Shown here in pieces: positions 1 through 35,368 of a stretch of DNA of 35,368 nucleotides (the first letter of the stretch is position 1; each line of letters opens with the position of its first letter). Below the pieces are notes generated by a model that made no database searches, was not told where the DNA came from, and was given only the letters and a program-made list of their open reading frames with translations. Made by a program: the position numbers and the translations under genes. This DNA comes from a virus. The stretch lies in the IMG/VR virus record IMGVR_UViG_3300046007_008299, positions 1 to 35,368 of that record. The stretch is one strand, 5' to 3'.

Positions 1-108
1 TCCGATCTGGGGAGAAAGAGCCGGGGTCAATTAGCCGTGTGATAACCCGTGTAGGTACATCCCCCCTCCTACCCTGGCCGATGGTGGGGCGACAGGATCA
101 ATATAACT
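1..108. other. Non-coding left terminus next to the packaging end
   Basis: No gene is visible here. The segment lies downstream of the HNH gene and, if the genome is joined end to end, just upstream of the terminase small subunit gene, where phage cos/pac sites commonly sit. It contains a C-rich tract (around 60-75). Bases 15-25 (AAAGAGCCGGG) are repeated exactly at 35351-35361 near the right end. The first 8 bases, TCCGATCT, equal the 3' end of a common sequencing adapter and may be artefactual. The role as a packaging or end region is inferred from position only. Confidence 0.4.
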
Positions 109-792
109 TCACCAACTTCTGCTGTTGGTCTGGGCGGTACCTGTGCCACCTTGCCTGACCCGGTACCACTCCCTCACCAGCCTGGCCTGCCTACCCTCCG
201 ACAATCCCCCTGTGCCCGGATGATCCCCACCCTGAATGTTCCGGAGTGCCTGGTCAACGCCGGGGTCGACGACCTTGACGGTGTGGTAGGGGAACATGCT
301 CTCAGCTTGAGGGTTGCTTGAGATGATGAACGCTCGCCGGGATTTGACCCGCCCCGCTTTGAGCTCCCCGAGGATTGCGCCCCTGGCTTTTAATGCTGGG
401 CCGTGGAGATCGGGGTGGGCTTCGATGCCGAGGGCTGCGTTGATGGTGTCGTAGTCGATGATGAGGTCTCCTGGTTGGGCGTTGAGGTCTGATGTTTTGT
501 CTGTGCCTGGTGGTCCGATGATGAGGGTGATTCGGGTGTGGCTGTTGCGCCAGGCTTCTGTTTTTTTGCGGTCGATGCGGTCGAGGTTGCAGTTGCGGCA
601 GGTGGCTCGGAGGTTGTCTGGGTCCCACCATGCGCCGCCTGAGTTGACGGGGATGATGTGGTCGACGGTGTTGGCTTGGGTGGTGCAGCGTGGGCCTCGG
701 ATTTGGCAGGTGTGTTGGTCTCGTTCGAGGATGTTGCGTCGGACGGTTGCCCATGGTCCTCGGTATGCGGGATGGCGTTCTTGGTTGCCCAT
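109..792 (-). CDS. HNH endonuclease fused to a P-loop (kinase-like) domain
   Basis: A 227-residue protein. Residues 1-80 form an HNH nuclease module: C29/C36, D44-H45 in DHIIP, N60-L61, and C65/C68 followed by N. Residues 88-200 form a P-loop domain with a Walker A-like GPPGTDKT at 93-100 and an IIDYD strand at 111-115. The canonical glycine before the lysine is Asp98, which is unusual. HNH proteins beside the terminase genes assist packaging or DNA cleavage in many phages; this gene is the last of the operon and would sit next to terS in a circular map. The start at 792 lies 4 nt past the primase-polymerase stop and begins the conserved domain. The open frame continues upstream, but that part only mirrors the neighbour. 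The HNH call is firm; the role is inferred. Confidence 0.85.
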   Translation of the reverse strand: MGNQERHPAYRGPWATVRRNILERDQHTCQIRGPRCTTQANTVDHIIPVNSGGAWWDPDNLRATCRNCNLDRIDRKKTEAWRNSHTRITLIIGPPGTDKTSDLNAQPGDLIIDYDTINAALGIEAHPDLHGPALKARGAILGELKAGRVKSRRAFIISSNPQAESMFPYHTVKVVDPGVDQALRNIQGGDHPGTGGLSEGRQARLVREWYRVRQGGTGTAQTNSRSW

Positions 793-796
793 TGGT

Positions 797-3499
797 TTAG
801 TCGTCTTCGAGGAGGGTGAGGATGGCCCGGATGGAAATGTCGTCCATGTCACCCATGTCACCGGGGGTGGGGGGTTTAGTTTCTTTTTCTTCTGAAGAGA
901 GGGAGTGTTCAATTCCCCCCTTAGGCGACATGCGCGACATGCGCGACATTTGATCTGAGTTATCCACAGGTTGACCGTAGTTATCCACAGGCTGGGGCTG
1001 TTTTTGCTCCGAAATCCCGGTGACATGCGCGACATGCGCGACATTTGCTGAGCCGGTGACATGGACGACATTTGGTTGCGCGACATTTGGTGACATTTGA
1101 CGGGCTTCACACAGGGTGGGGTTGATGGTGAACTCTTGGGGTGTTTTGCCGCGCTGTCCGAGGAGGATCGGGCCGTCGAAGTTCGCTCGGATGTATCCCT
1201 TGTCCATGAGGAGCTGAAGGATGGGGATGGTTTCGTCAGCGGTGTTGAGGAGTCTGCGGTTGTGTCTCATGAGGTCTCGGATGGTGAGGCTGGCTGGTTT
1301 GGTGCGGCAGATCCAGTCGACGATCTTTTTGGTTTTGGCGGTGGTTTCGTCGACGCCCCATCGGTCGCTGATGGTGAGCATGTGGTCGAGGTAGTAGTTG
1401 CCGAGTTGGATGGCGTCGGCCATGGTTTGGTGGTTGATGTTGGTGCCTGGTTGGTGCCAGGCGATGTGGAGGAGGCCGGCGAGTCGTAGGACGTTGGCTC
1501 GGAGTTTGCCGACCCATTCGGCGAGATGTTCGAGCGGCTGGTCGGGTGCCAGCTGGTTTTCGAGCTGCTGGTCCCAGTTGGCGTATAGGTCTGATGCTTC
1601 GTCGTTGATGGTCAGTTGGGTTTTGGTGGTTTGGTGTTGGCGGGCGATGCTGATGATTGTCTGGTTGTACAGCTGTTCGTCTTGGGTGTTGCCGGTGGTG
1701 TGGGCGAGCCTGTCACGGGTGCCGACGTTGGATTGGGGGAGGGTGAGGAGGAATCGTGCTGTGAGTCCTCGGCCGGCGAATTGTTTGCGTGCTCCGATTT
1801 CATCCAATGTTTGGGGTTGGATGGTGGTGGTGATGCATAGGTGGGCGTTGGGGATTTGGATGGATTCTCGTTTGATGCGGTCGACGATGTATCTGCCGCC
1901 TGACCAGGCTTCTAGGTAGAGGTCGAGGTTGGCTGTGCCGTCTGAGTACATGCCGGCGATCCGGTCGAACAGTCCGCCTTCTGCGCTGACGACGGCGATT
2001 GCTCCTCCGTTGTCGGCGAGTGTTTGTCCGAGGGCTTCGGTGGTGGCGTCGTCGACGAGGAGCCGTCCGGCTGGCGGGTTGGGCATGTTGGCGAGGTCGA
2101 GGATGGTTTGATATCGGTTGCTATCTATTTCGTCGGTGGGGCCGGTTGCTCGGGCTTTCTTGTCTTCCAAATCCCTGAGTCTCTTCTCTAGGGTTTTTTT
2201 GTCGGAGTCGACGAGTGTGCGCTGCTGTTTCGCGGCCTGGAGTTTTTCTTGTTCGTATTCTTCGAGCGGTCGGAAGATCGCGTTTTTGGCGGGTGATTTG
2301 CCGGCGCTCGGTGGGAGGGCGACGGCGATGTACAGGTTGAGTGGTTGGGTCCATCGTTGCCGGGGGTAGTGGATGGTGGTGTTGCCGATGGTGCAGATGC
2401 TGAGTGCGCCGAGGGCGAGGTTGGCTGGGAGGTCGTAGGTGACTTGGATGTCGTCTGCGATCTGCTGGGTGTGGTTGGTGATCCAGGATGGGAGTACGTG
2501 TTTGGGGAAGGCGGGTGGTGTGAGGTTGGTGTGTAGTGGGATGATCGCCGGCCATGGTTCGTCGACAGCGGTGGCGGTCATGATGGGGGCTTCTGGCTGG
2601 CTGATGAGTGTGCGGGCGAACGCTTGTCTGTCGCCTCCATGCTGACTGCAGGCTGTGTACCCGAATCTGCTGTAGGCGCCTTCGGGGAGCCATGGGAGGC
2701 TCGAGGTGAAGACTCGCAGCATGTCTCGGCCGTCATATCCGACGGTGGCTGATGTGCCGGTTCGAGTGTCTTTGCCGGGTCGTGTCCAATGCTGTTCACC
2801 GTTGCGGTCGGTTTTCAGATGGGTCCAACCGTCCGCTTCGAGGAGCTGCTGCCAGGTTGTCCTCGCGTTGTATCTGGCTGCGGGACTGTCATCCAGTTCA
2901 TCCCAGATACCTCTATTTTCGATTCTGACAGGCTTGACAGGCTGGCTGGCTGTGAGCATGTCAAGTAGCCATTGCGGGGCGTATCCGATCGGATACACGC
3001 CTGGTTCCCTGTCCAACTCCCACAGATACGGCTTGTGCTGTTCGGGATGGATGGTGGGTGGGCAGAGAACTTGTCCGCCGATGCCTCGGATGTCGATGCC
3101 GGCACCGAGTTTCCCTGACTGGTCGTTGAGGATCGGATGTGGGGCGTAGTAGTAGAGATGCCGGCCGCCGGATGGTGTGAGACAGGTGACGGTGTCGGGG
3201 AGCGGGCCGTGGTCCTTCTCGAGCTGGTTGAGTGTGTCGGAGCCTGACTGTGCCGGATCATGTTCGTCGATGTCGATGACGAACAGGTATCGGTCGCCGA
3301 GGGCTCGTGGTGCGATCCCGATCCCATAGTTGCTGTACTGGCCTGTCCACCAGCTGCGGATCGTCTGCGGATCGTTGCTGGCGATGTCTTGCCATTGTGG
3401 GATACCGGGATGTTTCTGTCCGGGTTTGATGGGGATCACATGGAAGCCGAGGGTGGCGTAATGAAGTGCGTCGTCGAGGGTGCTCATGGTTGCTGCCAT
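797..3499 (-). CDS. Bifunctional primase-polymerase with DUF3987-type helicase domain
   Basis: A 900-residue replication protein. The N-terminal Prim-Pol (AEP) domain, roughly residues 10-180, shows the acidic VIDIDEHD motif near 72-79, TPSGGRH near 108-114 and a GIDIRGIGG strand. The C-terminal half matches DUF3987 helicase-like proteins: a Walker A-like PPSAGKSP near 390, a Walker B-like LLVDDATTE near 480, and a conserved AEGGLFDRIAG stretch. With no DNA polymerase gene present, it probably primes and unwinds at the phage origin for host enzymes. The last ~90 residues are low-complexity (MSRMSRMS, HVAHVTG, GDMGDMDD) because the DNA there carries iteron-like repeats and DnaA boxes. No strong ribosome site is seen; ATG 3487 is an alternative start. 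Confidence 0.9.
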   Translation of the reverse strand: MAATMSTLDDALHYATLGFHVIPIKPGQKHPGIPQWQDIASNDPQTIRSWWTGQYSNYGIGIAPRALGDRYLFVIDIDEHDPAQSGSDTLNQLEKDHGPLPDTVTCLTPSGGRHLYYYAPHPILNDQSGKLGAGIDIRGIGGQVLCPPTIHPEQHKPYLWELDREPGVYPIGYAPQWLLDMLTASQPVKPVRIENRGIWDELDDSPAARYNARTTWQQLLEADGWTHLKTDRNGEQHWTRPGKDTRTGTSATVGYDGRDMLRVFTSSLPWLPEGAYSRFGYTACSQHGGDRQAFARTLISQPEAPIMTATAVDEPWPAIIPLHTNLTPPAFPKHVLPSWITNHTQQIADDIQVTYDLPANLALGALSICTIGNTTIHYPRQRWTQPLNLYIAVALPPSAGKSPAKNAIFRPLEEYEQEKLQAAKQQRTLVDSDKKTLEKRLRDLEDKKARATGPTDEIDSNRYQTILDLANMPNPPAGRLLVDDATTEALGQTLADNGGAIAVVSAEGGLFDRIAGMYSDGTANLDLYLEAWSGGRYIVDRIKRESIQIPNAHLCITTTIQPQTLDEIGARKQFAGRGLTARFLLTLPQSNVGTRDRLAHTTGNTQDEQLYNQTIISIARQHQTTKTQLTINDEASDLYANWDQQLENQLAPDQPLEHLAEWVGKLRANVLRLAGLLHIAWHQPGTNINHQTMADAIQLGNYYLDHMLTISDRWGVDETTAKTKKIVDWICRTKPASLTIRDLMRHNRRLLNTADETIPILQLLMDKGYIRANFDGPILLGQRGKTPQEFTINPTLCEARQMSPNVAQPNVVHVTGSANVAHVAHVTGISEQKQPQPVDNYGQPVDNSDQMSRMSRMSPKGGIEHSLSSEEKETKPPTPGDMGDMDDISIRAILTLLEDD
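835..1100. repeat. Iteron-like array with inverted repeat: candidate replication origin
   Basis: The region is dense in GACAT repeats. GCGACAT occurs at 925-931, 934-940 and 943-949 (9-nt period). The same 9-nt series recurs at 1022-1044, and further GACATTT copies follow to about 1098. A perfect 19-nt inverted repeat, GGTGACATGGACGACATTT, has arms at 1055-1073 (plus) and 835-853 (minus). CCGGTGACATG occurs at 1017-1027 and 1053-1063, with its inverse at 854-864. The midpoint of the long inverted repeat (954) is close to two DnaA boxes. A T-rich tract at about 877-897 could be an unwinding element. The array lies inside the 3' end of the primase-polymerase gene, like iteron origins beside plasmid rep genes. 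Its function is inferred. Confidence 0.6.
958..991 (+). other. Tandem perfect DnaA boxes
   Basis: Two copies of TTATCCACA, the consensus DnaA-binding 9-mer, lie at 960-968 and 981-989 in the same orientation. They sit within a 13-nt direct repeat (AGTTATCCACAGG) and are spaced 21 bp apart, about two helical turns. Binding by host DnaA is inferred from the exact consensus, the helical phasing and the flanking iterons. Confidence 0.65.
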
Positions 3500-3520
3500 T
3501 TCTGCGAGGGTTGGTTGAGG

Positions 3521-4033
3521 TTAGTTTTTCGGTGTGTACCGTTTGCGCATGTATTCGGCTTTAGCCCGTTTGCAGTCGTCGCAAACAGGGATGCCGTACA
3601 GGTAATGCTTCGTGTATCCGGAGGCTGTTCCGTGTTCGAAGTTGCCGGGCACAGTGTTTTTCTGACGTCGTTTGTATTCCTTGATGCGATCGGTTTTGTA
3701 TCCGGCGTGGGCTTGTAGGCAGGCTTGACAGGCTGAGATGCCATGTCGCTTATGTTGGTCATACCCGGCTGGTGTGCCGTGGTCGATGACTGGCGGGTTG
3801 TTGTTGGCTTTGCGTAACGGTTTCAATTCTTTGGCTGTCATGCCGGCGAACACCCCTTCCGTGTCCACCGGCAATGTCAGCGCATACGTGTGACAGGCCT
3901 CCAATTCTGGGCATGTCTGGCAGATGCTGACCGCCTCCTTCTGAGTGTCAGCATCAAACCAGATGTTGTTGTCATGCTGTTTGCAGAGCGCTTCTGTGAA
4001 TGTCGGGTTGACGACAGCAATGAAACGGTTCAT
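3521..4033 (-). CDS. WhiB-like protein fused to two HGT..C..C zinc-binding repeats
   Basis: A 170-residue protein. Residues 1-75 carry the WhiB signature: C17, then C38-x2-C41-x5-C47, followed by the GVFAG turn (60-64). WhiB-family proteins bind a 4Fe-4S cluster and act as actinobacterial transcription regulators. The C-terminal half holds two copies of a module beginning HGT.xGY and ending in C-x2-C plus basic residues, at 85-113 (C102/C105) and 134-162 (C151/C154). These look like small zinc-binding, possibly nucleic-acid-binding, units also seen in actinophages. ATG 4033 is chosen because AAAGGA lies 6 nt upstream and the WhiB domain starts there; the longer frame adds unrelated residues. 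It probably modulates host or phage transcription (inference). Confidence 0.75.
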   Translation of the reverse strand: MNRFIAVVNPTFTEALCKQHDNNIWFDADTQKEAVSICQTCPELEACHTYALTLPVDTEGVFAGMTAKELKPLRKANNNPPVIDHGTPAGYDQHKRHGISACQACLQAHAGYKTDRIKEYKRRQKNTVPGNFEHGTASGYTKHYLYGIPVCDDCKRAKAEYMRKRYTPKN

Positions 4034-4046
4034 GGATAGTCCTTTG

Positions 4047-4559
4047 TCAGTCGCAGATTTTGCCGTTGCCCATGCAATCGAAAGGAATAGGACCTTCCAT
4101 GAAGTTTGCATATCCTCGACAGCCGGTGTACAGGACAGCCTGAGCCACAAGAGCTGCAATATTCAACTGGTTCGGTGTCAAACCCATTGCTGTCGCAACT
4201 TCACGCATCACAGACATACGGGATGTCGGGCCGGCCTCCCACATGTTGCATGCCATCTCCCCTCCAGCTTTCAATGAGGCTGCGGAAACTTGTGATGACG
4301 TACCGGGGCTCCACTCATCAATTTTGGCGGCAAGTGAACTCTTCGCCGGTCCAGCAGGTTTCGGGGGAAGTGTGGTTGTGGTGGTTGTGGTTGTGGATGT
4401 TGTTGTGGTGGATGTGCTCGAGGTGGTTGGTGCCGGCAGATAAACGACCTCACGAATGATCTGCGGTTCCGGATCTGCGGAAACCCCGACGTAGATGGCG
4501 GTGGCTGCGGTGGCGATCCCGGCGATCAACGCAACCTGGGTGAGTGTGTTGGCTTTCAT
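4047..4559 (-). CDS. Membrane-anchored or secreted protein with Thr-rich linker
   Basis: A 170-residue protein. An N-terminal hydrophobic segment (about 6-27) is followed by an extracytoplasmic region, a Ser/Thr-rich linker (about 46-66, including a run of eight Thr) and a C-terminal domain with several cysteines (including C103, C147, C160 and C169 by my count). The C-terminal part (MREVATAMGLTPNQLN ... YTGCRGYANF) resembles small DUF732-like actinobacterial exported domains, but I cannot assign it firmly. GAGGAGACATAA provides a strong ribosome site. It overlaps the next gene by ATGA. A cell-surface protein in the early operon may alter the host envelope or exclude other phages; that is inference. 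Confidence 0.65.
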   Translation of the reverse strand: MKANTLTQVALIAGIATAATAIYVGVSADPEPQIIREVVYLPAPTTSSTSTTTTSTTTTTTTTLPPKPAGPAKSSLAAKIDEWSPGTSSQVSAASLKAGGEMACNMWEAGPTSRMSVMREVATAMGLTPNQLNIAALVAQAVLYTGCRGYANFMEGPIPFDCMGNGKICD

Positions 4560-4750
4560 TTATGTCTCCTCATTTTCTGTTTGATGATGGAATGTTGGAT
4601 GCGGATGGCGGTGCGAACATCCCGCCAGTCATGGCTGATGTCGTCGTCGAGCGGTGAGTCTCGTCTGATCTGGCCGATGAGTGGCATGGCGATGCAGAGA
4701 AGCCAGAGGACGCCAATGGCGATCAGGAAGTCAGTGATGCTTTCGAGCAT
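4556..4750 (-). CDS. Small single-pass membrane protein
   Basis: A 64-residue protein with one clear transmembrane segment (about 8-28, TDFLIAIGVLWLLCIAMPLI) and a charged cytoplasmic tail ending in basic residues (KQKMRRHK). It is unrecognised. The start at ATG 4750 follows GAGAAAACG. It overlaps the preceding coiled-coil gene by 20 nt and the following secreted-protein gene by 4 nt, so it is probably translationally coupled to both. It may be a membrane partner of the secreted protein encoded next (inference). Confidence 0.6.
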   Translation of the reverse strand: MLESITDFLIAIGVLWLLCIAMPLIGQIRRDSPLDDDISHDWRDVRTAIRIQHSIIKQKMRRHK

Positions 4751-4961
4751 CGTTTTCTCGTCTAAGGCCGAGCACGATCGCATCCAACGGATCGAATGTG
4801 GGTACGGCTGGTGTGCGGGCGAGCGCCTGGAAGTCAGCGTTCGCTTCGATCAGATCGTCACGCAGCTGAGAGTTGACCGCCTTATACCAGCCGATTTTCG
4901 TTTCGAGTTCGTGGATGCGCCCTCGTAGATGCCTGACTTCGGTTTCCAAATCTTCGTTCAT
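4731..4961 (-). CDS. Small coiled-coil protein
   Basis: A 76-residue, highly charged protein. Residues 1-45 form a heptad-like helix (NEDLETEVRHLRGRIHELE), and a Pro-containing C-terminus follows. No family is recognised. GGAGGAACAGCA upstream of ATG 4961 is a strong ribosome site. It overlaps the upstream gene by ATGA and the next by 20 nt. It is probably a small oligomerising accessory protein. Confidence 0.6.
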   Translation of the reverse strand: MNEDLETEVRHLRGRIHELETKIGWYKAVNSQLRDDLIEANADFQALARTPAVPTFDPLDAIVLGLRRENDARKHH

Positions 4962-5221
4962 TGCTGTTCCTCCTTGTTGGTTATTGCGGATTTGAGATAG
5001 CGAATGTGTGCGTCTCGAATGTCAATGTCTGCGATCCGTGCCATTGCACGTGTTTCTGCGTTCAGTCGCAACTCACGCTCATCTTTCAATGCGTTTCGCA
5101 ACCGTTCAATCTCTACCTGCTGCGCTTCGATGTAGTTGATGACGGTAATTGTCAACCCTGCGGGCATGCGCATTTCGTTTGTGACGTAGTAGGACAACTG
5201 ATCAATGATGTTGTCACTCAT
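4958..5221 (-). CDS. Small helical protein of unknown function
   Basis: An 87-residue, mostly helical protein. A Glu/Arg-rich segment (about 34-60: EIERLRNALKDERELRLNAE) is likely coiled coil. The frame is open from 5272, but ATG 5221 has GGAGG at a 6-nt spacing and overlaps the end of the DUF6378-like gene by 8 nt, so it is preferred. It ends in ATGA overlap with the next gene. No function is assigned. Confidence 0.6.
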   Translation of the reverse strand: MSDNIIDQLSYYVTNEMRMPAGLTITVINYIEAQQVEIERLRNALKDERELRLNAETRAMARIADIDIRDAHIRYLKSAITNKEEQQ

Positions 5222-5495
5222 GGCGAGCCTCCACGCATTCGTATCCGCAGGCGGCGTAGCCGGCGAGGTCAACCCATGAGTCTCGTTTGGTTGGGTCCCA
5301 GCTGATCCTTGAGAGTTTCAGAAGGATCATCATGGCTGCGACATCGTGGGCTTCGAGGATTCGTCGACCGTCCAGATAGGCGGTCCACATGATCGCTGTG
5401 CGATCAAAATCTTGTGTTGGTGGACCATAGGCATTGTTGCGGTCGCCGGTGATGAGCTGCTCAGCATCATGCAACAACTGTTTCCGGGCGTTCAT
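5214..5495 (-). CDS. DUF6378-like phage protein
   Basis: A 93-residue protein with the conserved pattern ITGDRNNAYGPPTQDFDRTA (15-34), then HDVAAMMILLKLSR and DSWVDLAGYAACG. From memory this matches the phage-associated DUF6378 family. The acidic helical layout resembles small all-alpha NTP-handling proteins, but no activity is established. It overlaps the upstream gene by ATGA and the downstream gene by 8 nt. The family call is reasonably secure; the function is open. Confidence 0.75.
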   Translation of the reverse strand: MNARKQLLHDAEQLITGDRNNAYGPPTQDFDRTAIMWTAYLDGRRILEAHDVAAMMILLKLSRISWDPTKRDSWVDLAGYAACGYECVEARHE

Positions 5496-5815
5496 GATGC
5501 ACCTAGAGCAAGATCAGCGCAGGTGGCTGGGGCCTGCCACGAGTCGCAGGTCAGCGAACGGTAAGCGATCGTCACTTGATCCGATTTGATGAACCAGTCG
5601 ATAAGAATCTGATGGTTCCCTTCAAAGAACGCCACCCAGATTCGATGGCTGTTCTTTGAGCCTTTGGGAGTGCGATCCTGCACTTCTTTCGGGATCTGAA
5701 AGTTGCCTTCAGAGTTGACCATGCTGACCTGCATTTCGTCGCCGTCAACGTAATACTCGAGGTCGACTATTTCTGTCCTGTTGCGGACTGTCGCTTGCCA
5801 ATATCGGTTTCTCAT
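5492..5815 (-). CDS. Hypothetical protein sharing its leader with the transporter gene
   Basis: A 107-residue protein with no recognised domain, rich in beta-like strands and aromatic residues. Two features stand out. It directly follows the DpdA-like gene (17 nt gap), and its ribosome-site region is almost identical to that of the YhhQ-like transporter gene (TAGGAGGGGACAATGA in both). This suggests expression matched to the modification genes or a recently duplicated leader. A role in 7-deazaguanine modification is possible but unproven. It overlaps the DUF6378-like gene by ATGA. Confidence 0.6.
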   Translation of the reverse strand: MRNRYWQATVRNRTEIVDLEYYVDGDEMQVSMVNSEGNFQIPKEVQDRTPKGSKNSHRIWVAFFEGNHQILIDWFIKSDQVTIAYRSLTCDSWQAPATCADLALGAS

Positions 5816-5834
5816 TGTCCCCTCCTAAGGATTC
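5816..5834 (-). promoter_or_regulatory. Strong ribosome-binding leader, copy 2
   Basis: On the minus strand ATCCTTAGGAGGGGACA precedes ATG 5815. The AGGAGGGG core is a near-ideal Shine-Dalgarno sequence. From the AATCC box through the first base of codon 2, the string differs at one position from the leader before ATG 6949. Confidence 0.7.
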
Positions 5835-6450
5835 ATATTTTCAATTGTGGTCTTTTGCCGTACTCAAGCATTTTGATAAGTTTTGGTGTGTTGATGTCTG
5901 GCCCAAAGGCTAGGAATGTTCCGTCGGCTGAATCGCATCCCCAATTGACTGCAAGTTCAATTCTTTTTTGACTGTTGACTCGACCCATGTGGACCCATTT
6001 GCCGAGACTTTTTGCGTGCTGCGTATATTGTTTCGCGTCTTCTGACAGCTTGTATTTGGTCGTCCCTCCAATAAAAAGGCAGTCAAGTTGATCCCATGGG
6101 ATCGTGTCATAAGTTGCGCCGTCTTGCAAAACGAACGCCGTCTTAAACCCTTGATTTTTAACCATTGCCGAGTATTTTTCCCATTTGATGCTTGTTTCAA
6201 TGGGGTCACACACGGTGTCAGGCACGACAGCGAAAAGTGCTGAACCTGCATTTGGTCTGGTTGACAACCAGTTGATCCATGTTGCGTAATCCCATTTGTT
6301 TGAAAAACATCCATTGTCTGCGGCCCAGATCCAGTTTGTTTCGATGAGTGACCTTTGCGAAAATGGGGTAAGCAATGCACCAAACCCATTTTCACGAAGG
6401 AGTTCACGAAGCTCAGTTTTTGCTGGCAAGCAGCCGGTTAGATAGATCAC
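5833..6450 (-). CDS. dpdA: TGT/DpdA-like 7-deazaguanine DNA base-exchange enzyme
   Basis: A 205-residue protein with the TIM-barrel pattern of the tRNA-guanine transglycosylase superfamily, in the short phage DpdA-like form. Visible elements are AADNGCFS (D45), VVPD (D78), VLQDG (Q109-D110), LFIGGTTKYK (G128-G129), HMGRVNS (154-160) and GCDSADGT (D173/D176, a candidate nucleophile region). DpdA enzymes swap guanine in DNA for preQ0 or preQ1-type bases. The strongest support is context: the gene overlaps by 38 nt the gene for a queuosine-precursor transporter. The start is GTG 6450, with AAGG 6 nt upstream. It is shorter than bacterial TGT (about 370 residues). Exact substrate and product are unknown. 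The symbol is a family assignment. Confidence 0.75.
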   Translation of the reverse strand: MIYLTGCLPAKTELRELLRENGFGALLTPFSQRSLIETNWIWAADNGCFSNKWDYATWINWLSTRPNAGSALFAVVPDTVCDPIETSIKWEKYSAMVKNQGFKTAFVLQDGATYDTIPWDQLDCLFIGGTTKYKLSEDAKQYTQHAKSLGKWVHMGRVNSQKRIELAVNWGCDSADGTFLAFGPDINTPKLIKMLEYGKRPQLKI

Positions 6451-6949
6451 GGTATGCCTTGAACATAAGTGCCGCTACAACGGCGACAGCTGTTTTGCCG
6501 ATGATTTGACCCTGCCAGAACATTGTTGACCCGAAAGCGATCTGCAGGAAGATCAGACTGTCGATCACTCCACCGATAATCCCGGATGTGGCAATGGCGG
6601 CTGGCTTGTTTCGACGGCGGATTTTTGTGTAGATCGCAAAGTCGATGAGTTCGCTGACTGCAAACGCAACTGCGCTGGCTGTGGCGACCGCAGGATTCAC
6701 AATGTATGAGAGGCAGATTCCGACTGCGATGGCTGCCAATGCGAGGTTGCGTCCTGCTTTTTCTTGCACATAGTCGCGCAATGCAAGTGCAACGCCGATC
6801 AGCAGGACGCCAGATGGGGCTTGATATCCAAATCCGACAGGGATTGTGTGAGGCCCATCGGGAAAACCTTGTGTGCCAATGTTTTGAATCATCCAATTCG
6901 CTACTGGGATTGTCAGCAAATATCCGATGAGTGCCAAGTATTTCTTCAT
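6413..6949 (-). CDS. yhhQ: Queuosine-precursor transporter, VUT/YhhQ family
   Basis: A 178-residue integral membrane protein with about five or six hydrophobic segments. It has the family hallmarks RDYVQE (59-64), SELIDFAIYTK and SGIIGGVIDSLIFLQIAFG, followed by GQIIGK. VUT/YhhQ proteins import 7-deazaguanine precursors (preQ0/preQ1). No FolE, QueD, QueE or QueC gene is in the window, so the phage would depend on host-made or scavenged precursor, with this transporter feeding the overlapping DpdA-like enzyme. A strong ribosome site (TAGGAGGGGACA) precedes ATG 6949. The family call is secure; the exact substrate is inferred. Confidence 0.87.
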   Translation of the reverse strand: MKKYLALIGYLLTIPVANWMIQNIGTQGFPDGPHTIPVGFGYQAPSGVLLIGVALALRDYVQEKAGRNLALAAIAVGICLSYIVNPAVATASAVAFAVSELIDFAIYTKIRRRNKPAAIATSGIIGGVIDSLIFLQIAFGSTMFWQGQIIGKTAVAVVAALMFKAYRDLSNRLLASKN

Positions 6950-6968
6950 TGTCCCCTCCTAGGGATTG
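6950..6968 (-). promoter_or_regulatory. Strong ribosome-binding leader, copy 1
   Basis: On the minus strand ATCCCTAGGAGGGGACA precedes ATG 6949 of the transporter gene. It is the near-identical partner of the leader before ATG 5815. It should give high initiation relative to its coupled neighbours. Confidence 0.7.
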
Positions 6969-7301
6969 TCAGAGTGTTTCTCTGAATGTTGTTGACCATT
7001 GCTCAACTGTTTGGATGGCGATCCACTGTCCGCCTCGACGTCGAATGAAGAGGACGGCATGTGTGTCACCAGAGTTGCGTTGCTGCTGATCGAGATCCTT
7101 CAAGCCTTGGTTGATGGCTCGGAGGACGTCTGTGTAGTTCTTTGCTTGTGCGGTGCAGTCGGGGAGCCCGTCGAGGTCGCCGGTGTCGTCTGCACGACCG
7201 GCACCCAACTTACGGCGCACCCGGAACCCAAGCAAGTCAGACAGAATGCGGGACAGCTCAAGTTCAGCCCGGTCGCCTTTGGCTTTCTGCGGGTTGCTCA
7301 C
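6969..7301 (-). CDS. PD-(D/E)XK nuclease, Holliday-junction-resolvase-like
   Basis: A 110-residue protein. It has an N-terminal KGDRAELEL helix (catalytic Glu candidate), then GAGRADDTGDLDGLPD and CTAQAKNY, the D...(D/E)xK-like core (QAK) of small resolvase-type nucleases, and an ending HAVLFIRRRGGQWIAI strand. It would act on branched replication or recombination intermediates before packaging. The start is GTG 7301, overlapping the WhiB stop (GTGA), with AAGG 7 nt upstream; the longer ATG frame has no support. Resolvase versus other endonuclease is not decided. Confidence 0.7.
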   Translation of the reverse strand: MSNPQKAKGDRAELELSRILSDLLGFRVRRKLGAGRADDTGDLDGLPDCTAQAKNYTDVLRAINQGLKDLDQQQRNSGDTHAVLFIRRRGGQWIAIQTVEQWSTTFRETL

Positions 7302-7606
7302 TGAGGCACCTTTTTGAGTCGTGCTCCGCTCCAAGTGACCATTTTGCGGCCTCGTTCACGCAGGATCGTTTCCCGCTCGGATCTAGTCAACCCACCGAAG
7401 ATGCCGTGGGTGTCGTACATCATTGCGAGCTGCAAACCGTATTCGGCGCATTCTGATTGGACAGCGCATTGTTTGCAGATCACTTTCGCAGCCCTGATCT
7501 TCAGGGTCTCTCCTCGAACAGGCATGAACAGTTCCGGGTCCATCCCTTTGCAAGCAGCCCGGTTCATGAAGCTGCGATCAACTGTGTCGGTGTCAATCAA
7601 AGCCAT
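7298..7606 (-). CDS. whiB: WhiB-like transcriptional regulator
   Basis: A 102-residue WhiB-family protein with all four cluster cysteines: C19, then C44-x2-C47-x5-C53. The GIFGG turn (68-72) is followed by LTRSERETILRER, the basic C-terminal segment that contacts DNA or the sigma factor. WhiB proteins are essentially confined to actinobacteria and their phages, and bind a 4Fe-4S cluster. It probably redirects or dampens host transcription early in infection (inference). Its start overlaps the stop of the 33-residue membrane gene (TAATG). Confidence 0.92.
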   Translation of the reverse strand: MALIDTDTVDRSFMNRAACKGMDPELFMPVRGETLKIRAAKVICKQCAVQSECAEYGLQLAMMYDTHGIFGGLTRSERETILRERGRKMVTWSGARLKKVPQ

Positions 7607-7707
7607 TACCGATCCCGATGATCAATGAAGAACCCGGCGATCAAAACCGAGAGCGCTCCGATGACTGACCCGACGATCAGGCCGGCGAAATACATGAAGA
7701 TCTTCAT
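7606..7707 (-). CDS. Tiny membrane protein (33 aa)
   Basis: A 33-residue protein: one long hydrophobic helix (FMYFAGLIVGSVIGALSVLIAG) and a charged tail (DHRDR). ATG 7707 overlaps the previous stop (ATGA), and its own stop overlaps the WhiB start (TAATG). Its tight packing between coupled genes supports it being real. No function is assigned. Confidence 0.55.
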   Translation of the reverse strand: MKIFMYFAGLIVGSVIGALSVLIAGFFIDHRDR

Positions 7708-7880
7708 TTGAACAGCCGTCGTGAGGCGAGCCGAACCTGCGATTCCAAATCTTGGATGGTGCGACGCTGACGGTGCAGTGTGCCACGCAAAGACTCCAGC
7801 TGTTTGCGCTGTCGATCGAACATGACGACGAGTGCGATGTGGCTGATGAGTGTGATGATGAACACGATCCAGATGTACAT
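7704..7880 (-). CDS. Small membrane protein with coiled-coil tail
   Basis: A 58-residue protein: a transmembrane segment at 3-21 (IWIVFIITLISHIALVVMF), then a basic helix with heptads (LESLRGTLHRQRRTIQDLESQ). ATG 7880 is preferred over 7898 because it overlaps the previous stop (TGATG) and has GGAGGAAAG upstream. The architecture resembles spanin- or anchor-like small phage proteins, but its place in the early operon argues against a lysis role. Function unknown. Confidence 0.6.
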   Translation of the reverse strand: MYIWIVFIITLISHIALVVMFDRQRKQLESLRGTLHRQRRTIQDLESQVRLASRRLFK

Positions 7881-8125
7881 CAGTGATCTTTCCTCCATGT
7901 TTGATATCGCTTGATTTGCCGGTTGAGGTCGAGAAGCAGGTCGCCTTCATCCAGATTGTTGTCCTCATCGAGGCTGGTGATGTAGAAGGTGGCGGTGGCG
8001 GTGATGCGTCGCAGAATCACCATTTCTTCCTTCAGCGTGTTCAGTTCCTCATGGAAACGTTCGTTGGCTACCCGCAGGTCGTCGACGACGGACTGGTAGT
8101 AGGAAAGTTCAGGGTTGTCGCTCAT
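7880..8125 (-). CDS. Small acidic helical protein
   Basis: An 81-residue protein, mainly helical with a coiled-coil-like stretch (VANERFHEELNTLKEEM) and an acidic segment (DEDNNLDEGDLLLD). It is unrecognised. It overlaps the upstream 44-residue gene by ATGA and the downstream gene by TGATG. Confidence 0.6.
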   Translation of the reverse strand: MSDNPELSYYQSVVDDLRVANERFHEELNTLKEEMVILRRITATATFYITSLDEDNNLDEGDLLLDLNRQIKRYQTWRKDH

Positions 8126-8256
8126 TTGGTGTCCTTCGGTTTCAATTCCGCTTCGAGGATTGCGTCGATGCGGAGGATTTCCTGTTGGAGTGCAGGGTCT
8201 GAGGTGGCGATATGCCGCAGAACCCTTCTGATTGCTTGAATGTCTTTTTTGGTCAT
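8122..8256 (-). CDS. Small helical protein (44 aa)
   Basis: A 44-residue protein starting MTKKDIQAIRRVLRHIA, with alternating basic and hydrophobic residues consistent with two helices. GGTGGAGGGACT upstream of ATG 8256 is an excellent ribosome site, and the stop overlaps the next start by ATGA. These two facts are the main evidence that it is real. Confidence 0.6.
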   Translation of the reverse strand: MTKKDIQAIRRVLRHIATSDPALQQEILRIDAILEAELKPKDTK

Positions 8257-8362
8257 AGTCCCTCCACCCCGTGTCGAACGGGGGAGTCTCGCTAGAAGGG
8301 GGAGAACCGGCGAGATGCAGAACCGTCTGCTGAAGGGGATCTGAGCACCGCCTATTGGCAGG
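8257..8362. other. Short non-coding gap with imperfect hairpin
   Basis: About 100 bases between the OB-fold-like gene and the following small genes. TCTCGC (from 8287) can pair with GCGAGA about 15 nt on, but no T-run follows, so a terminator is not convincing. The segment supplies the ribosome site for the 44-residue gene. Confidence 0.3.
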
Positions 8363-8704
8363 TCAGAAATCGTCGACGGCCGTCTGAGTTGTCTTCTTCA
8401 CGGCCACCTGGAACTTCTTCATCGTCTTGCCACCCTGCAGCTTCTCGATGCCCTCGAGGGTGACTTTGATGCTGTCGCCGACCTCAGGTCGAAGTTCAGC
8501 CATCTTCTGCTTCAACTGCACCTGACTGGCCGTAAGCACCTTGTCACCGTCAGCTGTGCGCAACGTCAACTTCGGTGACTTTGAGCCGTCCTGCCATGTT
8601 TGAATGCCGAGATCAATGATGACTCCGCTGATCGTGTCACCAACGTTTTCGAACTTCACATAGTCCGACACGATGGCGATTCCTGGTTCATCCCAGTAAC
8701 TCAT
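8363..8704 (-). CDS. Putative ssDNA-binding (OB-fold-like) protein
   Basis: A 113-residue beta-rich protein. The pattern VGDTISGVIIDLG ... SPKLTLRTADGDKVLTAS ... VGDSIKVTLEGIEKLQGGKTMKKFQVAVKK reads like an OB fold. The C-terminus is acidic (VDDF), a feature common in ssDNA-binding proteins that recruit partners. It directly follows and overlaps (ATGA) the RecB-like nuclease gene, consistent with a recombination or replication pair. AGGAGGATAA precedes ATG 8704. The call is structural inference, not a recognised family hit. Confidence 0.55.
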   Translation of the reverse strand: MSYWDEPGIAIVSDYVKFENVGDTISGVIIDLGIQTWQDGSKSPKLTLRTADGDKVLTASQVQLKQKMAELRPEVGDSIKVTLEGIEKLQGGKTMKKFQVAVKKTTQTAVDDF

Positions 8705-10227
8705 TTATCCTCCTTGAAGGTGATCGTGCCGTCATCGTTGATGTCGATGACGGCTTCGCCAGAATGGACTTTCTGGGCGAGCTTTTCAAGCCTTTCGGCT
8801 TCTTGAATCGTGAACGTTCCCACAATATGACCGAGCGGTTTATCTGGCAAGGGGGAACGAACAGTTTCAACAATTGTTCTGATCAACGCTGTGTCAGCAT
8901 CATCACCACCGTGAAGATGAGACAGCGTGATGATGGCGTCGAGGATTCGAATCTGTCGCACCGTCTTCTTCTTGAGGCTGATCGGAGTGTTGTTTCGTTT
9001 CGCGTCAGCGAGCAGGTTTTCGACGAAGGCAAGGTTGGCTGGGCTGAGTTCTGCGAGCCGGTGTTTGACACCGATGACGATGATGTCGTCTTCGATGCCG
9101 CCTTCATCAATTTTTGGTTGCATGAAACTGAAACCGGGGAGATCCAGTTTCGGGGCGGTGGGGTCCGGTGGGTAGAACCCAAGTTCATGTTCCCGCTCGA
9201 GGGTGGCGATCACTTCGACGATGCGGTCGATCTCGGGGTCGGTCCAGGATTCGGCTTTGGATGGTGTGAGGACACCATCAGGCCAGAGGGCAACCAGTTC
9301 GGTTTTGCATGCGTCCAGGACAGGCTTGAGCCGACCTCGCACCCATTCGTTGCGTTCCACGTTGCCGACGCTCACAGGCGATTCTGAGGGTGTCTCAGCC
9401 GGCTTCGGAGCCTTCTTGCCGGCTGGTTTGACTGGTGCGATATTCCGTACCAGATCATCCCGCTTCTGCCAGCGCTTCACCGTGGATGCCAGCCGTGCTG
9501 CCGACATCGCTTCGAGCAGATCAACCTCATAGATGTCGCATCGACCCTGGTTGGCGGGGATGTGGATGATGTATCCGGTGCGCAGCTCTATCTGATCGGC
9601 GATCGGCTGACGGGTGCCGGTCTCAATGTCGTACAGCATCGAGTTCGCATAGGCGGCCAACTGCACCGCATAGGCGAGCGGGTTTTTGCTAATCTGCTTG
9701 CCTGTTTTGATATCAGCACAGATCACACCGAGGTTCGGATGCTGGTAGAAGCGGTCGGCGGTGCCGGCCAGCATCAGCTCATCGTTCACCAGGTTCACTT
9801 CGATCAGTTCTCGGATGACACCAAGCTTGTGTGCCTCAAGCGCACTCAGATATGCCTGGACGTCAGAGCGCCATGGTTCGCTGATCTCATCCAGGCTGAT
9901 CTCACCGAGGTCGATCCGCTGAGTGAACTCATGTAACGCTGTGCCCAAATTGGCGCCGACTGACCCGCCGCCAGCCTCCAACGCTTGACTCATGATCTCA
10001 TCAATGCGCTTCGAGTCCTCAGGTGGGCAGGCTGCCAACTGTGCGAACAGATCGGAGCGTTTCGTCAGCCCGTATGCGGACGTCCGAATCTTCCATTTCT
10101 CTAAAGCGAACTTGTCCTCAAGCACTGAACCGTGCGATGAGAACCGGCCGTAGGCGATCGCCTTCCCACCATCAGCGGGGATGATGAGAGGGCGACCCCA
10201 ACGGTCACGAGTGAAATCTGCTGCCAT
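8701..10227 (-). CDS. RecB/Cas4-like PD-(D/E)XK exonuclease
   Basis: A 508-residue protein. The N-terminal 240 residues show RecB-family nuclease motifs in order: GTALHEF (catalytic His region, near 95-101), LAGTADR (Asp), CADIKTGK (the DxK motif, near 170-177) and YAVQLAAYAN (the QxxxY motif, near 185-195). The C-terminal half is helical and unassigned; it may be a partner-binding region. Such nucleases resect DNA ends for recombination or degrade host DNA. Overlap with the SSB-like gene suggests a recombination module. AGGAGGAAAAC is the ribosome site. Nuclease confidence is high; the specific role is inferred. Confidence 0.85.
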   Translation of the reverse strand: MAADFTRDRWGRPLIIPADGGKAIAYGRFSSHGSVLEDKFALEKWKIRTSAYGLTKRSDLFAQLAACPPEDSKRIDEIMSQALEAGGGSVGANLGTALHEFTQRIDLGEISLDEISEPWRSDVQAYLSALEAHKLGVIRELIEVNLVNDELMLAGTADRFYQHPNLGVICADIKTGKQISKNPLAYAVQLAAYANSMLYDIETGTRQPIADQIELRTGYIIHIPANQGRCDIYEVDLLEAMSAARLASTVKRWQKRDDLVRNIAPVKPAGKKAPKPAETPSESPVSVGNVERNEWVRGRLKPVLDACKTELVALWPDGVLTPSKAESWTDPEIDRIVEVIATLEREHELGFYPPDPTAPKLDLPGFSFMQPKIDEGGIEDDIIVIGVKHRLAELSPANLAFVENLLADAKRNNTPISLKKKTVRQIRILDAIITLSHLHGGDDADTALIRTIVETVRSPLPDKPLGHIVGTFTIQEAERLEKLAQKVHSGEAVIDINDDGTITFKEDK

Positions 10228-10246
10228 GTTTTCCTCCTAAGTGTGT

Positions 10247-10263
10247 GTCGATGTTCTATCGAC
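10247..10263 (-). promoter_or_regulatory. Perfect small hairpin upstream of the nuclease gene
   Basis: GTCGAT and ATCGAC form a perfect 6-bp stem with a 5-nt loop, about 10 nt before the AGGAGG ribosome site of the nuclease gene. It could be an operator or RNA structure that tunes translation; there is no T-run for termination. Confidence 0.35.
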
Positions 10264-10274
10264 AGGGTGTTGCA

Positions 10275-10757
10275 TTATTTCGGCGGGAACTTCCACGGCA
10301 CCCAACCGTCACCATTGCGATCCAAGCTGTACTCGAACAGCCAGCGGGCGAACCACAGATTCCAATACGGATCGTGCATCTGCTCGATACTCAAACCCAT
10401 TCCACGGATGATCCGCTTCCAAGAATGATCGTTGATTTGCATCAGTCCCCAGTCACGACATTTGCGGATATGAGGTGAGTCTGTTTCTCCGCAAGCGTCA
10501 GGGAGACAGCGGGATTCACGCCACATGATCCTCGACAAGCGTGGGAGATCTTGCGGTTCCCAGCCGGCCGTCAACGCTGTGCCCATCCACTTAGGGCAAC
10601 CATCCTTCAACATGATCTCCAAGAACGCTGCGTCCATCTCGACAGTCCCCAAATACGGGTATGACTCGTAGACAGGCTCAGCAGGTAACTCGCTTATGTC
10701 GTTCGGTGGTACAGGAATCAAACTCAATACTGTTGCGGTGATCAACGAACCAATCAT
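10275..10757 (-). CDS. Membrane-anchored lytic transglycosylase-like protein (SLT fold)
   Basis: A 160-residue protein with an N-terminal hydrophobic segment (MIGSLITATVLSLIPVPP). An SLT/goose-lysozyme-like domain follows: RIMWRESRC holds the catalytic Glu, RKCRDWGLMQIN is the GLMQI motif, then MHDPYWNLWFARWL (the N-A region of the fold). This family cleaves peptidoglycan glycan strands. It is unusual to find it among the first genes of the early operon, far from the endolysin; it may help early wall remodelling, DNA entry or exclusion (inference). ATG 10757 has AAAGGA upstream; the longer frame overlaps a coupled small gene and is rejected. Confidence 0.8.
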   Translation of the reverse strand: MIGSLITATVLSLIPVPPNDISELPAEPVYESYPYLGTVEMDAAFLEIMLKDGCPKWMGTALTAGWEPQDLPRLSRIMWRESRCLPDACGETDSPHIRKCRDWGLMQINDHSWKRIIRGMGLSIEQMHDPYWNLWFARWLFEYSLDRNGDGWVPWKFPPK

Positions 10758-10906
10758 GCTGGTCCTTTCTCTCGGCCTGTCTGCACCAGTCTTCGATGTG
10801 CTGAAGGATGCCGCGACACCACACAACGGTGGGTCGGATGCAGATAGACGTTCACGGATAAGAAGGTGAGTTGGCAGCTCACACATTTCACAGGGCGGTC
10901 AGTCAT
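10754..10906 (-). CDS. Small basic Cys/His protein (50 aa)
   Basis: A 50-residue basic protein with C8-x2-C11 and later His/Cys residues (LHPTHRCVVSRH) that could bind one zinc ion. It overlaps the preceding 31-residue gene by 8 nt and the transglycosylase by ATGA, supporting coupled translation. No family is recognised. Confidence 0.5.
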   Translation of the reverse strand: MTDRPVKCVSCQLTFLSVNVYLHPTHRCVVSRHPSAHRRLVQTGREKGPA

Positions 10907-10994
10907 CAGACTTACCTGCGACCCAGAAATCGAACACCCATACGACGGCAAAGGAGCCGAGGATGGCGTACACAAGGACAGTATCTACAAGCAT
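10899..10994 (-). CDS. Tiny membrane protein, first gene of the early operon (31 aa)
   Basis: A 31-residue protein with one transmembrane helix (VLVYAILGSFAVVWVFDFWVAG). GGAGGGAGAACC before ATG 10994 is a very strong ribosome site, and the candidate early promoter lies just upstream. Its stop overlaps the next start. Function unknown. Confidence 0.55.
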   Translation of the reverse strand: MLVDTVLVYAILGSFAVVWVFDFWVAGKSDD

Positions 10995-11015
10995 GGTTCT
11001 CCCTCCACGCCTGCC

Positions 11016-11044
11016 ACCCTAACCAGCCTGGCTGGATGATGCAA
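11016..11044 (-). promoter_or_regulatory. Candidate early promoter with operator palindrome
   Basis: On the minus strand a -35-like TTGCAT (11039-11044) and a -10-like TAGGGT (11016-11021) are separated by 17 nt. The spacer contains the 13-nt palindrome CCAGCCTGGCTGG (11023-11035), positioned where a bound repressor would block polymerase. It lies before the first gene of the operon running from 10994 to 109. A further TTGACG lies at 11060-11065. Confidence 0.5.
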
Positions 11045-11065
11045 GTATTTGCCGTTTAACGTCAA

Positions 11066-11098
11066 CAGCCGTACCGCCGGAGGGGAGCGATACGGCTG
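11066..11098 (-). terminator. Inverted repeat between middle and early genes
   Basis: CAGCCGTA (11066-11073) and TACGGCTG (11091-11098) form an 8-bp stem with a 17-nt GC-rich loop, downstream of the 86-residue gene. There is no clear T-run, so it may be a weak terminator or a regulatory site of the adjacent promoter. Confidence 0.4.
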
Positions 11099-11129
11099 GA
11101 CGCCTACACCGGCAGCAACAAGGTGAGGT

Positions 11130-11390
11130 TTATAAGTGAGGAATCGCTTCCCCACGACTCAAACTGTGAATATTGCGCACCATCCCGACAGGGATTGCAA
11201 GCACACCATCCACAGTTTCTTCATCTGAAATCATACTTTGAGCCAAAACGACATGTCCGGGTTTGGCGTCAGGGATCAGAAGCCCTGTGGATTCCACCAA
11301 ACATTCTTTCCGGTCGAGCTCATTGATGAATGTCCAGGAGTCGGTGACAGCATGAGCGTCACACCAGAGGACTGTCACATATTTAAGCAT
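11130..11390 (-). CDS. Hypothetical protein (86 aa)
   Basis: An 86-residue protein beginning MLKYVTVLWCDAHAVTDSW. The alternating strand pattern and a central LDRKECLVESTGLLIPD segment recall small phage proteins of the SH3-like type, but no family is assigned. GAGGACACAG precedes the ATG, and it overlaps the upstream gene by 8 nt. It is the last gene before the intergenic control region. Confidence 0.55.
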   Translation of the reverse strand: MLKYVTVLWCDAHAVTDSWTFINELDRKECLVESTGLLIPDAKPGHVVLAQSMISDEETVDGVLAIPVGMVRNIHSLSRGEAIPHL

Positions 11391-11631
11391 CTGTGTCCTC
11401 GTATCCTTCTGCGATCCAGCGGGCCTCGAGATCAGCTAGGACACATTTTAGGAGTCCGACGAGAACCCAGATGGGGGCTTGAGTGTCGTGGACAACATGC
11501 ACTGCCCGATTCCCGTCAGGTCGGAGCGCATCCAGGATCGTGATTCCGTGCATCGGGACGGTGTCAGGCCATTGGTCAAAGAGCGCTTGTGGCCAGAGAT
11601 GTGCTGCCTCAACAGGCTCATAATCAGGCAT
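11383..11631 (-). CDS. Hypothetical acidic protein (82 aa)
   Basis: An 82-residue protein (MPDYEPVEAAHLWPQALF...). It is unrecognised. ATG 11631 overlaps the phosphoesterase stop (TGATG) with AGGAG 8 nt upstream; the in-frame ATG two codons earlier is too close to that ribosome site. Confidence 0.55.
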   Translation of the reverse strand: MPDYEPVEAAHLWPQALFDQWPDTVPMHGITILDALRPDGNRAVHVVHDTQAPIWVLVGLLKCVLADLEARWIAEGYEDTDA

Positions 11632-12692
11632 CACCATTTCTCCTTTGATCGGTCTGAGCAAAAGATCGGGGCTTGAATACTGATGTTGTGTTCCGGGGTG
11701 ACGATCGCCAACGCCTGCTGCGGAACCTCGAAACCAAAGTTGTTCAACCAGGCGTACTCATCCAAACCTTTCGTGGAGCCGTTCACGATCATGTATGGGG
11801 TCGAGATGTATTGATGCCAATGACCCATCCACAATGTTTCGAACGGCTGACCGATATCCATCGCTCTCTGCGCTTTGCGTGCACGCATCCGCATGATCGG
11901 CGGCCAGATACCACCGATCCCGCCACCACCAGAAACCTGATCACCATGAGTGAGCAGATGCCCATGCTGATAGATCTGCACGATCGTGTCAGCGTTCTCA
12001 CTGATCTGAAACGTGAACCGCTTATCATGCCCAAGATGGCGTTCAATCATTTTGCCGAGCAGCCAGTCGAAGTTGGTGCGGGCACGCAACTTCATTCTCG
12101 GTTTCCTCGACATACGCCCATGGTTCCCGACAACACACGGAACATGCACTTTCCCGAACTCGTCAGCGAACATCAGCAGAGCTGCAGAAATCTGCTCCGA
12201 CCAATGCAACAGCGAACCGAGCATCGTGTCCTCGTTCGTCTGCGCCAACTCCTCATGAATGTCACCAGAAAAAATGTCGCCACCCAACATGACAACAACA
12301 CCGTCATAGGTGACACCTGACAGATAATGGCGTGCCATTTTAATCGAGTTCTCAGCCCACAGTTTCAACCGGAACTCGGCGATCTGCCGATCATATTTGT
12401 TCAGGCCACCAACCTCTTCCGGTAGCACAACCTCATCAAAGTGAGTGTCAGACAGAAGCAGGGTAAGCGTCGCATGTCTCTTCTTATTGGACTGCTTCGG
12501 GGACAACCAGGAGGGCGGCTCCAGAAACGAATCCTGCACCTGATCCACGAAACCCAACGTGCGTTCCAGATCAGCGACCTTCTCCGCCAGCTGCAACACC
12601 TCACCTTGCAGACTGTCTCGTTGCCGGCGAACCTTCACCAACTCCAACTGGGCGCGATCAGACTGATGCTCGAGCTCGTCACGAAGAGACAC
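11631..12692 (-). CDS. Calcineurin-like metallophosphoesterase
   Basis: About 353 residues. The N-terminal ~45 residues are coiled coil (DELEHQSDRAQLELVKVRRQRDSL). The catalytic domain has all the metal-binding motifs: SDTHFDE, GGDIFSGD, VGNHGRM, LTHGD and MGHWHQ. This family includes phosphodiesterases and Mre11/SbcD-type nucleases; phage members are often placed with replication genes. GTG 12692, with AAAGG 7 nt upstream, is preferred; the ATG at 12749 would overlap the HTH-like gene by 71 nt. The substrate is not predictable from sequence. Confidence 0.85.
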   Translation of the reverse strand: MSLRDELEHQSDRAQLELVKVRRQRDSLQGEVLQLAEKVADLERTLGFVDQVQDSFLEPPSWLSPKQSNKKRHATLTLLLSDTHFDEVVLPEEVGGLNKYDRQIAEFRLKLWAENSIKMARHYLSGVTYDGVVVMLGGDIFSGDIHEELAQTNEDTMLGSLLHWSEQISAALLMFADEFGKVHVPCVVGNHGRMSRKPRMKLRARTNFDWLLGKMIERHLGHDKRFTFQISENADTIVQIYQHGHLLTHGDQVSGGGGIGGIWPPIMRMRARKAQRAMDIGQPFETLWMGHWHQYISTPYMIVNGSTKGLDEYAWLNNFGFEVPQQALAIVTPEHNISIQAPIFCSDRSKEKW

Positions 12693-12912
12693 AAGCACAC
12701 CTTTGCTGACGATGTTTCGAGAACGCTTGAGCGGACACGAACCGCCCATGCTTGCTGATCAAAACCCGCCAGATCGTGTTCGTCGGGAACTCAGAACTCA
12801 GCGCATCCGCCAACTCAACCTGATACTTCGAGTCCTGCTCCTTGAGCCATCGACCAAACTTGCAGGCTGCTATACCCTGATTGGCGGTCGCGATCTCATC
12901 CAAAAGACCCAT
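12679..12912 (-). CDS. Small HTH-like protein
   Basis: A 77-residue protein. The segment WLKEQDSKYQVELADALSSEFPTN followed by TIWRVLISKHGRFVSAQAFSKHR and a final C-x-C fits a pattern I recognise from actinophages: a small helical protein with a putative helix-turn-helix ending in a basic, Cys-containing tail. GGAGG lies 6 nt before ATG 12912. It overlaps the phosphoesterase start by 14 nt, implying coupling. DNA binding is inferred. Confidence 0.6.
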   Translation of the reverse strand: MGLLDEIATANQGIAACKFGRWLKEQDSKYQVELADALSSEFPTNTIWRVLISKHGRFVSAQAFSKHRQQRCACVSS

Positions 12913-12958
12913 GATCACCCTCCATCGTCCTCATCCGAGAGCCTAACCGGATCGACGA

Positions 12959-14017
12959 TTACAAGGCACCGAACTGTTTGTCCAGCTCAGCGCGCATCAA
13001 AGCAACATTGTCCCTTAACCGTTTATCTTTCGGTGAGACAGAAATAGCATCCCACCCATGTTTTATGGCTACTGGACGCCGGCCGGAATACCATGCGGAG
13101 ATCGCAGCCAAATCATGAGGCAACGCACCCCACGCATCCTCCTCACACAAATACTCCAAAGGCTTCTCTTTAATACTTAAAGCCCGCATGCACGCCGCAT
13201 AACACTGATCCCACTGTTTCGTCTCATGATAAAACCCGGCGAGTTCCACCCACGGTTCACGCCGATATGGGGCCTCGGCGCACGCTCGAAGGAACCATGC
13301 TTCTTTGTCGCCGGTAATCCGACCGAGATATCGCATGCAGGTTGCACGCTCAGGAGCCCACTTTGACAGCTCTAGATGGCGGCGCAAATGCGGTTCCGCT
13401 TCGCTGTTTCTGCCGTTGAACATGAGTTCACGACCCAGATAGAACCGGTTGCGGTCATCATCCGGGCGTTCCTGGACAGCCAACTCAAGCAGAGGCAGAT
13501 ATTGGGATCGTGACTTTGACGGGTCAGGATGATGATGGATTTCGAGGCCCACAAACTCTTGCACTTCGCTGATTGTTGGGGTGAGAACCTCATGCACCGG
13601 ATGAGTCCAGCGGTAGCCGTGCCGGGCATGAATCTTGTCCCCGGAATAGACGAGTCCTTCGCTGCCGTCAGGTTTCCATGACCACACATACTTGTAGCGA
13701 GGTCGAGTCACCCCAGCCGACACCTTCTCCAACTGTTCACGCCAACCGGGAGCAAGAACCTCATCAGCGTCCAACGCGATACAGAAATCAATGTCATCCG
13801 GGATCAACGCCATTGATTTGTTTCGGGCGTCATCGAACCGCCACGGTGACACCGTGATCTGTGCAGTATCGCAACCAGCATCAGCAGCTGCGATCAGCGT
13901 GTCGTCGCTCGAGCCGGTGTCAACAATCAGCCGAAAGTCAGCATCCTCACACGATTTAGCCCAACGAGCCACAAACTGCTGCTCATTCTTCGTGATCGTA
14001 TAAACCGCTACCCTCAT
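12959..14017 (-). CDS. Family 2 glycosyltransferase with TPR-like C-terminus
   Basis: A 352-residue protein. The N-terminal GT-A domain shows YTITKNEQQFVARW, VDTGSSDDT and the DxD motif ALDADE (near 81-86). From about residue 165 the sequence is helical and TPR-like. The family transfers sugars from NDP-sugars. It follows the tail-fibre gene and its small companion, so the fibre (Thr-rich collagen region) or other virion proteins are plausible acceptors; this is inference. No strong ribosome site is seen. Confidence 0.82.
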   Translation of the reverse strand: MRVAVYTITKNEQQFVARWAKSCEDADFRLIVDTGSSDDTLIAAADAGCDTAQITVSPWRFDDARNKSMALIPDDIDFCIALDADEVLAPGWREQLEKVSAGVTRPRYKYVWSWKPDGSEGLVYSGDKIHARHGYRWTHPVHEVLTPTISEVQEFVGLEIHHHPDPSKSRSQYLPLLELAVQERPDDDRNRFYLGRELMFNGRNSEAEPHLRRHLELSKWAPERATCMRYLGRITGDKEAWFLRACAEAPYRREPWVELAGFYHETKQWDQCYAACMRALSIKEKPLEYLCEEDAWGALPHDLAAISAWYSGRRPVAIKHGWDAISVSPKDKRLRDNVALMRAELDKQFGAL

Positions 14018-14026
14018 ACGGGCAGA

Positions 14027-17515
<3,489 letters not shown>

Positions 17516-17516
<1 letters not shown>

Positions 17517-17722
17517 CAGCGATCCTTCTTCGTAATATGCCACTCGATATGGTCATCCATACGAGCATCCAACTTCTCAACCTTACCCTCAATCGACTTA
17601 AGCACATGCAGGTTCTCACCATGCTGTTCCGTGTTCCGACGATCAAACCGGCGGAACACGATCATCAGCGGACCGCCGATCAGAGCGACCGCCACCGGGC
17701 CGATCACAAACTCCCAGATCAT
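17516..17722 (-). CDS. Small single-pass membrane protein, holin-like
   Basis: A 68-residue protein with an N-terminal transmembrane segment (about 3-23, WEFVIGPVAVALIGGPLMIVF), then a charged helix (LHVLKSIEGKVEKLDARMDDH). The layout resembles DUF2746-like or holin-accessory proteins. It overlaps its neighbours on both sides by a few nucleotides, within a block of membrane genes after the endolysin. Confidence 0.6.
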
Positions 17723-17958
17723 TTCGGATCAAGATACACAGGCTGCTTCCTCGAACCGAGAAGCACACCGAACGCTGGAACCTTCGATTCCAACAGTCGA
17801 ACCACCAGATAGTAGACAGCTGTGACAGCACCGGTCACAACCTCATCCAACGCATCCGGATTCACATATCCGGCCAGAAACGAGCCGGCAACCAAACCGA
17901 CAATCATCGGCACCAAAGTGCGACGCAACGAAACCAGCAGATCATCCTTGTTCAACAT
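17719..17958 (-). CDS. Putative holin
   Basis: A 79-residue protein. Two hydrophobic helices (LVPMIVGLVAGSFLAGY and VVTGAVTAVYYLVVRLL) are separated by a short polar turn (NPDALDE), with a polar tail. This matches small actinophage holins that open the membrane for the endolysin encoded upstream. ATG 17958 has GAGG 6 nt upstream; the ATG at 17964 is too close to it. Confidence 0.7.
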   Translation of the reverse strand: MLNKDDLLVSLRRTLVPMIVGLVAGSFLAGYVNPDALDEVVTGAVTAVYYLVVRLLESKVPAFGVLLGSRKQPVYLDPK

Positions 17959-18184
17959 GCTCATCCTCTTCTTGTGGTTGCTGGCCCCAAAGTCGAGTGT
18001 CCTCGAACGTTGCGAAGCCGGTGTATGCGGTTATTACTATCGATAATAGCGAAACCCCACCGACGATCAGTTGTGTTGACACACCAGTATCAGAACGCCA
18101 TGTGACAGCAGCAAAAATGATCATCCCTGCTGCGAGACAGCAGGTGCCGTAGATCAGTCGGCGTCGATGCTTCCACGGTGGCAT
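17942..18184 (-). CDS. Two-helix membrane protein of the lysis block
   Basis: An 80-residue protein: a basic N-terminus (PPWKHRRR), hydrophobic helices IYGTCCLAAGMIIFAAV and LIVGGVSLLSIVITAYTGF, and an acidic tail. It may be a second holin or antiholin. ATG 18184 overlaps the previous stop (TGATG). Function is inferred from topology and position. Confidence 0.6.
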   Translation of the reverse strand: MPPWKHRRRLIYGTCCLAAGMIIFAAVTWRSDTGVSTQLIVGGVSLLSIVITAYTGFATFEDTRLWGQQPQEEDEHVEQG

Positions 18185-18450
18185 CAGCGTTCCCTGTACA
18201 TGCAACCGGTCGGACAGCCAGACCGATGCCTGCCGGTCACATGCTCAATACCGATCTCCGAATCCAACCAATGCAACTCGTTTAAATCTTCCTCGGTGAG
18301 CAGCACCGAATCCTGGTTCGAGTCCAAATCAGGATGATCGAGGAACATGTAATCGGCGATCTTGTCTAGCCGATAGCGCCAAGCTCTCCGGTATGCCTCC
18401 CGAATCAGCTCAGGCTCATCCACGATGATCACCCAAACATGGCTTTCCAA
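18184..18450 (-). CDS. Hypothetical acidic protein in the lysis block
   Basis: A protein of up to 88 residues with no membrane segment. The acidic middle (DHPDLDSNQDSVLLTEEDLNELHWLD) and a Cys pair at the end (GCPTGC) are notable. The start is uncertain: ATG 18450 overlaps the endolysin end by 22 nt, while GTG 18423 would follow a GGGTG-like site. No family is recognised. Confidence 0.5.
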   Translation of the reverse strand: MESHVWVIIVDEPELIREAYRRAWRYRLDKIADYMFLDHPDLDSNQDSVLLTEEDLNELHWLDSEIGIEHVTGRHRSGCPTGCMYRER

Positions 18451-19268
18451 GTGACAGGACCGACAACACCATCAACGAACATGCCACGCTGCTTCTGCCA
18501 GGCTTTCACTCGACGCTCCGTCGCCAGACCGTAATCACCGTCAGGTTTCGCTCCAATGACACTCTGCACAAGTTTCACGGCGTCACCTTTCGAGCCGAGA
18601 CGCAACGGCTGACCCGGATAGGAGAAGATCGCACCGGCTGGCGGTTTCGGTGCTGGCGCCGGCGGGATACCACGCTCAAAATCAAGGACAGCCTGCGGGA
18701 TACGATCCCCAGCCACATACCGCCAATGCCACGGCTCGCTTTGTAACTCTGCACTGATTCCAAAGCGGCCAGCGTTAACCACCAGCCAATTGACCCACTG
18801 ACTGCGTATCGAATCTGGCGCAGAATCGGTGTCATACTCCTCGGCGAGGTCAAGGGCTAAACCCCAGCCGTGGTTCGAATGGCCCGGCGTCGCAGCTGTC
18901 GCCGGATACCGGCCGTTCACCATTTTCTTCACCCAATAGATACTGCTGTAGCCGTGCTTCGTAGCCTCGCTCCACTGCTTCCTATGGGCGCTAGAAGTCG
19001 CCTGGAACGTCTCCAACCGAGTCTCCTGATATCGGGACAGGAACAGGTTTAACTGCTGTTGGAACGTCCTGTAATGGCCTACCTGGCGAGGCTCAAAACC
19101 GCCCCGGCGCATCTCCGCCAACATCGCACGGAACGCACGGGCCGCAGTCTTCTCCATCAACGCACCCGGCACACCAATCTCAGCCAACAAATGTCTCGGA
19201 AGTTTGCCGTTCTCGACACCGTTAAGGGAAGCAGGCCGGACCAGCGGGACGATCGGCAAAGTCGTCAT
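18429..19268 (-). CDS. Endolysin: M15 D,D-carboxypeptidase with peptidoglycan-binding domain
   Basis: A 279-residue protein. Residues about 40-200 are a VanY-type M15 peptidase: GHYRTFQQQ, PGHSNHGWGLALDLAEE (zinc His and Asp) and EPWHWRYV (catalytic Glu plus zinc His). A Pro/Ala linker (IPPAPAPKPPAG) leads to a PG_binding_1 domain (about 220-279: LRLGSKGDAVKLVQSVIG ... VDGVVGPVTWKAM). It cuts peptide cross-links in the host wall. Placement before a run of holin-like genes supports the lysis role. Confidence 0.92.
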   Translation of the reverse strand: MTTLPIVPLVRPASLNGVENGKLPRHLLAEIGVPGALMEKTAARAFRAMLAEMRRGGFEPRQVGHYRTFQQQLNLFLSRYQETRLETFQATSSAHRKQWSEATKHGYSSIYWVKKMVNGRYPATAATPGHSNHGWGLALDLAEEYDTDSAPDSIRSQWVNWLVVNAGRFGISAELQSEPWHWRYVAGDRIPQAVLDFERGIPPAPAPKPPAGAIFSYPGQPLRLGSKGDAVKLVQSVIGAKPDGDYGLATERRVKAWQKQRGMFVDGVVGPVTWKAMFG

Positions 19269-19732
19269 GCCGCCTCGTAACAGATATTTAAACCAATAGC
19301 ATCAGCATTAGCAAGAGCAGTATTTGGTCCACCAGTAGTGCCAAGATACGCCGTCAAACTATTGGCATCCTCAGAAATAAAAGCCGCCCTCGTTGTTGAA
19401 TACTGGACAACAGCCAAACGGTAAACCCGGCTAGCACTGTCATCACTAAAATACCCTCGACCGATAACTCTTACCGAACTAGAAGCAGCGGTCACCGGCA
19501 AATCAAACTCAATGCGTTGACCAGGCGTACCAGAAGCAGTTGGCAGAGCATGAATAATGCAAAAAACAAGTTTGTTGACTTGAAAATATACTCCATAATG
19601 ATTTGATTGAATCGGCAAAGATGAAGACTGCCGCAATACAGGAGTAAAAGTTGTAGAAACAAAAAAGTTGTTTAATTCAGAAGCTTTCAAAGTTGTGTTA
19701 TCAACAAAAGTGCCGTAAGTAGCCACAATCAA
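19265..19732 (-). CDS. Minor tail protein, paralogue B
   Basis: A 155-residue beta-rich protein. It aligns by eye with its upstream neighbour: an early LKASELN / LTAADLN motif, a YFQVNKLVF / YVQINDLCV strand, RVIGRGYFSDDS / RTLGSGFFFDSS, and the same ending (ICYEAA / VAYEVA). It is therefore a tandem paralogue, likely part of the tail tip. The DNA is more A-rich than flanking genes. The start is TTG 19732, overlapping the previous stop, or GTG 19726. Confidence 0.65.
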   Translation of the reverse strand: MIVATYGTFVDNTTLKASELNNFFVSTTFTPVLRQSSSLPIQSNHYGVYFQVNKLVFCIIHALPTASGTPGQRIEFDLPVTAASSSVRVIGRGYFSDDSASRVYRLAVVQYSTTRAAFISEDANSLTAYLGTTGGPNTALANADAIGLNICYEAA

Positions 19733-20184
19733 GCAACCTCATAAGCGACAGAAAACGAAATGACGTCATCGGCACCAAGGGCGATACTCGGGTTGGCGCC
19801 CAAACCACTTGCTCTATCTGTCGTTGCCTCAGCCAAAAATCTTACTGTTGTCGTCCCATTGTAAATCGGTGTGATCAAACGAACATCAGTGCCGCTTGAA
19901 TCGAAGAAAAAACCAGAACCCAAAGTCCTAAGTTGAGTACCGCCAGCAATAGAAATCGGCATGCTTACCGTGACAATGTTCCCAGCCGAGCCTGTGGTAG
20001 TGCAAGTCAAATCAACATTCACAACACACAAATCGTTAATTTGGACATATTCCGCATAATTAACTGTGGCCGATCGAGTGCCATTTTGCACCAACGTCGG
20101 CGTATAAGAAGTCCAAACACCAATAGCGTTCAAATCAGCGGCCGTCAAAATATCGCCAGGAGAAAAAGTACCAAGATCAGGCAT
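19729..20184 (-). CDS. Minor tail protein, paralogue A
   Basis: A 151-residue beta-rich protein, the upstream member of the tandem pair. It begins MPDLGTFSPGDILTAADLN, a start pattern seen in tail-fibre-associated proteins, and ends FSVAYEVA. GGAGATGATTT precedes the ATG. Together with paralogue B it probably forms exposed tail-tip domains, and the divergence between them may reflect receptor or antibody pressure (inference). Confidence 0.65.
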   Translation of the reverse strand: MPDLGTFSPGDILTAADLNAIGVWTSYTPTLVQNGTRSATVNYAEYVQINDLCVVNVDLTCTTTGSAGNIVTVSMPISIAGGTQLRTLGSGFFFDSSGTDVRLITPIYNGTTTVRFLAEATTDRASGLGANPSIALGADDVISFSVAYEVA

Positions 20185-20197
20185 AAATCATCTCCAA

Positions 20198-21415
20198 TCA
20201 GAAATCAAGAATTGCATTATCAAGTTTACCAGCAAGACTATTACCAAGAACCAAGACCAGATTGTTGTCCGTGCTGTCAAACGAAAAAGAAATTGCATGG
20301 CTATCCGGCGTTATCTGATGCCTGACACCGTTGACTACAAGTATTTGCGTCAACGAAGCCGGAGTACCAGAAGCAAAAGACTTTTTGACACTCACAAACT
20401 CAGCCAAATCTAAACCTAGAACAGCATCCCGGTCAGACTGAGAAAGCCCGACCAACTGCACCTCTAGCCCTGTAAACCGAACCTTCGGCTCTTTAAATTT
20501 AGTCAAAACAAACTGGGCTAAATCAGCAACCTGCGTTGTCGACGAATTTAACAAATCGTCATACACCAACTGAGAAGTCTGATATTTAAAAATAGAATTG
20601 CTATCAGATTTAATTTGTTCAGCGCCAGCCGGACTAGTAGCTCTCACATAGTTATATAAAAGCTCATCGCCGTATTCATTATTTAACGAACGATAACTGA
20701 CACCCGAACCGTCATCAGCAAAAGCCAACAAATCCTCATTAGGCGCATTAGAACGATCACGAAAAACCACATCACCCGACGCCGCAACAAAAAGATTCCC
20801 GATCTCAGACCGCTCAACCTGACGCAAATAATTTAAAACATTCGTATTGGCAGAGACAGCATAAGCACCCAAAGTTGAACTGCCAGCATCAATATCTCGT
20901 CCACCAACAAACGCCACCTCAGACCTATTCAAAACCGTATTGATCCTGGCGCCCGTCAACTGCTCTGAAGCCGTAAAAGCCGACAACACCTGATTAGAAA
21001 AAACCATAAACGAATCAGAACACGAAGCCGAAGCCGTATCATTCCCCGCCAAATCATATTCAGAATCCCAATCATTAATAAACCCATAAAAAACAGGGAA
21101 ACCTGAAGCAGTGATATTGATAATGCCCCGAGGCTCAATCCCCGGATACAACAACGAATCCTCATTAATTGGATCAAACGCCCGATCACGATTATCAAAA
21201 GTGACCACCGCAGTACCAGCGTTAAAATAATCCAGCTGCCGAGACTTTCCACGAGACACCGACACCGACTTCACATAGTCAGAAACATCAGTAAACGTCA
21301 ACCCCGACAACGACGAAACACCAAGAACACCCGTCACATCATCATCAAGGACGAACCGGCCAGTCTCAGCCGTCGCATACAACCCCAACTTGACTTTGAC
21401 ATCCACCAAACTCAT
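20198..21415 (-). CDS. Distal tail / minor tail protein
   Basis: A 405-residue protein immediately after the tape measure (ATGA overlap). VSVSRGKSRQLDYFNAGTAVVTFDNRDRAFDP and FPVFYGFINDWDSEY are the conserved hub motifs of actinophage minor tail (distal tail/tail hub) proteins. The rest is beta-rich (SGDVVFRDRS, LAEFVSVKK). It would form the tail tip ring where fibres attach. Codon use is shifted towards A/T relative to the tape-measure gene. Confidence 0.8.
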   Translation of the reverse strand: MSLVDVKVKLGLYATAETGRFVLDDDVTGVLGVSSLSGLTFTDVSDYVKSVSVSRGKSRQLDYFNAGTAVVTFDNRDRAFDPINEDSLLYPGIEPRGIINITASGFPVFYGFINDWDSEYDLAGNDTASASCSDSFMVFSNQVLSAFTASEQLTGARINTVLNRSEVAFVGGRDIDAGSSTLGAYAVSANTNVLNYLRQVERSEIGNLFVAASGDVVFRDRSNAPNEDLLAFADDGSGVSYRSLNNEYGDELLYNYVRATSPAGAEQIKSDSNSIFKYQTSQLVYDDLLNSSTTQVADLAQFVLTKFKEPKVRFTGLEVQLVGLSQSDRDAVLGLDLAEFVSVKKSFASGTPASLTQILVVNGVRHQITPDSHAISFSFDSTDNNLVLVLGNSLAGKLDNAILDF

Positions 21416-23160
21416 ACGCTGGCAAACACTTTCCCGGATCGGCGTTCCGCACGACGGATCGCCTCAATAATCTGCTGACCAACCTGATCCGGTGACGACA
21501 CCAACCCAGCCTGGACTTGGATGTTGATGATCGTCTGACCCCCACCAGCCATCCGTTGAGGAATATTCGGTGTCACTGATGCCCCTCGAGGGAGATTCAA
21601 AAGTTCCGGGCCGAACTCGCCGACGATCACACCACCAGATGACAGCAAGGTTCCGCCGGCAGCCAGACCCGCATACCGTTTCGTTGTCACTTTGGGGCCG
21701 CCATATGATGCGGCGGGTTTAATCGTGCTCATCTGCTGTACCGGAGACTTAGACGGCGGCCTAGGGGCAGGAGCAGTCGTCCCAGGAGTTCTTGTTGTAG
21801 GCGGCGGCGCCTGACCGACAATGCGTTCCACACGATCCGGGGTCACCGCACCAGCCAACTGGTTCATCCCAGCCTGAATCGCACCGATCAGCGACAAGGC
21901 CCGCTCCAACTGGCCAGTCTCAATCAACAACCGGATACGCGTATTCTGCGCGGTCGTCGCCAAACCAGCAATCGCCAACGCAGAATTTGCCAACTGGGTT
22001 TGAATCGCAATCAACTCGAGTTGATACTCACGGCTTTTCCGTTTCGCCTCCTCCGTAGTCCCAGCCCACTTCGTACGGAAATCCTCAATATCCTGAGTCA
22101 ACCTGATCGACTCGGCCTTGATATTCAAACCGGTGCGGAACGCATCCCACTCCAGTCGAGCGGCCTCAACAGCTGCAGCCTGCTGCTCCATCGAAATCTG
22201 CAATTGCGCTGAAGCGCTCCGAGCATCAATCTGCGCCCGATAACCCTGCTTCCACGCTTCATTCAAAAAGTTCTGCTCATCCTTAATCGCCTTCACATTG
22301 TTGATGAAATTGTCGTCATCAAATTGATCAGCGATCCGAGTCAAAGCCCCACCAGAAATATCCCCACCAGAAATCAAATCAACAAACTTCAACACCTCAG
22401 TCAAAGCCGGCACAACCGATTCACCCAACTGGTTTGCGAACTCTTCAAACCTGTCGCGCAACTCATCAATCGCTGCACGGAAATCCCTGGCTTTACGCAC
22501 CTCCTCTTCATCGATCACCTTTGCATCAGCGACCGACGCCAAACTTGCCGACAACTCATCAGCACCCATACCGACAAGCTCAGACAACTCCATCCAACCA
22601 CGACCCAACAACTGAGTCGCAGCAGCAGCACGTTTCGCCGGATCGTCAATCTCACCCAGCCGGCGGACAACATTCAAAAACGTCGCATTCACATCCGCTG
22701 CACCAGACGACGTACGAGAAATCTCAACACCCAATTTCTCGAACAATTGAGGAGAGTTCCCCAATGTTTTGTTCATGAAACCGAGAGCCTTCTCGATAGT
22801 GCCAGCCTCGACACCAACATCACCGGCAACCTCGATAAACCTTGAAGCCTGCTCGGATGTCAACCCTGTGGCATCACCGAATTTGCCGGCAGCCAACGCC
22901 AAATCCTGGAAATCTCTCACAGATTTCACGGCGAAAGCACCGATAGCGGCAGCTGCGCTCGTCGCAAAAGCAACCGCATTAGCTTTCACATAATTGAAAG
23001 CTGAGCCAGAAATCGTCTGGAATTTACCCATCGCGCCTTGGGCTTCACCGACCTCACGCCGGAACTTTCCGAACGCTGTCTCAGCCTCCTTGAGGCCGGC
23101 TCGAGCCTTCGCTGCATCAGCAATAATGTTGACGGAAAGAGAAGCGGTTTTAGCGGCCAT
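21412..23160 (-). CDS. Tape measure protein
   Basis: A 582-residue protein rich in Ala and helices. The start (LSVNIIADAAKARAGLKEAETAFGKFRREVG), a hydrophobic segment (VAFATSAAAAIGAFAV) and FGDATGLTSEQASRF are typical of tape measures. The C-terminal part is GGxxVGEFGPELLNLPRGASV, also typical. At about 0.15 nm per residue the tail would be near 85-90 nm, short for a siphovirus. It overlaps its neighbours by a few nucleotides. Confidence 0.9.
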   Translation of the reverse strand: MAAKTASLSVNIIADAAKARAGLKEAETAFGKFRREVGEAQGAMGKFQTISGSAFNYVKANAVAFATSAAAAIGAFAVKSVRDFQDLALAAGKFGDATGLTSEQASRFIEVAGDVGVEAGTIEKALGFMNKTLGNSPQLFEKLGVEISRTSSGAADVNATFLNVVRRLGEIDDPAKRAAAATQLLGRGWMELSELVGMGADELSASLASVADAKVIDEEEVRKARDFRAAIDELRDRFEEFANQLGESVVPALTEVLKFVDLISGGDISGGALTRIADQFDDDNFINNVKAIKDEQNFLNEAWKQGYRAQIDARSASAQLQISMEQQAAAVEAARLEWDAFRTGLNIKAESIRLTQDIEDFRTKWAGTTEEAKRKSREYQLELIAIQTQLANSALAIAGLATTAQNTRIRLLIETGQLERALSLIGAIQAGMNQLAGAVTPDRVERIVGQAPPPTTRTPGTTAPAPRPPSKSPVQQMSTIKPAASYGGPKVTTKRYAGLAAGGTLLSSGGVIVGEFGPELLNLPRGASVTPNIPQRMAGGGQTIINIQVQAGLVSSPDQVGQQIIEAIRRAERRSGKVFASV

Positions 23161-23540
23161 CAGACGTTCCTATTCCAAATCTTGTACACCTCTTCAAGGT
23201 ACATGTCGAGGGCACGATCCACATTCTTATCCACAGCCCGATACAAAAACTGGTTCGGACGAATATTCCGGGAACGCCATCCGAAATGGATCGGACCCGC
23301 ATACGGCACCCTGGCAGAACCGGCACGAACCTTCGCACCTCGAGCCGACCTCGCAGGCCTGATCGTCCCACGCAAAGCCCCCGACAGCACAGGAACCTCT
23401 TCACGGCCCTGCTGAGCGACCAGCTCACCAACCTTAAACCCGACTTCTTTCAGATTGTCTTTGGCAGCCTCATCCAACTTTTCCAACGCTCGCAGAAGCT
23501 TATTCAAACCTTCAATTTCAACGTTGGGAGAGCCAGCCAT
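23160..23540 (-). CDS. HK97 gp10-like tail component
   Basis: A 126-residue basic protein. LVAQQGREEVPVLSGALRGTIRPARS and YAGPIHFGWRSRNIRPNQFLYRAVD are the gp10-like motifs (S-G-x-L-R; G-x-x-x-R-x-I-x-P-x-x-F) of head-tail or tail completion proteins. It is unusual for it to lie between the chaperones and the tape measure rather than before the major tail gene. AAAGGATGATTC precedes ATG 23540. Confidence 0.75.
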   Translation of the reverse strand: MAGSPNVEIEGLNKLLRALEKLDEAAKDNLKEVGFKVGELVAQQGREEVPVLSGALRGTIRPARSARGAKVRAGSARVPYAGPIHFGWRSRNIRPNQFLYRAVDKNVDRALDMYLEEVYKIWNRNV

Positions 23541-23543
23541 GAA

Positions 23544-23717
23544 TCATCCTTTTGCTGACTTATTGTAGTCAATCGTCCTCTGACGCAGATAGTCAACGAT
23601 CGCCTCAAACACTTCGGATGGCGCATCCAGCAGATCGTTCGGTCCGATACCAGTCTCCACTGAGACCTGCGCGACTAATCCGATGTAAGAGTCGCTGATG
23701 CGCCGTCGTCTAAAGGG
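23544..23717 (-). CDS. Frameshifted C-terminal extension of the tail assembly chaperone
   Basis: In the -1 frame relative to the upstream chaperone, an open stretch runs from the slippery site to TGA 23544-23546. It encodes RRRRISDSYIGLVAQVSVE..., then ETGIGPNDLLDAPSEVFEAIVDYL, a pattern typical of the second chaperone part in siphoviruses. The fused product would be about 146 residues (91 + 55) against 102 for the unshifted one. There is no start codon with a ribosome site, supporting expression by frameshift only. Confidence 0.75.
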   Translation of the reverse strand, partial: PFRRRRISDSYIGLVAQVSVETGIGPNDLLDAPSEVFEAIVDYLRQRTIDYNKSAKG

Positions 23718-23983
23718 GCTGGCTCATCATCCTCGAACTGCCAGCCGACATTCTGAAGTTCCTCAAGCCAACCGTCGAATGGTTTCACGACACGACCGGA
23801 CAGACGCACACATTCCCACGCCAACCAATACACATGTTCCATTGACAGATCGTCACGGAAGATTTTGCTGAACGGCATTTTGAAATGACGTTCAAAGTTG
23901 ACGGCGGCTCGAGGAGTCACCTTCACATCAATCAGTTCGCCGGCATGCTCAACACGCAAACCAACACCAGAAACACCACTCAT
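23675..23983 (-). CDS. Tail assembly chaperone (unshifted form)
   Basis: A 102-residue protein between the major tail protein and the tape measure, the standard place for tail assembly chaperones (the lambda G/GT equivalent). VTPRAAVNFERHFKMPFSKIF and HVYWLAWECVR are the chaperone motifs of this family in actinophages. A slippery CCCTTTA at codons 90-91 allows a -1 shift into the extension. GAGGAGGGCAGCAA precedes the ATG. Confidence 0.82.
   Translation of the reverse strand: MSGVSGVGLRVEHAGELIDVKVTPRAAVNFERHFKMPFSKIFRDDLSMEHVYWLAWECVRLSGRVVKPFDGWLEELQNVGWQFEDDEPAPLDDGASATLTSD
23711..23717 (-). promoter_or_regulatory. Programmed -1 frameshift slippery heptamer
   Basis: On the minus strand C CCT TTA, read in the chaperone frame, is an exact X XXY YYZ heptamer (CCCTTTA). 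Slipping by -1 re-pairs both tRNAs (CCC, TTT) and opens the frame that continues to 23544. A downstream GC-rich stretch (GACGACGGCGCATC) could help pausing. Confidence 0.75.
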
Positions 23984-24004
23984 TTGCTGCCCTCCTCAGT
24001 CAGA

Positions 24005-24412
24005 TTAAGCGCTGGTCTTCGTGATACCACCAGAAACAGGCCATGACACATCAGCGGTCAACAGATCACCGACAGAACCGGCGACAGGCGCCCACTCGGA
24101 CACGAGAACCGTGAACGTGTACAACGGATTATCGGTTGCGGTCGTGATGTTCACCGGCTTGATCGTCACCTCAGTCGTCGTACCCAACAGCGGGTAGATC
24201 GTCTGCTCAACCTCGGTGGAAGCGAAATCCTGATGGAATGAAGCGGAGAACGAATGGTCACCAAGGCCCGCAACCCGGGTCACAGCCGTATTCCCGAAAG
24301 CGGTCGTTTCCACTTCGGCGAACGACATGTTCAACGACACCTGGGCGATCCGATCGGTCAGATCAACCGAGTTGATCGTGATCTTCGGATTGTTGAAAAC
24401 AAGCTTGGCCAT
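24005..24412 (-). CDS. Major tail tube protein
   Basis: A 135-residue beta-rich protein. ITINSVDLTDRIAQVSLNMSFAEVETTAFG and ASFHQDFASTEVEQTIYPLLGT are characteristic of the major tail protein in many actinobacterial siphoviruses. It stacks around the tape measure. AGAGGA lies 6 nt before the ATG, and the frame ends just before the chaperone gene. Confidence 0.85.
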   Translation of the reverse strand: MAKLVFNNPKITINSVDLTDRIAQVSLNMSFAEVETTAFGNTAVTRVAGLGDHSFSASFHQDFASTEVEQTIYPLLGTTTEVTIKPVNITTATDNPLYTFTVLVSEWAPVAGSVGDLLTADVSWPVSGGITKTSA

Positions 24413-24414
24413 GT

Positions 24415-24585
24415 TCAGTCCTCTGCACTCTGAGATTTGACGTCTGGTTTGATCTTAGCCTCGACCGGCACAATATGACCCGCATCGAGCAACGCATCAA
24501 TATTACACCCAGCCAACTCAGCCGAATCCACAATCTGGCCTGCATCAGCCTCAGCCAACCGACCGCTCACAATCTTGTATTTCAC
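24415..24585 (-). CDS. Small head-tail region protein (56 aa)
   Basis: A 56-residue protein (MKYKIVSGRLAEADAGQIV...). It starts at GTG 24585, overlapping the tail-terminator stop (GTGA), and ends 2 nt before the major tail ATG. AELAGCNIDALLDAGHIVPV resembles short proteins found beside connectors in actinophages. Function unknown. Confidence 0.6.
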   Translation of the reverse strand: MKYKIVSGRLAEADAGQIVDSAELAGCNIDALLDAGHIVPVEAKIKPDVKSQSAED

Positions 24586-24992
24586 GGATACACCTCAACA
24601 TTGAACTCGACGGACAGATAGATGACTTCCTGAACATTGATCGAGGTGACATTCCCACCGGATGTCACCTGACAGGTTTGGACCGTGTCACACAACGTCG
24701 GGTCCTTCTCAATCGCAGCTCTAATCGACTGGCCACCATCCCACGACAGGAAATTGTCTAGACGCTGCTGAGCGATCCGATCTGACGCCCGGGCGACCAC
24801 CACACTTACAGTGAACAGGTACAGCGGGTTTCCGGCACCGAACGCCCCATGATAAACAACATTGTCGATACCGACGGTCGCCATCGGCGGGTTCAACGAA
24901 TCCGGGATGAACTCGATCACCCGCAAACCATCAATCTCAGCGAGCGCCGTGCGCAAAGCTTTCGACACTTCGGAAACGGTTGCGACAGCCAT
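24582..24992 (-). CDS. Tail terminator-like protein
   Basis: A 136-residue protein placed between connector and major tail genes. The alpha/beta pattern (VSKALRTALAEIDGLRV ... YLFTVSVVVARASDRIAQQRLDNFL ... VIYLSVEFNVEVYP) fits tail terminator proteins that cap the tail tube. It starts at a TGATG overlap with the connector gene. The fold assignment rests on position and pattern. Confidence 0.68.
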   Translation of the reverse strand: MAVATVSEVSKALRTALAEIDGLRVIEFIPDSLNPPMATVGIDNVVYHGAFGAGNPLYLFTVSVVVARASDRIAQQRLDNFLSWDGGQSIRAAIEKDPTLCDTVQTCQVTSGGNVTSINVQEVIYLSVEFNVEVYP

Positions 24993-25603
24993 CAGAGAAT
25001 CCCCACCGGATCCTTCCGATAGTTCTGCACCAAAGCGGCAGCTGTCGGATGCAACGCCGACCGCAACCGAAGAATCCCAGTATCAGCAAACGGGGTCGCA
25101 CCGAACGGAGCATCAGCAGACTTAAAAATGGTGATCGCCTGCAAGATCGCAGCCTGCTTCACCGCAGACGGGACTGCAGCCCAACCCCACTTCGCAGTCA
25201 CCTTCACCGTCACCCGGCCGTAATCCTGCGGGAAATACAGGCTATTGATCGCTCGAACCGTATGGTACGGCCAAGCCTCACCGTACGTCTCCTGATTCAA
25301 CGGCTCCAACTGATAATCGTCAGTCGTCCACGTTTGCGACCAAGTCCCATCCAAACCCGGATCAGTCTGAATCACCAGACTCGTCGTCGTATAGAAATCC
25401 TCGCTGAACACCAAATCCCAAGATTCCGGCGTATACACACGAGCTGTCGCAGATGCATCCGTCGTGAACTGACGCTGACAATACTGCTGGATCATCTGAG
25501 TCGCAGCAGAACACGCCAACTCGATACGCACATCATCAACACTGTCAGGGATAGGGATCCCCAACGCCTCTTTCACATCATCAGAATCGCAGAGATTCGC
25601 CAC
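24992..25603 (-). CDS. Head-tail connector protein
   Basis: A 203-residue protein. CDSDDVKEALGIPIPDSVDDVRIELACSAATQMIQQYCQRQF is the helical start of gp6-like connector proteins, followed by a beta-rich middle (DDYQLEPLN, YGRVTVKVTAKWGW) and AVKQAAILQAI. It forms a ring below the portal. It starts at GTG 25603 with AAAGG 7 nt upstream. Confidence 0.8.
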   Translation of the reverse strand: MANLCDSDDVKEALGIPIPDSVDDVRIELACSAATQMIQQYCQRQFTTDASATARVYTPESWDLVFSEDFYTTTSLVIQTDPGLDGTWSQTWTTDDYQLEPLNQETYGEAWPYHTVRAINSLYFPQDYGRVTVKVTAKWGWAAVPSAVKQAAILQAITIFKSADAPFGATPFADTGILRLRSALHPTAAALVQNYRKDPVGIL

Positions 25604-25630
25604 AGCACAACCTTTCGACCAGACGCAATC

Positions 25631-26182
25631 CTACCCGACAGTGATAATGCCCAGCCCGTAACAACCCTCAACCCACTCCACCGACCGATACGGGCCAGCA
25701 GACACGAACTCTGCGACAGCCTGCGCCACCGGAAAATCAGGATCAGATGGCGGAGAAGCCTCAGGGCGTTTCAACTCGGTGTCATGCAACACGATCAAAC
25801 CGCCAGCCTTCACCTTCCTCACATACATCTCGAGCTCCTGTTTCGTCTGCTCATAAGTGTGAGAAGTATCAATGAAAACAATGTCCACATTTTCAGGAAG
25901 CTGATCGACAACCTCCAAATCATCGCCGACAGTCAAATACCAGAACGGCAGATCACGCCATTCGGCCGGCACACGAGGATCAGCGATATCAACAGACCAC
26001 ACCTCGCCACCCTGCTCCTCAGCAGCCGCCAAAAACGCTGACGTCGAATCACCGCCACGCACACCCAACTCAATTATCTTGACATGCGGTTTCGACGCCA
26101 ACTCGAACAGGCGAGGCAAATGGGCATGGATATCCGACCCCGACTGCGACCGGCGAAAACACTCTTGCAACAAACTCATCAT
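25631..26182 (-). CDS. Class I SAM-dependent methyltransferase
   Basis: A 183-residue protein. IIELGVRGGDSTSAFLAAA is the SAM-binding motif I; VWSVDI, VDIVFIDTSHTYEQTKQELEMY and GGLIVLHDT follow the Methyltransf_24 pattern. This group often modifies sugars or small molecules and is encoded beside glycosyltransferases, as here, so it could finish a glycan placed on virion proteins. ATG 26182 overlaps the previous stop (TGATG); an in-frame ATG one codon later is an alternative. Confidence 0.82.
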   Translation of the reverse strand: MMSLLQECFRRSQSGSDIHAHLPRLFELASKPHVKIIELGVRGGDSTSAFLAAAEEQGGEVWSVDIADPRVPAEWRDLPFWYLTVGDDLEVVDQLPENVDIVFIDTSHTYEQTKQELEMYVRKVKAGGLIVLHDTELKRPEASPPSDPDFPVAQAVAEFVSAGPYRSVEWVEGCYGLGIITVG

Positions 26183-26829
26183 CAAGTCCTATCTGAATGC
26201 TGACGAATCTTAAACAACGGATTACCACGCAAACCGCCAGATAAAGACCGTACATCCAAACCGCACCGGCGCAACACCACCGGTAACGACAACTGATCCT
26301 GCACAGTCCACCTGTGGATCTCATCCAACCATGACTGCCCGAACTGGCGCACGCGCACCGAATCACGCATAATGAACAGTCCGGCAGCCCACAAACCCCA
26401 ATCATCAGGATGGCCGGCATCCACATACGCCTCGACCTGACCAATCACATCATGACCTCGATACTTCCGCAACGGCAACGATGCAGAAGCCTCAGCAACA
26501 ATCGACGAACGATCAGGATGCGGATGGAACGCCACATCACCATCACCCAAATCGGCGATCATCTGCTCAACCAGTCGAGCATCCGGCACAATCGACCCAT
26601 CCAGCCAGACGAACAGATCAGCATCAGCGAACTCCCACGGACAGCACTTCGGGAACTTCGCAGCCAACCGAGGATCAACATCACCACGATCCGCATGAAC
26701 ATGCTCGAACTGACGAGGCACATTCACCGAACCATCAGTGACGATCACATGATGACAATTGACGCTCTGCTCAACCCACACCGGCTCGTCATATCCGCCG
26801 AACACCGCTGAAAGAACAGCGACTCTCAC
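26182..26829 (-). CDS. Glycosyltransferase-like protein (DUF616/TOD1-type)
   Basis: A 215-residue protein. AVLSAVFGGYDEP and ADLFVWLDGSIVP (a D-x-D-like motif) with KYRGHDVIGQVEAY are the features of DUF616-type glycosyltransferases. It starts at GTG 26829, overlapping the upstream stop (GTGA), and forms a coupled block with the double glycosyltransferase and the methyltransferase. Acceptor and sugar are unknown. Confidence 0.72.
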   Translation of the reverse strand: MRVAVLSAVFGGYDEPVWVEQSVNCHHVIVTDGSVNVPRQFEHVHADRGDVDPRLAAKFPKCCPWEFADADLFVWLDGSIVPDARLVEQMIADLGDGDVAFHPHPDRSSIVAEASASLPLRKYRGHDVIGQVEAYVDAGHPDDWGLWAAGLFIMRDSVRVRQFGQSWLDEIHRWTVQDQLSLPVVLRRCGLDVRSLSGGLRGNPLFKIRQHSDRT

Positions 26830-28208
26830 CGGCCGGCGAACTTCCGATATCGAGCCTTGAACAGCTTCTCATCCTCATCAGATTTCGCAGCGCCACGATC
26901 GTAAACATCATCATTCGGAGCCTTACCGATCATCGGATGAACATGCTCAACCTCAGACCCCAACGCAACCTGGAACACACCATGCTGCTTCGCGACACTC
27001 ACCAGCTCATCATCAACGAACCAATGATTGTATCCCTCATGGCAGAGCACTCCAGGCCCATCCCATGATGCGCCCTTCTCCATCGCATACTCACGCTCGA
27101 CAAGCATGTGTGTCGCATGCTCACCGCGCATCACACGAGGATTCGCAAGATCATTCGTTCCAATAACCTTCGCCCCATATCGGCGGGCGACCTCGAAACA
27201 ATGATCTAACCAACCCGGCCGGAATTTGACATCATCACCGGCCAAGAAAACCCACTTAGCTTCACTCTCCGCCGAGAGACGGTCGAACGCAAAGTTCGCC
27301 TTCTGAGCAAAAGTTCCAGAATGAAATAGAACATTCCCACCATAAGCAGAAACCTCATCAGCCTGAACATCATCACCTTCCTCGCAAACAAACCATGCTC
27401 GAGCCAAACCAGTCGAAGCCCGCAACGACTCCATAAACGGTTTCACATTCTGCGGTCGATGCAACACCGGCACAATCACATCCACCAGCTCAGTCGCCGG
27501 CGGCGCATAAAACGACTGCCAGAAATCCGATTCACCCAACCACAAATTCTTCAGATGAGTAGTGCGAATCCCCGTATGGATAAACAGCGGGATATCCAAA
27601 GCCTGACAGCGAACGAAGAAACTGATGTCTTCACCGATCAACGAACCGTCAGTTCCACGCACCCGATCAAACCAGCATTCACCCTCAGATTCTTTGATCC
27701 GTTCAAACACTGAACGATGAATCAAAATGAACGCCCCGCCAGTCGCAGCGCACTGAACCAGCGAATTCACAGGGAAATGCGAACGGCCTGTGAACCGCCA
27801 ATGCCCGTCATCATGCTGCAACCAATCGAAGATCGTCGGTCGAGGCACACACCGGAAACCGTTAGATCCGTCATCGAACGCTTCACGTTGGGCGAAACAT
27901 AAACCGCCGACAATCGGACGATTCACTGGATCAGCAAGTGATAACAGCTGATACAACCCGACAGGCTCAAAACCCATATCCGCATCGACCATGAACAGCC
28001 ACTCACAGTCAGAATTCAACAGAGCGGTCGCCAACTGGTTACGACCCTCAGGGATACCACCCGAAGCGCATTTAATTGAAGCCCAACCGTTCAAACGACG
28101 ATCGTGCGCCATGTCATAACCGACAAGAGCCATCAGACTCTTATGGAACGAAGTGCTCACCTCATGCGGATGCAAATACCCGACAAGAACATCACTTTTC
28201 GGTTGCAC
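26826..28208 (-). CDS. Double glycosyltransferase (two GT-A domains)
   Basis: A 460-residue protein built of two GT-like halves. Residues 1-235 contain EGRNQLATALL, LFMVDADMGFEP (the DxD motif), ATGGAFILIHRSVFE and EDISFFVRC. Residues about 240-460 contain VIVPVLHRPQNVKPFMESL, the DD motif in FLAGDDVKFRPGWLD and a final EVEHVHP. Each half looks complete, so the protein may add two sugars in sequence. The position between head genes suggests capsid glycosylation (inference). The start is GTG 28208 with AGGTG upstream, overlapping the previous gene by 17 nt. Confidence 0.8.
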   Translation of the reverse strand: MQPKSDVLVGYLHPHEVSTSFHKSLMALVGYDMAHDRRLNGWASIKCASGGIPEGRNQLATALLNSDCEWLFMVDADMGFEPVGLYQLLSLADPVNRPIVGGLCFAQREAFDDGSNGFRCVPRPTIFDWLQHDDGHWRFTGRSHFPVNSLVQCAATGGAFILIHRSVFERIKESEGECWFDRVRGTDGSLIGEDISFFVRCQALDIPLFIHTGIRTTHLKNLWLGESDFWQSFYAPPATELVDVIVPVLHRPQNVKPFMESLRASTGLARAWFVCEEGDDVQADEVSAYGGNVLFHSGTFAQKANFAFDRLSAESEAKWVFLAGDDVKFRPGWLDHCFEVARRYGAKVIGTNDLANPRVMRGEHATHMLVEREYAMEKGASWDGPGVLCHEGYNHWFVDDELVSVAKQHGVFQVALGSEVEHVHPMIGKAPNDDVYDRGAAKSDEDEKLFKARYRKFAGR

Positions 28209-28461
28209 GCTTCACCTGACGCTTCGCACCCGGAATAGCCGTCGCACTCTCCACCTGAGGCGCCACAATCTTCTCAGCCGGCGCCGACTTCACCGCACGC
28301 ACACCATTCACAACTGGCGGCACATCAGTGAACAGATGATGCATCCGCTTCACAAAAGGATCAGACGCCCACCAAGCCTCACCAGCAGACAAACGGACCT
28401 TCATCCCAGTCGACGGATCAACAGTCGTACACGTGGACACAGAAAACACAAGATCAGCCAT
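28192..28461 (-). CDS. Small head-region protein (89 aa)
   Basis: An 89-residue protein: STCTTVDPSTGMKVRLSAGEAWWASDPFVKRMHHLFTD, then a Pro/Ala/Lys-rich tail. This resembles small proteins encoded after the major capsid gene in actinophages, possibly head-completion or decoration proteins. GGAGG lies 6 nt before the ATG. It is separated from the capsid gene by the FAS1 cassette. Confidence 0.6.
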   Translation of the reverse strand: MADLVFSVSTCTTVDPSTGMKVRLSAGEAWWASDPFVKRMHHLFTDVPPVVNGVRAVKSAPAEKIVAPQVESATAIPGAKRQVKRATEK

Positions 28462-28529
28462 CAGGCACCTCCAAACGCCGAGCCGTCCCCGGCACGCCCA
28501 CTATAACCAAACCAGGCTTACAAATAGCA

Positions 28530-28561
28530 AAAGCCTCCGACACCGAAGTGCCGGAGGCTTT
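28530..28561 (-). terminator. Terminator-like hairpin after the FAS1 gene
   Basis: AAAGCCTCCG pairs with CGGAGGCTTT (10 bp), with an inner CAC/GTG pairing around a CGAA loop. On the minus strand a T-run (TTTTGC) follows. It shares the 17-mer CCGACACCGAAGTGCCG with the hairpin at 29324-29351. Confidence 0.75.
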
Positions 28562-28579
28562 CTCCCACTACCGATGGGA

Positions 28580-29212
28580 TCACAGAGTGTCGGGAAGACC
28601 ATCCTCAGTAGCTGCATTCGCAGCGGCCGGGGCGCTACCGACATCAACACCATTCGTTGGGACCTGCGGAGTCACATCGATGAAACCAGCGATGCAATAC
28701 AGCCAGCCGTTCGCCAGATTTGCAGCAGACACGATCAGCGCACCAGCAATGAATACATCACCAGGAACCGAACGTGACACCGGATCAGCCGAACCGAACA
28801 CAGTCGCAACAAACCCAGACAGCATCGTGATACGAGTCAAATCTGTGTCTTCCAACTCGTTCTGATCAAACGAACCACGCGCAACATGATCATTCACGAT
28901 CGCCTTCGCGATAGCAGGATTGCCCGCAATGTCGCTGATCTCCAGATTCAGATCATCAAGGACATCCGCCAGCACCGACTCGACAGGAGCGAACACCGTG
29001 TAATTCGGCTTGCCGTTCCCGTCAGTGTCAAGAGCGCCAGCTGCACCTGCAATCAGCACAATCTGCTCGAACAGTTCGCCACCATCATCGCTGCAAAGTC
29101 CGGCATCGATGCCTTCCCAAACAGTCGAATCAGCGTAACCAGCCGAAGCAGGGACAACACTGGCGCCGACAACTGCCGCACCAGCGAGCATTCCAATAAG
29201 AATCTTCTTCAT
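28580..29212 (-). CDS. Secreted fasciclin (FAS1) domain protein
   Basis: A 210-residue protein with a signal peptide (MKKILIGMLAGAAVVGASVVPASA, about 24 residues). A FAS1-like domain follows: NYTVFAPVESVLADVLDDL, AIVNDHVARG (the H-box), ITMLSGFVATVFG, and GALIVSAANLANGWLYCIAGFIDV. FAS1 domains mediate adhesion to surfaces or polymers. It lies between the capsid gene and the glycosyltransferase cassette, with its own candidate promoter (29264-29293) and terminator hairpins on both sides, as a moron-type insert would. It could be exported by infected cells or displayed on the virion. GGAAGG precedes the ATG. Confidence 0.75.
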   Translation of the reverse strand: MKKILIGMLAGAAVVGASVVPASAGYADSTVWEGIDAGLCSDDGGELFEQIVLIAGAAGALDTDGNGKPNYTVFAPVESVLADVLDDLNLEISDIAGNPAIAKAIVNDHVARGSFDQNELEDTDLTRITMLSGFVATVFGSADPVSRSVPGDVFIAGALIVSAANLANGWLYCIAGFIDVTPQVPTNGVDVGSAPAAANAATEDGLPDTL

Positions 29213-29263
29213 TGTTACCTTCCGTCAGATGCATAAGCATCGGGATGATTGGTCAACCGGGAC

Positions 29264-29293
29264 TCTATAAGAGCTCAAACCGGCTAACAGCAA
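29264..29293 (-). promoter_or_regulatory. Candidate promoter of the FAS1 gene
   Basis: On the minus strand TTGCTG (29288-29293) and TATAGA (29264-29269) are spaced 18 nt apart, about 50 nt upstream of the FAS1 ATG and downstream of the capsid terminator. The arrangement matches a sigma-70-like promoter. Confidence 0.5.
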
Positions 29294-29323
29294 ACGTCAT
29301 AAAAACGTCATGTAAATAGCGAA

Positions 29324-29351
29324 GGCCCCCGACACCGAAGTGCCGAGGGCC
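29324..29351 (-). terminator. Terminator-like hairpin after the major capsid gene
   Basis: GGCCC pairs with GGGCC, with inner CG/CG and CAC/GTG pairs around a CGAA loop and one mismatch. It is nearly identical in its core and 5' flank (AAATAGC) to the hairpin at 28530-28561. The T-run is weak. Confidence 0.65.
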
Positions 29352-29370
29352 GACGCTTAAACCAGATTGA

Positions 29371-30759
29371 TTACTGGTTCTGGAGCAAACGGAACGCCAG
29401 ATCGTTCACGGAGTCGAAGCCGTGACGAGCGTAGGCGTACCATCCACGCTGACCTGTCGGGCGACCGTTGGTCACACCGAACAACTGCGGGATGAACTCG
29501 AGGCTCATGCCAGCGCGCTGTGCGATGACATAGTTCGAGAAGTCACCGACACAGAGGATGTTGGCGGCACCAGTCGTACCGGTGAAGTTCGGAGCGTAAT
29601 CGCTCAGAACAACCGGACGGCCGAACAGGGTGCCGGTGCCACCTTCACGCAGGTTCACCGTGTAGTAGGCGCCGCTCGAGGTCGAGGAGAACGTACGGAT
29701 CTCATTCTCGACGTCGGTCGACATCACCCAGGTTGCACGGCTGCGGTAACGCTCCGGCAGTTCGCCCCACACCTTCAGCAAGTCAACAGCACCGAACGCA
29801 CCATCAGTGGTCACGACGACTTCGACGTTCGTGTTGGCGTCGAGAGCGGTGAAGATACCGACCGGAGTGGTTCCTGTCATCGTCTGCTTGGCGACGAGGT
29901 CAACGTAGCCTGCATCGAGCAGACGGCGCATTTCCTCAGCGAAGCCCGGGTAGTCCATGCCGACCTCGAGGCTGTAAGGAATGAATCCTGCAGCCTTGTA
30001 GGTGACGACATTGGGCTGGGCGAGCGTCGGAGCATCATCCGAAACTTCAGAGGCCTCAGCGTCGTATGACCATGCGACACCAGCGGACGAAACGCCCTTC
30101 CATTCATCGGTCGTGATCGTGACCACGCGTGCGATGTTGAGGATAGGAGCGTCAGCAGCACCGGAGGTGAGGATGATCGACGGGTCGATGAGGACCGGCA
30201 GACCAAACCCACCTGCGGAGTCGGGGCTGATCGCAGCTGCACGGAACTCGTTGATCGCGTTCGCCTCTTCGTTGGTGAACGCCGGGTTCTGCTGAGTGGA
30301 CGCCTTCACGAACGCCGAACGGTAAGCATCGTTCTCGGTGAGGAGGAGACGCTTGGCGACAATGCCACCATCCATCAGTTCGGAGCGGGTGTTGACCAGC
30401 TTGTCGACGTTGTCAACCTGATGCGAGCGAAGCCCACGGCTGTTGCCTTCAAGAATCTTGAGGGCTGCGTCACGGATTTCGCCACGCGAAGCGGAACGAA
30501 CATCAATCTTGGTTTCAGTTGCACGCATGATCTGCGGTGCGTCGAAGCCGGCGGCACGCTCAACAACAGCGCTCTTGGCGGCGTCGATGCGGGACTGACG
30601 GGCTTCAACTTCGGACAGTTCACCCTTGCGGGCATCGAACTCGTCCAGGACGGCCGACAGGCGGGCGTCATCTTCGGGGGTGATGTTCTCAATTGCAGCG
30701 AGAGACTCGATTTCAGCCTTCAGCGCCGCAACCTTCGAACGGAGTTCATGAATGTTCAT
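29371..30759 (-). CDS. Major capsid protein (HK97 fold)
   Basis: A 462-residue protein. The N-terminal ~100 residues form a helical delta/scaffold region (NIHELRSKVAALKAEIESLAA). The HK97-like body shows DSAGGFGLPVLIDPSIILT, YDAEASEVSDDAPTLAQP, LEVGMDYPGFAEEM and RATWVMSTDVENEI, ending GWYAYARHGFDSVNDLAFRLL. The prohead protease encoded upstream should remove the N-terminal region. ATG 30759 has AAAGGA 5 nt upstream; the open frame above it (to 30999) lies in the protease gene and is rejected. Confidence 0.92.
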   Translation of the reverse strand: MNIHELRSKVAALKAEIESLAAIENITPEDDARLSAVLDEFDARKGELSEVEARQSRIDAAKSAVVERAAGFDAPQIMRATETKIDVRSASRGEIRDAALKILEGNSRGLRSHQVDNVDKLVNTRSELMDGGIVAKRLLLTENDAYRSAFVKASTQQNPAFTNEEANAINEFRAAAISPDSAGGFGLPVLIDPSIILTSGAADAPILNIARVVTITTDEWKGVSSAGVAWSYDAEASEVSDDAPTLAQPNVVTYKAAGFIPYSLEVGMDYPGFAEEMRRLLDAGYVDLVAKQTMTGTTPVGIFTALDANTNVEVVVTTDGAFGAVDLLKVWGELPERYRSRATWVMSTDVENEIRTFSSTSSGAYYTVNLREGGTGTLFGRPVVLSDYAPNFTGTTGAANILCVGDFSNYVIAQRAGMSLEFIPQLFGVTNGRPTGQRGWYAYARHGFDSVNDLAFRLLQNQ

Positions 30760-32227
30760 GTGAATCCTTTTCCAGGGTAAGTCGGGCAAGTGCCTGACGT
30801 TGGGCTTGTGTTCTGATCGAGTGCTCTTGCGGCTCGACTTCTTCTGTGGTTTCAGCGACCGACGAATCGGTGCCAAAGGCGAGCAGCTTGGCGATTTCGC
30901 CGCGCACCTCAGGATCGGCGAGCGAAGTGAGAACTTCTCGGCTTCGCACCCCAACTGAGGTTTGCTCATAAGCCGGGAATACCACAGGCCCGGCCTCATA
31001 CAAGGCTATCTCGTTGATGGTCCGCTCTGGACCATTCTTGCCTCGCGTCCATTTGTCGTTGATGACACGGAACCGGAACGACATCCCTTGAATCGCCCCG
31101 TCACGAATCGCGTCGCGCACCGGCTCCACAAGCCAGTTGTCGGACAGTCGTGCTTTGACACGCAGACCGTGTGAGTCCTCACGCAGGTTGGTGATGACTC
31201 CGAGCGGGATGGAACCGATCAGCGGATGGGTGCCATGATCGAATTGGAGGACTGGCATGCGTTCCGAGATCGTCTTCTTGAAAGCACCGGGGGCGATGCG
31301 CTCCTGGAACGTGCCTTCATACGAATCTATTTCGGTCCATTCGTTGAACACTGCCGCATACCCTTCAAGGGTGAGACCGTCAGAGGATGGTTCCGCACGG
31401 AACTCAACTTTGCGAACCAGGTTGTCTCGAGGCGCTTCAAAACGGAACTCTGTGTCTTCCATGTCCTTTTCCTTTTCTGTCAACCCCTCCTGGTTTTCAG
31501 ATCGTTCAGCTTGAATTTGTTCTGCTTTTCTGGCGAACCAGTCGCGTGCCGACCCCGGATTCAGCGGGTTGATTCCCCACAGATAGTGGGCGACGGCACC
31601 AGCACCAGGCCAGTCGTCATTGTCAGCGTTCGAGTTCTGTGGTGCATCCAGGTCGACAGCGTGACGTTGCGCCCAAGCGTTCGCTCGGATCACTTTGTCT
31701 TCGCTGATCTGACCGTCAGCCATCAGCCGTGCTTCCCTGATCGTCCTCTCGACCAGCCCGTCGCCACCATAGCCCTCAGCGCGCAGTTCCAAACCTCGAG
31801 CTGCCGCCGATCGAATGTAGGCGGGGACATTGAGTTCAACCTGTCGGCCTTCGATCTCGATCTCGTCATCGTCTTCCTCGTCAGCAAGCCAACGATTGCA
31901 GTAATGATCTCCTCGAACCCAATCTTCCCACAGGTCACACCAGACACGCCGACCGTCCGGGTTCACCATGTCCTCGTTGTAATGCTCACAGTTCCCGCAG
32001 GCCCGACCTTCAGGAACATCATCAGAGATCGCCGGCCTGTAGTTATCGGGGAGCGCACGTTTCAACATGCGTTCACCACCAGGCTCGATGTCTTCTGCGA
32101 GTGAGATCGCCACCATCTGATCGGCAGCATCCTGCTTCGAGCCGTGACAGCCCATGACCTCACCATCGTCTTTGACGACAGCCCAACCGTTGCAGTCTGC
32201 GGAATCGTTCGTGATGAAGTACGGCAT
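30746..32227 (-). CDS. HK97-family prohead protease with N-terminal cysteine-cluster domain
   Basis: A 493-residue protein. The C-terminal ~230 residues are the protease: LEGYAAVFNEW, ERIAPGAFKKT, VLQFDHGTHPLIGS (catalytic His), IQGMSFRFRV (catalytic Ser) and EAGPVVFPAYEQTSVGV. The first ~45 residues (GWAVVKDDGEVMGCHGSKQDAADQM) and a four-Cys segment (CGNCEHY ... WCDLWED ... YCNRW) form an extra domain that may bind metal or an iron-sulfur cluster. The middle (about 150-250) is helical. The protein matures the prohead. It overlaps portal (TGATG) and capsid genes. Confidence 0.88.
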   Translation of the reverse strand: MPYFITNDSADCNGWAVVKDDGEVMGCHGSKQDAADQMVAISLAEDIEPGGERMLKRALPDNYRPAISDDVPEGRACGNCEHYNEDMVNPDGRRVWCDLWEDWVRGDHYCNRWLADEEDDDEIEIEGRQVELNVPAYIRSAAARGLELRAEGYGGDGLVERTIREARLMADGQISEDKVIRANAWAQRHAVDLDAPQNSNADNDDWPGAGAVAHYLWGINPLNPGSARDWFARKAEQIQAERSENQEGLTEKEKDMEDTEFRFEAPRDNLVRKVEFRAEPSSDGLTLEGYAAVFNEWTEIDSYEGTFQERIAPGAFKKTISERMPVLQFDHGTHPLIGSIPLGVITNLREDSHGLRVKARLSDNWLVEPVRDAIRDGAIQGMSFRFRVINDKWTRGKNGPERTINEIALYEAGPVVFPAYEQTSVGVRSREVLTSLADPEVRGEIAKLLAFGTDSSVAETTEEVEPQEHSIRTQAQRQALARLTLEKDSHEHS

Positions 32228-33525
32228 CAGGCGTTGTCCTGATCAGTGTCGGAAGGCGTGTCCGACGGAGGCTGCAACTGCACAGACAAAGTGCCCGAGT
32301 GGGTGAGCAAAGTCATATCACCCGTTGTGACCGCAGCGATAACCGAATCAGGATCAAAACCGCCGTCAACCAGCGTTCGCATCGTCGTCGCATCCTTCGA
32401 CCGAATCTCAGCATTGTCAAGCACATCCTCCTGCAAGAACGACACATCACGATCGTCATACCAAAGACGCACACCACCGTCCAGTGGCCGTACAAGGTTC
32501 TCGAGCGCACCAGCAGCCGAACGCCACAACGGGCGCATCGTCCCATCAGCGAACCGACGGCGTGTCGCCGTATAGTTGCCGGCGTTCAACGCCGATCCAG
32601 CGAGACCCTCGGAAATACCTAGAATTGCAGCCGGCACACCAGCGGCAGCTGCGATACGAGTTTCACCGGCACCCTGCACAGCCTTGAAGTTCAACTGCTC
32701 CAGGTTTGCACCGACAAGTTTGATGTCCGCACCAGAGCCGAGATACAACGTTTTGAACGCCTGGTTCGCACCCTGATGACGGGCCTCGAGACGCTCCTTG
32801 AACTTCTTGTACGCCTCCTCAGACACACCAGGGTCGAACTTGACAACCATGTTCGGTGTCGCCGAATTCCGCAGAAACGCATGCTTATAGGTTGTCATCT
32901 CCCCGTCAGCGCTCACATCAGGAATGACCGTCGACAGCCAAGAGCGACCTCGGAACGGATGATCCGGATCAGCAAGCGGACGATAATGCGCCACCTCAGA
33001 CGGCAAGAAAAACGCGATCTCGTTACCTTGATCATTCACCACCGAATAGCCGACGAGACGCCGACCGAACGGCAAACCTGACTGCGGATCAACAACCTCA
33101 GCGGAAGCGATCACAACTTTCGCCGGATTCAACCGGATCAGCTCACCGTTCACCCGAACCCAATACGAGTTCCCGTACAACGACGCATCGACCTCCATGC
33201 GAGCCAACAGATCGCCGGTCGTCGCCGACTGCCACGGACGCTCAAGAATCGACAGCTCAGGAGTCCCAAAAAAGTTGCCGGGACGCCCCGACTGATACTG
33301 CTGATACAAGAACCGAACCTCAGAAAACACCATGGCACGAACACTGATGCACGCAGCCACAATCGGATTCGAACCGCCCTGCAACGCCGTCAACTCATGA
33401 ATGTTCCCGCCCGGAGTCACATACTGGATTCCGTTAAACGAAAACTGTTCCCAAAGGCGCATGTAGTCAGGCCACGAAAACTGGTTTCGTTCCTCCTCTG
33501 CACGACGACGCAAATTCCCGAGCAC
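32227..33525 (-). CDS. Portal protein
   Basis: A 432-residue protein with HK97-type portal motifs: NPIVAACISVRAMVFSEVRFLYQ, LLARMEVDASLYGNSYWVRV, EVAHYRPLADPDHPFRGRSWL and TATRRRFADGTMRPLWRSAAGALENL. It forms the dodecameric DNA gate at one capsid vertex. The start is GTG 33525, sharing a base with the stop of the small membrane gene. Confidence 0.92.
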   Translation of the reverse strand: MLGNLRRRAEEERNQFSWPDYMRLWEQFSFNGIQYVTPGGNIHELTALQGGSNPIVAACISVRAMVFSEVRFLYQQYQSGRPGNFFGTPELSILERPWQSATTGDLLARMEVDASLYGNSYWVRVNGELIRLNPAKVVIASAEVVDPQSGLPFGRRLVGYSVVNDQGNEIAFFLPSEVAHYRPLADPDHPFRGRSWLSTVIPDVSADGEMTTYKHAFLRNSATPNMVVKFDPGVSEEAYKKFKERLEARHQGANQAFKTLYLGSGADIKLVGANLEQLNFKAVQGAGETRIAAAAGVPAAILGISEGLAGSALNAGNYTATRRRFADGTMRPLWRSAAGALENLVRPLDGGVRLWYDDRDVSFLQEDVLDNAEIRSKDATTMRTLVDGGFDPDSVIAAVTTGDMTLLTHSGTLSVQLQPPSDTPSDTDQDNA

Positions 33526-33653
33526 TACTCACCTGACTTCTCGATAGCCAATCCAAATATCAACAGTCCTGTGGATAAGACTAGCCCACCAGCACTCGGA
33601 TGAAGCATGAACGCCGACCACGACGCAACACCCAACCCTGCAACCTGCAACAT
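33525..33653 (-). CDS. Small membrane protein between terminase and portal (42 aa)
   Basis: A 42-residue protein (MLQVAGLGVASWSAFML ... LVLSTGLLIFGLAIEKSGE) with two hydrophobic segments. Its stop TAG shares a base with the portal GTG. Small membrane proteins at this position occur in many actinophages. The gene contains a TTATCCACA 9-mer (33570-33578, minus strand), which may be coincidental coding. No function is assigned. Confidence 0.65.
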   Translation of the reverse strand: MLQVAGLGVASWSAFMLHPSAGGLVLSTGLLIFGLAIEKSGE

Positions 33654-33669
33654 CGAACCAACCCAACGT

Positions 33670-35103
33670 TTAATCAAAGTCCACCCACACTTCCGCAGCC
33701 TGAGCTGCTTTCACATCAGCCGCCAACGTTAAAGCCACCAGCGCTGACACATCCGTATCCCCATCCTTGCGCGCCCACACCCAAGCATCAGACGTCGACC
33801 GGCGACGAGCACCAGCCACCGCAGCATCCAACACCGGATGAGGGAACACCTTCACACGACCATCAGCCAAACGATCAAACAACTGACCGCACGCATACGC
33901 CATCTCACGAGTCGAATAACGGACCACGTTAACCCCACGCCCAACCAGCTCATCAGCGAACGACCCGGCCGGACCAAACGAATCCAACACGATCGGCGCC
34001 TCCCACTTACGAGCCAACTCCACCAGCCGATCCACACACCAACCAAGCCCCTCGCGATACTCGACAAGTTCACACTCACCACGATCATCCGCAGCAACAA
34101 TCGCCGCCGCCGACCGCTCAGAATTCACATCAAACCCGAAACGCAACTTCCCCTGCGGAGACACAGAATCCGAACACGCCTTATCCCAAACCGACAACGG
34201 GATCACACGCTCATCCGACACAGTCCACTGATTCCCGAACGACCTACGCCACTCACCATCCGGCATCGTCTCCCGAGCATGACGCACAACATCCTCACTG
34301 ATCGTCCAACCCAACGCCGGCATGAACGTCCACCAAGTTTCCGGGTCATCACAATCCGCATCATCCGGGATCGAATACTCGATATAGGCGAGACCTCGAG
34401 TGCGACGCTCAGTCACAGCAGACCGACCATCAGAAATCTTCTTCTGCAAATACACCGACCGCTCAGTACCAGCCGTCGACACATTCCACGTTTGCGCGTC
34501 AGCGACCGTTGCCATCGACGGCTGCAACGCTTGCTCCCGACGAAAGTCAAGATCAGCGAACGACTCGTCGATTCCAGCCAAACCGGTTGAGGTCATACCG
34601 TGACCGGCCGCCTCGCTCGAGCCGACCGTGCGGATCGTTGAACCAGTCTTGAAATCAATGCCTTCATTGCCGACACCTTTGAACACTCGACCGACAAGCC
34701 GTTTGAACAGCACCGAACCCTCATACATCGGCGCCATGTCATCAATCAGTTTCTTGCGGGCAGCTGCACCATCCTGCGCCGTGTACACGCATCGTTGAGG
34801 GAGCTCAGGCCACATCGTCGCCCGATGCGCAAACATCGAAAACAGCAACGTCGACTTCCCGGACTGGCGCATCACCGTGCAGATCACTTCACGGAAAGCC
34901 GGCACGAGCAGACCGGCGTCGTTCTCCACCATTTCCAAACCGAGATGCGCAGCATGCGACTGCCATGGCATCAACGGCCTGCCGAGCTGCTCAGCCAGTT
35001 TTTCGACTTCGGGGCCGAGCGTTAGCCGGCTTGGGCTTCTCGGGGTTGCGTACCTGGGCTGCGCCTCTGAGCGCCGCGATGATGGCGCTGATCTCGTCTT
35101 CAT
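33670..35103 (-). CDS. terL: Terminase large subunit
   Basis: A 477-residue packaging motor. The ATPase domain has the Walker A-like MRQSGKST (near 78-85), YTAQDGAAARKKL and Walker B GLAGIDESFADLD. The nuclease domain has FGFDVNSERSAA (Asp), IVLDSFGPAGS and DTDVSALVALTLA. ATG 35103 is chosen although it overlaps terS by 113 nt: GGAGG lies 9 nt upstream, and the segment LTLGPEVEKLAEQLGRPLMPWQ, which precedes the next ATG (34971), belongs to the conserved N-terminus of this family. Confidence 0.93.
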   Translation of the reverse strand: MKTRSAPSSRRSEAQPRYATPRSPSRLTLGPEVEKLAEQLGRPLMPWQSHAAHLGLEMVENDAGLLVPAFREVICTVMRQSGKSTLLFSMFAHRATMWPELPQRCVYTAQDGAAARKKLIDDMAPMYEGSVLFKRLVGRVFKGVGNEGIDFKTGSTIRTVGSSEAAGHGMTSTGLAGIDESFADLDFRREQALQPSMATVADAQTWNVSTAGTERSVYLQKKISDGRSAVTERRTRGLAYIEYSIPDDADCDDPETWWTFMPALGWTISEDVVRHARETMPDGEWRRSFGNQWTVSDERVIPLSVWDKACSDSVSPQGKLRFGFDVNSERSAAAIVAADDRGECELVEYREGLGWCVDRLVELARKWEAPIVLDSFGPAGSFADELVGRGVNVVRYSTREMAYACGQLFDRLADGRVKVFPHPVLDAAVAGARRRSTSDAWVWARKDGDTDVSALVALTLAADVKAAQAAEVWVDFD

Positions 35104-35305
35104 TCTCTTCGCCCTCCGATGCGATCTGTCTCAAAGTTTCCAGCGCTGCACGAAACTCACGCCACAACGATGCGTTCTGCGGTTCAACGTCGACGCTCGA
35201 CGCTAACCCAAGAACCATTGTTACCAGTGCTGCGTGTTCGGGGCGCAGTTTGCCGTCGGATTGCAAAGCTCCGACTGTCTGTTCGACTGCTTCACGGTTG
35301 AGCAT
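34991..35305 (-). CDS. terS: Terminase small subunit
   Basis: A 104-residue protein directly upstream of terL. The helical, acidic middle (ASLWREFRAALETLRQIASEGEENEDEISAII) matches small-terminase proteins of actinophages; the C-terminus is basic and Pro-rich (NPEKPKPANARPRSRKTG). It binds the packaging site and recruits the large subunit. It is the first gene of the late operon. Confidence 0.8.
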   Translation of the reverse strand: MLNREAVEQTVGALQSDGKLRPEHAALVTMVLGLASSVDVEPQNASLWREFRAALETLRQIASEGEENEDEISAIIAALRGAAQVRNPEKPKPANARPRSRKTG

Positions 35306-35337
35306 TTCAGTTTTCTTTCATAATGTTCGCTCGTTCA

Positions 35338-35365
35338 TATATAAAAAGGAAAAGAGCCGGGTCTA
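35338..35365 (-). promoter_or_regulatory. Candidate late promoter upstream of terS
   Basis: On the minus strand TAGACC (35360-35365) and TATATA (35338-35343) are spaced 16 nt apart, 33 nt before the terS ATG. If the genome ends are joined at the shared GACCC(C)GGCTCTTT motif, the -35 becomes TTGACC, closer to consensus. The -35 lies at the window edge. Confidence 0.45.
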
Positions 35366-35368
35366 TCT

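Follow-up and report, generated by a model that had tools for sequence, protein, structure and literature searches.

We consider it likely that two overlapping phage genes form a compact import-and-insert module, by which a 7-deazaguanine base is imported and then exchanged for guanine in the phage DNA. The first gene encodes a Vut_1-type transporter through which the infected actinobacterium would take up the base, a member of the preQ0 or preQ1 class. The second encodes a DpdA1-like enzyme of 205 aa that would swap guanine in the phage DNA for the imported base by the base-exchange chemistry of tRNA-guanine transglycosylases (TGT) and DpdA. The modified DNA would then be resistant to some restriction enzymes. 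The computed evidence concerns the identity of the genes, the fold class, the homology to DpdA1, the invariant residues, and the linkage of the family to preQ0 import or synthesis.

Two overlapping genes in the window

The window, i.e., the whole stretch of DNA that we analyzed, is an IMG/VR record of 35,368 bases, linear and devoid of terminal repeats, so its completeness is unproven. The features of interest are the following.

5833..6450, minus strand: small DpdA1-like TIM-barrel protein (phrog_15826), 205 aa, GTG start
6413..6949, minus strand: Vut_1/COG1738 (YhhQ-type) queuosine-precursor transporter homologue, 178 aa, ATG start
6413..6450, minus strand: overlap of 38 nt between the 3' end of the transporter gene and the start of the small gene
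6950..6965, minus strand: Shine-Dalgarno region AGGAGGGGACA of the transporter gene, at the start of the two-gene unit

A sequence-only reading of this DNA had proposed the pair. We recovered both open reading frames at these coordinates, on the minus strand and with the 38-nt overlap, as well as every motif that had been quoted for them (AADNGCFS, VLQDG, IGGTTKYK, and GCDSADGT in the small protein, SELIDFAIYTK and SGIIGGVIDS in the transporter). Judging from sequence matches, both are real genes, since the small protein matches phrog_15826 and 24 phage records, and the transporter matches Vut_1 and phrog_4899. The transporter gene (6949 to 6413) has a strong AGGAGG ribosome-binding site, whereas the 25 nt that precede the GTG start of the small gene contain no clear Shine-Dalgarno motif. 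Together with the overlap, this suggests that translation of the small gene is coupled to that of the upstream transporter gene. We found no homologues of folE, queD, queE, or queC among the open reading frames of the window, as had been noticed from the sequence.

The neighbors of the small gene in the window are replication and recombination genes (RusA-like resolvase, exonuclease, primase-helicase). An actinobacterial host is suggested by two phage-encoded WhiB-type regulators (3521-4159 and 7298-7606) and by the terminase, which matches 1061 phage records, mainly those of phages infecting Mycobacterium, Arthrobacter, Gordonia, and Microbacterium. Elsewhere, the window encodes a probable tail fiber of 990 aa that contains long collagen-like GPTGPTG repeats (14194-17166), and a glycosyltransferase-like gene matching phrog_13126 with an E-value of 3e-105 (12959-14017). 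Inspection of the sequence suggests further glycosyltransferase-like genes (26182-28208) and a secreted protein of 210 aa that looks like a fasciclin-type domain (28580-29212).

The small protein is a homologue of DpdA1

The small protein matches phrog_15826 (E 9e-52), a family in the category "unknown function", and no Pfam family. Relatives retrieved with tblastn come from 24 phage records and share at most about 40% identity with the small protein; several are deposited as "DpdA-like tRNA-guanine transglycosylase". The family is large in IMG/VR viral contigs: at least 549 relatives were found among the first 599 candidate stretches obtained by pattern and tblastn searches.

Profile-profile comparisons place this family next to DpdA1. 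The hhalign E-value is 1.7e-6 against DpdA1 and 1.9e-6 against the short phage DpdA-like singletons of phrog_887, while the controls gave 0.25 (TGT), 0.042 (ribulose-phosphate epimerase, RPE), 0.28 (VUT transporter), and 0.29 (DpdA2 of phage nt-1). The motifs of the small family and DpdA1 are in register (DNG with DSG, PD.VGD with LDGIGD, IGG with LGG, H with H, and D with D). On these profiles the small protein is homologous to DpdA1, and the DpdA-like identity first read from its motifs is borne out by this HHpred-type check. Its assignment to the TGT superfamily holds indirectly, through DpdA1; a direct match to TGT is lacking. Bacterial TGT (PF01702) was matched neither by phmmer or hmmsearch against the PDB nor by Pfam, the Pfam TGT domain is found in 0 of 70 members of the small family, and the 205-aa protein stops short of the region that holds the CxCxxC...H zinc site and the C-terminal part of TGT, both of which it lacks. 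Membership in DpdA2 was ruled out with respect to the nt-1 protein (hhalign E 0.29, no HMM hit). We also discarded another TIM barrel, RPE, for which there is no sequence support (hhalign E 0.042).

Seven residues are invariant in 136-138 diverse sequences: D45, P77, D78, Q109, G129, H154, and D176. In the TGT of Zymomonas, the catalytic and substrate-binding residues are D102, D156, Q203, G230, and D280. We take the invariant residues as putative catalytic and substrate-binding residues, with an equivalence that follows from the order of the motifs and not from a superposition. The base exchange would use the conserved aspartates D45 and D176, and the substrate-loop residues D78, Q109, and G128/G129.

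We built an AlphaFold model of the small protein from 64 window and viral sequences. It is a TIM barrel with a mean pLDDT of 94.4. TGT chains are among the PDB matches of Foldseek below an E-value of 0.001, but only from rank 18 (E 2e-4, rmsd 4.1), behind generic TIM barrels with RPE and thiazole synthase (ThiG) at the top. Because RPE and ThiG rank above TGT, the modeled fold alone does not discriminate between these enzymes; the profile-profile comparison does. In BFVD, the top named matches include queuine tRNA-ribosyltransferases of the Arthrobacter phages Mufasa8 and Sonali and the Mycobacterium phage Bella96.

The partner gene encodes a predicted Vut_1 transporter

The upstream protein scores 44 bits against Pfam Vut_1 (PF02592), above the gathering cut-off of 27.2, and matches phrog_4899. 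With TIGR00697 of NCBIfam it scores 43.7 bits, below the cut-off of 50.95. Its model (pLDDT 93.7) has six long helices, corresponding to six predicted transmembrane helices; against the PDB it has no significant match, and it resembles ECF S-components weakly. In an alignment of 70 phage relatives, every sequence matches Vut_1 (E <= 0.001). The Vut_1 score and the six predicted helices uphold the proposed YhhQ/VUT identity. The Vut_1 family was originally named only for "vitamin uptake". As cited in later work, YhhQ of E. coli is a preQ0 transporter (Zallot 2017, cited in PMC6884629 and PMC11130926).

Import or synthesis genes accompany many members of the small family

To study the genomic context of the family, we used 125 dereplicated viral loci, a number reached by adding a second scan that started from a distant member; they were picked by query similarity, related phages among them are not independent events, and many of the contigs are fragments. 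A Vut_1 gene lies within 321 nt of the small gene, always on the same strand, in 55 of these loci, so that the functional pairing proposed for the window recurs in independent relatives. In another 25 we found, in its place, genes of preQ0 synthesis (queC, queD, or queE), mostly directly adjacent, with a que gene within 200 nt in 21 loci. Only two entries have both, and these are the two halves of a split gene in one phage, Escherichia phage SHIN8, where Vut_1 is about 5 kb from the split small gene. Of the 125 loci, 82 have Vut_1 or que genes in the vicinity (only one of these kinds in 80), and 43 have neither. The hypergeometric P of so small an overlap is 2.4e-6.

The pattern was found in other samplings as well. 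The first set of 71 dereplicated loci included 50 with an adjacent same-strand Vut_1, eight with queC/D/E, and none with both. Among the 59 loci flanked on each side by 4 kb or more, the numbers are 27 for Vut_1, 15 for que genes, and 17 for neither, and an adjacent Vut_1 never occurs together with que genes. Searches of whole contigs in 32 records gave queC in seven and Vut_1 in 12, with none shared. An independent scan starting from the transporter yielded 42 dereplicated phage VUT loci. In 36 of them the transporter has a DpdA-type gene as its neighbor, namely a phrog_887-type singleton in 33 and a member of the small family in three. This mutually exclusive pattern of import or synthesis strongly supports a 7-deazaguanine substrate for the small family, and the replacement of VUT by queC, queD, or queE in 25 loci points specifically to preQ0.

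Some loci have other arrangements. One open reading frame that adjoins Vut_1 (L115:6776-7933) begins as a phrog_887-type DpdA-like protein, whose N-terminal half is followed by a QueC domain; this may reflect a genuine fusion, a deletion, or a chimeric assembly. In another locus (L082:7932-10571), the small DpdA-like domain is at the N-terminus of an open reading frame of 860-880 aa. A PP-loop/PAPS-reductase-like protein is encoded near the small gene in some actinobacterial and phage loci (L200:7186-8729, L004, L010, and L190), with a C5-cytosine methyltransferase upstream in the Nonomuraea locus. We rejected this association (ReqiPine5, R6L, Nonomuraea) as a general partner, since it concerns a minority and follows no class-specific pattern.

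Relatives with full-length DpdA1 and bacterial copies

In some relatives the small gene is part of a larger set. Arthrobacter phage Sonali, Vibrio phage R29Z, and Escherichia phage SHIN8 have the small gene, beside a full-length DpdA1, and genes of the preQ0 pathway; there, the small protein is a second DpdA-like protein. In R29Z and SHIN8 the small gene is between the sliding clamp and the DNA polymerase. In SHIN8 and phiG7 it is split in this interval into two overlapping open reading frames (L009:5714-6303), and is possibly decaying or frameshifted; the SHIN8 region also has the full-length DpdA1, que genes, and Vut_1.

These phages raise the possibility that the small protein is an accessory working with another DpdA, as a second subunit, a specificity factor, or an additional transglycosylase for another motif or base. 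The co-occurrence with full-length DpdA1 and preQ0 genes, seen in Sonali, R29Z, SHIN8/phiG7, and four other loci (L034, L039, L046, L323), speaks for it. Yet DpdA1 is present in 0 of 12 whole contigs bearing Vut_1, the putative catalytic residues are all kept, and in at least two contigs of 40 kb or more (L047, 42 kb; L066, 40.5 kb) the small gene adjoins queC and DpdA1 was not found. The small protein thus need not be an accessory, and we regard this explanation as unlikely for the family.

In bacterial genomes, the closest members of the family are found mainly in Actinomycetota. Most actinobacterial chromosomal copies have neither Vut_1 nor que genes nearby. The same is true of the longer phrog_15826 relatives, of about 220-300 aa or more, in Paraburkholderia, Caballeronia, and Pseudomonas (L229-L251). 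PF01702 has no match in 11 of 20 sampled bacterial genomes and a marginal one only in one more, and several actinobacterial genomes that carry the pair are without TGT. A survey of preQ0 genes in candidate hosts, as suggested with the first reading, gave strong QueC matches (E below 1e-50) in seven of 26 sampled genomes, but no clean relation to the presence of Vut_1. We therefore dropped the idea that VUT tracks hosts without QueC, as the pattern is mixed.

The pair might instead be an auxiliary metabolic module that restores or boosts queuosine-type modification of the host tRNA during infection. The superfamily includes tRNA-guanine transglycosylases, queuosine synthesis is normally fed by YhhQ, and such a role was weighed for phages with que genes and no DpdA (Hutinet 2019, PMC6884629). 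DNA is favored as the target on three grounds: the nearest characterized relative of the small protein is not TGT but the DNA-acting DpdA1, whose deletion leaves CAjan DNA unmodified (PMC6884629); the protein lacks the zinc site and the C-terminal part of TGT; and its gene has replication and recombination genes as neighbors in the window, in R29Z and SHIN8, and in Mycobacterium phage StevieRay. The pair-bearing actinobacterial genomes without TGT also argue against a tRNA role, which we find improbable. Equally hard to credit is the idea that the small protein is a TIM-barrel enzyme of non-TGT type, with some other purine-like metabolite as its substrate and as the cargo of Vut_1; this would fit the Foldseek ranking of RPE and ThiG, the lack of a direct TGT sequence match, and the old "vitamin uptake" label of the transporter, but not a DpdA1 profile link that is orders of magnitude better than that to RPE, nor the que genes found in the place of VUT.

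For the import-and-insert module, the points counted against it are the missing direct TGT profile match and the RPE and ThiG folds at the top of the PDB ranking, the 43 loci without supply genes, the relatives beside a full-length DpdA1, and the DpdA-only phage Orion, whose DNA carries no modification in M. smegmatis, a host without the preQ0 pathway (PMC6884629). Salvage is nevertheless the best reading for the window phage, which probably masks its DNA with an externally acquired base, as far as its gene content tells. We do not take salvage-only DNA modification as established across the family: some relatives come with the complete set of preQ0 pathway genes plus another DpdA of full length, and neither import nor synthesis genes lie near the small gene in 43 of the 125 viral loci and in most chromosomal copies of actinobacteria.

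Comparison with known systems

DpdA1 (phage 9g/CAjan; phrog_887) shares with the small family the profile homology, the link to preQ0 genes, and the order of the motifs DSG/DNG, D-x-x-GD, GG, H, and D. It differs in length (317 vs 205 aa) and PHROG, while the small family has signatures of its own (QDG, IGGTT.xK, HxGRVN, DSxDGT) and as a rule comes with an importer and not with a full synthesis cluster. The short phrog_887 singletons, such as gp30 of Pseudanabaena phage Pam5 (about 230 aa), are also small and adjoin the same phage Vut_1 family, but they are closer to DpdA1 (E 5e-13) than the small family is, and are annotated as queuine tRNA-ribosyltransferase. DpdA2 of Vibrio phage nt-1 (YP_008125322) is likewise a phage enzyme assigned to 7-deazaguanine insertion; it has 464 aa and no detectable profile similarity to the small family. 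The transporter of the window resembles YhhQ/COG1738/QPTR (PF02592) in its Vut_1 score and predicted helices, but has only 178 aa and stays under the TIGR00697 cut-off.

The separation of phrog_15826 from DpdA2 and TGT is new here, as is its assignment, unless Cui et al. (2023), who reportedly described DpdA3 and DpdA4, had already grouped it, which may be the case. Also new is the tight, mutually exclusive linkage of the small family to import or synthesis. The phage preQ0 transporter, the DpdA-only phages, and the idea of salvage were published in 2018-2019. Phage preQ0 transporters and the salvage hypothesis date from Pantoea phage Vid5 (PMC6266253) and Enterobacter phage EC151 (PMC8310023), where a phage-borne Vut_1 clusters with preQ0-synthesis genes and a full-length dpdA/tgt, whereas that of the window is alone with one minimal enzyme. 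dPreQ0 is present in the DNA of Rosebush and CAjan, YhhQ was uncorrelated with any phage group, and the source of the base in DpdA-only phages was left open (Hutinet et al. 2019, PMC6884629). Pantoea phage MED16, which has only dpdA, carries dADG at about 0.13% of G (PMC8306585).

Implications for phage DNA modification

With the import-or-make pattern, a large family of "unknown function" (more than 500 candidate loci in IMG/VR) gains a testable function and offers a route by which DNA modification could depend on nutrients. A transglycosylase of about 205 aa, if true, would be useful for enzymology. Existing isolates could settle the question, since the pair is carried by culturable phages: Mycobacterium Fishburnevirus phages such as StevieRay, Arthrobacter phage Aoka, and Rhodococcus phage ReqiPine5. 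Tentatively, and with slightly more doubt than conviction, we propose that phrog_15826 is a minimal DpdA subfamily that forms with its dedicated importer a two-gene salvage module common in phages, notably those of actinobacteria, several of which as hosts have no TGT and no strong QueC match. Hypermodification and restriction resistance would then depend on free preQ0 or preQ1 in the environment, and not on synthesis by the phage or the host.
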